Source of the DNA: Thermoplasmatota archaeon
Lineage (GTDB): Archaea > Thermoplasmatota > Penumbrarchaeia > JASLWR01
Assembly (NCBI GenBank): GCA_030740765.1
Contig: JASLWR010000012.1
Span: 1 to 64,000, forward strand
Direction of reading: 5' to 3'
Length of the DNA stretch: 64,000 nucleotides
Both the position numbers and the translations under genes were made by a program. Positions within the stretch are counted from its first letter, which is position 1. Every line of letters starts with the position of its first letter. The notes beneath the pieces were generated by a model that saw only the letters and a program-made list of their open reading frames with translations, was not told the origin of the DNA and did no database searches. Below, in pieces: positions 1-64,000 of the stretch.

Positions 1-315
1 TCGTTGACAGACTTTGCTTAGAATTAACGGCACTACGCGCAAAACGCCAGCTCCTTTAGGGGCTGGTAGTTTACTTATCCGTTTGGACAAAAGTATCAAT
101 CCGACAAGTGATCCTACGACAACGACGAGTTCCAAAATTCCGATAACCCAAATGAATGAGGTTTTTTGTAATTTGTCAATCAGCTGCTCGAAATCATCGG
201 TCAGAAAGGTTCCGTGAATGGCATATGCGAGGATTATAACGAATGCGCCTGCCAATAATGTCCACAGAAGACCAAGCAATCCCCATTGGGAATGTTTCAC
301 GTTCACATGATTCAT
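1..315 (-). CDS. Small two-helix membrane protein, 3' end outside window
   Basis: An open frame on the minus strand starts at the ATG at 315 and runs off the window edge, giving at least 105 residues. A GAGGTGA ribosome-binding site lies about 7 bases before the start. The protein begins MNHVNVKHSQWGLLGL and has a hydrophobic segment at about residues 10-34. A loop with acidic residues and lysines follows, then a second hydrophobic segment at about 52-77 ending in a basic patch (SKRISKLPAPKG). The pattern suggests a two-pass inner-membrane protein. I do not recognise the family and assign no function. The C-terminus is not visible. Confidence 0.6.
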   Translation of the reverse strand, partial: MNHVNVKHSQWGLLGLLWTLLAGAFVIILAYAIHGTFLTDDFEQLIDKLQKTSFIWVIGILELVVVVGSLVGLILLSKRISKLPAPKGAGVLRVVPLILSKVCQR

Positions 316-661
316 GTTATCTTCACCTCATAAAATAATCAATACTATTACTAAAATTCCTGACAGTGTTATTGTGCATGAAATAATTTATCTAGTATGA
401 CGATTACGATAAATATAATTTGTTCCGAAAATAGAGTGACGATTCCATTTTAATGATTATGGGCACCCAATGGAACAATGGAGCCTACTCTCACGACAAA
501 AAATACGAAATAATCGATTATCGATCACCATATTAATCTTCTTTAGAATTTGAATTTTATGTCTCTAAACCCAAATAACCCGAATTATTCATTGCGCCTC
601 GATAACTGGCAACTGTGAATTCAAGGCTGCATAGTTAATCCCGCCCCATCTCTACGCTGTT
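316..661. other. AT-rich gene-free stretch
   Basis: I see no credible gene on either strand between the partial membrane protein and the potassium-channel gene. A 12-base perfect palindrome, ATAATCGATTAT, sits at 510-521. It could be a regulator site, but it stands alone here. Confidence 0.4.
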
Positions 662-1756
662 TCATCGTCCTTGAGGTGTTTTGATCAATTTATATAGCTT
701 ATCGTTCTGATCGTCATCGCCAAGTACTATAATGATATCGTTATTTTTCAACTTCAAGGCGCTGTCAGGATTGGGCTTTAATTCCCAGTTGCTGGGGCTT
801 TCGGTCTTCTCTCCTTTTTTAGGTTTGTATATGGCAACACCCACGAGAAGCGGCCCTGCTACCTCCGCCATCATTTCCCTGAATTTTTTAACTGTTTTAC
901 CCTTGGCGAATGAACCTTCCCCTATGGTGTACTGCTGGAGGTCATAACCCGCTGTGGCCGATGTGATATCCTCCACGAAAAGGGCTACTTCCGGTTCGAA
1001 AGCGGCGCTTGCAACCAGTCTTCCTGTCAGCTCGGCTGGTGATGAAACGTAAGTGACGCCTGCAGAGTACAGGGTTTTCTTCAATTCCTCTTCGGCTATG
1101 GATACTATCAAGCGAACATCGGGATTTAGGCTCTTGATGGTTAGCGAAGCGATCAGCGTCTCCGTGTCGTCCCCTGTTGCAACTATGACCGTTCGGGCAT
1201 ATTTAACGTTGGCCCGGTTGAGGACTTTCCTGTTGCTGTATTGTCCGAAGACCACGAAGAGGTTCTTTTTGCTGCCCATATCCCGTACCTTGGGAATCTC
1301 GTTCTGATCGTTCGTTATCACTACCACGTTCTGATCGGCCACCAGCAGTTCCTCGAGGCTGACCCTCGATATGCTAGTCCAGCCGCATATCACTATGTGC
1401 TTTTTGAACTTAGTGCCTTCCATGCCTAACTCCTCCCTTTTGCGAGCCTCCATCACCGCATCGCTGACCATGCCTATCATAGCTCCAAGAAATGTGAAGG
1501 TGAAGATTACCAGGAACAATGCTGCTATCTTTCCCTCGGAGGTCACGGGAAAGCGGTCTCCATAACCCACAGTTGATAGAGTGACTATCCCGAACCAGAA
1601 TGAATCGTATATGCCCTCGGGACCCGAATAGCTGTCTCCACGCTCATCTTCCGGAACGTACTCGAACTGATAGAATAGTAGAGAACTAATAAGCAGGACG
1701 AATACGAAAATCGCGAGGAATTTCCATATTTTGCTGAATAGAAATCCTATCTGCAT
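662..1756 (-). CDS. RCK-domain potassium channel (MthK/Kch-like)
   Basis: This is a K+ channel subunit of the two-transmembrane plus RCK type. Residues about 10-31 form TM1. A pore helix and the selectivity filter STVGYGD lie at about 60-66, and TM2 is at about 77-99. Residues about 118-235 form a TrkA-N/RCK Rossmann domain, and about 270-360 a TrkA-C (RCK_C) domain. The usual GxGxxG dinucleotide loop reads CGWTSIS (HIVICGWTSISR), so the site probably does not bind NAD in the standard way; MthK-type RCK domains respond to Ca2+ instead, which is family knowledge and not shown here. Length (364 aa) is normal. There is no Shine-Dalgarno site. A TATA-like run (TATATATAA) sits about 28 bases before the ATG, which suggests a leaderless transcript. 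Confidence 0.9.
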   Translation of the reverse strand: MQIGFLFSKIWKFLAIFVFVLLISSLLFYQFEYVPEDERGDSYSGPEGIYDSFWFGIVTLSTVGYGDRFPVTSEGKIAALFLVIFTFTFLGAMIGMVSDAVMEARKREELGMEGTKFKKHIVICGWTSISRVSLEELLVADQNVVVITNDQNEIPKVRDMGSKKNLFVVFGQYSNRKVLNRANVKYARTVIVATGDDTETLIASLTIKSLNPDVRLIVSIAEEELKKTLYSAGVTYVSSPAELTGRLVASAAFEPEVALFVEDITSATAGYDLQQYTIGEGSFAKGKTVKKFREMMAEVAGPLLVGVAIYKPKKGEKTESPSNWELKPNPDSALKLKNNDIIIVLGDDDQNDKLYKLIKTPQGR

Positions 1757-1989
1757 GCTATCGGGAGGACTATTATATAGCGGTTATATATATTTAGCGA
1801 AAGGATTGAACCGATGGGAAAAAATGGGAGGGTCCGGAAAAATAGTCATCACAGGTGAATCTTTTCTTTTCGAAGTTGTCCATGCGCAGTACTAAAAAAA
1901 TCTTTGAATGCAATTGGAAGTATGATGTTGGATATACGCCCTTTTCTCAAATTTAATCGGTTTTGTATATTTATCAGTAAGGTTTTTAT

Positions 1990-2023
1990 CTTAGGAACGT
2001 AATCCTAAGTAATATGTTCCTAA
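1990..2023 (+). promoter_or_regulatory. Overlapping inverted repeats at the ATPase start
   Basis: CTTAGGA (1990-1996) pairs with TCCTAAG (2003-2009). In addition TTAGGAAC (1991-1998) pairs perfectly with GTTCCTAA (2016-2023), which includes the G of the ATG and the first codons of the downstream gene. The two pairings are mutually exclusive. This could be an operator for autoregulation or an RNA switch covering the start codon. No experiment supports either reading. Confidence 0.4.
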
Positions 2024-3369
2024 ACTTTATCGATAGAGATTTCGAATTATCTTTCCTCCATGACCGATTCAATTCGGACCAATATGAATTGATCGTCATT
2101 TATGGGAGACGAAGAATTGGAAAAACAACTTTGCTTGAAAAATTCCTGGAAGATCATAATGGTTTTTATTTCCTATCCGATAAGGCTGGAACCGAAAGGA
2201 ATGCCATAAGATTCAAAAATAAAGTTTCCCAATTCTTGGGCGAATCCGTCATCGAAAGCAATGATTTCTTCGAAATATTTGAAAATTTAATGACTAAAAA
2301 TAGTTCTCGGGCGGCTATTGTAATTGATGAATTCTCATATCTCGTTGAAAAAGATAATGCAATTCCATCTGTTTTCCAGAGAATTGTAGACCAGATCGTC
2401 AGGAAATCCGATCTTATGGTAATATTATGCGGTTCGAGCATAAGTATGATGGAAATGGGAGTCCTGAGTAAAAAAAGCCCGCTGTATGGGAGAAAAACGG
2501 GTCATCTCAAAATAGAAAAGATGGGTCTACTCGATATTCAGGCATTCTTTCCCAATAACTCTCTTTTATCAAATATCAAATGTTATTCCGTAACAGGCGG
2601 AATTCCGCATTATCTGGAGAAATTTTCCGAAACAAGATCTATTGCTGAAAATATTGAAAATGAAATATTCTCAAAATCAGGTAGATTGTATGAAGAAGTG
2701 GATTTTTTACTCAAGGAAGAATTTCGAGAACCCGATATTTACAAAGCAATATTGTCTGCTATGGGTTCCGGTTGCACCAGAGTTGTTGAAATTGGAAATC
2801 GGGCTCGCATACCTGCGCACAATCTCTCAAAATACTTGAATTCTTTAATGGCAATTGGAATTATTGCGAAGGAATATTCGGGCCTGGATCATAAACGGAA
2901 AAAACCCCGCTACAGAATATGCGATAATTTTTTTAAGTTTTGGTTTACGTTCTGTGAACCTTTCAAATCAGATATGGAAATAATGGAACTTGATTACCTG
3001 CTAAATTATTTCAAAAAGAATTTCAATACTTATCTGAGTCATGCTTTTGAGCAGATCGTCAGAGAACAATTTCTCAGAAAAATAATTCCATTCAGGATAA
3101 AACAAATAAGCAGATTATGGTATGGTGAGATCGAAATAGATGCTTTGGTAAAGAATGATATTGGTGATCATTATGCCTTTGTTGAAGTGAAGTTCAGTAA
3201 AAATGTGGACGGAAAACAGATATTATCAAAATTGAGATCCAAGGTAAAGGAATTGCCCTTATACAATAAAAAGACCGACTTTTTTGTTATTGCACTAGAT
3301 TTTTCAACAAAAGTTGAGGGATGTTTTTCGTTCGGAGAAATTGTTGCTCTCCATCAAAAAGGAGTCTAA
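2014..3369 (+). CDS. Archaeal AAA ATPase with C-terminal DUF234 nuclease-like domain
   Basis: A P-loop NTPase of the archaeal ATPase family that carries a C-terminal DUF234 domain. The Walker A motif is GRRRIGKTTLLEKF at about residues 31-44. Walker B is the hydrophobic run AIVIDEFSYL at about 100-109. A sensor-like stretch VILCGSS follows at about 139. The middle holds a winged-helix part (about 240-290). The C-terminus (about 350-420) contains a PD-(D/E)XK-like pattern, EIEIDALV followed by AFVEVKFS. The length of 451 aa is typical. The substrate is unknown for the family; such genes are common in accessory regions of archaeal genomes. Local sequence is more AT-rich than the neighbours, which fits horizontal spread. 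The ATG at 2014 lies inside an inverted repeat. Confidence 0.8.
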   Translation: MFLNFIDRDFELSFLHDRFNSDQYELIVIYGRRRIGKTTLLEKFLEDHNGFYFLSDKAGTERNAIRFKNKVSQFLGESVIESNDFFEIFENLMTKNSSRAAIVIDEFSYLVEKDNAIPSVFQRIVDQIVRKSDLMVILCGSSISMMEMGVLSKKSPLYGRKTGHLKIEKMGLLDIQAFFPNNSLLSNIKCYSVTGGIPHYLEKFSETRSIAENIENEIFSKSGRLYEEVDFLLKEEFREPDIYKAILSAMGSGCTRVVEIGNRARIPAHNLSKYLNSLMAIGIIAKEYSGLDHKRKKPRYRICDNFFKFWFTFCEPFKSDMEIMELDYLLNYFKKNFNTYLSHAFEQIVREQFLRKIIPFRIKQISRLWYGEIEIDALVKNDIGDHYAFVEVKFSKNVDGKQILSKLRSKVKELPLYNKKTDFFVIALDFSTKVEGCFSFGEIVALHQKGV

Positions 3370-3452
3370 TGAATCATCAGAAGCTATCGACCAACTCGGC
3401 GGTTTCACGAATATGCACCCTGGCCAATCGGAATTATTGCTGAAAACTATGA

Positions 3453-3494
3453 GGTCGGTATCCTACCGACCCGGAGGCCGTGGCCTCCTTTTTT
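3453..3494 (+). terminator. Two tandem hairpins followed by a T-run
   Basis: GGTCGGTA-TCC-TACCGACC (3453-3471) is followed one base later by GGAGGCC-GT-GGCCTCC (3473-3488) and six Ts. This reads as a terminator for the ATPase gene upstream. The pair of stems has the same layout as a pair at 18447-18485, with different bases but preserved pairing. Confidence 0.55.
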
Positions 3495-3519
3495 ATTATA
3501 TTCATTCTTTTTTTTTATC

Positions 3520-3549
3520 GGGCTTGCGTTTGCTGCAGCTCGCAAGCCC
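3520..3549. repeat. 9-bp inverted repeat near the aminotransferase 3' end
   Basis: GGGCTTGCG (3520-3528) and CGCAAGCCC (3541-3549) are perfect complements with a 12-base loop. The hairpin lies just beyond the aminotransferase stop codon on the minus strand, so it may mark the end of that transcript. No T-run follows it on the minus strand, so a terminator role is uncertain. Confidence 0.45.
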
Positions 3550-3573
3550 TCTTTAGTAAGAATTTCTCAACAT

Positions 3574-4641
3574 CTAAAAAGCGTTCCTTACTGCCTTTAC
3601 AATGGTATCAAGATCATCCCGTGTCAGGTCCTGGTGGATCGGAAGCGATAATACTTTCTTGATAAGCTCCTCGGTTACGGGAAGTTTCGTCGTATCATAG
3701 TTCTCGAAGGGTTTGAAGGCATACAGCGGTTTCGGATAATATATCCCGTGACCCACTTCATGCTCCTGGAGTGATTTAATAAGCTCATCACGCTTATCCG
3801 TCATAATGGTGTACTGGTGGAACACGTGGCGGTTTCCGGGTGCTATGAACGGAACTTCAACCACGTCGCTTAGCTGCTCGGAGAGGTATTTTGCGTTCGA
3901 TATCCTCTTTTTGCTCCTGCCTTCCAGAAGTTTCAGTTCCTCGATACCGATGGCCGCACCGATATCGGTCAGCCTGAAGTTGAAGCCACGCAGCACATGG
4001 GAATAACGTGATTCCTGACCGTGGTTGCGAAGCAGTTTCAGCGTATCTGCCACCTCCCGGTCATTGGTGGTTATCATCCCGCCCTCCCCCGTGGTCATGT
4101 TCTTCGTTGGATAAAAACTGAAAACGCCTGCATCACCGATTGCCCCTACTTTTTTACCTTTGTACTCGGCGCCGTGCGACTGACACGCATCTTCCAGAAC
4201 CGCCAAGTCGTACTTCTCAGCGATCTCCATTATGCGGCCCATCTCCGCACTTTGTCCGTACAGGTGTATCGGCATGATGGCTTTGGTCCGATCGGTGATT
4301 GCGGCTTCTATAAGCTCGGGGTCGAGATTGAATGTCTTTGGATCGATGTCCACGAATACCGGCTTGGCGTCCACGAACAGTATCGAGGTCCCGGAAGCGA
4401 TGAAGGTGAAAGGTGTAGTAATAACCTCGTCGCCGCGCTCGATACCAAGAGCGAGGAGGGCCAGATGAAGCCCGGTGGTCCCATTGGAGACCGCTACCGC
4501 ATGTTCCGCACCGCAGTAAGCGGCGAAATCCTCCTCGAACTTTTTAACTTTCGGTCCCTGGACCAGATACCCGGAACGCAGTACTTCGACCACGGCAGTC
4601 ACCGCAGCCTCGTTTATCTTGATACTAACATTGCTGATCAT
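3574..4641 (-). CDS. DegT/DnrJ/EryC1/StrS sugar aminotransferase (WbpE-like)
   Basis: A PLP-dependent aminotransferase that transfers an amino group to a keto-sugar nucleotide. The family's conserved features are visible: a GTTGLHLALLALGI block at about residue 56, PFTFIASG at about 80, EDACQSHGA at about 152, and the PLP lysine in SFYPTKNMTTGEGG. The length of about 355 aa is normal. The start at 4641 has a GGGTGA site six bases upstream; an ATG two codons earlier leaves no spacing. The gene follows a WbpD-like acetyltransferase closely, and a WbpB-like dehydrogenase lies 3.2 kb away. Together these are the set used to make 2,3-diacetamido sugars from UDP-GlcNAc acid in bacteria and methanogens. 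That pathway assignment is inferred from context. Confidence 0.88.
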   Translation of the reverse strand: MISNVSIKINEAAVTAVVEVLRSGYLVQGPKVKKFEEDFAAYCGAEHAVAVSNGTTGLHLALLALGIERGDEVITTPFTFIASGTSILFVDAKPVFVDIDPKTFNLDPELIEAAITDRTKAIMPIHLYGQSAEMGRIMEIAEKYDLAVLEDACQSHGAEYKGKKVGAIGDAGVFSFYPTKNMTTGEGGMITTNDREVADTLKLLRNHGQESRYSHVLRGFNFRLTDIGAAIGIEELKLLEGRSKKRISNAKYLSEQLSDVVEVPFIAPGNRHVFHQYTIMTDKRDELIKSLQEHEVGHGIYYPKPLYAFKPFENYDTTKLPVTEELIKKVLSLPIHQDLTRDDLDTIVKAVRNAF

Positions 4642-4644
4642 TTT

Positions 4645-4677
4645 CATTCACCCGACTATTCCATTCACCCGACTATT
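4645..4677 (-). repeat. Direct duplication of a 16-base ribosome-binding segment
   Basis: The 16-base unit CATTCACCCGACTATT occurs twice in a row (4645-4660 and 4662-4677) with one base between. On the minus strand each copy holds GGGTGAATG. The upstream gene's stop codon lies in one copy and the aminotransferase ribosome-binding site in the other. It looks like a recent tandem duplication at the gene junction. Confidence 0.6.
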
Positions 4678-5266
4678 TTTGGCTTTCGTATACCGCTCGC
4701 TCGATTTCCAGGAGCTTGCCGCATTTGCCGCATTCCATTTCGTTCTTTCCATCATTTATCTCTCGGGAAAATTCAGCTTTCCTGCCGCATTCACATACGA
4801 AACCTCTGACCCGCGCAGGGTTGCCCAGCACCAAAGCGTGATCGGGGACGTCCTTCGTCACAACCGCTCCCGCACCCACCATGGCGTATCTCCCGATGGT
4901 AATACCGCAGATAATGGTGGCGTTGGCGCCTATGGAAGCCCCTTTCTTCACCAGCGTCTTGGAAACTTCAAAATTATCGATGAATGACCTGGGGAACATG
5001 TCGTTGGTGAAGGTCATGGAAGGCCCCAGGAACACGTCATCCTCGATCACGACACCGTGGTAGATGTTCACCCGGTTCTGGGCCTTTACATTGTTTCCAA
5101 TGACGACGTCGAGATCCACGTACACGCCCTTGCCGAAATTGCAGTTCTTACCAATGGAAACCCTCTCGCGTATCTGGCAGTAATGCCATATGCTTGTGCC
5201 TTCGCCGATAACTGCCTCGTCGGACACCTCCGCGGTCTCATGTATCCTGACGTTCTTTCTTTCCAT
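4673..5266 (-). CDS. Left-handed beta-helix acyltransferase (WbpD-like) with C-terminal zinc ribbon
   Basis: A hexapeptide-repeat acetyltransferase. Repeats of the [LIV]-G-x4 type fill about residues 8-140 (GEGTSIWHYCQI, GKNCNFGKGVYV, GANATIICGITIGRYAMVGA), ending with the typical tail VPDHALVLGNPARVRG. A short C-terminal zinc ribbon follows, with CECG at about 160 and CGKCG at about 185; this tail is common in WbpD/WlbB-like enzymes. Such enzymes acetylate the 3-amino group of UDP-2-acetamido-3-amino sugars. The gene ends 31 bases before the aminotransferase start on the same strand, so the two are probably co-transcribed. The length of 197 aa fits the family. Confidence 0.87.
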   Translation of the reverse strand: MERKNVRIHETAEVSDEAVIGEGTSIWHYCQIRERVSIGKNCNFGKGVYVDLDVVIGNNVKAQNRVNIYHGVVIEDDVFLGPSMTFTNDMFPRSFIDNFEVSKTLVKKGASIGANATIICGITIGRYAMVGAGAVVTKDVPDHALVLGNPARVRGFVCECGRKAEFSREINDGKNEMECGKCGKLLEIERAVYESQK

Positions 5267-5382
5267 GGTTTGCGCTACCTGAGATAAACAATTTATTCTT
5301 TGCGGTTTAAAGATAAAAAGTAAAAAAAAAATCTAAGGGACTCCCACCTCATTGTTCAAAGTGAGGACTTCGTATTTTGTTT

Positions 5383-6888
5383 TTAATCCGGTTCATCCAA
5401 CCAATCCCATGAATCATCGGTTCCTTCTATTTTTTCCGTACTATTATCCTCTTCATATTCAATCCAAAATTCCTCTGAACCATCACCTTCTTTTGATTTT
5501 TTTCGATATTTTCCTTCACGGAACCTTCGTTTCTGCCTTTGTTGCGCAAATTCCTTCAGTCGTTTAGATGATTTATCACTTTGTTTATGTTGTGATTTAC
5601 CGATTTTTCCGTATAATTTTTCGTATTCAATTTTATTCTCAACTTCATCTGCCTTTATCGATGAAACCGTTTTCGATTCTACGATTTCCTTGTGTTCTCG
5701 CTTTTTTGAAGATTTTTTCAGTATCATTAACAGTATTATGGCGGATAATATGCATATTACACCTGATACAATAGCTATTGGTAAAAAATAACTCCTTATT
5801 TCAGATTCTTCATCTTTTTCCTTATCTCCAGTTTCTTCGTCATTTTCTTGGGCCAATTCGGTATCGTTTATTGAGATTCCCATAACCCAGTGCAGATTCG
5901 TTTGGAGTTCGTTTCCGCTCCGATCAAAGGCAACTACAGCGTAATAATAGGAAACGTTGTCAGATACATTAACATCGATCCAAAAAGTATCGGTTGCCAT
6001 CTTGGATACGGTAGTATGAACGGGGTACATTCCAACGGTAGAATTGAATGGGAATAGATTCCGATATATTCGGTATCCCTGGAAACGTCCGTCATTGCTG
6101 GCATTCCAGCTTATTTCAAGGCTCCCCGAGCTGTTCACACGGTCCTGGACCTTCAAATCGTCTATTGGAGCGGGAGGAACATCATCCAACGGTATTCCGC
6201 TTACAAGGGTGAAATTATGATGGTCTGCGGCACCGTCCTCATCCACACCAACTACGCAATAGTAGTATGTCACATCGTCGATAAGTTCCAGGTCATTGTA
6301 ATGATTATCATTTTCCAAGATCGCGATGGGTCCATATTTTTCCAATTCGATGGTGGAATTTTCAAATCGGTAGATTTCATATTTCGCGATATCATCTTCA
6401 TCCGTTGCTGTCCAGGAGATATTCAGGCCGTTTTCATAGCCTTTCAGATCTTCTACAGTCAAATTCTTCACAGGAAAAGGGGCTCTGTTCAGATAGAAGG
6501 AATAATTATACACGGGGCTGGCAGCACCATGGGAATCCTCCGCCCATAGTAAAAGAGTATAAAAACTGTGGTCCGAGAGATTCGCTCTCATTCTGTATTT
6601 TGACTGATTAAAGTACTGCCTCGAGATAATTGTCGAGTAATTACCCTCAACTTCTTCCATAAGATCGAAATAGAATGCTATCGGGTCTGAATCGGGGTCT
6701 TGAGGGGCCGTAAAACTGAATTCTGGCATCAATGGTTGGGGAAGTCGAAAGCTGAAATTGCTAATTCCCAGTGGCGGATAATTTCTCAAAGTGAAATCCA
6801 ATACTGTTTCTCGAGATTTCCCGCCCTGAAGATCATCAGCATAAAGTTTTGCCGAATAAGGTATGTCGTATTCCAGCGGAGTGGCCAT
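5383..6888 (-). CDS. C-terminal part of a broken surface protein: fibronectin-III domains, TM, cytoplasmic tail
   Basis: This frame holds a beta-rich region and at least two fibronectin type III domains (NLTVEDLKGYENGLNISWTA and DLKVQDRVNSSGSLEISWNA). A transmembrane segment follows (YFLPIAIVSGVICILSAIIL), then a basic and finally acidic cytoplasmic tail ending DDSWDWLDEPD. The reading frame is open upstream of the printed start to about 6978 and joins the upstream frame if one C is removed from the seven-C run at 6979-6985 (minus strand). The true protein is therefore probably one 5383-7699 gene of about 770 residues. Just inside the membrane the motif EYEKLYGKIGK closely matches one in the beta-helix protein at 8840-12823. 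Many Asn-X-Ser/Thr sites suggest glycosylation. Confidence 0.75.
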   Translation of the reverse strand: MATPLEYDIPYSAKLYADDLQGGKSRETVLDFTLRNYPPLGISNFSFRLPQPLMPEFSFTAPQDPDSDPIAFYFDLMEEVEGNYSTIISRQYFNQSKYRMRANLSDHSFYTLLLWAEDSHGAASPVYNYSFYLNRAPFPVKNLTVEDLKGYENGLNISWTATDEDDIAKYEIYRFENSTIELEKYGPIAILENDNHYNDLELIDDVTYYYCVVGVDEDGAADHHNFTLVSGIPLDDVPPAPIDDLKVQDRVNSSGSLEISWNASNDGRFQGYRIYRNLFPFNSTVGMYPVHTTVSKMATDTFWIDVNVSDNVSYYYAVVAFDRSGNELQTNLHWVMGISINDTELAQENDEETGDKEKDEESEIRSYFLPIAIVSGVICILSAIILLMILKKSSKKREHKEIVESKTVSSIKADEVENKIEYEKLYGKIGKSQHKQSDKSSKRLKEFAQQRQKRRFREGKYRKKSKEGDGSEEFWIEYEEDNSTEKIEGTDDSWDWLDEPD

Positions 6889-6943
6889 AGAAATTTTATC
6901 AGTACTGGTGTTTCCCTCCCAAACCGACCCTCCCGAACTATTT

Positions 6944-7699
6944 TCAATCTTTAGATTGTAGATTATCAGATCTCCATCGGGGGGGCCCCTGGTTCATCTT
7001 CATTATGCCGTCCTCGGCAAGATCTTCGATAAATGATACAAAAATGAACCGATCGGCATAAGGAAGGGCTTCGTAATTGATTTCGATACCGTCGAATCCC
7101 ATTTTGTTTACCAGATTGCGGATCTCCAGGATATGGCTGATTCTCAGATCTGGGGTTTCCATAATATAGGTGTAGGTTTCATAATCACCGGAGTACAGTA
7201 TTGGCATTACCGTCAAACCGAGTTCATGATATGTACTGGTCTTAATTAAGTAATCATTATCCGGATCGGACGTCGCCGAAACGCTTCCTACATGGTTGAT
7301 CGTATACCAATAAGGATAGACATGGGTGAATGTATCGCCGTTTGCGGTTATATTTTTATGCGATTCAGGGTCCCAGAAAATAGTCCATGCCCCTATTGAC
7401 TTATTACCCCCCGATCTTGAATAAGGAGACTTATTTTTCCGACCTTCTCTTTCGTTGAATGAAACCGGATCATTGTCAAGATTTCCGCCTGAGATGTTTT
7501 TTTGCGTATCTATCTGATGCGCCGGAATGAAATGGGAGCCCGAAGGATCGCCTTTACCGTTTGATCTGGGTGACGGACTCTCGACCGGGATTGGATCACT
7601 TACAGAAAGAAAGTTGTGGGAAAATAGTATTATTGCACATATGATCGAAATGACTGCAATGGATATTTCTTTTCCTTGGGATTTGTTTGAGATGGACAT
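6944..7699 (-). CDS. N-terminal part of the broken surface protein: signal anchor and truncated GH18-like domain
   Basis: The fragment starts at the ATG at 7699 with a signal-anchor segment (ISIAVISIICAIILFSHNFL). A low-complexity linker follows. From about residue 105 the sequence resembles the family 18 glycosidase/spore-germination YaaH fold, including the catalytic-strand pattern MGFDGIEINYEAL, where the last Glu matches the family's acid position. Only the first half of such a barrel is present. About 30 residues after the Glu the sequence changes to a fibronectin-like protein. The frame then breaks at a run of seven Cs (minus strand) and continues in the next frame. Whether this is a sequencing error, a real frameshift or a decayed gene cannot be told here. 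The half barrel makes enzyme activity doubtful. Confidence 0.6.
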   Translation of the reverse strand: MSISNKSQGKEISIAVISIICAIILFSHNFLSVSDPIPVESPSPRSNGKGDPSGSHFIPAHQIDTQKNISGGNLDNDPVSFNEREGRKNKSPYSRSGGNKSIGAWTIFWDPESHKNITANGDTFTHVYPYWYTINHVGSVSATSDPDNDYLIKTSTYHELGLTVMPILYSGDYETYTYIMETPDLRISHILEIRNLVNKMGFDGIEINYEALPYADRFIFVSFIEDLAEDGIMKMNQGPPRWRSDNLQSKD

Positions 7700-7854
7700 G
7701 AACAGCGGCCCCAATTTACTCTAACCATTTAATAACTCCTTTAATACTATTTTATGTTTTTTCCCCATGTCTCGATTTATAATATCAATTGAATAATGAT
7801 ATTTTAAAAAATAAAAATTTAACTGAAATGGAAATTTATTACTTGTGATAACGT

Positions 7855-8835
7855 TCAGAGTTCAATGGCAGTCCCCTCTCGGAATGATCGAAGACAGCTT
7901 TGGGCGATCTCAAGTGCTCGCATGCCGTCTTCGGCCGTTACGAAGGGTTTTCCACCGGTTTCAATGGCCCTAACAAAATCATTTAACTCTCTTTTCAGCG
8001 GCTCCTCGTTCTTAACAACCACTGTTTCTTTTTTATACTGAGTTGCCATTTGATAGACGTTATCAAGGTCACCATCGATATAGCTGCTAGTTGATATCTC
8101 AACGGACTGGGCAATATAATCCATTACCATGAAGCCTTTGGAGCAGGTAATATAAACTTTCCGCACCCTCATTGGGGTCAGCCAATTGGTTTCGATATGG
8201 CCGCTGATGCCCGAGCCGAACTTGAGCATAATGTTGGCATGGTCTTCGAAAAGCTCATGCTTTGTCCTGCCCGCTTGGGTGTAAACCTTCTTGACCTCGT
8301 CTCCGGTTAGATACCTAAGTGCATCAATGTCGTGTATTCCCAGATCCATGATAACACCCACGTCCCTTATTCTTGTAGGATACTGCGACACTCTTCTTGC
8401 TGAGATAGATATTATTTGACCCAGACCGCCACTTTCCAGCAGATCACGGGTGAATGAGACTACCGGATTGTGTCTCTCAATGAGACCAACGGACAGCACG
8501 AGACCTTTTTTCTCAGAAAGATCAATTAAACTATTTGCTTCCTCCACAGTGGAGCATATGGGCTTTTCGAGAAGTAGGTGTTTGCCTGTATCGAGAGCCA
8601 GTTTCCCCATTGGAAAATGGGAATTGGTGGGTGTTGCGATGATCACGGCATCGATATCAGCCTCGCCAAAGAACTCTTCAGGGTCAGTATACGCCTTTAC
8701 TTCGTATAATTTTCCAATCTCTCTCGCAGCCTTTTCGTCGAGATCGCATACCGCTTTCAATAAACCTGCATTAGCCGCAACTCTTGCGTGGTTCCGACCC
8801 ATTACGCCAGTACCCATAATTCCAATTTTAACCAT
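7855..8835 (-). CDS. Gfo/Idh/MocA sugar-nucleotide dehydrogenase (WbpB-like)
   Basis: An NAD(P)-dependent oxidoreductase. The N-terminal Rossmann motif is KIGIMGTGVMGRNHARV, and the family's catalytic EKPICSTVEEA block lies at about residues 93-103, followed by the C-terminal beta-sheet domain. The start is placed at the ATG at 8835: a strong GGGAGGT site lies 8 bases upstream, overlapping the last codons of the beta-helix gene, and MVKIG is the normal beginning for this family. The gene is about 326 aa long. Proteins of this type oxidise C3 of UDP-GlcNAc uronic acid in the WbpB-WbpE-WbpD route, and likely partners are the two genes at 3574-5266. The specific substrate is inferred from context. 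Confidence 0.85.
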   Translation of the reverse strand: MVKIGIMGTGVMGRNHARVAANAGLLKAVCDLDEKAAREIGKLYEVKAYTDPEEFFGEADIDAVIIATPTNSHFPMGKLALDTGKHLLLEKPICSTVEEANSLIDLSEKKGLVLSVGLIERHNPVVSFTRDLLESGGLGQIISISARRVSQYPTRIRDVGVIMDLGIHDIDALRYLTGDEVKKVYTQAGRTKHELFEDHANIMLKFGSGISGHIETNWLTPMRVRKVYITCSKGFMVMDYIAQSVEISTSSYIDGDLDNVYQMATQYKKETVVVKNEEPLKRELNDFVRAIETGGKPFVTAEDGMRALEIAQSCLRSFREGTAIEL

Positions 8836-8839
8836 ATTT

Positions 8840-11800
8840 TTAAACCTCCCACTCATCGTCCTCGTCGTCCCACCCGGCTATATCCTTCACTTCCTCATCG
8901 TTCTCTTCATCATCCTTATCATCAGCCCACCCGAAATCATCTTTCCCCTTCCGTTCGTTATCTTCAACTTTATCATCCACCTCACTGTCACCATCATCCC
9001 ATGAGGTGGAAGATTTCTCGCTTTCATCGCCCCAGGCAGTTTCACCGCCGCTTGTCCCGTCGTCAATTTCCTCGTGAAACTGATCGAGTTCCGCTTCAAT
9101 ATCCAATCCTTTCTTGCTTTCGAACTCTATTTCGTTGCTATCCACCGTCTCCTTCGGGAACCTGGAAGCCCGTCCAGCTTTCTCTCCTCTCTGGCTCCGC
9201 TGCACCTTTTTTACGCTCCTCCCGCGATGTTTCATCTCATATTTCGTCTCTTGCCGCCTCCCTTCATGGACTGGAGCTTTCCGGCGCCTGGACACCGACC
9301 GTTTTCCATCCATTTTTTCATCCGAGGCAGCGGAATACTCCTCCGAATCCAATACCTCTTTCATCCAGCTATCGTCAAGTGCATCTGCGCTCCCAGCTGC
9401 CGGTATCTCTTCACGCCTACCTCTCCGTTGAGGTTTTCTACCGGCATTCCCGTACAGGTTTTCATATTCGGATTTTTCTACGTTTCTTTTTGCTTTTCGT
9501 GCACTCTTTTTCTTGACCATTATCACTATCACTATGAGAATCACTGCCACCACAGCCGCCGCTCCGATCCCTATCAGTAGCTTATTGTTTATTCCCGCGA
9601 CCCCGGACGTCCCGGAATTCGTGTCATCATCACCGGGAGTAATGTCATCGTCATCATTACCGGGAGTAATGTCATCGTCATCATCATTTTCGTCATCTCT
9701 CTTGACGTTAACCTTTACTTCGTCGCTGCCTGCCTGTCGGGCTGCATCCAGCACCGTAAGCAATACCGTGTAATTTCCCGAGATATTAAAAGTGAAATCG
9801 GGAGATGCTCCTAACAATATCTTCGTACTACCATCATAAAAGAATGACCACGTGTAATTCGTTATACCCACATTATCGCTGCTACCGTCTCCTTTGAAAT
9901 GGGCTTTGTCCCCCTTGTTGACGTTTATGTCCTTTCCGGCATCCGCCTTCGGAGGAATGACGTCCCTTGAGGTCAGGTTGATGATTCCGGTGGCCTGGAT
10001 GCCGGCCGCGTCGGTCAGTATGAGCGTTATCTTGTAGGTACCCACCTTGGCGAATAGAAATGAGAATTTTTGGGAATAACGAATATGTTCCTTGTTATCA
10101 TACGTGAATTTCCACGTGTAGTTTACAATACCGATATTGTCATAGCACTTAGTTCCATCCAGGGACGCGTTCTTATCCTGATCAACGGTCATATCCGTGT
10201 CGATGACAAGCACCGGTGGTATTTTATCAATCACCTTTATTGTCACTGTATCATCCCCTGTGTTTCCACCGGCATCCGTCACCCGAAGTGTTACGATGTA
10301 AGTTCCAACCTCCCCGAATACGAAGGACGGTCCAGTTTCATAGAGAGTCGTGGTGACCCCCTCGTAGATGAATGTCCAAGTGTAGTTCACTATGCCCCTG
10401 TCATCACCGGAACCGGATGCATCGAAGGTGAACCGATACCCCTGTCCAATTTCGGCATCATCGCCCGCATCTGCAACGGGAGACGAAAGATCGAATGATT
10501 GGAATAGTGGGAAGTGATCCTTTTCACCGGCGCTTCCATCAATTAGATAGTCCGTTTTCCAGACGCCGCCGTCATTTGTGGCCCCGGGATACCTTGTAGT
10601 GTAATCCGACCAGTAATTTCCCTCGCCATCGCCGTCGTCCCACAGGTTACCGGAACCGTTATCGGAAGCCTGGTTTGAGCCTCCGTTATTGTCCGCGAAT
10701 CTATTGTATTTTATCTCGTTGCTGCTGCCGGAGTCCAATAAGATAGCATAATTCCCGTTGTCCTCGAAATCGTTCTTTTCAACGGTATTGCCGGAACTGA
10801 CTTCCGAGAACCTGAGCCCGTACATATCGTTCTTGCCAAGGGTATTGCCTGTGACGATGTTTGTGGCCGAATGCGAAAGTACCATCCCGTCATTTTCGTT
10901 TGAGTAGAATTTGTTTTCACTCACGGTGCAGTGATCCGATTCCACAAGGATAAGACCGTAACTGTTATTTTCCAGGTCATTCCCCCGGATGACAATGTTC
11001 GAGGACTTTTCCTGGAAGGAACCCACGTAGATTCCTTCTTCCTGGTTTAGGAAGCATTCATTGTCCTCAAGGGTGCTGGTGGTTGCCGTGTAGAGTGCGA
11101 TTCCTTTTCCCGTATTCGAGCTGGCAAAGTTCGATCGAAGTGTATTCGCCCCCGTGTTCAGCATATAGATGCCATGCAGGTTCTCGCGGCAGGTATTGGC
11201 GGTTATCAGGTTCCCGGACGATCCCTCGTTGAACAAGATACCCTTGGCCGTATTTGCCTCGCATATGTTCGAGGATATGGAGTTGGATGACGATGATATT
11301 TCAATGCCATCGAAATTGTCCTTGCAGGAATTTCTCTTAAGGCTCTGGTCATTGGAATGATCCGCCACGAATATCCCAGCCAATTCGTTATCGTTACAGG
11401 TGTTGTCGTTCAGCTCGTTACTGAGGCAAAATTCATTCACGTAGATTCCATAGCGATTCTGATTGCAGGTATTATTGGCGATGATATTGTAATCCGAGTA
11501 ACCGTACAGTAGAACGCCGTAATGGCTGTTGGAATTGAACTTGCACTCCGAGACTGTATTGTAGGAGGAATACCCGAGAATGATTCCTATGCTTCCGCCC
11601 TTTGATTCAACGTCGGTCACTGTGACCCCGGTACAGTTTGCCAGGATGACTCCCCCGTATGTAGCGCCGGAGATCACATCTCCACTTGCATCACTGACAT
11701 ATTTAACGGCACCGTCTTCCACCGTGTTGGATTGTGTAATAACGTGTGTGTTCCAATCTTCTAGATCATCTCCCGCCATATAGAGGCCGCAGTCTGTCAT

Positions 11801-12823
11801 CTCGTTTTCGAACAATGAGGAATAGGGAGATGAATCGATATATATACCATAAATCAGGTTGGATGCTAGCTCGTTTTTATTCAGAACATTTGAACGAGAA
11901 TTGAATAGTTGGATTCCGTATCTTTCATTGTTCTCAACTGTATTATTGCCCAAAATGTTAAAGCTGGCACCGCTGAGAAATATCCCATCATTTTTGTTGT
12001 TCTTGCATGTATTCTTTTCAACGGAATTGCGGTTCGACTGGTAAATATATAATCCGTATTCACCGTTGGAGTTACATGTATTCGAGCTTATCGAGTTGTA
12101 GTGGCAGTCTCCGTTTGCGTAAATCCCCGCGGAAAAAAAAACGTCCCGGGTGGGAGTTGACACCTCGTTGTACTTGCAAATGTTATCTGTGATTGTATTG
12201 TTGTCTGAATTCTGTATGTATATGCCGTAACTATTGTTCTCGCAACGGTTGCCTGTGAGGGTGTTCAGATCGCAACCGTCATAGAGACGTATGCCGTATT
12301 CGTTTCTGCTGCAGAGAGAATTTGTGATGGAATTATAACGACATACACCACTGAATCGTATGCCGGTAAAACTATTGTAAACCAGATGACAATTTGTTAT
12401 TATATTGTTCTCGGAGGAGCTTATCTTGATGCCGTGTTCGGAATTCCGAACCCTCATATTCTCGATGCGGTTATTGCTGCTCATGAGGTTTATCCCGACA
12501 CCGATCTCGTCGCCGTCTATAATGGTAGTGCTTGGATCTTCACCCTTTATGGTTAGTGATTTTCCCGTTATGATGACGTGTTCCCGATATGTTCCCGCGT
12601 CCACTTCTATAATGTCACCTGAAGCGGCAGCATCCACTGCTGCCTGTATGGTGGTAAAATCTCCTCCATCGGTCCGGTTCACACTGTGTGTTGCTCTTGT
12701 CATGGGGATTGGGGAATCGCTTTCCAAGCCGGAACTGACACTCGCTCCCATGATAGGCAATATCTGACAAAAGAACATAATTAGAACAGAGATTCCGATA
12801 ATTTTTTCTCGTTTCAAAATCAT
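8840..12823 (-). CDS. Beta-helix (NosD/PbH1) and PKD-domain surface protein with acidic cytoplasmic tail
   Basis: A 1327-residue membrane-anchored surface protein. Residues 1-25 are a signal peptide. From about 45 to 760 there are many right-handed beta-helix repeats of the NosD/PbH1 type (recurrent GIYIxxSxxNTIxxNxCxxN). The N-terminus has the pectin-lyase-like opening FTTIQAAVDAAASGDIIEV. Three PKD-like domains follow at about 780-1050, each with an NYTWxF strand. A DDDD-ITPG tandem linker comes next, then a transmembrane helix at about 1081-1105. The cytoplasmic part of about 220 residues has the motif EYENLYGNAGRK near the membrane, a basic stretch, and a very acidic tryptophan-dotted end (DEDDEWEV). 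PbH1 proteins often bind or cut polysaccharides; no catalytic residues can be assigned. Confidence 0.88.
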   Translation of the reverse strand: MILKREKIIGISVLIMFFCQILPIMGASVSSGLESDSPIPMTRATHSVNRTDGGDFTTIQAAVDAAASGDIIEVDAGTYREHVIITGKSLTIKGEDPSTTIIDGDEIGVGINLMSSNNRIENMRVRNSEHGIKISSSENNIITNCHLVYNSFTGIRFSGVCRYNSITNSLCSRNEYGIRLYDGCDLNTLTGNRCENNSYGIYIQNSDNNTITDNICKYNEVSTPTRDVFFSAGIYANGDCHYNSISSNTCNSNGEYGLYIYQSNRNSVEKNTCKNNKNDGIFLSGASFNILGNNTVENNERYGIQLFNSRSNVLNKNELASNLIYGIYIDSSPYSSLFENEMTDCGLYMAGDDLEDWNTHVITQSNTVEDGAVKYVSDASGDVISGATYGGVILANCTGVTVTDVESKGGSIGIILGYSSYNTVSECKFNSNSHYGVLLYGYSDYNIIANNTCNQNRYGIYVNEFCLSNELNDNTCNDNELAGIFVADHSNDQSLKRNSCKDNFDGIEISSSSNSISSNICEANTAKGILFNEGSSGNLITANTCRENLHGIYMLNTGANTLRSNFASSNTGKGIALYTATTSTLEDNECFLNQEEGIYVGSFQEKSSNIVIRGNDLENNSYGLILVESDHCTVSENKFYSNENDGMVLSHSATNIVTGNTLGKNDMYGLRFSEVSSGNTVEKNDFEDNGNYAILLDSGSSNEIKYNRFADNNGGSNQASDNGSGNLWDDGDGEGNYWSDYTTRYPGATNDGGVWKTDYLIDGSAGEKDHFPLFQSFDLSSPVADAGDDAEIGQGYRFTFDASGSGDDRGIVNYTWTFIYEGVTTTLYETGPSFVFGEVGTYIVTLRVTDAGGNTGDDTVTIKVIDKIPPVLVIDTDMTVDQDKNASLDGTKCYDNIGIVNYTWKFTYDNKEHIRYSQKFSFLFAKVGTYKITLILTDAAGIQATGIINLTSRDVIPPKADAGKDINVNKGDKAHFKGDGSSDNVGITNYTWSFFYDGSTKILLGASPDFTFNISGNYTVLLTVLDAARQAGSDEVKVNVKRDDENDDDDDITPGNDDDDITPGDDDTNSGTSGVAGINNKLLIGIGAAAVVAVILIVIVIMVKKKSARKAKRNVEKSEYENLYGNAGRKPQRRGRREEIPAAGSADALDDSWMKEVLDSEEYSAASDEKMDGKRSVSRRRKAPVHEGRRQETKYEMKHRGRSVKKVQRSQRGEKAGRASRFPKETVDSNEIEFESKKGLDIEAELDQFHEEIDDGTSGGETAWGDESEKSSTSWDDGDSEVDDKVEDNERKGKDDFGWADDKDDEENDEEVKDIAGWDDEDDEWEV

Positions 12824-13314
12824 TTCCCCTTCATAGTTTTTGGCTCGATTTAAGAGATATTGGTATCGGGTTATTCATTAATATGGTTTCTATTATTTTT
12901 TGCGGTAAAAGTCGGGATGATTTCCCCGAAAGGATACGGATAGTGATGAAATTCCAAGTGCCAGTATAGCTGTGATCGTGCCCGACATGAGAAGTTATAT
13001 TTGCATTTCTTTTGCATCCCTTTAATACTATTGGAACCATGAAATATTCAGCGGAATCGGCCCTTCGGGCTCCGCTTCGCTCCGCAGCCCCTACGGGTAT
13101 GCCTACGGTCCTCGATTCCGCGAACATTGTCAAGCTGCAAACCTCGACTTTTGTCGAGTTTTTTCCATTGACAATATCCCAGCACCGAAGAACCCCAAAA
13201 GTTATTAATATCATAATTATGATGGCACGATGCTATATTGAAACTACCGCGTTTGGGAATGTCGTATATTATTAATTTTTTTTACAAAGAATAGTACATT
13301 TGAGGGTGATGGAC
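12824..13314. other. Divergent intergenic region between surface-protein and formate dehydrogenase genes
   Basis: No gene is credible here. The region holds a structured repeat at 13051-13175, described separately. A TATA-like box, GTATATTATTAATT (13264-13277), lies about 40-50 bases before the formate dehydrogenase operon start and is the likely promoter for it. Confidence 0.55.
13051..13175 (-). repeat. Structured intergenic repeat, copy B
   Basis: GCGGAATCG (13051-13059) and CGATTCCGC (13113-13121) form a perfect 9-bp stem around a block containing CTCCGCTTCGCTCC. Directly next to it ATTGTCAA (13126-13133) pairs with TTGACAAT (13168-13175) around an inner hairpin CTCGAC-TTTT-GTCGAG (13143-13158). 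The flanks of the second stem match copies at 54.5 kb and, less well, 59.1 kb, while the inner hairpin sequence differs. The element precedes the beta-helix gene in its sense orientation. Confidence 0.65.
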
Positions 13315-13803
13315 ATGGTAAATGGAAGCGCCGATGAAGTAGATACCTTCATTCGAACGCTAATCTCTTACAGGTCTATGGACCGTACCAAGACCATAGA
13401 GATCTTGCAGTTGGTACAGCATAAGTACGGATATATTTCGAGGGATATCGTCTCCTCTATATCGCGTCATTTGAGAAAACCCGAGATCGAGATCATGGGC
13501 ATAGCCACGTTCTACGAGCAGTTCAGGTTCAACAAACCCGGAGATCATACAATAAAAGTATGCGAGGGGACCGCCTGTCATGTAAAGGGCGGGGCTGCCA
13601 TAGGACAGGTCCTGGAGCGTGAGTTGGACGTTGGCCACGGCGAAACCACGAAGGACGGCATGTTCAGCCTCGAGAGGGTGGCGTGTCTAGGTTGCTGTGC
13701 CCTGGCCCCGGTGTTAGTGATGGATGAGAACATTCACGGCCAGATGGATACTTCCAGGCTGACGAAACTATTGGGGAAGTACAAAAAAGGGGAGGTGTCA
13801 TAG
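13315..13803 (+). CDS. NuoE-like [2Fe-2S] subunit of formate dehydrogenase
   Basis: A thioredoxin-fold [2Fe-2S] protein of the NuoE/HoxE/FdsG family. The four cluster ligands are in CEGTACH and CLGCC (about residues 82-87 and 124-128). An N-terminal helical part with the usual QHKYGYISRD segment precedes them. The start is the ATG at 13315 behind a GGTGAT site; earlier in-frame starts at 13300 (TTG) and 13309 have poorer spacing. The protein passes electrons near the flavin subunit encoded by the next gene, which begins two bases after this stop. With the third gene it forms an operon of the FdsG-FdsB-FdsA type. The length of about 162 aa is normal. Confidence 0.88.
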   Translation: MVNGSADEVDTFIRTLISYRSMDRTKTIEILQLVQHKYGYISRDIVSSISRHLRKPEIEIMGIATFYEQFRFNKPGDHTIKVCEGTACHVKGGAAIGQVLERELDVGHGETTKDGMFSLERVACLGCCALAPVLVMDENIHGQMDTSRLTKLLGKYKKGEVS

Positions 13804-13804
13804 A

Positions 13805-15649
13805 ATGGCCACTGCTACTAACATGGAATCCAAGATAACTCTGCTGGTGTGCCAGGGTACCGGATGTGTGTCGTCCAGGTCGCCGGAGATCCGGGAAGCC
13901 TTGGAGGCGGCGGTAGAAGCCCACGGCTTATCCGATATTGTGGATGTGAATTTTACAGGTTGCCATGGATTCTGTGAACAGGGCCCTCTAGTGGTGGTGG
14001 AACCGGAAGGAATTTTCTACGCACACGTCAAGCTCGAAGATGCGGAAGAGATAGTGAAAGAGCACCTAAAGGAAGGCAATCCCGTGGAGAGACTGTTCTA
14101 CAAGGACCCGATGACTGAAGAGGCAATTTCTTATTACCGGGACATCCCCTTTTACAAACACCAGAAGAGAATCGTTTTACGAAACTGCGGGCATATCAAC
14201 CCGGAGCGCATCGAAGAATATCTTGCAGTGGATGGCTATAAAGCCCTGGAAAAGGCGCTCTCAGAGATGACCCCTGATGACGTCATAGAAGAGGTACTGA
14301 GATCGGGTCTTCGAGGTAGAGGCGGGGCCGGGTTCCCCACCGGAATGAAGTGGAGATTTTGTCGGCAGGCAAAGGGTGATCCGAAGTATCTGATCTGCAA
14401 TGCGGATGAGGGTGATCCCGGGGCCTTCATGGATAGAAGCACTCTCGAAGGCGACCCTCACGGTGTGCTGGAGGGCATGGTCATTGCCGCCTATGCGATA
14501 GGAGCAAGTCATGGATATATTTACGTCCGGGCCGAATATCCGCTTGCAGTAAGCCGATTCAGAATGGCAATGGAAAGCGCAAAGGAAAATAATTTTCTTG
14601 GAGATAACATACTGGGTACCGATTTCAGTTTCGATATCGAGGTGCTGGAGGGAGCCGGGGCGTTCGTATGCGGCGAGGAGACCGCACTGATGATATCGCT
14701 TATGGGTAAAAGAGGAATACCGAGACCGAGACCACCCTTTCCCGCAGTTTCGGGCGTGTGGGACAAACCCACCAATATAAACAATGTCAAGTCATTTGCT
14801 TCAGTCCCCGTTATCATAAACCGGGGCGCGGAGTGGTTCTCATCCATAGGGAGCGAGAAGAGCAAGGGTACTGCCGTGTTCGCCCTGACCGGAAAAATAG
14901 CGAATTCCGGTCTCGTCGAGGTTCCCATGGGGACTCCCTTGAGAGAGATAATATTCAACATCGGTGGAGGGATACCTGAGCACAAAAAATTCAAGGCGGT
15001 ACAGACCGGCGGTCCTTCCGGTGGTTGTCTGCCAGGGGAAAAGCTGGACCTGCCGGCGAACTACGAGGCGTTGGGGGAAGCGGGTTCCATTATGGGTTCC
15101 GGGGGCATGGTGGTGATGGACGAGGATACCTGTGTCGTGGACATCGCCCGTTATTTCCTCAACTTCACCCAAGCCGAATCATGCGGGAAATGCACGCCCT
15201 GCCGGGACGGAACCCGGGTAATGCTCGAACTACTGACGAATATAACCGCGGGCAGGGGAAAGGAGGACGATATAGAAACACTGAAAGATCTGGCCATAGT
15301 GATAAAGGACTCGTCATTGTGCGGCCTTGGACAGACCGCTCCGAATCCGGTATTGACCACCATAAGATATTTCAGGGATGAATACGAGACCCATATTGTT
15401 GAAAAGAGATGCCCGTCCCGTGCCTGCATGGAACTGGTCAATTATGAGATAGACGGGGATGAATGTATCGGGTGCACGCTGTGTGCAAAGAACTGCCCTG
15501 TAGATGCCATTGCGGGAGAACGGAAAGAGGCGCACATTATATCGAGAGACCTGTGTATAAAATGCGGGATATGCCATACTGTCTGCCCTAGAAAGGTCCA
15601 GGCGGTAAAAAAGGTGGACAGTTTCCCCCAGGGAGGTGAGGGGTCGTGA
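13805..15649 (+). CDS. NuoF-like NADH-binding flavoprotein subunit with ferredoxin tail
   Basis: The diaphorase subunit that exchanges electrons with NAD(H) through FMN. The N-terminal 100 residues are a thioredoxin-like [2Fe-2S] domain (CQGTGCVSS and CHGFCEQGP). The NuoF core follows: the glycine-rich GLRGRGGAGFPTGMKW NADH/FMN loop at about 165, CNADEGDPGAFMDR at about 198, and an SLBB-like part. The N3-type [4Fe-4S] site is ESCGKCTPCRDG at about 458, with its fourth Cys in SSLCGLG. The C-terminus has a double [4Fe-4S] ferredoxin domain (CIGCTLCAKNCPVDA and CIKCGICHTVCP). This layout matches HndC/HylB/FdsB-like proteins of soluble hydrogenases and formate dehydrogenases. The GGAGGTG site before the start lies in the end of the first gene, and the stop overlaps the next start as GTGA. 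Confidence 0.92.
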   Translation: MATATNMESKITLLVCQGTGCVSSRSPEIREALEAAVEAHGLSDIVDVNFTGCHGFCEQGPLVVVEPEGIFYAHVKLEDAEEIVKEHLKEGNPVERLFYKDPMTEEAISYYRDIPFYKHQKRIVLRNCGHINPERIEEYLAVDGYKALEKALSEMTPDDVIEEVLRSGLRGRGGAGFPTGMKWRFCRQAKGDPKYLICNADEGDPGAFMDRSTLEGDPHGVLEGMVIAAYAIGASHGYIYVRAEYPLAVSRFRMAMESAKENNFLGDNILGTDFSFDIEVLEGAGAFVCGEETALMISLMGKRGIPRPRPPFPAVSGVWDKPTNINNVKSFASVPVIINRGAEWFSSIGSEKSKGTAVFALTGKIANSGLVEVPMGTPLREIIFNIGGGIPEHKKFKAVQTGGPSGGCLPGEKLDLPANYEALGEAGSIMGSGGMVVMDEDTCVVDIARYFLNFTQAESCGKCTPCRDGTRVMLELLTNITAGRGKEDDIETLKDLAIVIKDSSLCGLGQTAPNPVLTTIRYFRDEYETHIVEKRCPSRACMELVNYEIDGDECIGCTLCAKNCPVDAIAGERKEAHIISRDLCIKCGICHTVCPRKVQAVKKVDSFPQGGEGS

Positions 15650-18324
15650 TAAGCATTAACGGGAAAGAATTTCAATACGAACCCGGCCGGACAATACTGG
15701 ATGCGGCGAGAGATGCCGGGATATACATACCTACCCTCTGTTACCATTCATGTCTTCCCACTCAGAGCGCTTGCAGGCTCTGTCTCGTTGAAGTGGAAGG
15801 GGCCAGGACGCTCTGCGCCAGTTGTTCTTACCCTGTGCGCAACGGTCTGAAGATACAAACCGATACTTTTCGTGTGCTACGTGCTAGAAGAATGATACTG
15901 GAGCTGATCCTCCAGTCGCATAAACTGAATTGCGTTTTATGTGATAAGAACGGGACCTGCGAGCTGCAGAGGATCGCCTATGACATGGGCATTGAAGACT
16001 CCCGATTCGGTTCCAGATCGCGGGGAGACATATATGACGATTCCTCCTTCTCCATCGTAAGGGAGCTCGACCAATGCGTTCTGTGCGGGAGGTGCGTGGC
16101 GGCTTGCAGCGAAATGATGGTCAACGGGGCCATAGGTTTCACCGGGCGGGGTTCCGATTCCAGAGTGTCCACGGCGTTCTTCGAGCCGTTGAAGGACAGC
16201 TCTTGCGTCCAGTGCGGAGCCTGCGTGGCAGCCTGCCCCGTGACGGCGATCCGGGATAAACGGTCGGAGAGAATGGGCCGTTCTTTCGAGATGAAGAAGA
16301 CCAGCGTTGTCTGTCCCTACTGCGGTGTAGGCTGCACCTTCGAGCTGAATTCTCGTGATAATAAATTCATTAGAGTGACCATGGACGAGCCGAGTTATGT
16401 GAACGGTATAATGACCTGTGTGAAGGGCAAGTTCGGACTGGATTTCATCAATCACCCCGACAGACTGACAAAGCCATTGATCAAGGAGAACGGGACATTC
16501 AGGGAAGCCTCGTGGGATGAGGCGTATGGTCTCATAGCCGAGAAATTCCTAACGATCAAGAAAGAATACGGCTCAGATGCATTGGCCGGATTCAGCTCAT
16601 CGAAATGTTCCAACGAGGAAAACTTCCTGATGCAAAAATTGGTCAGGTGTGTATTTGGCACCAACAATGTGGATAACTGCGCACGGCTCTGCCATGCTTC
16701 CACGGTGGCTGGTTTGAAGCGGGCTTTCGGATCAGGTGCCATGACGAATTCCATAGATGAAGTTGAGAAATCCGACGTGATACTGGTGACCGGTTCCAAT
16801 ACAACTGAGACCCATCCAGTCATCGGCTCATTGATAAAACGAGCGGTCAGATATGGAAAGACCAAACTTATCGTGGTGGACCCCCGAAAGATCGAACTTG
16901 TAGACTATTCCGATATCTGGTTAAGGCAGAGGAACGGTACGGACGTTGCCTGGTTGAACGGAATGATGAATGTTATTCTAAGTGAAGGGCTTGCGGATAT
17001 GGATTATATAAAAGAGAGATGTACAGGTTTCGAAGAGGTCGCCGAAATAATTAAAAGATATACTCCCGAATACGTTGAGAAAATCAGCGGTATACCCGCA
17101 GATGACCTGATAGAAGCGGCACGATTATATGCAAAGGCCGGTCGATCCGCCATATACTATTCCATGGGTATCACCCAGCATACCACGGGCACAGATAACG
17201 TTCTTTCCATTGCCAATCTCGCAATGCTCACCGGCAACGTGGGCATCGAAGGAGGTGGTGTTAATCCCTTGAGAGGTCAGAACAACGTGCAGGGGGCCTG
17301 CGATATGTGTGCGCTACCCAACGTTCTTCCCGGTTACCAGGACTTGACAAATCCCGAACTCCGAGGAAAGTTCGAGAGAGCGTGGGGCGTTACCCTGCCA
17401 GACAAGGTGGGCATGGGCGTGGTGGAGATACTGAACGCCGCAGCAAGGGGAGACGTTCGCGGGCTCTACGTCTTTGCAGAGAATCCCATGATATCGGACC
17501 CTGATACCAATCATGTGAGAGAGGCTCTCGGGAAGCTTGAATATCTCGTGGTACAGGACATTTTTCTTACCGAGACCGCGCAGCTGGCGGACGTGGTTCT
17601 ACCGAGCACCTGTTTTGCTGAGAAGGACGGAACCATAACTAACACCGAAAGGCGGGTTCAGAGGACGAACAAGGCGCTGGATCCACCGGGAGAAGCGAGA
17701 GCGGACTGGAAGATATTGTGCGAGGTGGCAGGTGCTTGTGGGTATGACATGGATTACGGTCACCCATCGGAAATTATGGACGAGATAGCAACGCTAGCAC
17801 CCATTTACGGGGGCATGAGCTATGACCGTCTGGGCGAGCAGGGCCTCCAGTGGCCGTGTACCGATAAGGATCACCCCGGCACGAAGTTCCTGCACAAGGG
17901 GAAGTTCTCTCACGGGAAAGGAATATTCCATAATATAGAGTACAAACCGCCCGCAGAGGTCCCGGACGAGAAATATCCCTTCGTGCTGTCTACCGGAAGA
18001 ATGTTATATCATTTCCACACGGGGTCCATGACAAGGCGCTCCTTCACCCTGGATGCAACCGTTCCGGAAGGATACGTGGAATTGAATCCATTGGACGCTG
18101 ATAGACTCGGCGTGAAGGAGGGAGATTACGTGAACGTGAGAAGCAGGCGTGGTGAGATAAGAACGAAGGCCCAGGTGACGGATAAGGTGGATGTAGGGTC
18201 AGTTTTCATACCCTTCCATTTCGCTGAAGCTGCTGCGAACGTTCTTACGAACCCGGTGCTCGATCCCATTGCTAAGATACCCGAGCTGAAGGTGTGCGCG
18301 GTTGCTGTGGAGAAGGCGGAGTAG
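15646..18324 (+). CDS. fdhA: Formate dehydrogenase catalytic subunit (Cys type) with NuoG-like iron-sulfur arm
   Basis: A Mo/W-bis-pterin formate dehydrogenase of 892 residues. The N-terminus (1-220) is NuoG-like: a plant-type [2Fe-2S] domain (CRLCLVEVEG), a His-Cys3 [4Fe-4S] site (HKLNCVLCDKNGTC) and a double [4Fe-4S] domain (CVLCGRCVAAC, CVQCGACVAACP). The catalytic part begins with CPYCGVGC, the ligands of the proximal [4Fe-4S] cluster. The active-site position reads ARLCHAST, so the metal ligand is Cys349 (codon 16690-16692) followed by His350, where many homologues use selenocysteine. The C-terminal molydopterin dinucleotide-binding domain is complete. With the two genes upstream it should form an NAD-linked FdsABG-like complex. 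Direction of use (formate oxidation or CO2 reduction) is not shown by the sequence. No fdhD or transporter lies nearby. Confidence 0.92.
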   Translation: MISINGKEFQYEPGRTILDAARDAGIYIPTLCYHSCLPTQSACRLCLVEVEGARTLCASCSYPVRNGLKIQTDTFRVLRARRMILELILQSHKLNCVLCDKNGTCELQRIAYDMGIEDSRFGSRSRGDIYDDSSFSIVRELDQCVLCGRCVAACSEMMVNGAIGFTGRGSDSRVSTAFFEPLKDSSCVQCGACVAACPVTAIRDKRSERMGRSFEMKKTSVVCPYCGVGCTFELNSRDNKFIRVTMDEPSYVNGIMTCVKGKFGLDFINHPDRLTKPLIKENGTFREASWDEAYGLIAEKFLTIKKEYGSDALAGFSSSKCSNEENFLMQKLVRCVFGTNNVDNCARLCHASTVAGLKRAFGSGAMTNSIDEVEKSDVILVTGSNTTETHPVIGSLIKRAVRYGKTKLIVVDPRKIELVDYSDIWLRQRNGTDVAWLNGMMNVILSEGLADMDYIKERCTGFEEVAEIIKRYTPEYVEKISGIPADDLIEAARLYAKAGRSAIYYSMGITQHTTGTDNVLSIANLAMLTGNVGIEGGGVNPLRGQNNVQGACDMCALPNVLPGYQDLTNPELRGKFERAWGVTLPDKVGMGVVEILNAAARGDVRGLYVFAENPMISDPDTNHVREALGKLEYLVVQDIFLTETAQLADVVLPSTCFAEKDGTITNTERRVQRTNKALDPPGEARADWKILCEVAGACGYDMDYGHPSEIMDEIATLAPIYGGMSYDRLGEQGLQWPCTDKDHPGTKFLHKGKFSHGKGIFHNIEYKPPAEVPDEKYPFVLSTGRMLYHFHTGSMTRRSFTLDATVPEGYVELNPLDADRLGVKEGDYVNVRSRRGEIRTKAQVTDKVDVGSVFIPFHFAEAAANVLTNPVLDPIAKIPELKVCAVAVEKAE

Positions 18325-18380
18325 TGGAGACGGGATTGGTTTTCACTTTTCCGTCTGTGTATGATTTATATTATTTTTTT

Positions 18381-18414
18381 CGAGGCCGGGCGCAATAAAG
18401 CCGGACCGGCCTCG
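18381..18414 (+). terminator. 9-bp hairpin, possible operon end
   Basis: CGAGGCCGG (18381-18389) pairs perfectly with CCGGCCTCG (18406-18414) about 57 bases after the formate dehydrogenase stop. A T-run (TTATTTTTTT) lies before it on the plus strand and only a short GTTTACG after it, so a classical terminator is not certain. It may mark or protect the 3' end of the operon mRNA. Confidence 0.4.
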
Positions 18415-18446
18415 TTTACGATACCAACAGAAACAACATATGATAA

Positions 18447-18485
18447 GTCGGCCATCGGCCGACCTCGGAAGGTGTGAGCCTTCCG
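18447..18485 (+). repeat. Two-hairpin element, second copy
   Basis: GTCGGCC-ATC-GGCCGAC (18447-18463) is followed two bases later by CGGAAGG-TGTGAG-CCTTCCG (18466-18485). The layout repeats that at 3453-3488: a GTCGG/CCGAC stem with a three-base loop, then a GGARG/CYTCC stem. Inner stem bases differ between copies but still pair. No T-run follows here, so this copy does not look like a plain terminator. Confidence 0.5.
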
Positions 18486-18742
18486 GCGATATTATTTGTG
18501 ATATATGTAGAATCTCAGTTTATAACTTACAATAATCAAAGTTATCTATATACGAAATCGTGCTCATACACTGCCAAAATAGGGTTTTATTTCAACCTAA
18601 TTTCGCATATACGGAATTATACAAAGTGTTCGAAATCGCCATCCAATGTACACTGAAAATCTGTTGTTTATTGAAGTTATCTTTTGATGTGATTTGTGCG
18701 GGGTCTTGGGCGAATTATAAAGAAAGAAATTTGAAATAATAA

Positions 18743-19063
18743 TTATTTGATTAATGACAGAACTCCCCATACAACTCCACCAGAAGTAAAATTCAGATTC
18801 CCATAAGCCCTTAAAGAAAAATAATTTTTATGAGGATTTGAAAAAAGTTCAATGTTTTCCGGTATTTTAAACTCTTTCAATCTCCCTTTACTGATTACAC
18901 AATTTACCGTTTTAAAAAAATTTCCTGTTTCTGCTTTATAATTATTTATAAGATCAAATTTTTGTTTTATAACCAGATTTATGATTTCCTCCCGAATGCC
19001 GAGAAATAAAATTCTATTTTTAGAAATTTGAAAAACAACTCCACCTATAGGTTCATCGATCAC
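18743..19063 (-). CDS. Small protein overlapping the nuclease-like gene, possibly its displaced C-terminus
   Basis: A 106-residue frame starting with GTG at 19063 and sharing the four bases GTGA with the end of the gene upstream. It is AT-rich like that gene. The sequence (GGVVFQISKNRILFLGIREE) suggests an alternating beta/alpha fold. I recognise no family. A one-base insertion at the overlap would join the two frames smoothly as ...INRE-VIDEPIGG..., so this may be either translationally coupled partner or the C-terminal domain of one protein split by a frameshift. Confidence 0.5.
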   Translation of the reverse strand: MIDEPIGGVVFQISKNRILFLGIREEIINLVIKQKFDLINNYKAETGNFFKTVNCVISKGRLKEFKIPENIELFSNPHKNYFSLRAYGNLNFTSGGVVWGVLSLIK

Positions 19064-20028
19064 TCGCGATTTATTATTGAACCAACTAAGATCTCTATAA
19101 AAAAGGTAGAACGTTTTATATTAAAAGGTTCATTATTACTATTAATAAGTTGTGTGTTATCCAATTCAAAAGGATTATTGATTTTATGTAGAGAGTTTAT
19201 TCTTGTTGCTAATGCCGATGATATTTGTGATCTTGGAAAAATAAATGATATCCATTCTCGAAAAAAATTCAATCTCGTTAAGAGTTTATATTTGGATGGA
19301 TTTATTTTAATAAAATTATTTGGTGAGTCCAATAACCAGCATTTGGCAAGACCATTATTTCGATAGTCAATTGCTGTAATTGTACCATATTTTATATTAG
19401 AATCATAAGGATAACTTCCTAATTTTTCAGCATTAGATATTTTTCTTTTTTTCTCAATAATCCTCCCATAATGGGAATAAATAGCAGCATTCTTTTTTCT
19501 ATTATCTTTCACAGAACTTCCTTTGTTCTCGACATGTATTATTCTTTTCCCATCGCTTGCAGCAATTTGATAATCGAAAGTAGGATATGCCCGAGGGCCC
19601 CTCATTTCTTTAATTTTGCCCCAATCTGCTTCTATGAGATTATGAATTCTATTAATTAATGATAAACCAATACTTTCACCTATACGTTCTGATATTGCAT
19701 TTACTTGATATTGTACATCTTTTGGTATATAAATCGATTTTCCATTATGTTCAACAAAATCTTCTAAATCTTTTAGTGCGCTATCAATATTCCTTTTTAT
19801 GGCCTGATAATTGCTCCATTTAAGCTTAGTTTGTCGTTTTTTGTAAAAAAGATAATATGTTAAAAATTCTGAAAATGGAATTAAAATTTTTTTATTTGAT
19901 ATTATTTTTTCAATTTCATCAAAGTTGGGGTATTTTGATAACTTCATCTTTTCTTTATTATCATAAAAATCTACATCAACTTCTAGTTGATATTTTCTTA
20001 CTTGAGTTAGATCTATCAATATACTCAC
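19060..20028 (-). CDS. PD-(D/E)XK nuclease-like protein, AT-rich
   Basis: A 322-residue protein starting with GTG. The region at about 145-180 reads TFDYQIAASDGKRIIHVENKGS. This fits a PD-(D/E)XK nuclease core, with an Asp before a beta-hairpin and an E-x-K pair at its end. The rest is helical and lysine-rich. I do not recognise the named family. Base composition is clearly lower in GC than the flanking operons, and the neighbourhood contains an ATPase and regulator genes, so an accessory or defence role is plausible but is inference. The stop codon overlaps the start of the 106-residue gene that follows. Confidence 0.55.
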   Translation of the reverse strand: MSILIDLTQVRKYQLEVDVDFYDNKEKMKLSKYPNFDEIEKIISNKKILIPFSEFLTYYLFYKKRQTKLKWSNYQAIKRNIDSALKDLEDFVEHNGKSIYIPKDVQYQVNAISERIGESIGLSLINRIHNLIEADWGKIKEMRGPRAYPTFDYQIAASDGKRIIHVENKGSSVKDNRKKNAAIYSHYGRIIEKKRKISNAEKLGSYPYDSNIKYGTITAIDYRNNGLAKCWLLDSPNNFIKINPSKYKLLTRLNFFREWISFIFPRSQISSALATRINSLHKINNPFELDNTQLINSNNEPFNIKRSTFFIEILVGSIINRE

Positions 20029-20189
20029 TAATGCATATTATGGAACAATGATATATAATGAATTTCAATCTAAGAAAGAATGGATATAATTATCAATTGA
20101 TAAAGCACTTTTTGGGCCAGTTTGAGATAATAAGCCCATGACCCTTGCCTAACGGAATTATTTGTATTCGAGATTTTCCGCTGTTGGAT

Positions 20190-20430
20190 GGTTAAAACAA
20201 AAAAAGGATTTTTTGCTATTTCGAAATTCTGCGTCTGGCTCTTGCAGAGCCAATGGTTTACTTGCCTTCCACCGATATCCCCAATCCCCGCGAGTTGTAG
20301 AACAAGCTAGGTCTACAGCTCCATCGTTGCAAGTCGGTCGGCTCCAATTCAGACACTTATAGTATTCGCCAGCGTGTCTGAACTGCGTAAACCGCTGAGA
20401 GTTGTGGGAAATTCCCTATAAATATCTGTA
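20190..20430 (+). ncRNA. Putative structured RNA of unknown class
   Basis: In this gene-free stretch several stems nest. GGTTTAC (near 20254) pairs with GTAAACC (near 20388). Inside it GAGTTGTAGA pairs with TCTACAGCTC (about 20292-20321), and TTCAGACAC with GTGTCTGAA (about 20348-20382). A small stem GGCTCT-TGC-AGAGCC lies at about 20239-20253. One pair is a G-U on the plus strand and would be A-C on the minus strand, which favours a plus-strand transcript. A TATAAA-like segment follows at about 20418. It does not match tRNA, RNase P or SRP RNA as I know them. Decayed transposon sequence is an alternative. Confidence 0.4.
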
Positions 20431-20473
20431 ATATGTGTTTTCTTTATCATCAAAGCCAATTTGTTAATATACT

Positions 20474-20767
20474 CTACGATGAAGTGGTAGGATCAATAAC
20501 CACTTTATGATCGGCTATGGAAATGTTCAATTCATCCCCATCGTGCAGACCAACAGCATCTGCAATTTCTTTGGGAATTCTCACAGCAAGACTCCCTCCG
20601 ATCTTGAAAACTTTACGTTTAAATAATGATCTGAGTCTTTCATATTCATCCTCATCAATCCATTCGTCTTCGCATTTGGAACAGATCTCTACGTCTGCAT
20701 ATACACCGGGCGATAATTCCCTTTTTTCTTTTATCAGTCGTTTGTTACATTCGGGACAGTTACTCAT
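20474..20767 (-). CDS. AbrB/SpoVT-type regulator with N-terminal zinc ribbon
   Basis: A 97-residue protein. The N-terminus has a zinc ribbon (CPECNKR ... CSKCEDEW, about residues 4-33). The C-terminus is a swapped-hairpin AbrB/MazE DNA-binding domain (KIGGSLAVRIPKEIADAVGLHDGDELNI). The start at 20767 follows a GAGGGGGAT site; the longer frame begins in sequence that looks non-coding. Proteins like this act as antitoxins or as stand-alone repressors. The gene is divergent from the DUF4143 ATPase gene with 160-odd bases between, which suggests it may control that gene. No matching toxin is evident on either side. Confidence 0.75.
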   Translation of the reverse strand: MSNCPECNKRLIKEKRELSPGVYADVEICSKCEDEWIDEDEYERLRSLFKRKVFKIGGSLAVRIPKEIADAVGLHDGDELNISIADHKVVIDPTTSS

Positions 20768-20929
20768 TTTATTATCCCCCTCACTTTCTAACAATATATA
20801 ATATATATCTAATGTATATATTAAGGTTTCTATATTATAACGTAACGTGACATTCATGTTTACGATAAACCGGTAGAAAAGATTATAATGGTGCATTGTA
20901 TTATACCTTATAGCCGAATATGGTGCAAG

Positions 20930-22243
20930 GTGTTAGAATTGTTGAAAGACGCATTGGTATTTTGGAACCCTTGGTGGCAGAATAGCAAAGAAATGTTTAA
21001 ACATCTCAAAGATAGGAAAGCACTGGAAAAAATTAAACCGTTATTTTTCAGGAAAGAAATAACAGCAATTACCGGAGTAAGGAGAGCCGGAAAGACAAGC
21101 CTAATGCATCTACTAATACAAGATATCCTAAAAAGTCAGAAACCGGAAACAGTAATGTATGTGAATTTGGATGATCCGAGTTTCAAGGGAGCAAACCTGG
21201 ATCAAATATATGAGGCATATAAGGAATTAATGCCATTTCAAGGGATGAGTAATCTCTTTCTGGATGAGGTACAAACCATCGATGACTGGGAACGATGGGT
21301 AAAGAAATCGTACGATTCTTTTCAGAATATCAAGATAGTTATATCCGGATCAAATTCTTCTCTGCTACAAACGGAATATTCAACATATCTGGTTGGAAGA
21401 AGTTTGAGCTATGAACTATTCCCATTGTCTTTTTTGGAATATCTTCAATTTAAAGGCGTAGAAATTAAGACCGAAACCGATTTGATAGCAAACAAGTCTC
21501 TAATAAAAAATCTTCTTGGGAAATATCTGAAATACGGAGGTTTTCCTGAAGTTGCGATGGAAGATAATCCAACTATGAAATATACCATATTAAAAGAGTA
21601 TTTCAATGCAATTCTATCAAGAGATGTGATAGCCAGGTATGAAATCCGGGAAAGGAAAAAGATGGGGAGGCTTGGGGTATATCTTCTCACAAATATAGCA
21701 AACATGCTCAGTGCTAAATCCCTGGGAAACACGATGGATCTGAATATTCATACAGTTCAGGAGTATCTGGATGACCTTGAAGAAGCATATCTGGTATTTT
21801 TTGTTAATCATTTTTCATATTCCTTGAAATCACAATACACCTATCCAAGAAAGGTATATTGTGTAGACCCGGGAATTAGAAGCGCCTTGAGTTTCAGTTT
21901 TAGTCCGGATATTGGAAGGTTGCTGGAGAATATTGTCTTTCTCATACTCAGGAATATGGGTGACGTGTATTACTGGAAAGATGGAAAAACAGACATTGAC
22001 TTCATTGTAAAGCAGGGTGAAAAGGTTACTTCTTTAATCCAGGTATGCTACTCCATCGACGATCCGAAAACAAAAAAAAGGGAAGAGCGGAGCTTACTGA
22101 AGACGATGGCTCATTTCGATTTACTTCAAGGGACCATAATTACTTGGGATCATGAAGAAACTATAAAAATGAATGAGGGTATAATTGAATATCGACCAAT
22201 TTGGAAATGGGTATTTAATGAATCCCTTGACGTAAATCATTAA
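20930..22243 (+). CDS. AAA_14/DUF4143 ATPase
   Basis: A P-loop ATPase of the widespread AAA_14-DUF4143 family. Walker A is TGVRRAGKTSLMH and Walker B is NLFLDEVQTIDDWERWV with the usual Trp. A winged-helix and DUF4143 domain follow, and the C-terminus ends in a nuclease-like DGKTDIDFIV segment. The start is uncertain: an in-frame ATG at 20888 exists, but GTG at 20930 puts the N-terminus at the normal distance from the family's NPWW motif. The length of about 437 aa is typical. The function of the family is unknown. It is a common accessory gene in archaea and lies opposite an AbrB-type regulator gene. Confidence 0.8.
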   Translation: MLELLKDALVFWNPWWQNSKEMFKHLKDRKALEKIKPLFFRKEITAITGVRRAGKTSLMHLLIQDILKSQKPETVMYVNLDDPSFKGANLDQIYEAYKELMPFQGMSNLFLDEVQTIDDWERWVKKSYDSFQNIKIVISGSNSSLLQTEYSTYLVGRSLSYELFPLSFLEYLQFKGVEIKTETDLIANKSLIKNLLGKYLKYGGFPEVAMEDNPTMKYTILKEYFNAILSRDVIARYEIRERKKMGRLGVYLLTNIANMLSAKSLGNTMDLNIHTVQEYLDDLEEAYLVFFVNHFSYSLKSQYTYPRKVYCVDPGIRSALSFSFSPDIGRLLENIVFLILRNMGDVYYWKDGKTDIDFIVKQGEKVTSLIQVCYSIDDPKTKKREERSLLKTMAHFDLLQGTIITWDHEETIKMNEGIIEYRPIWKWVFNESLDVNH

Positions 22244-22281
22244 GTACTCCCTGCACTGCTTCGACTCAGACACCAGTATTT

Positions 22282-24246
22282 TCACTGCGCGCCCGTAACC
22301 AACTTTTTCACAACCGACGGATCCGCAAGGGTACTGATATCTCCCAGTTTATCGCCTTCGCCCTCGGCGATCTTTCTCAGTATACGGCGCATGATCTTCC
22401 CGGACCTGGTCTTGGGAAGCCCTTCGGTGAACTGGATCTTGTCAGGAGACGCAATTGCCCCGATCTCCCTTCTCACAGTCATCACAAGTTCACGCTTCAG
22501 CTCATCGTTGGGGGCCTCGCCGGTCTTAAGCGTAACGTAGGCATAGATCCCCTGGCCCTTGATATCGTGGGGGAAGCCTACAACCGCGGCCTCGGCCACC
22601 TTCGGATGCTTGCCAAGAGCCCCCTCCACCTCGGCAGTGCCGATCCTGTGGCCGGAAACGTTCATAACGTCGTCCACTCTTCCGGTTATCCAGTAGTAAC
22701 CCTCCTCGTCGCGGCGGCAGCCGTCTCCTGTAAAGAAATATCCCGGGTACATGGAGAAGTAGGTGTGTTTGAACCTGGTATGGTCGCCGTATACGGTTCT
22801 CATTATTCCGGGCCATGCGGATTTTATAGCCAGATTCCCCGAAACGTTTTTTCCGGCCATCTCATTACCGCTGTCATCCATGACCACCGGTTCCACGCCG
22901 AAGAAAGGAACTGTGGCCGAGCCCGGTTTAAGCGGGACGGCACCTGGTATGGGCGAGATGAGGATTCCTCCGGTCTCAGTCTGCCACCAGGTGTCCACTA
23001 TGGGGCACCTTCCCCCGCCGATAAGTTCGTAATACCAGAGCCATTCGGGAGATTTTATAGACTCGCCCACTGTGCCGAGCAAGCGGAGTGACGTAAGATC
23101 GTATTTCTTGGGCCACTGATCGCCCTCTTTCATCAGCGCCCTCAATGCCGTGGGAGCCGTATAGAAAATGTTTATTTTGTATTTCTCGACTATTGCCCAG
23201 AACCGGCCCCAGTCCGGATAATTGGGCACTCCCTCGTTCATAACGGTTATGGCTTTGTTCGCGAGAGGGCCGTAAACGATATAGGAATGTCCCGTGATCC
23301 ATCCGATATCAGCCGTGCACCAGTACACGTCCCCATCGTGGTAATCGAATACGTATTTGTGACTAATGGCTGCGTAAACGAGATAACCTCCATTGGTATG
23401 GAGCACTCCCTTTGGCTTGCCGGTGGAGCCCGACGTGTAGAGGATGAACAGGGGATCTTCGGCATCCAATTCTTCGGGCGGGCACTTTTCTTCCGCTTTT
23501 TCCACCTCCTCGTCCCACCAGAGATCTTTCTCGCCCATTGCCACATCCTCTCCGGTCCTCCTTACGATGATGACACTTTCTATGGACTGCGTTCCTTCCA
23601 CCGCCCTATCCGCCGTACTCTTCATGGGCAGCGGTTTCGCACCCCGGTAACCGCTGTTCTGGGTTACGAGAAGCTTGCATTTCGAGTCGTTGATCCGATC
23701 CCTGAGCGAATCGGCGGAAAAACCTCCGAAAACGATGGAATGTACTGCACCGATGCGGGCGCAGGCTAGCATGGATATAGCCAGTTCCGGTATCATCTGG
23801 AGGTAGATACAGACACGGTCACCCTTTTTGACGCCTCTGGATCTCAGGACATTTGCGAAGCGTTCCACCTTGGCGAGTAATTCCTTGTAGGTGAATATTT
23901 TGGATTCGGCGGGATCGTTGCCTTCCCAGATAATAGCGGTATCATCTCCGTGCCCAGCCTCAACGTGACGGTCGAGGCAGTTGTAGCTGACGTTCAGCTT
24001 TCCGCCCTCGAACCATTTTATATCCCCCGTGCGGAAATCGAATTTTCGTACTTCATTCCACTTTCGGAACCAGGAGATGGTCTCGGCCTCCTGGGCCCAG
24101 AATCCATCGGGGTCGTTCACGGACATTTCATACATTTTCCTGTATTCTTCCATGCTTTTGATATGCGCCCCCGACACGAAATCCTCGGAAGGAGCGAATA
24201 TCTCGTTCTCGGTCCGGAGAGAGCTGAACTTTTTTTTACTTTCCAT
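22282..24246 (-). CDS. acsA: Acetyl-CoA synthetase, AMP-forming
   Basis: This enzyme activates acetate to acetyl-CoA via acetyl-AMP. It is a full-length 654-residue member of the ANL family. The ATP-binding motif is [16 protein letters not shown] at about 264. The acetate pocket region [14 protein letters not shown] lies at about 307, and [10 protein letters not shown] at about 413. The hinge and C-terminal domain contain [19 protein letters not shown]. The catalytic lysine motif is [10 protein letters not shown] at about 606, which is the target of acetylation control in other organisms. No acetylase gene lies next to it. The gene stands alone within an otherwise accessory stretch. Its base composition is like that of the core genes. 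Confidence 0.95.
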
Positions 24247-24967
24247 TATCGGTCACCCGCTATTTCATTTGCTAATATATTAGACTGCAAACACATGCTC
24301 GATTCGACAATTATACAACTATTTCTCATTTATTCAATACATTAGTTGAATAGTTAATTTAATTATTTATCATTAATCCCGAAATTCTCCCGGAATAAAT
24401 ATTTCGGGTATTTATATAATATGATATATTCAGTATTGCTTACGCTCTTTTGTATATTTATTCTTTTCTTATAGAGGACCTGCGAGCTCCAGCAAACGCA
24501 GTTCCGACTCCCCCAAAGACTCACACAATAATAAATTCTAATCCTGATCGTCCACGATTCCGAGCAGGCTATGGGGGTGAGGGGTCTTACAGCACGCCTG
24601 CTGGAAGCCCGCGTTGCTCCGGCGCATCGTAATGCGCCTGCTCCCTCGGTATACCTTACGGATTCCTGCGGGAGATACAGGGCCGTTTGTGTAGCAAATG
24701 GGCCAGTATGAGCCAGTGCAGAAGTCAGGATGGGGGCTTGGGACGGCGATTCCTTCACTTCACATAACGAAGTATTATACTTCTTGCTTCTCTCGATGAG
24801 GGACCTTATCTCATTCATGTGGGTATTCCTTCCCTTCGAACATTCATTATTTCTCTATGAAAAATCCTTCTATTATATTGGATTCGTACAATTGGAGATC
24901 AACGAATATTACACATAGCATTTTTCGTTTAGTTTATAACTGTTTATAGAAAAGTATATAATATATA
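24247..24967. other. Long gene-free region holding a GC-rich structured island
   Basis: No credible gene occurs here. A 151-codon minus-strand frame crosses the island, but its translation looks like non-coding sequence. The GC-rich, hairpin-rich block at about 24480-24730 stands out from AT-rich flanks. The last 60 bases contain a TATA-like run (TATATAATATATAATGG) serving the gene at 24968. Confidence 0.5.
24604..24648 (-). repeat. Core of the structured intergenic repeat, third locus
   Basis: On the minus strand the segment reads GAGGGAGCA, then the hairpin GGCGCAT-TACG-ATGCGCC, then GGAGCAACGCGGG. This is the same order as at 51.4-51.5 kb (GGGGGTGCA, hairpin, GGAGCGAAGCGGG), with a different but fully paired hairpin. 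The element lies upstream of the acetyl-CoA synthetase gene in its sense orientation. Confidence 0.5.
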
Positions 24968-25618
24968 ATGGTTATAATGATGATAATGGTAAAGACTAAA
25001 GACATCGGTTACAGCATGATTGAATTCCGTACGACCACGTTGAGCATTCGCCTCGGAACAAAATACCAACTCGACGATTATCGCGAGAAGGGAGAATCCT
25101 ACGATGATGCATTGATGCGATTATTGCATGAGGTAAAAGGACTTCGGGTGAAAAACAAGGAACTTGAAAATGAGATAAAAGAGAATATTGGTGAAATCCC
25201 GAACAAAATGATTACTAAGGAATTTGAGAGGGGACTTTTATCAATTAACATCCGGGACAGCCTGAGAATACTTTTCACATACAATAAACCTGCAATGATA
25301 CCCGCCGCCGATGGGTATACAATGAGCATTGAAACCGGACCCGTATACGAGAGTGGAAATGAGAAATCCTTTGAAAAAAGATTTCCCGATACTAAAGAAC
25401 GTGCTATGCTTCGATTGCACTTGATCGCGGAAGTTATACGAAAGAATTTTGATCCAACGTTCATTCCTTCGGGACGGAAAAATATCATTGATCCGGTATA
25501 CTGGAAAACCGTTTACCGGAGAGCAGGTATACCGTGGAGCTCGTATCACGAGGACATAGAAGGAATACTTGATGATTACGAAAGAGAGATGAGGGAAATG
25601 AGGTTTTCTGATGAATAA
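24968..25618 (+). CDS. Hypothetical protein with antitoxin-like N-terminus
   Basis: A 216-residue protein. The segment TTLSIRLGTKYQLDDYREKGESYDDALMRLL at about residues 23-53 resembles the short ribbon-helix-helix or VapB-like regulators of archaea, and a coiled coil follows (about 55-75). The remaining 140 residues are not recognised. They contain a hydrophobic beta-strand region and a charged helical C-terminus. Several in-frame ATGs crowd the N-terminus, and the one at 25016 (MIEFRTTTL) is a reasonable alternative start. The stop overlaps the next start by eight bases, so the two genes are probably coupled. Confidence 0.55.
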   Translation: MVIMMIMVKTKDIGYSMIEFRTTTLSIRLGTKYQLDDYREKGESYDDALMRLLHEVKGLRVKNKELENEIKENIGEIPNKMITKEFERGLLSINIRDSLRILFTYNKPAMIPAADGYTMSIETGPVYESGNEKSFEKRFPDTKERAMLRLHLIAEVIRKNFDPTFIPSGRKNIIDPVYWKTVYRRAGIPWSSYHEDIEGILDDYEREMREMRFSDE

Positions 25619-25874
25619 GGGACCTGACCTGGACGTAAATATTATCGGAACCGCAATCAAGACCCTCGCTGCCGAATCCGGGAATTACAGGGTCGAGGTG
25701 AATCTGAAAAATGTAACCTATCGCTCCGTTGAATTCCACGTCAGGATCCGAATCTTGAATCAATCGGTACACCGTTCCTACCCACAAATGAAGCTCGCCC
25801 TGGAAAGGCATGATGTCGGAGAAGGACATGATTTTATCCGCAGGAAACAGCAGAAGACCCCCGTAGGGGAATGA
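25611..25874 (+). CDS. Small hypothetical protein coupled to the upstream gene
   Basis: An 87-residue frame whose ATG overlaps the end of the upstream gene (ATGAATAA). The first 60 residues have a plausible alternating pattern (DVNIIGTAIKTLAAESGNY, then VEVNLKNVTYRS). The last 25 are charged. I do not recognise it. A minus-strand frame covers the same bases, but the overlap with the upstream gene favours this strand. It may be a small partner protein. Confidence 0.4.
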   Translation: MNKGPDLDVNIIGTAIKTLAAESGNYRVEVNLKNVTYRSVEFHVRIRILNQSVHRSYPQMKLALERHDVGEGHDFIRRKQQKTPVGE

Positions 25875-25902
25875 GGCTTCTTCGGCTGTTTCCGAGGATG
25901 AT

Positions 25903-25923
25903 ACCCACATTACAAATGTGGGT
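25903..25923. terminator. 9-bp perfect hairpin
   Basis: ACCCACATT-ACA-AATGTGGGT forms a tight hairpin between the 87-residue frame and the next gene. It has no long T-run. It could end the upstream transcript or affect translation of the next gene. Confidence 0.4.
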
Positions 25924-25967
25924 TGTTCATTCATGTACAGGTTCAAATGCACAAATATGAAAATAGC

Positions 25968-26306
25968 ATGAAAATAGGGGAGATGTATATCAAGATCGAT
26001 GCGGAGACTGAAATGGAACTTCTGAATATTGCAAAAGGTTTCGTTTGTTCATTGTACGATGTTCTAAAAAGAATGTCTCCTGAAATCTCGGAGCTAGCTG
26101 AAAAAGTATTTCATCGTAAAATTATCGATAGTTGGAGAGACGCGATAAGTGTCTATCACCATGCCGTACTCGATAGTATCAATAAATATGGACTTGAGGT
26201 CGTTGATCTTGATAATCGGAAACGAATGATCCACTCTACGGAAGAACTTGAGCGATTCATGGATTCAAGGGAAGAACTATTGCCACTTATCGGTTCGATC
26301 CATTAG
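25968..26306 (+). CDS. Hypothetical helical protein
   Basis: A protein of about 112 residues, acidic and mostly helical by composition (MELLNIAKGFVCSLYDVLKRMSPEISELAEKVFHRK). It has no membrane segment and no recognised motif. The start is uncertain: TTG at 25923, ATG at 25968 and ATG at 25983 are in frame. It follows two other unknown small genes on the same strand and may belong with them. It converges with glmS. Confidence 0.45.
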   Translation: MKIGEMYIKIDAETEMELLNIAKGFVCSLYDVLKRMSPEISELAEKVFHRKIIDSWRDAISVYHHAVLDSINKYGLEVVDLDNRKRMIHSTEELERFMDSREELLPLIGSIH

Positions 26307-26342
26307 TAGTGTTTTTTCAGTTTTGCCATCGATGACGAGCAA

Positions 26343-28145
26343 TCACTCCACAGTAACACTTTTCGCGAGGTTCTTTGGCTTGTCGATGGAGCAATCCCGC
26401 TCCAGGGCGCAGTAATAAGCTAAGAGCTGGAGAATGACCGTTATCGGTATGGGTGTCAGCAGAGGTTCCACCTTTGGAATTCTGAGGACGTGGTTTACAA
26501 ATTTCTCCATCTCCGTATCGTCCTCCGATACTATGCATATCACCGGGGCGTCCCTGGCCAGCACCTCCCCAATATTCGAAGACATCTTTTCATACAGAAA
26601 ATCATCCGGGGCGATGGCTATCACAGGTTTATCCTTGTCCAGAAGCGCCAACGGTCCGTGTTTTAGCTCTCCCGCAGGATACCCTTGCCCGTGGATGTAG
26701 GATATCTCCTTGAGTTTGAGGGCCCCTTCGAGAGCAATTGGATAATTTATGTTCCTCCCTATGAAAAAAATTGTGGATGCGCACGATATCTCATTCGCTA
26801 TTTTCTTTATACTGTCCACATTTCGGATTATCTTTTCCACCGCCCGCGGCATTTTCCTCAGTGACTTGTACAGATGTCTTGCCTGGGAAGGTGTTATTGT
26901 GCTGTTGACCTGCCCCAGCTGTATACCTATCAGGTAGAAAACCACCAGTTGTGCGATGAAGGATTTGGTAGCCGCCACGCTGATCTCCGGTCCGGCGTTC
27001 GTGTATACAACGTCGTTCACCTCCCGGGTAATCGATGACCCGAGAACGTTCGTAATGGCGAGAGTGGTCAATCCCCTTCGGATCGATTCTCTTGCGGCGG
27101 CGAGCGTATCTGCGGTCTCGCCGCTCTGCGTGATAAATATTTCAAGGGGGCTGTCTCTTGTTGGCGACAGATACCGATATTCGGATGCGATCTCAACCGA
27201 GCAGGGGATCCCCGTCAGATGACTTATGATGTATTTCCCAACCAGTCCCGCATGATAGGAAGTACCGCACGCGATGATCTTTATTGATTCGATCTTTCCG
27301 TTTAATATGGGCGATACGAATACTTCCCCGTTCTTCTTCATTTTGCCTAAAATTGCTTCACGTATGGCCTGGGGCTGCTCGTATATCTCTTTCAGCATGA
27401 AATGCTCGTAACCGCCTTTCTCGGCATCATCGAGAGTCCAGTTTATACTGGTGATCTCCGCCTCCAATTTATTACCCGTTTCATCGAAAAGATCAATGGA
27501 ATCGTCCCTCACCATGGCTCCCTCCCCGTCATTCAGATATATGACGCGGTTGGTATGGCCCAGTACGGCTGGAATGTCGGAGGCCACCAGATTCTCCCCT
27601 TCCCCCACTCCCAGAACCAGAGGGCTCAGGTTTCTCATAACCGCCAGCTCCTTCGGATGTTCTCTGTGCATTGCCGTTATGGCATAGGACCCTTTCAGTT
27701 TGGCTACTGCTTTTACAAGGGCATCCTTCAAGTCACCGTCGTAATGATCCTCCATCAGGTGGACGATGACCTCCGTGTCGGTATCGGAAACGAATTCGTG
27801 CCCTCTTTTTATAAGGTCTCTTTTCAGTTCAACATAATTTTCTATGATCCCGTTGTGTACAACAGCGAAATCACCCTTACAGTCAGTGTGCGGATGAGCG
27901 TTGAGCTTGGAAGGGACCCCGTAGGTGGCCCATCTCGTATGGCCGATACCGATATTTCCATGGATATCCGAAAGGCTCTTTTCAAGGTCTTTGATCCGTC
28001 CCTTGTCCTTATATATATCAATATCTTTTTGGCGGATAACGGCAATTCCGGCTGAATCGTATCCCCTGTACTCCAGCCTTTTAAGAGCCGGAAGAAGTAC
28101 ACCCAAAGCCTCTTTCGGACCCACATAGCCAACTATGCCGCACAT
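26343..28145 (-). CDS. glmS: Glutamine-fructose-6-phosphate aminotransferase
   Basis: This enzyme makes glucosamine-6-phosphate from fructose-6-phosphate and glutamine, the first step of amino-sugar synthesis. It has 600 residues, with the N-terminal nucleophile Cys2 exposed after Met removal (MCGIVGYVG). The class II glutamine amidotransferase domain (about 1-220) has GHTRWATYG. Two SIS domains follow (TSYHAG, SQSGETADT, TNVLGSS), and the end carries the conserved KPKNLAKSVTVE. A GGAGG site lies just before the ATG. The start is 14 bases after the stop of the GlmU-like gene, so the two form an operon for UDP-GlcNAc supply. Confidence 0.96.
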   Translation of the reverse strand: MCGIVGYVGPKEALGVLLPALKRLEYRGYDSAGIAVIRQKDIDIYKDKGRIKDLEKSLSDIHGNIGIGHTRWATYGVPSKLNAHPHTDCKGDFAVVHNGIIENYVELKRDLIKRGHEFVSDTDTEVIVHLMEDHYDGDLKDALVKAVAKLKGSYAITAMHREHPKELAVMRNLSPLVLGVGEGENLVASDIPAVLGHTNRVIYLNDGEGAMVRDDSIDLFDETGNKLEAEITSINWTLDDAEKGGYEHFMLKEIYEQPQAIREAILGKMKKNGEVFVSPILNGKIESIKIIACGTSYHAGLVGKYIISHLTGIPCSVEIASEYRYLSPTRDSPLEIFITQSGETADTLAAARESIRRGLTTLAITNVLGSSITREVNDVVYTNAGPEISVAATKSFIAQLVVFYLIGIQLGQVNSTITPSQARHLYKSLRKMPRAVEKIIRNVDSIKKIANEISCASTIFFIGRNINYPIALEGALKLKEISYIHGQGYPAGELKHGPLALLDKDKPVIAIAPDDFLYEKMSSNIGEVLARDAPVICIVSEDDTEMEKFVNHVLRIPKVEPLLTPIPITVILQLLAYYCALERDCSIDKPKNLAKSVTVE

Positions 28146-28159
28146 AATTTATCCTCCGT

Positions 28160-29425
28160 TTACCTTACCACTCGGGACCCGTCCGGAACATCTTCCCTAA
28201 CCTGGACGAATGCATCGATTTTGCAGCCGGAGCCAACAACTACCCCTCCGTTTATAGCCACCCCGTGTCCCAGTGTGGTATCTTCTCCCACGATGCATCC
28301 GATACTTTGGGGAAATCCCATTTTCTCCCTTATACCCTTGTCGATATTAACATTCTGGGTTGATATGTTCGGGCCGCATTTTGTACCAAACGCCAGGACT
28401 GAATTCTCGATGAGGCTACCCGGTGCCACTGCCACATCATCCATGATAATCGAATTGCTTATCTTCGTGAAGGCATCGATGGTCACGTTGTCACCGATGG
28501 ACGTGGAAGGGAATATACAAGCATTGGGCCCTATGTCGCATCCCTCTCCAATCACCACCGGCCCCTGAACATAACAATTGGAACGTATCACAGTCCCTTT
28601 TCCCACTGATACGTTACCCATAAGGAACGCCCCTTTTTCCACCACTCCTTCAATACTGGATTTCAATCCCGCCAGCGCCTGGCTGTTCATGAAAAGAAGA
28701 TCCCAGGGGTACACCGCATCCAGCCAGACATCGGTCTTCACCGCGTCAATATCGATTCCTGCATCGATCATGTATCCTATGAGTCCTGTCATGTTGTTCT
28801 TTTCGATTCCCTGCATCTCATCCAGGTAATCGAAGACGCGTGGTGTCATTCGGCATATACAGGTGAATATCAGATCCGACGACCTTCTTATCTCCTTTTG
28901 CCACATGGAATGGGTAAGTGTATGTTGAATACCGAAATGCCGGGGGTCCTCACTTGCCCGCGGCGTTACCTCGATCTTTCGGATATAGTTGTTCTGTAGC
29001 GTTACAACGCCGTATTTCGAGGGAGTATGGGACGAGATGACCACTACCCTGTACGGTTCCCTGCCTTCTTTGAATAACTCACTAAGTGTTTCGCTCTCTA
29101 TATAATTGTCACCGGGAAGGACCACGAAATCTCCACCAAGCAAATGTTTGACCTTTCCCAAAGCGTGTGCCGTTCCCAACTGCCGTTCCTGCTCTACAAA
29201 GGTCAGATTGACATCGAAATCCCCCCCATCGCCAAAATGGCTGAGAATCTTTTCTTTTTTGTATCCGACCACCATTATAATGTCCTTTACTCCCGCGCTC
29301 TTGAGAGCGTGAATTATATGTTCGAGAATCGGTCTGTTCGCTATCGGGATCATTCCCTTGGTCATGTTATTAGTCAAAGGGCGTATTCTCAAGCCCTCCC
29401 CTGCAGTTAGTATAACGGCCTTCAC
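28160..29425 (-). CDS. GlmU-like sugar-1-phosphate nucleotidyltransferase/acetyltransferase
   Basis: A two-domain enzyme. The N-terminal nucleotidyltransferase domain begins KAVILTAGEGLRIRPLT and holds VLPGDNYI. The C-terminal left-handed beta-helix spans about residues 250-420 with hexapeptide repeats (GNVSVGKGTVI, GEGCDIGPNACI). This layout is that of archaeal GlmU, which acetylates glucosamine-1-phosphate and then forms UDP-GlcNAc; a glucose-1-phosphate thymidylyltransferase-like role is the alternative. The start is GTG at 29425 because an AGGTGATC site lies immediately upstream; the longer TTG frame would include that site in the coding region. The neighbour glmS supports the GlmU reading. 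Confidence 0.85.
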   Translation of the reverse strand: MKAVILTAGEGLRIRPLTNNMTKGMIPIANRPILEHIIHALKSAGVKDIIMVVGYKKEKILSHFGDGGDFDVNLTFVEQERQLGTAHALGKVKHLLGGDFVVLPGDNYIESETLSELFKEGREPYRVVVISSHTPSKYGVVTLQNNYIRKIEVTPRASEDPRHFGIQHTLTHSMWQKEIRRSSDLIFTCICRMTPRVFDYLDEMQGIEKNNMTGLIGYMIDAGIDIDAVKTDVWLDAVYPWDLLFMNSQALAGLKSSIEGVVEKGAFLMGNVSVGKGTVIRSNCYVQGPVVIGEGCDIGPNACIFPSTSIGDNVTIDAFTKISNSIIMDDVAVAPGSLIENSVLAFGTKCGPNISTQNVNIDKGIREKMGFPQSIGCIVGEDTTLGHGVAINGGVVVGSGCKIDAFVQVREDVPDGSRVVR

Positions 29426-29580
29426 GCGATCACCTTTGTGGCACAATGGAGACTCCCTATAATCTGTGGATATAATATACTTTTAGGTATAAATTGACTA
29501 ATTGACGTTACTGTTTTTATAATTTCTAATATAAATCCGGACCAAAATCATAAAACCATAATCCTGCAATAACAGGTATA

Positions 29581-30210
29581 ATGATCGATCAAAAACTGGA
29601 TGACCTGAAGAGCTTCAACGCTGCCATATGCGTGGGATTGGATGAGTTGGCGAAACTCGATCCCGCTGTGGTTTCCGAAAATGCGTTGGTGGAATATGAT
29701 GGGGAGAATGGAACTTACCAAGTGAGAGTATTAAGCGAAAAATTTACCCTTGATCCACAAAAAAGAATATTGTATTTTCCCTATAAAATGGGTGATCATG
29801 TCATGGGGAGTATGGCAGTACTGATACTGCATTATCTTGCCAATGCCAGGCCCGGACCGTTTCGGAACAGGCTCATCACATACCGCGAACTTCCAAACGG
29901 TATGGTGTTCTACGGTGCTTTCAGAAATATCGCAATCGAACCTATAGCACAGACATTCGGGGATGACCTTGAAACTTTTGAAAAACGTGCACTTAGCTTG
30001 GGCGGGCGAAAGGTGGCCCACGGTGAGGTAGGTTACGAATTCCCATTTTTTCCCAGAGTGGCCGTAACAATCGTGATGTGGAGCGGTGATGACGAGATCC
30101 CAGGCTCAGCGAATATCCTCTTTGACGCATCCGCTCCCGATCAATTGCATACGGAAGACCTGGCGGAGATAGGTGAGGTTATAACCCACCTGCTCGTTCA
30201 TTCCAGGTAG
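29581..30210 (+). CDS. DUF3786 protein
   Basis: A soluble protein of 209 residues. It resembles the DUF3786 family: the block RLITYRELPNGMVFYGAF is followed by a P-rich FPFFPRV, then VMWSGDDEIPGSANILFDAS and a short helical end. The family's function is unknown; members occur mostly in anaerobes and archaea. No cofactor-binding cysteine cluster is seen in this copy. It stands alone between glmU-like and cysS on the opposite strand from glmU. The promoter region before it is AT-rich with TTTTTATAATTTC at about 29513. Confidence 0.7.
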   Translation: MIDQKLDDLKSFNAAICVGLDELAKLDPAVVSENALVEYDGENGTYQVRVLSEKFTLDPQKRILYFPYKMGDHVMGSMAVLILHYLANARPGPFRNRLITYRELPNGMVFYGAFRNIAIEPIAQTFGDDLETFEKRALSLGGRKVAHGEVGYEFPFFPRVAVTIVMWSGDDEIPGSANILFDASAPDQLHTEDLAEIGEVITHLLVHSR

Positions 30211-30264
30211 ATATTTTCTATTCGGATTTATGGAGTTTCAGAATAGACTATATTCCTCTCAACC

Positions 30265-30612
30265 TTAATCCTCGGCGGGAGTCTCGTCCTCTTCACCAGG
30301 AAGCTTGATCTTCATCACATCTATAACTATGAGCATGACGCCGAGCACTGCAAGGATTAAGGCCACAGCCATAGCAAGACCTCCTCTTCTCTCGATGTTT
30401 TCCGCATTATCCAGGGCGTCGGTACGGGATTCTACCAACTCGGTTGCGTCCGCTTCCGTGCCATCTCCCTTATAATGATCGATCAGTTCATCGCTTTTTT
30501 CATTATATGTATCTCTGGCATCTGCCTCTTCGCCCCACGCGTAAATGGCAGTGCCCACACCTGCTGCGGCAACTATGCATAGTACTATTCCGGCAATTAA
30601 CTTTATACCCAT
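30265..30612 (-). CDS. Small two-helix membrane protein
   Basis: A 115-residue protein. A hydrophobic N-terminal helix (IKLIAGIVLCIVAAAGVGTAIYAW) is followed by a charged stretch of about 50 residues rich in Asp and Glu, then a second helix (LAMAVALILAVLGVMLIVIDVM) and an acidic end. The charged part may lie outside the cell. An AGAGGTGAAAAAATG start context supports translation. I do not recognise the family. Confidence 0.65.
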   Translation of the reverse strand: MGIKLIAGIVLCIVAAAGVGTAIYAWGEEADARDTYNEKSDELIDHYKGDGTEADATELVESRTDALDNAENIERRGGLAMAVALILAVLGVMLIVIDVMKIKLPGEEDETPAED

Positions 30613-30921
30613 TTTTTCACCTCTATTGCTCCTTATTATCGAATTATTGTATATTAATCATAATTTTTTCAATCAATTATACGAGGAAGTATAAATTATC
30701 TTCGGCGAACGAATCATTCAAATTAAATCTGATTTACTTGGAGGGGAGGGGAAAATAAACAAGCGCGTACCATATCCCCAATATCATTTTGATTATAGTT
30801 CTTTTCCGTTACAGGCTGAAAGAAGAGCGTCCTATTGAGAACGAACGAATATTAATATGAAAAATAAATTATACCGCTGGAGGGTTACTTGGACCTTAAT
30901 TGTATCAGGTTCGGGGATAAT

Positions 30922-32367
30922 ATGACATTAAAAGTGTACAATACGTCAAGCAGGGAGATGGAGATATTCGAGCCCCTGGTTGAAGGAAAGGTCGGTATGT
31001 ACGTATGCGGCCCTACCACATACGATCTAAGTCATATGGGGCATGCGAGAGCATATGTGGCATTTGATGTGATCCGTCGTTACTTGGAAAATATTGGTTA
31101 CGATGTCACCTATGTACAGAATTTCACCGATGTGGACGATAAGATCATCAACCGCTCGAAAGAGAGAGGCATGCCGCCATTGGAGTTCGCTCAATTGTAC
31201 GTGAATGAATACTTCAAGGATATGGATCTTCTGGGAATAAAGAGAGCAACCCATCATCCGTATGCATCTAAGACAATAGAAGATATGATTAAGCTAGTAA
31301 AGGGTTTGATCGAAAAAGGATATGCTTACAACGTCAAGGGAAATGTGTATTTTTCTATCTACAAGGCTCTCGACAAGGTAGGGCAGCTGACACATCAATC
31401 CCTGCATGAAATGCTGGACGGGGCCAGAGTAGAGGTAAATCCCGAGAAGGACCATCCCAAGGATTTTGCACTCTGGAAAAGAGCCAAAGAAGGTGAGATC
31501 TCGTGGGATTCTCCCTGGGGTGCAGGGCGTCCCGGTTGGCATATCGAATGCTCCACCATGTCCATGAAATATATTGGAGAAACGCTGGACATCCACGGCG
31601 GTGGTCAGGACCTGATTTTCCCTCACCATGAGAGCGAGATATTGCAGTCCGAATGTTTCACTGGCAAGAAGTTCTGCCGGTATTGGCTGCATAATGGATT
31701 CGTAAGGATAGACAGTGAGAAGATGTCCAAGTCTCTTGGGAACTTTTTTACCATACGTGAGGTATTGAAAAAATATTCTCCGGCAGTTGTCCGGTTCTTC
31801 TTTCTCTATACCCATTACCGACAACCCATCGATTACAGCGGGGAGCACCTGGAGGAAGCCAAGCGGAGCCTTGAGAGGATTCGAACTGCTATAATTAACG
31901 TCGAGAGATATCTTAAAGCGGAAAGCGGTGTCGGGGATTCCCCCTCCCAGGAATCAAGCATAGTCCTGGAAGCAGAAAAGGCAAAGAAAAAATTTGCGGA
32001 GTCCATGGACGATGACTTCAATACGCGGCGTGCCATCGCTGCTCTTTTCGAGCTTACCCGCGAGATCAACCGGGCAGTCCTGGAAGGGATCGATAAGGAC
32101 TCAATACGTTTTGCCTATGTCATTTATAGCGGTATTCTAGATGTACTGGGGCTGCCACTTGAGATGATCAAGAACTCGCAAGCGCTTGATGCAGCTGCCG
32201 ATTCCGGATTGGAGACCGGCCTGATCGAATTATTGATCGAACTGCGTTCAACTCTTAGGAAGGAAAAACAATGGGCTCTCTCAGATACCATAAGGGACCG
32301 GCTGAAAGAGATGGGCGTAATTATCGAGGACACCGATGCGGGGACTGTTTTCGAAAGAAGACAATAA
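30922..32367 (+). CDS. cysS: Cysteinyl-tRNA synthetase
   Basis: This enzyme charges tRNA-Cys. It is a class I synthetase with the HIGH-type motif THE-like TTYDLSHMGHAR at about residue 33, the zinc site including CGPTT and GWHIECS plus HHESE, and the KMSKSLGNF motif at about 266. The length of about 481 aa is normal. The start at 30922 (MTLKVYN) matches the family, but a TTG at 30889 has a good GGAGG site five bases upstream and would add 11 residues. Both are possible. The presence of CysRS suggests direct cysteine charging; whether the SepRS/SepCysS route also exists cannot be seen here. Confidence 0.94.
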   Translation: MTLKVYNTSSREMEIFEPLVEGKVGMYVCGPTTYDLSHMGHARAYVAFDVIRRYLENIGYDVTYVQNFTDVDDKIINRSKERGMPPLEFAQLYVNEYFKDMDLLGIKRATHHPYASKTIEDMIKLVKGLIEKGYAYNVKGNVYFSIYKALDKVGQLTHQSLHEMLDGARVEVNPEKDHPKDFALWKRAKEGEISWDSPWGAGRPGWHIECSTMSMKYIGETLDIHGGGQDLIFPHHESEILQSECFTGKKFCRYWLHNGFVRIDSEKMSKSLGNFFTIREVLKKYSPAVVRFFFLYTHYRQPIDYSGEHLEEAKRSLERIRTAIINVERYLKAESGVGDSPSQESSIVLEAEKAKKKFAESMDDDFNTRRAIAALFELTREINRAVLEGIDKDSIRFAYVIYSGILDVLGLPLEMIKNSQALDAAADSGLETGLIELLIELRSTLRKEKQWALSDTIRDRLKEMGVIIEDTDAGTVFERRQ

Positions 32368-32418
32368 TTACGGTTTTTCATAAAAAGATTGATTAATCGT
32401 TATTACAATTTCCATGCT

Positions 32419-34266
32419 ATGAGAGCCCAAGCTCAAAGGAATTTTCGACAGGACCGTCATTGTCATATCACATTGGGCCGTTCCATTGTCACAAGTCTAA
32501 TGGTGATTATTGTATTCGTTCTACCTCTTTGTTTGGATCTATTACACGAAACCACCCCCCTTGTACAAGCCCAGGAAACAGAAGATGTATATTTAATTGA
32601 AAAGAACGGCTTCACTTATCTACATCTTGAGGGTAATCCGAAAACCATCGGTTTAAATCACGGTAAATACCTTTCGGGAAAGATTACGCGCTCAATGACC
32701 GCCTATGCTCATCTGACGAAGGATCGCTATGGATATACCTGGGACCAGTGCCGACTCCAGGCCCTTAATTACTGGTATTATGTACCCCAGGAACAGAGAT
32801 CGGAGATCGAAGGTATCGCCGAGGGAGCAGCTTCACAGGGAGTTAACAATCCCCTTGGAACTAAGGTGGACTGGCTGGATATACTGGTACTGAACTCTAT
32901 GTGGGATCTTTGGTGGAGGGCGGGTGCTTTGGGTGCTCGCATTGACGGGCCGCTTGGGATTAAGAGTGAAGCGGGAAATGATGATACCGACCTACCTTTT
33001 AACGGCAATATTCATCACTGTTCCGCTTTCGTTGCAACCGGGAGCGCTACCAAGGATGGTAAATTTGTCATTGGTCAAACGCTGTGGATGCCCTTCTACC
33101 TTTCACCGGCCCATGCGGTGTTCGTGGATATTGTCCCTGATAATGGAAACCGAATATTGATGGAGGTCACGGCAGGAATGATCTGGAGCGGTACCGAATG
33201 GTACCTGAACGGTGCGGGACTGGTGATCGGTGAGACCACGCTTGGTGCAGGACCGTATAACTGGGGCAAGGTCCCTTCGTTCATACGTCTTCGCAAAGCT
33301 GCACAATACGCAAACAGCATTGATGATTTCAAAGATATTATGCTTAGTGATACCAACGGCGCCTATTGCGGGGATTATCTTCTGGCGGATACCAAGACCA
33401 ATGAGGTGGCCATTCTCGAGCTTGGGGCGAACGAATGGGAATTGGCTCGCACTAAAGACGGTTTCCTGGGATCGTGCAACTATCCATGGGACCCCGAGGT
33501 CGCTGCAGAGATGAATGCAATACAGGGGTGGGATCACGGGTCTTATCCGAGATATGTTCGGCTTGATCAACTCTACGAAGAGAACAAAGGCAATATAACC
33601 ATCGAAAAGGGCATGGAGATACTGAGCGATCATTACGACACCGTGGAGGAAAAAGATTCCCCTAGTAGTTACACTCTATGCGGTCACGTGGAGAACGCTT
33701 CGGGATACCCCTGGGGCTCACTGGACGGCAAAATAACGAACCAAACCCTTGCGTCGAGGTTCGAGACCTGGGCTCGATTCGGACACACCTGCGGACAAGC
33801 TTTCCTGGTAAGCGATTTAAAAGAGGAACACCCCGAATACGCATTCGACGATCTTGTGGACATCATACCGGAACCTTGGTGCACTTTTGGGCCTGTCGAT
33901 GAGGTGAAGATCACTGTACGGGATAAGGACGGGAAAGCGATCTCCGGTGCTGACGTGTCCATAATATCATCTGAAGATGGTGGTGCAATCACAGGTATTA
34001 CTGACGAGAACGGGGAACTGGTCATTCCATATGTAATGCACAGCCGTTACGATATCAAAGCAACTTCGGGGAAGCTTACTGGAGTCGAAAGATTCGTGGT
34101 GCAAGAGGATTCGGAGCTAACCGTGGTGGTATCTATCGAGGAGAAAGGGGGGAGTGGATTATTCAGTGGGACCGCTGGCCTGTTTATGATACTAATACCT
34201 CTTATTCTTTTGGGAGTGGCGGTATTTGTTGTAATGAAGCGGAAGAAAAGTACCGTTGCGAAATAA
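32419..34266 (+). CDS. Exported, membrane-anchored Ntn-hydrolase-like protein (C45/phospholipase B-like)
   Basis: A protein of about 615 residues with a signal peptide (LGRSIVTSLMVIIVFVLPLCLDLL). The core resembles the acyltransferase/phospholipase-B-like Ntn-hydrolase group (C45 type). The likely nucleophile is the Cys in HHCSAFVATGSATKDGKF at about residue 201, followed by the family's GQTLW segment and NSMWDLW upstream. In this family the chain is usually cut before that Cys. A carboxypeptidase-regulatory-like beta domain follows (ITVRDKDGKAISGADVSI), then a C-terminal transmembrane helix (GLFMILIPLILLGVAVFVVM). The active site would face outside. The substrate may be an amide or acyl ester; this is inference. 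No operon partner is evident. Confidence 0.75.
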   Translation: MRAQAQRNFRQDRHCHITLGRSIVTSLMVIIVFVLPLCLDLLHETTPLVQAQETEDVYLIEKNGFTYLHLEGNPKTIGLNHGKYLSGKITRSMTAYAHLTKDRYGYTWDQCRLQALNYWYYVPQEQRSEIEGIAEGAASQGVNNPLGTKVDWLDILVLNSMWDLWWRAGALGARIDGPLGIKSEAGNDDTDLPFNGNIHHCSAFVATGSATKDGKFVIGQTLWMPFYLSPAHAVFVDIVPDNGNRILMEVTAGMIWSGTEWYLNGAGLVIGETTLGAGPYNWGKVPSFIRLRKAAQYANSIDDFKDIMLSDTNGAYCGDYLLADTKTNEVAILELGANEWELARTKDGFLGSCNYPWDPEVAAEMNAIQGWDHGSYPRYVRLDQLYEENKGNITIEKGMEILSDHYDTVEEKDSPSSYTLCGHVENASGYPWGSLDGKITNQTLASRFETWARFGHTCGQAFLVSDLKEEHPEYAFDDLVDIIPEPWCTFGPVDEVKITVRDKDGKAISGADVSIISSEDGGAITGITDENGELVIPYVMHSRYDIKATSGKLTGVERFVVQEDSELTVVVSIEEKGGSGLFSGTAGLFMILIPLILLGVAVFVVMKRKKSTVAK

Positions 34267-34366
34267 TTGAATATTGTTTCGGGGGAAACCATCCGCTTTT
34301 TTTCCGGACCATAATTATAATTATTCCCTGTGAAATGATGTTAACCTCTGATATCGGTGAATTGTA

Positions 34367-37300
34367 ATGGAAAATAAATCGGGAAATGGAACTAACGATG
34401 GCCCTGCACGCAGCCCTGAAATGAATCTTTATTTTTCACAATTGCAAGAGGACTGCAAGGCATGTTATACTGTTGCCAAGGAGGCCCGAGCCAAGGGCTT
34501 CGATCCGGAGATTGACGTAGAGATACCGCCAGCCGAAGACCTGGCTTCCAGAGTGGAAAACCTCGTTGGCCCGGTGGGAATTGCTCAAAAGATAAGGGAT
34601 ATGACGAAAAGCCAGTCGAGTCGTGAGATGGTGGCTATCCTCATTGCGAAGGATATTGTGAAAACAGGTGATTTCAGAACCAAGGACGAGGCCATGGATC
34701 AGGCAGTGAGGACCGGTCTCGCAATAATCACCGAGGGGGTCCTTGTGGCTCCATTGGAAGGGGTGAGCGAGGTATCAATCAGGCAGAATGACGACGGTTC
34801 GGACTATCTCAAGATCGGGTTTGCAGGTCCCATACGCTCTGCAGGGGGAACGGGACAGGCCGTGGGAGTATTGATCGCGGATGTGGTTCGCCGTGAAATG
34901 GGAATTGGCAGGTTCAAGGTCAGGAAAAATGAGATAGAGAGGTACAAGGAGGAGTTCCATCTCCGCAAAACCTCGCAATACAAGCCTAAGGACGAGGAGA
35001 TCGAGAATATCGTGAAGAACTGCGCCATATGCCTCGACGGGGATGGGACCGAGAAAAAAGAGGTTTCCGGCTATCGGAACCTGGAACGGGTCCAGACCAA
35101 CCAGGTTCGGGGCGGGCTGTGTCTCGTGATGGCGGAAGGGTTGTGCCAGAAAGCAAAAAAGATAAAGAAACTGGTGGACGCTCTTGGCATTGAAGGGTGG
35201 GATTTCATATCGAAGTTGATCAAGAAAGAAAAGAAAATAGAAAAAAAGGGGCCCACCACCATTTTCGATTACCAGCCTTCTCCCAAGACGAAATATCTAA
35301 GGGACGTTATTGCAGGTCGCCCCGTACTATCACTGCCAAGTGCGATCGGCGGTTTTCGGCTCAGGTACGGTAGAGGGCGGACATGCGGTCTGGCCGCAAT
35401 TGCCATACATCCGGCCTCCATGTTCGTTGCGGGTGAGTTCCTTGCGGTGGGGACCCAGGTAAAAATAGAATTTCCCGGCAAGGCCGGGGCCATCACTCCC
35501 TGCGATTCAATCGAAGGCCCAATAGTCGAGTTACATAATGGCTCCTTGATGCAGGTTTCCTCGGCGGACCAGGCAAAAGAGCTGAAGAAAAAGATCGCAC
35601 GTATCATAGATCTGGGCGAAGTGTTGATCCCTTTTGGTGAGTTTTCCGAGAACAATCATATCCTCATGCCCCCTTCATTTGCGAACGAATGGTGGCAGCA
35701 GCTTCTTGAAATAAAGTTGATGGAGGCGGGTGTCGGATCGGAAGATACTTCCGATATCTCACGTAGAATGCTGGATACGAATTTTTCAAATTCATATTTA
35801 TTGTCTAAGCATTATGGCATTCCGCTGAATCCTGCTTTCAACCTTTTCTATCACGATCTTCCCCCCGAAACACTGCATTTCCTGGGCGGTTTTATTTCAG
35901 AAAGGGGGACTATCATTGGCAGTTCTGATTTGCCGTCAACCATATTGCCTGACGCATCGGAACTTGAAAGAATGGCCGGTGAAACCGAGGAAAGCCTAAG
36001 GCTGGAGATCAAGACGGATGAGGGTGCCGGTAGTATAGCGGCAAAGGAGATATTATGCGTACTTGGCGCGCTCCATGAAACGCGAGAAAATACCATCATT
36101 CTTGCGAAATATGGTGAAGCGCTTACAAGATGTTTGGGATTGACTGTTGGTGAAAATGGCAAAATATCCAAATCCGATGAATGGGAATCTGTTTTTTCCG
36201 ATAATCAGGTCAAAATAGATGATGAGAAGGTGGTAGGAGAGTGGGGGCCGAAAAAGGAGATCAAGTACGAGGATGAATCTCATTACTTGAAGGTTAATGA
36301 TAACAAGTATTGGGGCGATACGCTGAAACTCATGGGGAGATTGTCCGGTATAGATATATATCCAAGGGCACCCACACGTGTGGGGGCGAGGATGGCACGC
36401 CCGGAGAAGGCCCACGAGAGGAAGATGAAACCGGCTGTCCATTGTCTCTTTCCACTGGGGGCAGCGGGAACTGACAGGCGTTCGTTGAAGAAGGCTAACG
36501 AGGTCCGCCGCTTCTCAGCGGATGTCGGCCGAAGGACCTGCCCCGAATGCGGCAAGTTCACCTTCAGATATATCTGCCCGGGCTGCAACACCCATACAAT
36601 CCACAAAGGTGAAGTGGTTATAGAAAAAAAAATACTGGATTTTTATACCATATACGGCGAGGCAAGGAAAAACATCGGCATGGGCTCGCCACCGGAGGCC
36701 AAGGGTGTCAAGGGATTGATGAGCAAATTCAAGACACCCGAGCCCCTGGAAAAGGGTTTACTTCGGGCCAAGAACGAGGTTTTTGTTTTCAAGGACGGTA
36801 CCATTCGGTTCGACATGACCGATGTTCCTCTCACCCATTTTCGGCCAAGGGAAATCCATACACCTTTTCAAAAGCTTCGGGAGCTGGGGTACACTCACGA
36901 TATGGATGGAAGGGAACTGGAGAGTGACGAGCAACTACTGGAGCTGAAGGTTCAGGATATTTTATGTTCCCGCAGGGGCATGGACTATTTTTTCAGGGCG
37001 ACACACTTCATAGACGAGCTCTTGGTGAGGTTCTACAAACTGCCGGCATTTTATAATCTCGAAAAGGCCGCCGACCTAGTGGGACATCTGGTAGTAGGTC
37101 TTGCGCCTCACACATCAGGGGGGGTACTTGGGAGAATAATCGGACACGGCAACGCTAGGGTGGGTTACGCACATCCCTTCTACCACGCGGCAAAAAGGAG
37201 AAACTGCCTATCCGGAGATACGAAGGTGTTGCTATCAGATGGCACTTCCTCAACTCTCAAAGGGTTGTTCGAAAACGCAGTAAGTTCTATCCGAGCGGTA

Positions 37301-39415
37301 GATGACGTTGGAACCGAGATGAAGGATATTACGGGACCTGAAGTTATAAGCATGGAACCTTCAGGAGGGCCGCTCCGAAGAGAGACAATAAAGAATGTGA
37401 TCAGAACTCCTTCACCGGATAACTGGATCGAGATCCGCACGAGGGGGGGCCGACATATAACCGCCTCGCCATATCACCAACTTTTCATCCATGATCATGA
37501 TAATACAAAGCTATCGAGAATGCGGGCACACTCAGTTAAGATCGGAGATTCACTTGTAGTTCCCGGCCATGTAGATATTGGTGTGGAGAATACGGACCGA
37601 ATAGACCTTTTCGATGTTTTGGTTAAAGCATCAGTGCCGGACGTCATGATCCGGAATACGGATGGATGGATGATAGAGACGATTATCGCAGCAGGCGGGT
37701 ACAAAGTTGTGGAAGATACTCTGGGAATGAAAGGAAAGGCTTTGACGAATTATGCATATCGAGACTCATATCCACTGGAGATCGCTGTGAGGATTGCTGC
37801 CCTTACCGGAAAGGATCTGGCCGATATGCCTCTGAGTGTGAAACTGGCTGCAAAGTGGGATACCGTGGAGATGAAACGTTTTATAGAGGTGAATAGTGAA
37901 TTCTGTCGTTTTTTAGGTTATTATATCGCAGAGGGATTCTGCCGGATATCCCGTGGTTCTTTCTATCAGATTGGCCTCTCAAGTAGTGAGAAGGATATAA
38001 GGGAGGATATTGTGCGCTGTATCAAAAGCGCATTCGGCATCAATCCCTCGCTGAGGGGGGATGTTATAACGCTCTCCGGGAGATTGATCGCTTTCCTCAT
38101 GCGGGATATTTGGAAGACGGGGAGTCGGGCTCTTGACAAACGCATACCCGAATCATTCAGACGCTTGCCTCTTAGCAAGATCGCACACTTGCTAGCAGCC
38201 TATATGGCCGGAGACGGTCACGTGGAGAAAGGCCGTCTAACGGTGAAAGCGACATCCGCTAATCTGAACCTACTGCGAGACATACAATTACAGCTAAAGA
38301 GATTCGGCATACATTCGAAATTCCGTCACGAAAGAAGACGTGGGGGTGGTGTGGTCAGGGAATTCTATGCATCCCGCGGGAAGATAACTCCCTTTTTCGA
38401 CAGCCATAGTCTCATCATCCGTTCCACGGATGCAAGGCTGTTCCACGATCTTGTGGGGATCGCGTCGAAGCGCAAAATGGATGCTCTAAAGGAAGTGCTT
38501 CCAAAGGAACGTGGGCGACGCGCCGGCAGGTTTGGAAAGCATTTTCTCGATCCAGTATCCGAGGTAAGGATGGTGGCCGCCAGGGATAAACATGTGTATG
38601 ATATTGAAGTGGCCAACACCCACTCATTCTTGACCGAGGACCTTCTAGTAACATCCAACTGTGATGGGGATGAAGATTGCCTCATGCTTCTTCTTGACGG
38701 GCTCCTGAACTTTTCAAAATCTTATCTGCCGGGTACCATCGGTGGCCAGATGGATGCACCACTGGTTCTCTCCACCAGATTGGACCCGTCGGAGATCGAC
38801 AAGGAAGCCCACAACATCGACGTTCTCAACAGATATCCGGTGGAATTCTTCGATGCCGCAGTACGGCAGGAAAGCCCGAAGGAGGTGGATGATATAATGG
38901 ATAAGGTGGCCGCGCGTATCTCCTTCCCTGCCCAGTACGAGGGTTTTGGGTTCACCCATGATACGAAGGATATATCGGAAGGGATTACCACCACTGCCTA
39001 CAAGACCCTGGGTTCCATGGACGCGAAGATAAATGGGCAGTTGAATCTTGCTACGAAGATCAGGGCCGTGAACGACTCATTCGTGGCGGCCAAGGTGATC
39101 GAATCGCATTTCATGCCCGATATGATGGGCAACATGAATGCCTTCTCCCGCCAGAAGATGAAATGCTCCGCCTGCGGGATGTCATTCAGGAGACCGCCGA
39201 TAAAGGGAGCCTGCCTGAGCTGCGGTTCGAAAAAACTCCATCTGACAGTGCACAGGGGAATGGTGGAAAAATATATCAAGACCTCAAAGAAGATAGCGGA
39301 AAGGTATGACCTCCCGGAATACACCGTCCAGAGGATCGAACTGATCGAAAAGGCAATGGAATCGCTTTTTAACAACGACAAGGTGAAGCAGACCGGCCTG
39401 TGGGATTTCTGTTGA
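34367..39415 (+). CDS. polC: DNA polymerase D large subunit DP2, with intein
   Basis: The catalytic subunit of the archaeal replicative polymerase PolD. The reading frame is 1682 codons because it contains an intein of 485 residues; the spliced protein would have about 1197 residues, a normal size. Conserved blocks include the N-terminal DP2 region, GPIRSAGGTGQA, the zinc site CPECGKFTFRYICPGC at about 725, and the catalytic block YHAAKRRN|CDGDEDC split by the intein, with the DxD aspartates right after the junction. A C-terminal zinc finger (CSACGMSF...CLSCG) follows. The protein ends KQTGLWDFC, which resembles a PCNA-interacting motif. A GGTGA site precedes the ATG. The small subunit gene is not in the window. 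Confidence 0.96.
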   Translation: MENKSGNGTNDGPARSPEMNLYFSQLQEDCKACYTVAKEARAKGFDPEIDVEIPPAEDLASRVENLVGPVGIAQKIRDMTKSQSSREMVAILIAKDIVKTGDFRTKDEAMDQAVRTGLAIITEGVLVAPLEGVSEVSIRQNDDGSDYLKIGFAGPIRSAGGTGQAVGVLIADVVRREMGIGRFKVRKNEIERYKEEFHLRKTSQYKPKDEEIENIVKNCAICLDGDGTEKKEVSGYRNLERVQTNQVRGGLCLVMAEGLCQKAKKIKKLVDALGIEGWDFISKLIKKEKKIEKKGPTTIFDYQPSPKTKYLRDVIAGRPVLSLPSAIGGFRLRYGRGRTCGLAAIAIHPASMFVAGEFLAVGTQVKIEFPGKAGAITPCDSIEGPIVELHNGSLMQVSSADQAKELKKKIARIIDLGEVLIPFGEFSENNHILMPPSFANEWWQQLLEIKLMEAGVGSEDTSDISRRMLDTNFSNSYLLSKHYGIPLNPAFNLFYHDLPPETLHFLGGFISERGTIIGSSDLPSTILPDASELERMAGETEESLRLEIKTDEGAGSIAAKEILCVLGALHETRENTIILAKYGEALTRCLGLTVGENGKISKSDEWESVFSDNQVKIDDEKVVGEWGPKKEIKYEDESHYLKVNDNKYWGDTLKLMGRLSGIDIYPRAPTRVGARMARPEKAHERKMKPAVHCLFPLGAAGTDRRSLKKANEVRRFSADVGRRTCPECGKFTFRYICPGCNTHTIHKGEVVIEKKILDFYTIYGEARKNIGMGSPPEAKGVKGLMSKFKTPEPLEKGLLRAKNEVFVFKDGTIRFDMTDVPLTHFRPREIHTPFQKLRELGYTHDMDGRELESDEQLLELKVQDILCSRRGMDYFFRATHFIDELLVRFYKLPAFYNLEKAADLVGHLVVGLAPHTSGGVLGRIIGHGNARVGYAHPFYHAAKRRNCLSGDTKVLLSDGTSSTLKGLFENAVSSIRAVDDVGTEMKDITGPEVISMEPSGGPLRRETIKNVIRTPSPDNWIEIRTRGGRHITASPYHQLFIHDHDNTKLSRMRAHSVKIGDSLVVPGHVDIGVENTDRIDLFDVLVKASVPDVMIRNTDGWMIETIIAAGGYKVVEDTLGMKGKALTNYAYRDSYPLEIAVRIAALTGKDLADMPLSVKLAAKWDTVEMKRFIEVNSEFCRFLGYYIAEGFCRISRGSFYQIGLSSSEKDIREDIVRCIKSAFGINPSLRGDVITLSGRLIAFLMRDIWKTGSRALDKRIPESFRRLPLSKIAHLLAAYMAGDGHVEKGRLTVKATSANLNLLRDIQLQLKRFGIHSKFRHERRRGGGVVREFYASRGKITPFFDSHSLIIRSTDARLFHDLVGIASKRKMDALKEVLPKERGRRAGRFGKHFLDPVSEVRMVAARDKHVYDIEVANTHSFLTEDLLVTSNCDGDEDCLMLLLDGLLNFSKSYLPGTIGGQMDAPLVLSTRLDPSEIDKEAHNIDVLNRYPVEFFDAAVRQESPKEVDDIMDKVAARISFPAQYEGFGFTHDTKDISEGITTTAYKTLGSMDAKINGQLNLATKIRAVNDSFVAAKVIESHFMPDMMGNMNAFSRQKMKCSACGMSFRRPPIKGACLSCGSKKLHLTVHRGMVEKYIKTSKKIAERYDLPEYTVQRIELIEKAMESLFNNDKVKQTGLWDFC
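37205..38659 (+). other. Intein in PolD DP2 with LAGLIDADG endonuclease
   Basis: A 485-residue intein lies between Asn946 and Cys of the DP2 catalytic motif. It begins with Cys (CLSGDTKVLLSDG, block A) and has block B at HITASPYHQL. Two LAGLIDADG-type motifs follow (FLGYYIAEGF and LLAAYMAGDGH), so the homing endonuclease looks intact. Block F is YDIEVANTHSFLTEDLLV, and the intein ends TSN before Cys+1. The penultimate residue, usually His, is Ser. This insertion point is a known one for DP2 inteins in other archaea. Confidence 0.93.
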
Positions 39416-39480
39416 TGGCGTAACTGCCGGTCGGAACTAGTTCCACATTCTGGATTTTCATGTTAATGTAACGGAGCTCC

Positions 39481-39885
39481 TCAATCCTCCCTCTCAACAA
39501 GTTCCACCAGAACGCCGTTCATGCTCCCGGGATGTATGAACACTATCCTTGCACCGTGGGCGCCGATCCTGGGCTCCTCATTTATCAATCTAACTCCACT
39601 CTCCTTTAATTTCTCCACTTCTTTATCGATATCACTTACTCGGAACGCGATGTGGTGAAAACCCTCACCCTTTCTTTCGATGAACCGCGCAACCGGTCCA
39701 TTTGGGTCCGTTGATTCCAGTAACTCCAGGTTCACACCATCCACGGGGATCATGGCAACTCTAACTTTCTGCTCGTCTATTTCCTCAATACCTGAGCATT
39801 CTAGACCGAGTATTTTTTCATATCGCTCAATTCCCGCTGATAGGTTTTTCACAGCGATTCCAAGGTGATCTATCTTTTCGACCAT
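39481..39885 (-). CDS. mce: Methylmalonyl-CoA epimerase
   Basis: This enzyme interconverts the two methylmalonyl-CoA stereoisomers. It is a small vicinal-oxygen-chelate protein of 134 residues with paired beta-alpha-beta-beta-beta units: IDHLGIAVKNL holds the first metal His, GFHHIAFRVSDID the second, and VELVERED ends the chain with the metal Glu nearby. The start at 39885 (MVEKIDHLG) follows a GGAGG site nine bases upstream. The gene follows the mutase large subunit on the same strand with about 20 bases between, a classic pairing. Confidence 0.93.
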   Translation of the reverse strand: MVEKIDHLGIAVKNLSAGIERYEKILGLECSGIEEIDEQKVRVAMIPVDGVNLELLESTDPNGPVARFIERKGEGFHHIAFRVSDIDKEVEKLKESGVRLINEEPRIGAHGARIVFIHPGSMNGVLVELVERED

Positions 39886-39906
39886 ATGATCCGTCCTCCG
39901 CATATG

Positions 39907-41571
39907 CTAAAACAGCTCCATTGCCCTGTATTCCCCGAATCTATCCCGCAATACATCGCTAATTTCCCCCAGTGTGGCGTAGCTTTTCACAGCCTCAATG
40001 ATGACGGGCATCAAGTTTTCGTCGCTGCGGGCTGCCATTTCCAGTCTCTTGAGCACATGTTCCACCATATCTTTGTCTCTTGAAGCTTTCAGCAGGCCCA
40101 ACTGAGTTTTTTGTTTTTCCTCTATGGCGGGATCCACCTTCATGGTCTCAAGAGTCGTGCTTTCATCTATCTCATACTTGTTCACACCAACGATGATCTT
40201 TTTTCGTTCTTCGACATCCCTTTGATATTCGTAGGCTTTTTCAGCGATCTCGCGCTGTATATAACCGCTTTCGATGGCAGCGAGCACGCCGCCCATTTCG
40301 TCCAATCGCTCAATGTATTCCATGGCTTCTTTCTCGATCTTGCTAGTGAGGGATTCAATAAAATAAGAGCCGGCCAGAGGATCCACGGTATTGGTCACTC
40401 CGCTTTCATGTGCAAGGATGTGCTGGGTGCGGAGAGCGATCCTCACTGCTTTTTCGCCGGGCAGGGCCAGCGCCTCATCCATGGAATTCGTGTGCAGTGA
40501 CTGGGTTCCCCCCAGTACAGCTGCCAGCGCCTGGAGTGTTACTCTGACGATATTATTTTCCGGTTGTTGGGCCGTTAAACTGCACCCGGCGGTTTGAGTA
40601 TGAAATCTCATAAGCCAAGAGCGGGGATTCCTGGCCTTGAACCTGTCCCGCATTAGTTTGGCCCACAATCTCCTGGCCGCACGGAACTTCGCAACCTCCT
40701 CGAAAAGGTCATTGTGCGAGTTGAAGAAAAAGGCCAGCCGGGGAGCAAATTTATCAACGTTCAATCCCTTATCCATTGCGGCCTGCACGTAAGTAATACC
40801 GTTTGCAAGGGTAAAGGCCACTTCCTGTATCGCGGTGGATCCCGCTTCCCTGATATGATAACCGCTGATGCTTATTGTATTCCATCGGGGGAGATGCTTC
40901 GAACAATATTCGAAGATATCAGTTATCAGGCGCATTGACTCTCTGGGCGGAAATATGTAAGTCCCGCGGGCAACATATTCCTTGAGAATGTCGTTTTGAA
41001 TTGTTCCGGTCAATTTCTCCGGTGATATGCCCTGTTTTTCAGCCACAGCGATGTACATTGCCAGCAGTATTATTGCAGTTGAGTTGATGGTCATGGATGT
41101 GGAAACCTTATCCAGTGGAATCTCCCTGAACAATACTTCCATGTCGGATAACGAAGAAATGGCAACACCGCATTTTCCCACCTCGCCAAGAGCCATTGAG
41201 TGGTCCGAATCATAGCCCATCTGGGTCGGAAGGTCGAAAGCGACACTCAATCCGGTCTGCCCCTGTTCCAGCAGATATCGGTAACGCTTATTCGATTCCT
41301 CCGCTGTGGCAAAACCGGCGTACTGTCTCATGGTCCACAGTCTCCCGCGATACATTGTTGGCTGGACTCCCCTTGTGTAAGGCCACTCTCCCGGGAAACC
41401 GATGTCGGAGAGGTAATCTATGTTTTCCATTTCTTCCGGAGTGTACAGCCTGTCGATGATCTGATCCGAAACGGTTCTGAATTCACTCATCCTTTCAGGG
41501 AATCTCCGGATTACCTTTCCCAAAACATTCTCTTCCCACGTTTTCCTAAGATTATTGATATCTCTATCCAT
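39907..41571 (-). CDS. Methylmalonyl-CoA mutase, catalytic (large) subunit
   Basis: The substrate-binding half of the B12-dependent mutase that interconverts methylmalonyl-CoA and succinyl-CoA. It has about 554 residues and matches the TIM-barrel domain: [49 protein letters not shown] and [17 protein letters not shown]. The cobalamin-binding domain (DxHxxG) is absent, so it must be supplied by a separate small-subunit gene outside this window, as in many archaea. The start at 41571 has an AAGGTGAT site upstream. The epimerase follows. Together they fit propionyl-CoA, odd-chain or branched amino-acid breakdown, or its reverse. Confidence 0.95.
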
Positions 41572-41580
41572 GATCATCAC

Positions 41581-41973
41581 CTTCGAGACTCGAACCGATA
41601 GAAATTTGGACCCTGATCATTGATTGCCTATGCAAATTTTCATTAGAGCAAACCAGTTGATAATACCCTGCTTTCGATTTCGGCTATACTTGGGAATAAT
41701 ATCACAATACCTATTGAACTTATCGCCGTTTACTCCTTCATCCCAATGTGAAATAGAGCAAAATAAAACCTGATTATCTCCTTTGGCAAAGATAATAAAT
41801 AGGATACTGTGGATTATAGAAGATTACATCATTACGAGAAAATGACGCCTATGCTAATATATGATTAATGAACGTTAGGATATTAAGGTCCGATTAGTAT
41901 ACAATTTTCCATTCTGGAAAACCGGCAAAAACATACAATATGAGCGACCCAACATTGTTATTGAGGTGAATTA
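41581..41973. other. Divergent promoter region for mutase and the giant gene
   Basis: I see no gene and no strong repeat. A TATA-like TAGTATACAA lies at about 41896-41905 before the giant gene, and a GAGGTGA site lies five bases before its ATG. Confidence 0.4.
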
Positions 41974-44900
41974 ATGGCGACAACCGGCCCCGCCAATAGG
42001 CTTTTGTCAATTATTCTGGTCTGTGTAATGTGCCTTTCCGGCATACCTCCCTTCATGGATTCCATGAACGAAGCAAGTGCAAGCAGGTCCAAGATACCTG
42101 GTCTGGACAGTGAGAACATCTTTTATCCTGTATGGAGCAATAAAACAGACTCAAATAGCACTCTGAGAGAAGAACCCAGAGACATTTTCACCACAACGAA
42201 CGTCAAAGATCTGGATAAAGATGGCCTCTCTGAGATAGTGGTCGGCGACGCAAGTGGGTGGTTCTACGTATACGAATACAACGGCACCGATAACAACTAT
42301 ACGGAAAAATATTCCAATGATACCGGCGGCTCCGTAATTCATACAGTGACTTGCGGCGATCTGGACGGCGATGGCGACATGGAGATAGTCACTGGGGGCG
42401 ATAACAACCAGATAAGGATATACGAATGGAATCAAAGCATCGGTAGCGATAATTACACCCTGGCAAATCTTAGCAATCTTGGGGGTGAGGTAAGAGACAT
42501 GGAAATAAGAGATTTGGATAATGATTTCAAAAATGAACTGGTAGTGGGGTGGGACCAGGGGGTTACAATCTACAGTTTCAACCAAACCTATCATTTCGCA
42601 ACGGAATTTCACTATGGAACCGGACACCCGATCTATTCCATTAGTACGGGTGACTATAACTCCAATATGAAAACGGACGTGGCCGCTGGCGAGCTTAACC
42701 ACAGCTCGATATACATTTTCGAGAACATTGCGTGGGACGTATATACCCAGGTGTTATTCCAACCCCTTCAAATGAACCCCGGCAATGCCAGTGGAAATGT
42801 TCTATGCCTTGAGACAGTGGATATAGATTCCGATGGAAAGGAAGAATTAATATCGGGTAGTGGCAGTGGCGAATTGAACCTCATAACAACGCCGAATATC
42901 TACGCAAATATCACATTCAGTCAGCTGGACAAATTGGGTAATGGTGAGATCTGGGATATTTTCTTCGAGGATGCAGACCTCGATAAGAGAAACGATATAT
43001 ACGTTGCAGCCGATCATAATTACAGCGTTTATGATTACGAATATGTTTCCGGTGATAAAGCCTTGCTGAAAAATTATGACAAGATGCTATTGTCCGGGCC
43101 ATTGGGATCGAACGCAGAACCCGCTCCCAGCTCCATATTCATCGCGGATCCCGACAACGACGGTAGAGGAGATGTGATCGTTGGATGTTTCGGTGACGCC
43201 AACGATTCCATGTTGTTCGTGCTTGAAAGGAACGTATTCAATGACGATGTTGAAGTTTCAGGAATAAATTTTCCAACAGATGGGGGAACTCTTCCCACAG
43301 GCTCGTATAACATAAACGCCACGGTGAGGAACCTGGGTACCAAACAGGAAGTCTTCGACGTGAACTGTTCCATTTACGACTCGAACTTGAATTTGATATA
43401 TGCATCCAATGAAATTGCCCTCCAGCTTTCCTCGGGTGAAAGTGCATACATTGACTTCGATTTTCCTCCATGGATTGCAAATACACAGGGGACGTATCAT
43501 ATCAATGTGACCACCCAACTACCAGCAGATGAGAACCGGTCAAACGATTATAGAAATATCACGATCAATATAACGGATATATACGATCTTTCTGTCGAAA
43601 GCGTGATTTTAAGCGGTTTGGCTCCATATGGCGAGGGGGAAAATATCTCTATAAACGCTTCTATACTCAATGTCGGGAACATGCAGGCCAATACCGTACC
43701 GGTTTATCTCATGATAAACAGTACCCAAGGGTATTACTACAACGATACGGACCAGACAATAAACCTTGGCCCTGGAAATTCAACGGATATTGCATTTACA
43801 CCGGCTTGGGCTCCACCCACAGAAGGGATATACACAGTGAACATTTCGATAATGTGGGACCTTGATCATAATATTACGAACAATTATTCGTACCAGCTCT
43901 TACCGGTGAAAAACATCATCGACATATCGGCCGAAATCAATAAACTGGTCAGTGGCTACTCAATCATTGATCCGCGGGACGGATTAGATATATTCAACAC
44001 GAATACCAGTCTCGTGGTGAACGGTACCGTGAAAAACCTTGGCAACAAAGAGGAGACCTTCAACGTTACTCTGAACATAACCGACGACAACGATACCAGT
44101 GTGTTTCTTAAAAATCGGGAACTTACCTTGGGAAAAGGCGAACTGGCAAATGTGGAGTTCGATAAATGGAACACCCAAAATATAAGTTACGCTAACTATA
44201 CGATCAACATTTCCGCAAGCGAGCCCGATGAGAATCAGGGAACGGACAACAACTATTCAACGAAACAAATCAGAGTCTGGGATATGTATGATCTGGGAGC
44301 GTCCGATATAAAATTGAATCGTTCAGTTCCGTTGAACACCAATATTTCCATTAACGTCAACGCCACAATAAAGAATACTGGCAACCTGAATCTTTCCAAT
44401 TATACAGTCCGACTGGAGATCCGGAATTCTACCGGAGTCCTCGATCAATCGGAATCCACATTAGTCGAAACTCGCTTGAACCGCAGTGAAACATACACTG
44501 CTTCCTACCAACTGAACACACCGCTAACCGAAGGATTTTTCACCATAAACGTTACGGTAATCTATGAAAATGACACTTACGGGCCGAATAATTTTACCAC
44601 TCTCACCATCAACGTGGACGACCTTCATGACATTGCAATGGATACTCTGACGTTCCAGGGCTTGAACGTTCAGGGTCATTATCCAACCGGTGTTCATTCT
44701 TTGGGAGCCACGACCCGAAATCTTGGAACCACGAAAGAATCCTTCGACGTTCGGATCAAGGTTGGCCATTCGAGCGGTAACAATTTAACACTTTTAAACG
44801 ATGATATGGAGAACGGTTCGGGTAGCTGGGAGCACATTTCTTTGGAAGGAGATGATCTATGGCACATGGTCAACTCCAGTAATTCGTTCCCGGGAAATCA

Positions 44901-47900
44901 CAGCAACGATACGAGTTGGTGGTTCGGTAGCGAGCAAACCGGTCATTACAATAATAGTACAAGGGCCATAATTTATCAAACAATAGACCTAGGTAACGCT
45001 TTCCACGCAAGTGTTGATTTCTGGATGAACCATTCATTCGAGAACGGAGATGATTACAGCCGTCTTGTCATCAACAACGACACCACTCTAGATCCCCGAA
45101 ACGCCACCTGGACCGAAATCGACGGACCCTATACGGGGAACTCTACCGGATGGTTATGGAAAGATATCAACATTTCATCATATGCCGGCCAGAAGATTCA
45201 GATCGGATTTTCCATCTATTCCGATGCCGATAATGCTGATTTCCGAGGTATTTATCTCGATGACGTGCGGGTTAATATCACCCAGACAGCATTTGACCAC
45301 CTAAATACGGTGAATAAGGATCTGGAGCCTAATGCCAGTGCACTTATTGCGGATGCCTATAATTTCGCCCAGGAAGCAGATTACCTAATAATATTCGAAT
45401 CCACCCTTCCCCGTGACGAGGTCGACGGGAACAATATAACAACTTGGAAATTGAATATCTTAAATTATCACGATATTGGTACCACGGAAACGGTGTTGAT
45501 ATCGAAACGAAACGAAGAAGTACGTTACTCCGCTTCTTTCGAAGACCCCAATGCTCCCCAATGGACTCACGGTGGCGTAAACGACGATTGGGCAAAGGGT
45601 TCTCCCGTATCGGGTCCAATGATGGGGCATTCTCCGGAAAACGTATGGGCCACTAACCTGCAAGGCAAATATTTACCCAACGCCTCCTCATGGCTTATGA
45701 CGCCATCCTTGATAAGAATCCCCTGGGGTTCTTCGGTAGAGTTCTGGATATGGTATTCCACAAATCTTTCGATGAACGATGTATTGAGCTTCCAAGTGTC
45801 GAACAATTCCGGAACCACGTGGACAACCATGAGGGAGTATACGGGCTCCACTCTGGCCTGGCAGAAAGAACAAGTCTCCTTGGGGGATTTCTACGGCAAC
45901 CTCTCATGCCGATTTTTCTTTTCCAGTGACGGTCAAGTCCAGGGGGACGGTTTTTATATCGACGATTTCAGGGCGATATCAACTGCCCCGTTCCACGTCG
46001 GAGAGACTTCTTCTTTCAACGTGACGATCCATAACTTCGGAAATGTCCCGGAAACCAATCCAGAATTGCTGATGTCTGTCACGAACACCGAGAACCAGTC
46101 CTACAAGTTCAGCGAAAAGAAGACAACTGTGGTTACGCTTCAACCTGGAGACAGTCATACGTTCGTCTGGAATTACCTACCTCCGGAGAACGGTACGTAC
46201 AGCGTCTTCTTTGACACAATACTTTCCACCGACCTCGACATGAATAATAACAGGAGTTTCGGCTCCGTAGTAGTATACAATCATACGGACATACAGGTAT
46301 TGGAAATATCCAAACCAACTGATGACAACGTATTCCGCCTGGGTGAAACCTTCGAAATAACTGCCTCGATATCAAACGAAGGTACGTGGGATTGGCAATC
46401 GGTTCCAGTGAGTTTCAACATCACTACAAATGTGAATGGCAGGGACATAGTGAAAAATCACACGGTTTATAAAATCACACTGTCAAGAAATGAAACAAGC
46501 AACGTGTCTCATAAATTCACCATCCCTTACATGCAAGGCGCCAGATATGATATCAGAGTGTCAGTACCCCTAAACAATACTCAGGATATGAATTTTGTAA
46601 ATAATGACAAAACAATTTTCGTTTATGGTCTATCTGTTGAAAAATCACCCGCTCTATTCGGGTACGTTACCTCGAAATTCGACGGAGAACCGATCAAGGG
46701 GGCAAGTGTTTCAAGGAAGATCGGGGACGATACGAGATTGACCGTGACAGATGTTAAGGGTTTCTACTGGTTCCAATTGGACAATTTCGGCAGCGTGGAA
46801 ATAAGGGTTGTCAGCGAGGGTTTCATCACCCTGACCACCACCGTTACCGCGGACCAAAACAAGAACCTGCGAAAGGATTTGGCTCTTGAAGTGGCCAATT
46901 ATGCACCCACCGTCAGCATAGTTGACACCCCGGAATTTGCCATCGTTGGTGAAACGGTGACCTTCGACGTTGCATTCGGTGACCTGGACATTGGACAAGA
47001 TCACTTCTTCAACATTTCATCCAATATTTCAGGTAATATCGATGTTGGCGGTGGAATGAACCTCGGCACCAGTTCATTCTCTTTTAACAGCTCCCAACTT
47101 GAAACGGGCGTCCACCGTATATTCGTAAACGTTTCCGATCTTTACAGCAAATCATCTACAAGCGCTGTGCTGGTCATATATGGATTGAGAAGCATTGACG
47201 AGAGCGCCGGTTTCCCGCTATCTGTCTGGCTGGAGGGCGAATTCGGAGGAAGTGGGGATGTGCTTCTTCAGTATAATGATACAAAACCTGATCATTGTGC
47301 AAATATTTCAAATGATCTAGCCGTGGTGGGAGGATTCGCAACGGTTAATATGACCGGACAGGGACGGATCAAATGGACCCGGATATTATTCAAATACTCC
47401 GAAAGTTCACTTCCACCGGGAAGCTATCAAGAGGATCTGGGATTATATTATTACGATGACAACAATGAAAAATGGATAAAACTTAATGCTTCGGTTATCG
47501 ACACTGGAAATAACAGTATATTCGTAAATCAATCCAACACCCCATCGTACGGGATTTATACGCTTCTCGTAAAACGAGACCTCACAGAACCAACCATCAC
47601 AGGCGTTGAGCCACAAGATGGAGCCGGTGATGTGGACGTTGCTACGAATTACACTATCGGCTTTTCCGAACTTATCGATCACACTACGATCGAGGGCTCA
47701 ATCACGGTTCTTGATAGCGGCAATAACGAGATAGAATTCGATATAAAGGTGGTGGATGACACCAGGAACCAAACCACCAATGTAACGCTGGATTTCACAG
47801 AGTCACTGGACTATCTCAGAGGATACACTGTCAATATCAGCAGTAATCTCAGCGATCTTGCAGGCAATATCTTAGAGGCGATCTCTTTCAAGTTCATCAC

Positions 47901-50715
47901 AATTAAGGCCCCTGTCAGTACCGGGACACTCCTGGTTGAGGTGAGGAATGAGAACAACGGACCGATCAAGAACGCTTTGATAGGGATCGACGCTATTTTT
48001 TACATTTCATCCACGGGGGATTTGAACAAGAAGCTTAAACCGGGCATCCATACCGTGGAAGTGAAGGGCAAATTATACAGTGGAATCCGATACGAGGGAT
48101 ACCTGGGAGAGGTAGAAGTTAAACTGAATGAGACCATAACTCACCGGATCACACTTCAAGAATGGGTAGAACCGCCACCCCCTGTGCCGTGGGGCGTCCT
48201 TGTGGGCAACGTGACCGACGAGAACGGTCTTCCTCTTTCGGGAACCGAGTTAATAATCAAGTGGCTGAACAAGACAATCCAAAATATCCCCGTTGGGAAC
48301 GATACAAACAACTCCAACAATGTAAATAACACCAACAATACAAACAATACAAACAACAATAACAACACCAACGAGACCGTAAAGACCGTCGAGAGTATTG
48401 AATTTGTCAGCGAATATTTCACAACTATCATCACCCCAAACGGCTCGTTCTACATAATACTCGTTCCCGGCAATTACACCATAACTTTCGAATCAATAGG
48501 GTATCAAGCTCAGACCGTGGAGATTAACATATCAGGGGGGGACGAGAGAACCTGGCTGAATGTGACACTCATAAAGAAGATCGAATACGGTTATCTCGTT
48601 TTTACGGTGGTGGATTCAAAGGGCGAAGCGTTGACAGGGATGCTTGTGGAACTCCAGGGTGAAGTGAATGACACGGTATTCGAGCTTTACGAGGACGAGG
48701 GGGAACCTGGGAAGTACCGTTCCATCAATTTACCCGAGGGAATCTACTTATTAAAGGTGTGGGCAGACAGATATGAAGAATACAATGCACGAGTGGGAAT
48801 CACCACCGGCGAGGATGGCAAGATGAATGATATTGGGAACATAGAGATGTGGAAAAATATTGAGATTCACCCTCCGCCAATAAATAATGAGGCCGATCCG
48901 TTCATGTTGATTGGCATTATTATTCTCGCAGTTCTTGTGTTACTCATCGTTGTCTTGATTTTAGTTAAACGATCAAAGGAAAAACAGATGCTGATGGACA
49001 AGGATAAAAGGCCCATACTTTGGCTGGATGAGATCAGTCTCGAGGATGTTGCCCTTATAGGTAATAAGGCAGCATACCTCGGCGAGCTCACTTCAAAGAC
49101 TGGCGTTCCCGTACCCGTGGGCTTCACCACCACCCGGGCAGCATTCGAAATGTTCATGTCCGGGGAAGTCCTTTCAGAAAAATTGAATGAAAAGATCGCG
49201 AAATTCGAGGATCCGGAAGACGTGGAATTACTGGGAACGATAGGGAAACAATGCCGTTATGCCATCCTCAAGACCGACCTGAGTCCCGCATTTGAAAAGG
49301 CCGTAGGTTTATTCTATGATGAACTGGTGGTGAAGTACAGAGAAATGCAGGGAAAAACCGCAGAAGAAGCTGAGGACGAAGCTGAGGAAGAACCATATCT
49401 GGCAGTTCGTTTATCCGTTGACGAGGAAAAGCTGCCCCATGAGCTCTTCGCTGCCGGTCAGAAGTCATATCTCAATATTCGGGGACTGGAAAGTGTTCTG
49501 GAGAGAATCAAAGAATGTTATTCATTGACATTTACAGACGAAGCGATACTGCACAGGCGGCTCGAAGAGATAGATCACACGACCGAGGGAATTTCAATAA
49601 TCGTGCAATTGATGGTGTTCTCAAAGGGAGCGGGAACCATGTGTACCCTTGATGCCTCGGGTGGTAACAGGGACCTTATGTCAATCAAAGCTGCTTACGG
49701 ATTGGGGGAGTATGTTGTGGAAGAGAAGGTCACGCCTCATTCCTACCTTGTAAACAAGGACAGTGTGGAAATCGAGGAAAGGAAGATCACACCCTTGGGT
49801 ATTATGCTGACCCGTAGCTCGGAAGGCGGTGTCGAGGAGGTACCCGTATCGCCGGATGACTTCGAAAAAGAGCTTCTCTCGGACGAACAGGTCGCGGAAC
49901 TGGCTACTTTAGGTAAGGAGATGGAGACTCATTTCGAAAAGCATATGGAAATGGAATGGGCGTTGGACGAGAGGGACGGTATGCTTTGGATGATCAATGC
50001 GCGACCCGAGGTATATTGGTCCTCGAAACCGCAGGAAACCGAGGAGCAGGTGGAATTCACCTGCCCGGACTGCGGAGAGACCGTGGAAGAAAAGGAAACG
50101 TTCTGTGATTCTTGTGGTGCTGATTTCGAAGCTCCCGAGCGAACTGTAGTGGAGAAAGTGGTTGAACGCAGGGAGGAGGAGTTCCTCTGTCCCGAATGCG
50201 GCAAAACTGTGGCTGAAGAGGCGAAAAAATGCGATTCCTGTGATGCCGATTTCGAAACACCCATAACGCGTAAGACCGAAGAAATCACAGAAGATGAGAT
50301 GGTAGAAGAAGAACCTTTGGAACCTGAAACCATCACGGAAGAGGATATCGAGGACATTGACCTTGGAGATCTGGAGGAGGAAACCGGGGAAGATATCTCA
50401 TTTGACATTGACGACCTTGACGACCTTGACGATGATGTATCCCTGAGTGCTCTGGATATGATGGTCTCAAGAATGCTTGGCGAAGAAGAGGGAGAACCTG
50501 AAACCCCTGAGGAAGAGCCTCCTGACGAACCCGACGAACAGCCAGTCCCCGCAGATGAGACGGAGGCCCCCGAGGAAGAGGATATGATGACCCTGGATGA
50601 CCTGGACCTTGACGAAATAGAGATAGAGGGCGATGACGATATGGACCTCGATATCGATCTTGATGACATATCCATAGAAGACCTGGAGATGAGCCTGGAC
50701 GAGCTGGGAGAATAA
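41974..50715 (+). CDS. Giant surface protein with cytoplasmic PEP-synthase/PPDK-type ATP-binding domain and zinc ribbons
   Basis: One unbroken frame of 2913 residues. A signal peptide (about 8-27) is followed by seven FG-GAP/VCBS motifs (such as DLDKDGLSEIVVGD and DLDGDGDMEIVTGG; about 70-415), as in a seven-bladed propeller. CARDB-like beta domains (about 420-940, 1340-1560) and two jelly-roll modules (about 940-1105, 1187-1340) come next. Then follow a carboxypeptidase-regulatory-like domain (about 1560), a Big_5 domain (about 1873-1975), and more regulatory-like domains around an Asn/Thr linker. Asn-X-Ser/Thr sites are very frequent. A transmembrane helix lies at about 2310-2332. The cytoplasmic part begins with a PPDK_N-like domain (about 2346-2685): IGNKAAYLGEL, VPVPVGF, LPHELFAAGQKSYLNIRG, and YGLGEYVVEEKVTPHSYLV. 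Two CxxC-CxxC zinc ribbons and a 150-residue acidic tail follow. The swivelling His domain and PEP-binding domain of true PEP synthase are absent. Confidence 0.85.
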   Translation: MATTGPANRLLSIILVCVMCLSGIPPFMDSMNEASASRSKIPGLDSENIFYPVWSNKTDSNSTLREEPRDIFTTTNVKDLDKDGLSEIVVGDASGWFYVYEYNGTDNNYTEKYSNDTGGSVIHTVTCGDLDGDGDMEIVTGGDNNQIRIYEWNQSIGSDNYTLANLSNLGGEVRDMEIRDLDNDFKNELVVGWDQGVTIYSFNQTYHFATEFHYGTGHPIYSISTGDYNSNMKTDVAAGELNHSSIYIFENIAWDVYTQVLFQPLQMNPGNASGNVLCLETVDIDSDGKEELISGSGSGELNLITTPNIYANITFSQLDKLGNGEIWDIFFEDADLDKRNDIYVAADHNYSVYDYEYVSGDKALLKNYDKMLLSGPLGSNAEPAPSSIFIADPDNDGRGDVIVGCFGDANDSMLFVLERNVFNDDVEVSGINFPTDGGTLPTGSYNINATVRNLGTKQEVFDVNCSIYDSNLNLIYASNEIALQLSSGESAYIDFDFPPWIANTQGTYHINVTTQLPADENRSNDYRNITINITDIYDLSVESVILSGLAPYGEGENISINASILNVGNMQANTVPVYLMINSTQGYYYNDTDQTINLGPGNSTDIAFTPAWAPPTEGIYTVNISIMWDLDHNITNNYSYQLLPVKNIIDISAEINKLVSGYSIIDPRDGLDIFNTNTSLVVNGTVKNLGNKEETFNVTLNITDDNDTSVFLKNRELTLGKGELANVEFDKWNTQNISYANYTINISASEPDENQGTDNNYSTKQIRVWDMYDLGASDIKLNRSVPLNTNISINVNATIKNTGNLNLSNYTVRLEIRNSTGVLDQSESTLVETRLNRSETYTASYQLNTPLTEGFFTINVTVIYENDTYGPNNFTTLTINVDDLHDIAMDTLTFQGLNVQGHYPTGVHSLGATTRNLGTTKESFDVRIKVGHSSGNNLTLLNDDMENGSGSWEHISLEGDDLWHMVNSSNSFPGNHSNDTSWWFGSEQTGHYNNSTRAIIYQTIDLGNAFHASVDFWMNHSFENGDDYSRLVINNDTTLDPRNATWTEIDGPYTGNSTGWLWKDINISSYAGQKIQIGFSIYSDADNADFRGIYLDDVRVNITQTAFDHLNTVNKDLEPNASALIADAYNFAQEADYLIIFESTLPRDEVDGNNITTWKLNILNYHDIGTTETVLISKRNEEVRYSASFEDPNAPQWTHGGVNDDWAKGSPVSGPMMGHSPENVWATNLQGKYLPNASSWLMTPSLIRIPWGSSVEFWIWYSTNLSMNDVLSFQVSNNSGTTWTTMREYTGSTLAWQKEQVSLGDFYGNLSCRFFFSSDGQVQGDGFYIDDFRAISTAPFHVGETSSFNVTIHNFGNVPETNPELLMSVTNTENQSYKFSEKKTTVVTLQPGDSHTFVWNYLPPENGTYSVFFDTILSTDLDMNNNRSFGSVVVYNHTDIQVLEISKPTDDNVFRLGETFEITASISNEGTWDWQSVPVSFNITTNVNGRDIVKNHTVYKITLSRNETSNVSHKFTIPYMQGARYDIRVSVPLNNTQDMNFVNNDKTIFVYGLSVEKSPALFGYVTSKFDGEPIKGASVSRKIGDDTRLTVTDVKGFYWFQLDNFGSVEIRVVSEGFITLTTTVTADQNKNLRKDLALEVANYAPTVSIVDTPEFAIVGETVTFDVAFGDLDIGQDHFFNISSNISGNIDVGGGMNLGTSSFSFNSSQLETGVHRIFVNVSDLYSKSSTSAVLVIYGLRSIDESAGFPLSVWLEGEFGGSGDVLLQYNDTKPDHCANISNDLAVVGGFATVNMTGQGRIKWTRILFKYSESSLPPGSYQEDLGLYYYDDNNEKWIKLNASVIDTGNNSIFVNQSNTPSYGIYTLLVKRDLTEPTITGVEPQDGAGDVDVATNYTIGFSELIDHTTIEGSITVLDSGNNEIEFDIKVVDDTRNQTTNVTLDFTESLDYLRGYTVNISSNLSDLAGNILEAISFKFITIKAPVSTGTLLVEVRNENNGPIKNALIGIDAIFYISSTGDLNKKLKPGIHTVEVKGKLYSGIRYEGYLGEVEVKLNETITHRITLQEWVEPPPPVPWGVLVGNVTDENGLPLSGTELIIKWLNKTIQNIPVGNDTNNSNNVNNTNNTNNTNNNNNTNETVKTVESIEFVSEYFTTIITPNGSFYIILVPGNYTITFESIGYQAQTVEINISGGDERTWLNVTLIKKIEYGYLVFTVVDSKGEALTGMLVELQGEVNDTVFELYEDEGEPGKYRSINLPEGIYLLKVWADRYEEYNARVGITTGEDGKMNDIGNIEMWKNIEIHPPPINNEADPFMLIGIIILAVLVLLIVVLILVKRSKEKQMLMDKDKRPILWLDEISLEDVALIGNKAAYLGELTSKTGVPVPVGFTTTRAAFEMFMSGEVLSEKLNEKIAKFEDPEDVELLGTIGKQCRYAILKTDLSPAFEKAVGLFYDELVVKYREMQGKTAEEAEDEAEEEPYLAVRLSVDEEKLPHELFAAGQKSYLNIRGLESVLERIKECYSLTFTDEAILHRRLEEIDHTTEGISIIVQLMVFSKGAGTMCTLDASGGNRDLMSIKAAYGLGEYVVEEKVTPHSYLVNKDSVEIEERKITPLGIMLTRSSEGGVEEVPVSPDDFEKELLSDEQVAELATLGKEMETHFEKHMEMEWALDERDGMLWMINARPEVYWSSKPQETEEQVEFTCPDCGETVEEKETFCDSCGADFEAPERTVVEKVVERREEEFLCPECGKTVAEEAKKCDSCDADFETPITRKTEEITEDEMVEEEPLEPETITEEDIEDIDLGDLEEETGEDISFDIDDLDDLDDDVSLSALDMMVSRMLGEEEGEPETPEEEPPDEPDEQPVPADETEAPEEEDMMTLDDLDLDEIEIEGDDDMDLDIDLDDISIEDLEMSLDELGE

Positions 50716-50720
50716 TATTC

Positions 50721-51332
50721 CTACGCATCAACATTGGTCAATTTATAGAGATTTGCCTGCCGGTGCATCTCCAGAGCATACTCGATGTGTCCAACTAACT
50801 CGTTCTTCGGTGTTTTCCCGACAATCTCCCCGTAGAAGGGTTTTACCACGCCGTCACTATCTTTATTCAAGGTAATTATAATAAAGGTCGGCGCCTCATG
50901 TAATTCACCATTCAGAAAATCATATATGCCCCACGCCCTGTACATCTCATCATCCTCTCCCCAGTATGCTAAAAAGAACTCGACCTCGTCCTCGTATTCA
51001 CTTTCGATATCCTCGATGACTGGCAGCATCTCGTCACAAGCCACGCATCCGTATTTTAGAGAAAAGTCAATAAAAACCACTTTTTCTTCCATCTCGTCGA
51101 GAATCCAATCGGGATGATCCGCTCCGTTTGCAGTCTGAAATCGGAATTCTACATTGCTCACAGGTGTCAATCCCAGACATGAAAGGCATTTTGGAATAGA
51201 AATCTCTTCATTGTAACCATAGCCCCCCAGTGCGATCCCACTTATCATCAAGGCCAACGTTACCGTAGCTAGGATCAATTGAGGTAGTCTTCTTTTGGAA
51301 GCATCTCCGGCCTTTTCAGGTTGTATTTCCAT
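50721..51332 (-). CDS. Membrane-anchored thioredoxin-like protein
   Basis: A 203-residue protein with one N-terminal membrane helix (LPQLILATVTLALMISGIALGGY) and an outward-facing thioredoxin fold. The redox motif is CVAC in KYGCVACDEMLPVIEDI, followed by the cis-proline region EAPTFIII. A second pair, CLSC, lies just after the membrane helix (SIPKCLSCLGL). Two CxxC pairs could pass electrons between each other, as in exported thiol-disulfide proteins. A GGGAGA site precedes the ATG. The gene converges with the giant surface-protein gene, five bases away; a role in folding surface proteins is only a guess. Confidence 0.8.
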   Translation of the reverse strand: MEIQPEKAGDASKRRLPQLILATVTLALMISGIALGGYGYNEEISIPKCLSCLGLTPVSNVEFRFQTANGADHPDWILDEMEEKVVFIDFSLKYGCVACDEMLPVIEDIESEYEDEVEFFLAYWGEDDEMYRAWGIYDFLNGELHEAPTFIIITLNKDSDGVVKPFYGEIVGKTPKNELVGHIEYALEMHRQANLYKLTNVDA

Positions 51333-51394
51333 ATCGTTCTCCCGTTCCTGTGCTGGGTTATATAAAATAAGAATTGGAATAAGAGAAATAATAT

Positions 51395-51548
51395 GCGGGT
51401 GCTCGCTTCACTACGCAACAGCTTCGCCGTTGCTGCCCCCTCATTTTTTTCTCCCATTGGTCGTAAAAAATACGGGTTCCCGCTTCGCTCCGTCGAATCA
51501 GAGATTCGACTGCACCCCCACATTTCCCTCCCTTTGGTCGTAAAATGT
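51395..51548 (-). repeat. Two 77-nt structured tandem units after tRNA-Gly
   Basis: Starting in the tRNA 3' end, ACCCG recurs at exact 77-base steps (51549, 51472, 51395 as right-hand reference points on the plus strand). On the minus strand each unit has a hairpin with the conserved loop TACGACCAA and GGGAG but a different stem (ACATTT/AAATGT or ATTTTTT/AAAAAAT). Then come GGGGG(T)GCA, a second hairpin with unrelated stems (GTCGAATC/GATTCGAC or GCAACGGC/GCTGTTGC), and GGAGCGAAGCGGG or a variant. The G-U pair in the second unit's stem fits a minus-strand RNA. The block ends about 60 bases before the thioredoxin-like gene. Confidence 0.7.
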
Positions 51549-51620
51549 GCGGGTGCCGGGATTTGAACCCGAGTTTTAAGCTTGGCAAGCTTAAGTGATA
51601 CCAGGCTACACCACACCCGC
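51548..51620 (-). tRNA. tRNA-Gly (anticodon GCC)
   Basis: A complete cloverleaf on the minus strand. The 7-bp acceptor stem is GCGGGTG/CACCCGC with discriminator A. The anticodon stem TAAGC/GCTTA holds the loop TTGCCAA, giving anticodon GCC for glycine. The T loop is TTCAAAT. The CCA end is not encoded, and no intron is present. The 3' end is followed by the tandem 77-nt units. Confidence 0.95.
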
Positions 51621-51713
51621 GTTGAGCTGAAATTTAATTTATCCAACGGATGTCAGGAATAAGCATCCAAGCACATATAAATATATTGCCAGCGTCCTCC
51701 CCCAAAATGAAAA

Positions 51714-51989
51714 TCATGCCTTCAACAAGGTTATTTCAAGAGAGGAAACGCTAACAGTACGACCGTCGTTGGATGGCAAACTCTCTGTGTCGGTCTCCAT
51801 TTTCTCTATGGTCACATCCTTCAAAAAGCGGTTCTTCACTATCTCGGCCACATCTATAGCCTTTGCAGTAACCCTGCCCCTGGCCTTGATAACCACCCTG
51901 TTGGCGCCGGAATTGAACTCGGTCATAACTGCGAGAACATAGTTCATGGTTGGTCGTTTTCCAATAAAGATCATCGGCATTTCTGACAT
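51714..51989 (-). CDS. albA: Alba DNA/RNA-binding chromatin protein
   Basis: A 91-residue Alba-family protein that coats DNA or RNA. It opens with FIGKRPTMNYVLAVMTEF; the lysine in GKRP is the residue that is acetylated or methylated in other archaea. VVIKARGRVTAKAIDVAEIVKNRF is the helix 2 region, followed by the beta-hairpin arm and the strand VSSLEITLLKA. An AGGTGAT site precedes the ATG. It is transcribed away from tRNA-Gly's upstream side, as a single gene. Confidence 0.95.
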   Translation of the reverse strand: MSEMPMIFIGKRPTMNYVLAVMTEFNSGANRVVIKARGRVTAKAIDVAEIVKNRFLKDVTIEKMETDTESLPSNDGRTVSVSSLEITLLKA

Positions 51990-52121
51990 CTTATCACCTC
52001 TGGAACGGTGGAAATTTAATCGTAATCATCGGTTCTGTTGTTGTTCTTCGTAGTTCCCGAATTACTTCCCTAATAGACGCTGTAAACTTGACTGTCATTA
52101 ATGATCATTACCCGAAATGCA

Positions 52122-53345
52122 TCATTTTCCTAGAGGGTTTCTTCTCTTTAGCTTCTTTGCCGGCGCCAATTCCGTGGACAGTTCTTCCATCATGGGTTCG
52201 ATGGTTATGGGAATATCGTCGATGGTGGGTACTTCTCCGAGAACGCTCTCAACGGAACCTATCCTCTTTTCCAGTTCATCGAGGTCCGACAGCTTGTGCT
52301 CCGGGATCTTGGTCCCGCTCCCGATGTACCCCGCCAACCCTTCAACGAGCTTCGTTATCTCGAAGGGCAGAATAATCTTCGTGGCCTGACCGTTACCAAT
52401 AGACTTGAGGGCATCCAGAGACAGAACAGAAAGGGATTTCTGGTCCAGGGTTGCGGCTCCCAGGGACAACACCCTAAGTTTCTGCGCCTCTCCCTGCGCC
52501 TCCAGTATTCGTGCAGTTCGCTCTCCTTCAGCAAGCAGTATTTTGGACTGTCTAATACCTTCGGCATTCAATATCTTCGCCTGCCGACCCCCTTCTGCGT
52601 TCAGAATGGCTGACTTCTTCAATCCGGTGGCCCGAAGGATTGCAGCTCTCTTCTCCCTCTCGGCGGCGGTCTGCTCCTCCATGGATTTCTTTACAGTCCT
52701 TGCCGGATCGACCTCTCGTATCTCCACCGCCTGGACCTTCACGCCCCAGGGGTCCGTGGCCTGGTCCAGGATATCCCTCAATTTAATGTTGATGGTCTCC
52801 CTGCTCGACAGCACCTGATCCAGTTCCATGTCGCCTATCACCGAGCGGAGGGTGGTCTGGGCTAGGAAGATTGTGCCAACCTTGTAATTCTCGATCTCGT
52901 AGAACGCCTTTTTCACATCGTTGACCTTGATATAGATGACCGCATCGACGTTCGTGGGTGAATTATCCTTTGTGATCACTTCCTGACGAGGTACGTCAAG
53001 GGTCTGGGTACGGATGTCCAGTGTGTGGACCGTGGAAACAAAAGGTTTTATGATATTGAAACCGGGATCCAACCTCCTTTTAAACGAACCCAGTTGCTCA
53101 AGCAGACCCTGTTCGTACGGCCGGATTATCTTGTACGATTTCATCAATACGACCAGTCCGAACAGGAGAATAACCACGGCCAGGATTACTAGGCAAATGG
53201 TCTGTGCATCGGCCCCACCGTCATCTTCGGTAGTACCGTCATCATCGCTATCATCTTCCTGCGCCATTACTGAGTTTGCCACCAGGACAAGGCCCAGGAA
53301 GAACAAAACCGTTACTGCGATCATTAGTCGTTTTTTCACCTTCAT
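52122..53345 (-). CDS. SPFH/stomatin-like membrane protein
   Basis: A 407-residue band-7 protein. Two hydrophobic N-terminal segments (about 8-28 and 49-70) flank a short acidic DDSDDDGTTEDDGG loop. The SPFH domain runs at about 75-240 (IRPYEQGLLEQLGSFKRRLDPG). A coiled-coil region with AEG-repeats follows (ILNAEGGRQAKILNAEGIRQ), then a C-terminal tail. Such proteins form ring-like oligomers on membranes. The start lies five bases after the NfeD stop with a GAGGTGA site, the usual NfeD-stomatin pairing in archaea and bacteria. Confidence 0.92.
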   Translation of the reverse strand: MKVKKRLMIAVTVLFFLGLVLVANSVMAQEDDSDDDGTTEDDGGADAQTICLVILAVVILLFGLVVLMKSYKIIRPYEQGLLEQLGSFKRRLDPGFNIIKPFVSTVHTLDIRTQTLDVPRQEVITKDNSPTNVDAVIYIKVNDVKKAFYEIENYKVGTIFLAQTTLRSVIGDMELDQVLSSRETINIKLRDILDQATDPWGVKVQAVEIREVDPARTVKKSMEEQTAAEREKRAAILRATGLKKSAILNAEGGRQAKILNAEGIRQSKILLAEGERTARILEAQGEAQKLRVLSLGAATLDQKSLSVLSLDALKSIGNGQATKIILPFEITKLVEGLAGYIGSGTKIPEHKLSDLDELEKRIGSVESVLGEVPTIDDIPITIEPMMEELSTELAPAKKLKRRNPLGK

Positions 53346-53349
53346 TCAT

Positions 53350-53811
53350 TCACCTCTTCCTTTCTGTTAGTGATGCCACCACCAAGTGAACACCTTCCGA
53401 GCCGATCACCTTCACCTTTCTACCCTCGGGAATGACCTTTGTGGATTCGGCAGACCACGTCTCCGAACCTATCCTAACCTTTCCGTAAGTAGGGCGTTCC
53501 GGGTCGGTTTCCCTGGTTACGATACCTATTCTACCCCGGAGACCCTCCGACGTGGTGGTCACGGGGTTGGAGACAGGTGCCAATTTTCTGTAGATCATGA
53601 TCGTTAGAATGGATGCAATGGTTGTGCACACCAGAACGATGGTCCATCCCCACCAGCTCGTGACCACTTCTTCGATGCCGAGGATCCACGACAGTATTCC
53701 AAAGACTATCACTGCGGTTCCCGGTATGGCAATGAAGAATCCCGGAATCACCGCCTCAAGGATAACAAGAATTATCCCGATAACGATAATTGCAATGCTT
53801 ATATTAAACAT
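53350..53811 (-). CDS. NfeD-like membrane protein
   Basis: A 153-residue short-form NfeD protein. Three hydrophobic segments fill about residues 3-85 (SIAIIVIGIILVILEAVIPGFFIAIPG and more). The OB-fold C-terminal domain begins at about 95 (LRGRIGIVTRETDPERPTYGKVRI). The start at 53811 (MFNISIAI) gives the normal N-terminus; the printed longer frame adds 26 residues unlike the family. It is the partner of the stomatin-like protein, and its stop is five bases before that start. Confidence 0.88.
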   Translation of the reverse strand: MFNISIAIIVIGIILVILEAVIPGFFIAIPGTAVIVFGILSWILGIEEVVTSWWGWTIVLVCTTIASILTIMIYRKLAPVSNPVTTTSEGLRGRIGIVTRETDPERPTYGKVRIGSETWSAESTKVIPEGRKVKVIGSEGVHLVVASLTERKR

Positions 53812-53997
53812 GAATTCACGTTCCTTGTGAATGGATAATATTACTAAAACCCTCCGATTGATTAAGGGCCGATCAGGCGTCTTATACAACTTGGGTGATC
53901 ATATAAGGCAACCGGGCTTATATAAATATATCCTCTATAAAAAATAATCTAAAAGAATAAAAAAGAAAAAAAGAAGGGAAAGAGGGGAATGGCTTAC

Positions 53998-54312
53998 TTA
54001 CCCAAAGAGTGCTCCGAGACCGGAAACGGCTTCCTCTTCGGAAACCTCCTCTTCTTCCTCTTTCTCTTCTTCCACTTGTGCTACCGCAGCCTTTGCCGGG
54101 GTTGGAGCTCCTCCGGAAGCAGCAGCCGGCGCAGCGAAAGCAGCGCTCTTTATGGCTTCCTCGATATTTACATTCTCGAGTGAAGCCACAAGTGCCTTGA
54201 TCCGTGATGAATCGGCACTAATTCCAGCGGCCTTCAATACCTTGCTCAATGCGTCCGGGGTTACTTTTTTCCCCGCGGAATGAAGCAACATCGCACTATA
54301 GATGTATTCCAT
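53998..54312 (-). CDS. rpl12: Ribosomal protein L12 (P1), archaeal
   Basis: The dimeric stalk protein that recruits translation factors. Its 104 residues open [26 protein letters not shown]-like helices for dimerisation and L10 binding. An Ala-rich hinge follows, and the protein ends with the conserved factor-binding tail [18 protein letters not shown]. That tail is almost identical to the end of L10 next door, as usual in archaea. It is the last gene of the spt5-L11-L1-L10-L12 group. About 280 bases separate it from L10, filled by a structured repeat, which is unusual for this operon. Confidence 0.95.
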
Positions 54313-54593
54313 GTTCGTATCCTCCTTTTCATTTTTTGATAAATATATACTCGTTATTCGTTTTTTTCTTCTGCGGAATCGGTCCGTCCGGGCTCCCGCT
54401 TCGCTCCGGCGTACCCGACATCGAATCAGAGATTCGATTAGGGTTAATAGAAACTTGTTTCTATGTCACCTTACGGCACACCTGAGCCTTCGATTTCCTG
54501 CGGAAATCTACAGGCTATGATTCCACGAACATTGTCAAGCTGCGAACCCTTGAAGCATCAAGATGCATCAAAGCTTCGCACCATTGACAATAT
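54313..54593 (-). other. Structured spacer between rpl10 and rpl12
   Basis: A spacer of this size is unexpected inside the stalk operon. It contains at least six stems on the minus strand, including GATTTCC-GCA-GGAAATC, TAGAAAC-AA-GTTTCTA and ATCGAATC-TCT-GATTCGAT, and belongs to the repeat family described separately. The last 60 bases hold an AT-rich region with a GAGG site before rpl12. Confidence 0.6.
54373..54591 (-). repeat. Structured intergenic repeat, copy A (longest)
   Basis: ATTGTCAA (54531-54538) pairs with TTGACAAT (54584-54591) around an inner stem TGCGAA/TTCGCA. Next to it GCGGAATC (54373-54380) pairs with GATTCCAC (54519-54526), where the one imperfect pair is a G-U only in a minus-strand RNA. 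Between these lie several hairpins and the GGAGCGAAGCGGG motif. The 17-base hairpin TCGAATCAGAGATTCGA is identical to one in the tandem unit at 51.5 kb. The copy begins within five bases of the rpl10 stop codon. Confidence 0.65.
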
Positions 54594-55592
54594 CTAACCG
54601 AAGAGTGCTCCGAGACCGGATACCGCCTCTTCCTCGGAAACCTCTTCCTCCTCCTCTTCTTCTTTCTGTGCTGGTTCCACAGCTGAGCTTGCAGGGGAAG
54701 GTTGAGAGACCTGGCCAGCAAGTGCATTACTCAGATCATCATCCATGGCATCAGCCGAAACCCTCGATGCCACTGCCAGCATATTCACGTATGCCTTCCC
54801 GAGTATCTGCTTGATTGTATTGGGAGCTGCGATGGCCTGGGAGATGGCAAGTGAGAGCGAGTCCCGATGCGCCTTCTGTATCAGAGGTGCGATGGTGGCG
54901 TCCGTGGCATAGGCAATGAAGACCGCCAGATTGTAGGCGTTCCCCGCTGCATGTCGTAAGTCGTTATCGAAACCTTCGAGGTCAATATCCAGTGTAGAAG
55001 GCATAATGATCTCGCCGCGGTCGTAGACGCCCTTAAGCAGAAGACCCACTTCCATGGGGTATATTTCCAGTTTCGTCAGCATAGCAGCAACGTTTTCGGG
55101 AATAATTTCTCCCTCTTTCACAATGGTCATTGATTTCTTGAATACCACTTTCCCTTTCTCGATGGCTGCTGGGAAGCCGGCTCTCTGTAATTCTGCAATT
55201 ATCGGACCCGGTTTGAATCCTGTATCACCCTTTTCCACTTTTATGTCCATGGGTGATACCTCGCCGCCCTTTGCAGGTGCTTTTGTCTTCGTCGTTTCCA
55301 GTATCTGAAAGAGCTTGAAAGGATTTTCCTTGCAGATGATCAGTGCTATCTGACCATCTAAGAATTGGTCTAGTTGATCGATATTATCGAGATCGGCTCC
55401 GTCTATCGCGATCCTGAGGAGTTTGTTCTTCACAACCTTTAGGACCGCTTTATCCCGGAGATTCGCGCGCATCTGCTGTATCTGGCGGGCAGCAATTCCA
55501 TGAATGCCCACCACACCAACAACGTCCGACTCCTTGATCATGGTCGAAAGCTCGGACACTTCCTTTTTTTTCCACTCCGCTACATGTGCCAT
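54594..55592 (-). CDS. rpl10: Ribosomal protein L10 (P0), archaeal
   Basis: The stalk base protein that binds 23S rRNA and L12 dimers. It has 332 residues. The N-terminal domain (MAHVAEWKKKEVSELSTMI) binds rRNA. The archaeal insertion domain lies in the middle (about 110-200), a helical spine that holds L12 dimers follows, and the end is the shared tail [18 protein letters not shown]. The start at 55592 (MAHVAEWK) follows GAGGTGGT. The stop codon abuts a structured repeat, and L12 follows. Confidence 0.95.
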   Translation of the reverse strand: MAHVAEWKKKEVSELSTMIKESDVVGVVGIHGIAARQIQQMRANLRDKAVLKVVKNKLLRIAIDGADLDNIDQLDQFLDGQIALIICKENPFKLFQILETTKTKAPAKGGEVSPMDIKVEKGDTGFKPGPIIAELQRAGFPAAIEKGKVVFKKSMTIVKEGEIIPENVAAMLTKLEIYPMEVGLLLKGVYDRGEIIMPSTLDIDLEGFDNDLRHAAGNAYNLAVFIAYATDATIAPLIQKAHRDSLSLAISQAIAAPNTIKQILGKAYVNMLAVASRVSADAMDDDLSNALAGQVSQPSPASSAVEPAQKEEEEEEEVSEEEAVSGLGALFG

Positions 55593-55602
55593 ATCCACCA
55601 CC

Positions 55603-56241
55603 TCACATCATCCTCGTAGAAGGGCCCATTGTGGTCTTCACATAGACCGAATCGATATTCATCAGGCCCCTGTCGAGATGGGCTTGAACCCTTTTAATTA
55701 CTTCTTCGTAATTCGCCGTAAGATCGGCAACGCTCATTTCGATTGTCCCTATGGCCGCGTGGAATGTTCTTCTGTCTTTGGACCTTATCCTGATCTTGTT
55801 CCTCAAAGAAGCTATGATCGGGGCCGGATCGGCCTGGGGCGGTAGGGGTTGTGGCATTTTTCCTCTTGGACCGAGAATAATACCCATTCTCTTTCCAATA
55901 ACGGGCATGAGAGGGGTTTCCGCTATAAAAAAATCATGTTCGTTCACCATCCGTTTGGTCGATCTCTTGTTCTTCACAAGATCATCGATCTCTTCAGGTT
56001 GGATAACGAGATCGGCAACCTCCTTCGCCTTCAATGCGAACTCGCCGGAACCGAATACAACAACCTTCATAGGTTTGCCTCTTCCCTTGGGAAGAATAAT
56101 CTGCTCCTGTATCCTGTTCTTGGGCTGTTTCAAGTCCACATCCTTGAGGTTGATTGCAATTTCCACACTTTCCAGAAAACCTCTCTTGGGAGCGCTTTCC
56201 AGTGCTTTTTTTATTTTCTCTATGTTCGTTTCTTCCGCCAT
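55603..56241 (-). CDS. rpl1: Ribosomal protein L1
   Basis: A 212-residue L1 protein of the mobile L1 stalk of the large subunit. Family features include FLESVEIAINLKDVDLKQPKNR, VFGSGEFALKAKEVAD and the loop LGPRGKMPQPLP. The start at 56241 (MAEET) is eight bases from a GGGAGGT site; an ATG two codons upstream is too close to it. In archaea L1 often controls its own operon by binding mRNA that mimics its rRNA site; I did not identify such a site here. The gene is ten bases upstream of rpl10. Confidence 0.95.
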   Translation of the reverse strand: MAEETNIEKIKKALESAPKRGFLESVEIAINLKDVDLKQPKNRIQEQIILPKGRGKPMKVVVFGSGEFALKAKEVADLVIQPEEIDDLVKNKRSTKRMVNEHDFFIAETPLMPVIGKRMGIILGPRGKMPQPLPPQADPAPIIASLRNKIRIRSKDRRTFHAAIGTIEMSVADLTANYEEVIKRVQAHLDRGLMNIDSVYVKTTMGPSTRMM

Positions 56242-56327
56242 GAACATTACCTCCCTGTAGTAAACGAGTCTTAACCTCTCCTACAGCAAGTTATTTTCAA
56301 CTGATATATTTAATTGGATTAGCGCGG

Positions 56328-56810
56328 TTACCCGCTCAATCTGTCGTCGTAAAGCCCCTTATTTATATCCGCGATGGCTTCCCTCGGATTCTTTCCGTCG
56401 CAAGTGATACCCATGGAAAAACAGGTTCCCAGTACCTCCTTGGCCCGATTCATCAGGTTCTTTCCCAGCAGTGAATCTTCCTTCATCTTAGCGATCTTAA
56501 CAAGAAGGTCGATGGACAGATCCCCTACAACCTCCTCCTTGCATTTCTGCGCGCCTTTCTCGATACCCAGCTCACTCAATATAAGCGACGAGGTGGGTGG
56601 TGTGCCGATGGTTATTGTAAAATCCTTCGTATTTGTATCCACATTTATCTTTACGGGGACCTTCATTCCCTTGAAGGCTCCCGTTTTCTCATTGATGGCA
56701 CCTACCACCTTCATGATATTGAGCCCAAGTGGGCCCAGAGCGGGTCCTATCGGCGGTCCCGCAGATGCTTTTCCACCCTCTACCAGGGCTTCTATCGTGG
56801 TCACTGGCAT
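56328..56810 (-). CDS. rpl11: Ribosomal protein L11
   Basis: A 160-residue L11, at the base of the GTPase-associated centre. The N-terminus GGKASAGPPIGPALGPLGLN is the diagnostic proline-rich segment. The C-terminal RNA-binding domain holds LMNRAKEVLGTCFSMGITCDGKNPREA. Start and Spt5 stop overlap by one base (TAATG), so the two are translationally coupled. Confidence 0.96.
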   Translation of the reverse strand: MPVTTIEALVEGGKASAGPPIGPALGPLGLNIMKVVGAINEKTGAFKGMKVPVKINVDTNTKDFTITIGTPPTSSLILSELGIEKGAQKCKEEVVGDLSIDLLVKIAKMKEDSLLGKNLMNRAKEVLGTCFSMGITCDGKNPREAIADINKGLYDDRLSG

Positions 56811-57448
56811 TATTTTGTCTCCTTCTCAATCACTCTTACGGATTCACCCTTGATGGTTACGGGTATCGAGACCATGGCTTCGAAGAGTTCCACCGTGATC
56901 TCTTCCTTGCCTTCGTCCTTTTTCGAGACCCTTGCCTTTTCTCCTTTGAAGGGTCCGTTAATTATTTCAATAATGTCACCCACCTCGATACCGGAGACGG
57001 CCGGAGGAGGCGACAGGAAATGTTCGATCTCGGACATGTAGGTGATACCGGACACCACAGAACGAGCGTGTTTCAATCCCTTCAGTAAGCTTGATAGGCG
57101 GTCTCGGATAACTCTTCCCACAACCGAATCATCGTTGGCAATGAGGCTGGGATCTTCCAGTTCCTCCAATACTTGATCGTGATGCTGGGGGTCGTTAAGC
57201 ATATCTTCGATTTGCTGGTAGTTCAATCCAAACTCGACGAGGAGATAACCTCTCAGCCGGTGTGGCGAAAGAAGAGAGTATATCTCTGCCTTTTTCCTCT
57301 TGGCCCTTCCTCCTAGATTGTTTGCCACATCCTTTTCATGTCCGATGGCTGTTTTAATGGCAACGATATATCTGGACTTTTCCTCAAGTTCCTTTAGTTT
57401 CAGATAGTCATAGGTATCGATAATCTCGTCAGCATCCCCCTCGTACAT
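56810..57448 (-). CDS. spt5: Transcription elongation factor Spt5 (NusG-like)
   Basis: The archaeal Spt5, which binds the RNA polymerase clamp with Spt4. It contains an NGN domain (YIVAIKTAIGHEKDVANNL ... YLLVEF) and a C-terminal KOW domain (IEVGDIIEIINGPFKGEKARV). At 212 residues it is longer than the usual 145-150. There is an N-terminal extension of about 25 acidic residues and an insertion of about 35 charged residues within or after the NGN domain (LNYQQIEDMLNDPQHHDQVLEELEDP). The neighbours secE upstream and rpl11 downstream are the standard archaeal order. Confidence 0.93.
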   Translation of the reverse strand: MYEGDADEIIDTYDYLKLKELEEKSRYIVAIKTAIGHEKDVANNLGGRAKRKKAEIYSLLSPHRLRGYLLVEFGLNYQQIEDMLNDPQHHDQVLEELEDPSLIANDDSVVGRVIRDRLSSLLKGLKHARSVVSGITYMSEIEHFLSPPPAVSGIEVGDIIEIINGPFKGEKARVSKKDEGKEEITVELFEAMVSIPVTIKGESVRVIEKETK

Positions 57449-57472
57449 ATTTTCACCAGAACCTTTTCCAAA

Positions 57473-57712
57473 TTACAATCCTAGAATGTCACCGATCAGT
57501 GGGGGAAGTTTTTCCCATATGAGAAATATTAAAAAGCCCATGGCACCTATGATGATCAATCCAACCCCCGTTATTTGGAGGGTTTTGGTATACTCTTCCC
57601 GGTTAGGTTTTCGTGCCATTTTCAGCACTCTTCCGTACTTTCCTTTTCCGAGATTCTTGGTGCGGCTCTCGATACGCTTCTGAATCTGAAGAGACTTTTC
57701 TATGATATCCAT
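57473..57712 (-). CDS. secE: Protein translocase subunit SecE
   Basis: A 79-residue SecE/Sec61-gamma. An amphipathic N-terminal helix with the conserved RVLKMARKPNREEY segment is followed by one membrane helix (ITGVGLIIIGAMGFLIFLIW). It clamps the SecY channel. The N-terminus is somewhat extended. Position between ftsZ and spt5 is conserved in many euryarchaea. Confidence 0.92.
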   Translation of the reverse strand: MDIIEKSLQIQKRIESRTKNLGKGKYGRVLKMARKPNREEYTKTLQITGVGLIIIGAMGFLIFLIWEKLPPLIGDILGL

Positions 57713-57755
57713 TAAAATACCTTCAATTCCTCAAGATTATGATAATATTGGAACA

Positions 57756-58895
57756 TTACCTGATGAAGTCCAATCCTAATTCCTTTAACGGTCGAAGGGA
57801 TTGCCCTTTGCCGCCGGCATGTTTGGAAATAACCCCTGTCAGGACGACCATTACTTCTATGGTCCTGTCCAATTGTCTGTCGATTCGTGCGCCCCATATT
57901 ATCTGGGCCTGAGGATTTATCTTCTCACTGATGAGATCCACGACCTTTTCGGCCTCGGATACCGTCATATCCTCTCCGCCAACAACATTCACAAGTGCTC
58001 CGCCCACATCGGATATGTCGAGATCAAGGAGTGGTGAACCCAATGCTTCCTCTACTGCCTCGTTGACCCGCTCGTCGCTGTCGGACTTGCCCAGTCCTAT
58101 CATAGCTACGCCGCCTCCACGGAGAATGCTGCGCAGGTCATTGAAATCTAGGTTGACCAGGCCGGTTTTCGTGATGATCTCCGTTATGGATTTGATGGAC
58201 TGCATCAATATCTCATCCGCGACCTGGAAAGCTGCATTCAGAGGCATTCGGGGAACGATCTTCAAGAGCTTGTCATTCTGGATCACTATAACCGTATCCA
58301 CAACTTCTTTCAGTTTCTCAAATCCCCACTGTGCGTTCTGCCTTCTTACAAGTCCTTCGGCGGAGAAGGGAAACGTGACGATGGCAAGTGTCAGTATACC
58401 CATCTCGGCAGCCAGCTTCGCAACATAGGGTGAAGTGCCCGTTCCGGTCCCGCCGCCCATGCCGCAAGTGATGAAAACCATCTCTGCGCCTGTAAGTATT
58501 TGTCTTATCTCATCCTCTTCCTCTGCGGCTGCATGTTCCCCGATCTGGGGTTGCGAACCTGCGCCCAGACCCCTGGTTGTACGTTTTCCGATCAGCAGTT
58601 TGTGAGGAGATTTAATATGGAGTAAATGCTGGGCGTCTGTATTCAGAGCGTACAGTTCCGCCCCGTAAATCTTCGCATCAACACATCTGTTGATTGTGTT
58701 GCTCCCCGCGCCTCCGCATCCCACGATCTTGATCTGGGGTTTAAGCTTCTTGGCTATATCGTCCAATTCACTGTCGGATATACCTGCCCCGGTCTGCTCG
58801 ATGATGGTCTTCGGTTGTACAGGGCTTGGTGAAGGCGCCTTTTTAACTTCGCTAGTTTTTCTTGTCAATATGTCACGTGCCAAGGATCTTGTCAT
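57756..58895 (-). CDS. ftsZ: Cell division protein FtsZ
   Basis: A tubulin-like GTPase that forms the division ring. It has about 379 residues. The Rossmann start is VGCGGAGSNTINR, the tubulin signature is GGGTGTGTSPYVAKLA at about 170, the catalytic T7 region is NLDFNDLRSIL, and GGGVAMIGLG follows. The start at 58895 has a GGGAGG site eight bases before. An N-terminal extension of about 45 residues precedes the GTPase domain. The C-terminal tail is short. Archaea often carry two FtsZ proteins; which one this is cannot be told from one copy. secE and spt5 follow. Confidence 0.96.
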   Translation of the reverse strand: MTRSLARDILTRKTSEVKKAPSPSPVQPKTIIEQTGAGISDSELDDIAKKLKPQIKIVGCGGAGSNTINRCVDAKIYGAELYALNTDAQHLLHIKSPHKLLIGKRTTRGLGAGSQPQIGEHAAAEEEDEIRQILTGAEMVFITCGMGGGTGTGTSPYVAKLAAEMGILTLAIVTFPFSAEGLVRRQNAQWGFEKLKEVVDTVIVIQNDKLLKIVPRMPLNAAFQVADEILMQSIKSITEIITKTGLVNLDFNDLRSILRGGGVAMIGLGKSDSDERVNEAVEEALGSPLLDLDISDVGGALVNVVGGEDMTVSEAEKVVDLISEKINPQAQIIWGARIDRQLDRTIEVMVVLTGVISKHAGGKGQSLRPLKELGLDFIR

Positions 58896-59311
58896 TTGGA
58901 ATCCTCCCATGATAAGTCAGTATTAATGCAAAATGTCCAAGTAATGTCCGATAGAACCGGTCCCCTTATTATTTGAACCATCATTCGGAAGAAGAATGAT
59001 GTTGCCTTGGAACGGTGATAAGTTAGAAATGATATATTAACTTTTGTGTATAAATTCAATGGAATTGGTTCCTATTGGACCACGATTCTGCGGACATTAT
59101 GACAAGTGCAAACCTTAGTATCCGTGGGAAAGCCCGTGGATTTATATTATTAATTCTCCGGATCATTGAGACCCGACTTTACCAGACCGCGAAAACGAAA
59201 ATTACAACAAAAAATTAATGGCTCGTCCCGTCAATATGTTTCCATTCTCCCAGGATAATATCAAAAATCAACTTATATTAGATCCGTTTTTTCACAATAG
59301 GGAGTTTTTGC
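58896..59311. other. Divergent intergenic region with a degenerate repeat copy
   Basis: No gene is credible. A degenerate repeat lies at 59084-59140. A TATA-like run (TTTTGTGTATAAATTC, about 59042) and the segment CAACTTATATTAG (about 59269) may be promoters for the two flanking genes. Confidence 0.45.
59084..59140 (-). repeat. Structured intergenic repeat, degenerate copy C
   Basis: On the minus strand GGTTTGCACTTGTCAT and then CGCAGAATC match the ordered segments of copies A and B (GGTTTGCAGCTTGACAAT, then CGCGGAATC). The adjoining hairpin (TCCGTGGG/CCCGTGGA at 59121-59140) occupies the same place as the variable hairpins in A and B. The partner arm TTGACAAT is lost, so this copy looks decayed. 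Confidence 0.45.
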
Positions 59312-60481
59312 TTGAATGTACTGATCAATGCCATGAACATTTTAGACAGGGGCGGTTGCGGATTATACACTAGAGAACTGATACGAGGGGTTCTAGAGGC
59401 AGATGGTATTCGCGCCAGTCTATCCATACCGGAGAGCAAGTTTCGGTCTATCGGACAAGTGAAAGATATCAGAATCAATGAGGACATCATCGCTCACACT
59501 GTTATCCCAAAGGAAACGAAGTTGTCATTATTTCCGGAATCGTTCTGGCATTATCTGACACTCCCTGCATGGGAACGACGACAGGAATTCGACATATTTC
59601 ACGATCCTGCTCAAATCGGAGGTTTTACTCTTCGATCCCCTTCAAAAAAGATCTTGACCGTTCATGACCTTTCTCCACTCACACATCCCGACGTGCACCC
59701 AAAAGAGCGGGTGCTGAAACATAAATATCTCCTGCCCCAAATTATTTCGAACACGGATCTGGTAGTGGTTCCATCCAACGCCACGGGGAGAGATGTGGCT
59801 GAGATACTTGGTACGGATGAAAACCGGATAAGGACAATACATCTGGGGTGTGATCATCTCAAGGACGAAAGGAAGGCTGACTTTTCTATGTTGAAGAAGA
59901 AAATGGGGATGGATTCCCAGAATCCCTTCATATTACTGACTGTATCTACCCTGGAACCCCGAAAGAACATCGAAGTCATTGTTGATGCTTTCGAAATGCT
60001 CTGCACTCTGGATGTGGAAAAGGACGATTTTTACCTCGTGATAGTTGGAGATTGGGGATGGAAAAACGAGGAATTGGAGAAACGTATCGCTCGTTCTCCT
60101 TTTCTGAAAAATATTGTGATCACGGGCCGTATAAAAGATGATGCACTTGTAACCCTTTACGAAAAATCATCGGTGTTTGCTTGCATGTCAATAAAGGAGG
60201 GATTCGGCCTTCCGCCGTTGGAGGCGCAATTCTTTGGATTGCCAACAGTAATTTCCTCGGATGAGGCGCTAATGGAAGTATCGGGAAGGGGAGCTCTTCT
60301 TGTCAAATCTGATGACAATAAAAAAAAGATGGCCGAGGATTTACTGAATAATATCATGAATATCCGTACAAAACCTGAACTGAGAAAGGAGATGATCGAC
60401 AAAGGGAAGAGGAACGCTGCCAAATATACATGGAGAAAGTTCACTCAAAATATAATACAAGCATATGACAGCGTTTTATAA
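59312..60481 (+). CDS. Glycosyltransferase, family 4 type
   Basis: A 389-residue GT-B enzyme that transfers a sugar from a nucleotide-sugar donor, probably at the cytoplasmic membrane face. The N-terminal domain starts NVLINAMNILDRGGCGLYTRELI. The C-terminal donor domain has VSTLEPRKNIEVIVDAF, VIVGDWGWKNEELE and the acidic signature SIKEGFGLPPLEAQFFGLP (an EX7E pattern). The start is TTG at 59312 with GGGAG seven bases upstream. It could extend surface N-glycans. No partner gene is adjacent, and the acceptor is unknown. Confidence 0.9.
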   Translation: MNVLINAMNILDRGGCGLYTRELIRGVLEADGIRASLSIPESKFRSIGQVKDIRINEDIIAHTVIPKETKLSLFPESFWHYLTLPAWERRQEFDIFHDPAQIGGFTLRSPSKKILTVHDLSPLTHPDVHPKERVLKHKYLLPQIISNTDLVVVPSNATGRDVAEILGTDENRIRTIHLGCDHLKDERKADFSMLKKKMGMDSQNPFILLTVSTLEPRKNIEVIVDAFEMLCTLDVEKDDFYLVIVGDWGWKNEELEKRIARSPFLKNIVITGRIKDDALVTLYEKSSVFACMSIKEGFGLPPLEAQFFGLPTVISSDEALMEVSGRGALLVKSDDNKKKMAEDLLNNIMNIRTKPELRKEMIDKGKRNAAKYTWRKFTQNIIQAYDSVL

Positions 60482-60501
60482 TGAATCTATAAAGATTATC
60501 A

Positions 60502-61254
60502 TCAGTACATCGCCTTTAAAAGATTGGCACAGTCTTCCGCCGTGTTTGCTATCATATCGAAGTTTTCGATAATTTTCAGAAAATGCATTGATGGTATGCT
60601 GCCCAGGCCAAATTCCTCGCGGTATATCTGGCCCCGAAGTCTTCTCTCTAAACTATCTGCCTCATCCTCTGCATGGCTAACCTCAAAACAAAGCTCATAG
60701 ACAGATTCTTTTTCTTCCACTTCACATCCCTGATTCTCATTCCTGAACCCAGGTATGAACCGGTTCTCATCGATCTTGCTGCAGGAACCAAGATTTGCCC
60801 CCTCGTACATCCTAATAAAATGCTCGCACTCCAAACATTTTCTTCTTTTTCCGGTTCTTGCCATCAAAATGGATTCCTTAAACTTTTCAACGCTATTGAG
60901 AACAACTTCCATGAACTTACTGAAATCACCCCATGCACTGGTCGGTATTGAGTCATTGCGCATAATAAATAAAAGTGCGACATCTTCAGCATAATCTGCA
61001 ATAAGGCTTATTCTGGCAGCCAATTCGAGAGCTGAACTCTTTGTTCGAAAATCACTCTCTATGCTGGCCCAATGAAGTTGGGCTTTATCTTTGATGGAAT
61101 CGGTCTTATCCTCGATTGAACTTATTTCAAGTTGTAATTTTTTTACTGTCAAAGTGTTCCCGAGATAATACTCCTCGGTACATTTTACAAGCCTTTTCAC
61201 GCTTTTCAATGCCATTTTGGTTTGGCTCTCAAGCAGTTTTGTCTTTAATTTCAT
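60502..61254 (-). CDS. DUF47/PhoU-like protein with an inserted cysteine cluster
   Basis: A helical protein of about 250 residues, similar in layout to PhoU-related DUF47 proteins: two helical bundles with DKTDSIKDKAQ and VSHAEDEADSLERRLR, ending ENFDMIANTAEDCANLLK. Between the halves, at about residues 140-185, is an insertion with CLECEHF, GSCSK and QGCEVEE. This gives at least four Cys that could bind a metal. Plain DUF47 proteins lack it as far as I know. DUF47 proteins are often linked to phosphate transporters of the Pit type; none is adjacent. The start at 61254 has AGGTGGAT upstream. The gene converges with the glycosyltransferase gene. Confidence 0.65.
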   Translation of the reverse strand: MKLKTKLLESQTKMALKSVKRLVKCTEEYYLGNTLTVKKLQLEISSIEDKTDSIKDKAQLHWASIESDFRTKSSALELAARISLIADYAEDVALLFIMRNDSIPTSAWGDFSKFMEVVLNSVEKFKESILMARTGKRRKCLECEHFIRMYEGANLGSCSKIDENRFIPGFRNENQGCEVEEKESVYELCFEVSHAEDEADSLERRLRGQIYREEFGLGSIPSMHFLKIIENFDMIANTAEDCANLLKAMY

Positions 61255-61561
61255 TTTATCATCCACCTGATGACAATGGTCTCGATTGGTTTAACCAGAT
61301 TATCTCATGAATAGAAAAGAACGAGACTGAGGGCATTATACGACACGTTTGTATATTAGTATTTTGGTATTATCAAGCCGGAAAAAAGGAGATTGTCAAT
61401 TCAATATTCGTACCAAAACTTATTTTAACTAAACTGTAATATCGTTTTGCTCTGGCCGTTTATTATAGAAATAAGTTCGCAAAGTGGCGTATAATCTATA
61501 GATAATTTTACAGGATTGCAGGGGCGACTGATCAATTTTGCTGCCAAAGGTGGTGATGAAC

Positions 61562-62596
61562 ATGGAAGATATCAAGGTCTACGAGATACGGAGACTGGAC
61601 CTCCGCGGTGCCACTGTCATTGATGGTTTTCCAAGCGTGGGGCTTGTATCCACAATTTGCGCCAATTATCTCATCAGTTCTTTAAACCTGAAACAGATCG
61701 GAATTATGGATTCTATCTATTTTCCAACCGTATCCGTGGTGAGGGACTCCGAGCCGCTGAATCCCGTGAGGATTTACGGTGGAGAGATAATGAACAAGGA
61801 TGACGAGAAAAAGCTCATTGTGGTATTCATCTCCGAGTTCCAGCCCCCCCCCAAGCTGATAAAACTCATCGCCGGTACTATTCTTGACTGGATCGTGGAG
61901 CAGAACTGCGGTGTCCTGGTTTCCCCAGAGGGACTTGTGATAGAAAGGGCGGGAGATACGGACGAAGCTGTTGAAGCATCATTCAACAAAGATGATATCC
62001 TAAAGGGCATGATATCGAAGGGACAGGGTGAATCCGACGATGGAAGCGGAGAAAAAGCAATTGTGGAGGCTATGCTTTCCATGGAGTTTGCTAACGTAGC
62101 GGATACTGGTAAGAAATCGGAAAATGTAGATGATAGGAAGCCAAAGGAAACGGGGGTGGATCTGCTTGAGGGAACCGAGGAAGCGGGAGAAAACATACCG
62201 GATGACTTAGAAGCTCCTGAGGCTTTGGATAGACCGCAAGTTGATGTTTATGGGATCGCTTCCACAAAGGAAGCAAGAGAGCTGCTTAATGACAAGTGGA
62301 TAATGCCCTTTTCGGAAGGGGTGATATCGGGTGTTGCCGGTGTTCTATTAAACGAGGGGAAAAGGAGAGGTTTCAATGTTATATCGCTTCTCGCGGAGAC
62401 GCGAACTGACTATCCTGACGCGCGTGCTGCGGCGAAAGTGATTGAGGCTATTGACGAGGCGGTACTGAACATCGGGATCGACGTTGAGCCATTGTACAAG
62501 GAAGCTGAAGATATCGAAATGAAGATCAAGATGATGAGAGCTCAGGTCGAGGGCCCGAAAAGGAGAAGGCACACCTCACCCAGCATGTACGGTTAA
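61562..62596 (+). CDS. PAC2-family (proteasome-assembly-chaperone-like) protein
   Basis: A 344-residue member of the PAC2 family. The N-terminal half is typical (LRGATVIDGFPSVGLVSTICANYLI). The C-terminal half begins VDVYGIASTKEARELLNDKWIMPFSEGVISGVAG and holds the conserved LLAETRTDYPDARAA. Between them lies an acidic insertion of about 90 residues (about 150-225) without obvious structure. A basic tail (GPKRRRHTSPSMYG) ends the protein. Archaeal PAC2 proteins have been linked to proteasome assembly by analogy with eukaryotes, but direct roles are unproven. The start at 61562 has AGGTGGTGAT upstream. Confidence 0.82.
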   Translation: MEDIKVYEIRRLDLRGATVIDGFPSVGLVSTICANYLISSLNLKQIGIMDSIYFPTVSVVRDSEPLNPVRIYGGEIMNKDDEKKLIVVFISEFQPPPKLIKLIAGTILDWIVEQNCGVLVSPEGLVIERAGDTDEAVEASFNKDDILKGMISKGQGESDDGSGEKAIVEAMLSMEFANVADTGKKSENVDDRKPKETGVDLLEGTEEAGENIPDDLEAPEALDRPQVDVYGIASTKEARELLNDKWIMPFSEGVISGVAGVLLNEGKRRGFNVISLLAETRTDYPDARAAAKVIEAIDEAVLNIGIDVEPLYKEAEDIEMKIKMMRAQVEGPKRRRHTSPSMYG

Positions 62597-62762
62597 GTTT
62601 ATCTTTAACTGCTGGTTTGCATTCCGAATCTATTTTCAAAATTGCCATTTTTCCTGACAGATAGGCTTTTATTTCTTCTTCAGCGGCGGTCCGCCCATAC
62701 GCGACGATCAATAAAGCATCGGCCCGTTCATTTATAGTCGGGTGAGCGCCACGCATCTTCAC
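62526..62762 (-). CDS. Small hypothetical protein overlapping the PAC2 gene end
   Basis: A 78-residue frame (GTG at 62762, or ATG at 62756). Its first 58 residues look protein-like (MRGAHPTINERADALLIVAY), while the last 20 are encoded opposite the PAC2 gene. The frame stays open upstream without a start codon, so the N-terminus is unsure. I do not recognise it. Confidence 0.35.
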   Translation of the reverse strand: MKMRGAHPTINERADALLIVAYGRTAAEEEIKAYLSGKMAILKIDSECKPAVKDKLNRTCWVRCAFSFSGPRPELSSS

Positions 62763-63096
62763 TGCAATTACATTTGCGTCCGATGAATGATATTGAAGAA
62801 TATAGAATTTAAGATGTGTTAAAAATTGTATGTATCCGATTCGGAATCGTTCCCGGTGGAAGAGGAAAAATCGGAATCGTCAGTATCCTTTCCTTCATCA
62901 TCTATCACGCTCAATTCGGTCAGTTCTGAAAACCCCCCCAATTCTACCATTTCTTTCAGTAATTCCCGCTCGTCCTTTTCCCTTTTCTTTAGTTTTCCTG
63001 TTGTTTCTTCTTCACTTGCCGGTTCTTCTCCGGCAGGCTTGGGAAATACTTCATTTTCTATGTTATTCTCGAATTTATCCTCTTCATCATCTGCTT

Positions 63097-63846
63097 CTAC
63101 TTTTCCTCAGCTCCCGCCTCGCCGCCTTCATCCTTCGACTGCTTCTCATCATTCGCTGGATTGCCTTGTTCTCCCTGCTGAAGCTCATCTGCGATCTGCT
63201 CGCCTTCTTCCCCTTTCTGTGACTCATCAATGGTGGAGTCGACTTCTTCCCCCTTCTGCGTTTCATTATTCGATTGTTTCTCTTCTATCACCTGCTGCCC
63301 TTCATCCCCCGGTTCTTCTTTTACTTCCCCCACCGGGACCTCATCGTCCTTCATTCCCATTTTCTCCCGCAGCCAATTCTTTATACCCTCTCTCGTTGAG
63401 GTCCCGATGCCGAAATATTCCGGGAATTTCGACGAAGTCGTGAGTATCTTCGTATGACCGCTTCGCTTACGGTGTATCAATTCCAGCTTCTTCAGATTCT
63501 TGACCTCTACGTAGATCCGCGTCCCCATCAGGTGTACCAAGGTACTCTGTTTTACCGGTTGATGATAAGCGATATAGGCCAGCGTCTTTAAAAGTTTGGG
63601 AGGGATCTTCGTCCGCACGAATCGGCTGGTGTTACCCACATATTCCCTTTTTACCTGCAGGCAGTATTTGCTGCCTACCTTGGCTACTTCGAGAGCCGTA
63701 TTTCTCTTGCCGTAAAATCCCTTGAGCTTCTTAATGTATTTACGCACGGTCTGCGGCTCCAGGTCCAGTGCTTCTCCCAATTCCTTTAGAGAAAAGGGCC
63801 TGCCTGATGAGAACAATAAAGCTTCAACGAGAAGTATCTCATCCAC
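63097..63846 (-). CDS. scpB: Segregation and condensation protein B, tail frameshifted
   Basis: ScpB, the winged-helix partner of the SMC-ScpA complex in chromosome organisation. Residues 1-170 form two winged-helix domains (LLVEALLFSSGRPFSLKELGEAL ... LAYIAYHQPVKQSTLVHLMG). After about 180 comes a long Glu/Gln-rich tail with imperfect repeats (ESQKGEEGEQ-like). The frame stops at 63097. If one A is added to the run at about 63102-63105, it continues for about 93 more residues to a stop at 62819 (ELLKEMVELGGFSELTELSV, then DDSDFSSSTGNDSES). This suggests a frameshift or a sequencing error in the tail. The start is GTG at 63846, directly after scpA. Confidence 0.85.
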   Translation of the reverse strand: MDEILLVEALLFSSGRPFSLKELGEALDLEPQTVRKYIKKLKGFYGKRNTALEVAKVGSKYCLQVKREYVGNTSRFVRTKIPPKLLKTLAYIAYHQPVKQSTLVHLMGTRIYVEVKNLKKLELIHRKRSGHTKILTTSSKFPEYFGIGTSTREGIKNWLREKMGMKDDEVPVGEVKEEPGDEGQQVIEEKQSNNETQKGEEVDSTIDESQKGEEGEQIADELQQGEQGNPANDEKQSKDEGGEAGAEEK

Positions 63847-63857
63847 CTTTCTTCACC

Positions 63858-64000
63858 CTAGTTACTGTGTTTTCGCATCAAATTCCGTACGTAAATATCC
63901 CCGTAAGGGAAGTTCTTCTGCCACATGGATATCTTTTTCCTGTGCGCGAGATGAACCGTTGATATAAGCGTGGTGATGACGTCCATCCGGTCATGGTAAT
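63858..64000 (-). CDS. scpA: Segregation and condensation protein A, C-terminal end
   Basis: The last 46 residues of ScpA enter from the window edge on the minus strand and stop at 63858. The sequence DRMDVITTLISTVHLAHRKK, then MWQKNFPYGDIYVRNLM, fits the C-terminal winged helix of ScpA (kleisin), which binds the SMC head. scpB begins 11 bases later, the usual gene order. The N-terminus lies outside the window. Confidence 0.8.
   Translation of the reverse strand, partial: YHDRMDVITTLISTVHLAHRKKISMWQKNFPYGDIYVRNLMRKHSN

Follow-up and report, generated by a model that had tools for sequence, protein, structure and literature searches.

The gene at positions 41974 to 50715 (+) of the 64,000-nucleotide stretch of Thermoplasmatota DNA analyzed here, hereafter the window, encodes a real and unusual protein of 2913 residues, a giant surface protein whose inner end carries what is most likely a captured and functionally altered ATP-grasp domain. 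This domain is of the PPDK_N type found in PEP synthase, a sugar-making enzyme, and as an enzyme it looks impaired.

As the initial annotation had claimed, the large protein is encoded by one unbroken frame, with uniform codon usage along the gene, and direct reading of the sequence places a ribosome-binding-site-like GAGGTGA (41963 to 41969, +) four bases 5' of its ATG. The FG-GAP, CARDB, Big_5, PPDK_N and zinc-ribbon domains named at that stage were all matched by Pfam, which added an InhA-like MAM domain and CarboxypepD_reg, for a full tally of PPDK_N, Zn_ribbon_3 (twice), FG-GAP_3, CARDB (five times), CarboxypepD_reg (three times), Big_5 and InhA-like MAM. All features of the gene are on the forward strand. 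The signal peptide region (aa 1-36, 41974 to 42081), with a hydrophobic stretch at aa 6-31, is followed by the FG-GAP propeller (aa 75-420, 42196 to 43233; FG-GAP_3 E=3e-17), whose calcium-binding-like motifs, counted at aa 79, 129, 180, 227, 283, 333 and 392, number seven as previously stated. A CARDB array with two MAM/jelly-roll-like domains comes next (aa about 430-1545, 43261 to 46608); its edges were set by eye, and the evidence for it consists of five Pfam CARDB stretches, the InhA-like_MAM match, and paralogous stretches on contigs C150 and C72. The best of the three CarboxypepD_reg stretches (aa 1561-1638, 46654 to 46887; E=2e-24) and the Big_5 domain (aa 1870-1976, 47581 to 47901; E=6e-14) precede a transmembrane helix (aa 2310-2331, 48901 to 48966). 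After the helix lie the PPDK_N, PEP-synthase-type ATP-grasp domain (aa 2346-2692, 49009 to 50049), two CxxC-CxxC zinc ribbons (aa 2694-2760, 50053 to 50253; Pfam Zn_ribbon_3 and DZR) and an acidic tail (aa 2761-2913, 50254 to 50712), which is composed of 47% D+E and 2% K+R and has similar counterparts in paralogues.

The genes on either side lie on the opposite strand: one encodes a methylmalonyl-CoA mutase, and the other (50721 to 51332, -) is a convergent gene that ends five bases past the stop of the large gene and encodes a 203-aa protein with a membrane-like start, a CVAC thioredoxin-like motif and no Pfam match. Elsewhere in the window, a 1682-aa frame (34367 to 39415, +) resembles, by eye only, the large subunit of archaeal DNA polymerase D, with an intein-like insert (NCLSGDTKVLL ... 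HSFLTEDLLVTSN), also recognized only by eye.

The large protein has one strong transmembrane helix, at about residues 2310-2331 (peak Kyte-Doolittle value of 3.8), followed on its inner side by KRSKEK. The 2256 residues N-terminal of this helix hold 106 N-x-S/T sequons, against a shuffled expectation of 38 ± 5, whereas the 588 residues C-terminal of it hold none, and therefore the N-terminal part is placed outside and the C-terminal part inside. All eight zinc-ribbon cysteines are C-terminal of the helix. The features of a type-I single-pass protein are present, namely, a signal peptide, a glycosylatable ectodomain, one C-terminal helix and positive charges inside, and the identification of the large protein as an outside-N, inside-C surface protein of this type is well supported. 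The topology first proposed, from ectodomain through helix to cytoplasmic PPDK_N domain, is thus upheld by the sequon asymmetry and by the helix with its KRSKEK.

The PPDK_N assignment was confirmed by Pfam at aa 2360-2691 (E=4.5e-72; 243.5 bits, against a cut-off of 27), in a match that covers positions 2-321 of the 328 in the profile. The NCBIfam PEP synthase models also matched (E about 1e-77), over the PPDK_N part only and far under their whole-protein cut-offs. Among solved structures in the PDB, PEP synthases and RPH come closest to the domain in sequence. An AlphaFold model (mean pLDDT of 86.5, mostly 90+ over the PPDK_N domain) predicts an intact two-lobe ATP-grasp fold, with HpeI (9goj; E=3.4e-28) as top PDB fold match and the PEP synthase of N. 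meningitidis (2ols) and the ATP domain of RPH (5hv6; TM of 0.90 when normalised by target) as further matches. The ATP-grasp fold of the domain is thus supported by structure prediction.

The edges of the domain coincide with natural domain boundaries of PEP synthase: its start, KRPILWLDEISLEDVALIGNKAAYLGEL, mirrors the N-terminus of PEP synthase, and its end, NARPEVYWSSK, mirrors QARPETVWS. In a phylogenetic tree it falls inside the PEP synthases, joined to a Bacillota clade (SH-aLRT of 99), on a branch of length 1.9 against a median near 0.3, that is, 6-7 times the median, and its top identities among the sequences found are 41-43%. A constrained tree, in which it was grouped with a clade of Thermoplasmatota (f29) and Nanoarchaeota, was not rejected (p-AU of 0.28). 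From these sequence comparisons, the domain appears to descend from a PEP synthase and is placed best with Bacillota homologues, and an archaeal origin stays compatible with the data.

PEP synthase (PpsA; TIGR01418, PF01326-PF00391-PF02896) has swivelling His and PEP-binding domains, and the large protein lacks both; it also differs from PpsA in its many altered conserved residues at the ATP site and loop and in its attachment to a membrane surface protein. The absence of the mobile His and PEP domains, already remarked upon in the initial annotation, is borne out by Pfam, which finds only PPDK_N among the PEP synthase domains in the large protein. Each of PF00391 and PF02896 occurs at one genomic site, and both lie in a PEP synthase of 1140 aa on contig C140; no free or stand-alone His carrier (PF00391) was found outside this protein in the 94% complete assembly, nor was a partner gene combining a His swivel with a substrate domain, as in a dikinase. 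At that level of completeness, the assembly could lack a carrier partner that the organism has. Within the genome, the three domains of PEP synthase occur together only in the C140 protein (L077:2675-6094), a very divergent, long version, with a branch of 3.6-4.3. A standard ppsA was not found in the source genome; relatives of families f3 and f4, of the same class, have one.

Our second GTDB scan used canonical loop motifs as its seed and is blind to sequences with an altered loop, so that conservation counts on its hits are circular at the loop positions. Conservation was recounted on 29 PEP synthases from a whole-domain search, in which the loop was not used as bait, and 69 positions were at least 90% conserved among these relatives. 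The PPDK_N domain deviates at 25 of the 69, as against at most 8 in any of the 29 PEP synthases, and this clear outlier status strengthens the earlier suspicion that its activity may be altered. The replacement of RSSATAEDLP by RLSVDEEKLP, on which that suspicion was based, is real and is seen in the translation. Indeed, the loop at 2480-2495, conserved in PEP synthases, is rewritten here, the changes in this region including S2480L, A2482V, T2483D, D2486K, A2490E, S2491L and G2494A, and those beyond it T2498S, R2523E, F2557C, G2584E, D2659E and Q2675N. The GLGE motif and residues K2365, R2479, S2481, E2579, E2661 and R2677 are kept, which retains the ATP-phosphate-holding lysine and arginine and one glutamate of the Mg site.

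These residues can be compared with those of RPH, whose ATP domain in RPH-Lm (5hv6) has the same fold, and whose K22, R117, T136 and E297 correspond, by motif position, to K2365, R2479, S2498 and E2661. The equivalent lysine, arginine and glutamate are kept in the large protein, and T136 is replaced by serine; RPH also differs in having its own His swivel and drug-binding domain. In RPH, K22 is essential, its K22A mutation abolishing activity; the R117A and T136V mutants still cleave ATP but lose the second transfer; and E297 is dispensable, E297A being tolerated (PMC4844700). The loop at 2480-2495 belongs to a strand-loop-strand motif; in HpeI, and in RPH with ADP bound, the loop of this motif is disordered (PMC12167813). 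The 2480-2495 loop may be the part that contacts the carrier His domain. As judged from sequence, the set of changes suggests that phosphotransfer has been lost and that nucleotide binding may have been kept. However, Q2675N, D2659E and the loop changes are expected to line the nucleotide site, and nucleotide binding may be lost too, because several of the altered residues would fall there.

The architecture of the large protein, which had seemed striking as a whole, proved to be so only in part. A whole-genome search with the cytoplasmic part found further large frames whose zinc ribbons and acidic tails resemble those of the large protein, the frames on contigs C84 and C136 being 44% and 46% identical to the large protein in the tail. 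In at least nine other single-pass proteins of the organism, zinc ribbons follow the membrane helix close to the C-terminus, and the same helix and zinc-ribbon build occurs in two genomes of the same class (G006:C250 and G004:C13). The proteins on C84, C136, C66, C71, C68, C85 and C44 of the source genome (G000) together with G006:C250 and G004:C13, share with the large protein a large ectodomain, one C-terminal helix, zinc ribbons after it and, often, an acidic tail. Unlike the large protein, the zinc-ribbon surface proteins scanned have no PPDK_N or other recognised cytoplasmic enzyme domain, and in ten zinc-ribbon tails Pfam found no enzyme domain, only zinc-ribbon-type families. The ectodomain has a paralogue on C150, whose inner tail is of a very different kind. 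In this organism, many surface proteins share the zinc ribbons and acidic tail as a cytoplasmic module, and what is unusual in the large protein is only its PPDK_N insertion. The proteins are modular, and the domain fills a slot flanked by two native modules. Single-pass zinc-ribbon proteins were also noted as a lineage-wide set (L068, L070, L071, L075, L080, L081, L062 (-), L066 and L067), and several of their tails terminate with an acidic-hydrophobic motif (DDFDSLLEGLEDEL, DDLDNMLDDLLENL or DDELDELEDL) that could be a common docking peptide.

These paralogues bear on whether the fusion is genuine, as do its rarity and the bacterial affinity of the domain. An assembly or binning artefact, in which a ppsA fragment became joined in frame to a surface-protein gene, would agree with the failure to find a fusion orthologue and with bacterial sequences being the nearest to the domain. 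However, what follows the domain, zinc ribbons and tail, is 44-46% identical to native paralogues, so that an artefact would need two independent in-frame joins. Moreover, the GC3 of the PPDK_N segment (0.557) lies within the range of the other segments of the gene (0.46-0.57) and its codon preference matches the genes of the window; and since the nearest sequences found are only 41-43% identical, the domain is no loose fragment of a known ppsA. Uniform codon usage and the other single-pass proteins with post-helix zinc ribbons make misassembly unlikely on sequence grounds, and we regard the artefact as a whole as very improbable.

As to rarity, pattern scans of GTDB r220 and IMG/VR, which reach close relatives only, returned no relative of the cytoplasmic part, and no other large fused frame was present among the best matches listed in 97 relatives, 12 genomes of the class and 390 of the phylum. 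The longest other frame among those matches, of 1167 aa in G027, was rejected as a fusion: it ends like an ordinary PEP synthase and lies on a GC-rich contig with long overlapping frames. The exact domain combination was thus not found in the other genomes searched, and the fusion, as a matter of sequence records, is known from one draft assembly; literature searches on PPDK_N fusions, archaeal zinc-ribbon surface proteins and PPDK active-site mutants yielded nothing usable. A second protein of the source genome (C158:9741-10859, L003; 1053 aa) also has PPDK_N without a His or PEP domain and, unlike the large protein, lacks a membrane-protein ectodomain. It keeps the RSS, LQIRP and GGK motifs, so its ATP-site motifs look canonical, and it has a receiver-like, weak Response_reg match under the family cut-off. 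Because of this protein, the large protein is not alone in having a PPDK_N without its partner domains in what may be a regulatory role, and, with lone PPDK_N occurring twice in the genome, it is the membrane fusion that stands out. In a Helarchaeota genome (L196, G395:C3:551500-556000), a 326-aa frame with a PPDK_N-like match, present besides a full PEP synthase, is possibly a stand-alone PPDK_N domain.

For the large protein, which is of the modular kind native to the organism and has a complete PEP-synthase-type ATP-grasp domain between helix and zinc ribbons, we tentatively favor the reading that this domain was captured and altered and serves as a nucleotide-binding or scaffolding module and not as a working phosphotransferase. 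The domain would have been captured from a ppsA gene, with loss of its phosphocarrier partner and quick divergence thereafter. It would still fold, would probably bind ATP or ADP via K2365, R2479, S2498 and E2661, and would no longer hand phosphate to a histidine. As a nucleotide-responsive clamp or docking module, at the cytoplasmic end of a sensor or adhesin, it might open and close with nucleotide and so alter the binding partners of the zinc ribbons and acidic tail, a clamp action that we infer by analogy with the closing of the ATP-grasp domains of PPDK and RPH. It is somewhat unlikely, on the other hand, that the captured domain is an inert passenger that binds no nucleotide and provides a folded spacer, or a protein-interaction surface, between membrane and zinc ribbons. 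The long branch, the departures at 25 of 69 conserved positions, among them the Q and D of the ATP site, and the sister proteins of the same build that do without PPDK_N would all fit such a passenger, but free drift is not expected to spare K2365, R2479, E2661 and the GLGE motif selectively, and confidence in the predicted fold is high.

The opposite reading, that of an active split kinase, is a little less probable still. HpeI, CreI and PpsB are ATP-grasp subunits of two-component small-molecule dikinases, paired with a His-domain subunit, and in HpeHI, CreHI and PpsAB such lone PPDK_N polypeptides are active partners (PMC12167813). Like them, the large protein has a PPDK_N-type domain without a His carrier on the same polypeptide and might, in response to an outside signal, phosphorylate a carrier histidine on a second protein; HpeI being the top fold match and the retention of the ATP lysine and arginine speak for this. 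Yet the loop motif of HpeI, CreI and PpsB resembles that of PEP synthase (PMC12167813), whereas the domain of the large protein has a changed loop, is fused to a membrane protein and has no partner in sight: the sole PEP-utilizers mobile domain in the assembly lies inside the resident PEP synthase, and no partner gene is adjacent, the two opposite-strand neighbors being the methylmalonyl-CoA mutase gene and that of the protein without a Pfam match. Position 2498 is also changed from threonine, and its RPH counterpart is needed for the transfer reaction (PMC4844700). Thus, of the signalling or phosphotransfer device that the initial annotation had suggested, the phosphotransferase is not supported, as no His carrier was found in the assembly outside the resident PEP synthase and the conserved loop is rewritten, and a signalling role is possible. 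More speculative, and improbable at present, is a transmembrane device in one protein, in which an outside ligand controls the inner PEP-synthase-derived ATP-grasp domain, which would give archaea a type of receptor that relies on no histidine or Ser/Thr kinase.

For the annotation of genomes, this case warns that PPDK_N alone does not make a PEP synthase. The large protein has an ATP-binding domain of a central-metabolic enzyme relocated to the cytoplasmic face of the membrane and joined to a huge ectodomain, and it shows that the zinc-ribbon and acidic part on the inner side of this lineage's surface proteins can accommodate an entire additional domain. Should the domain bind nucleotide, energy-sensing adhesion in archaea would have a candidate in the large protein.
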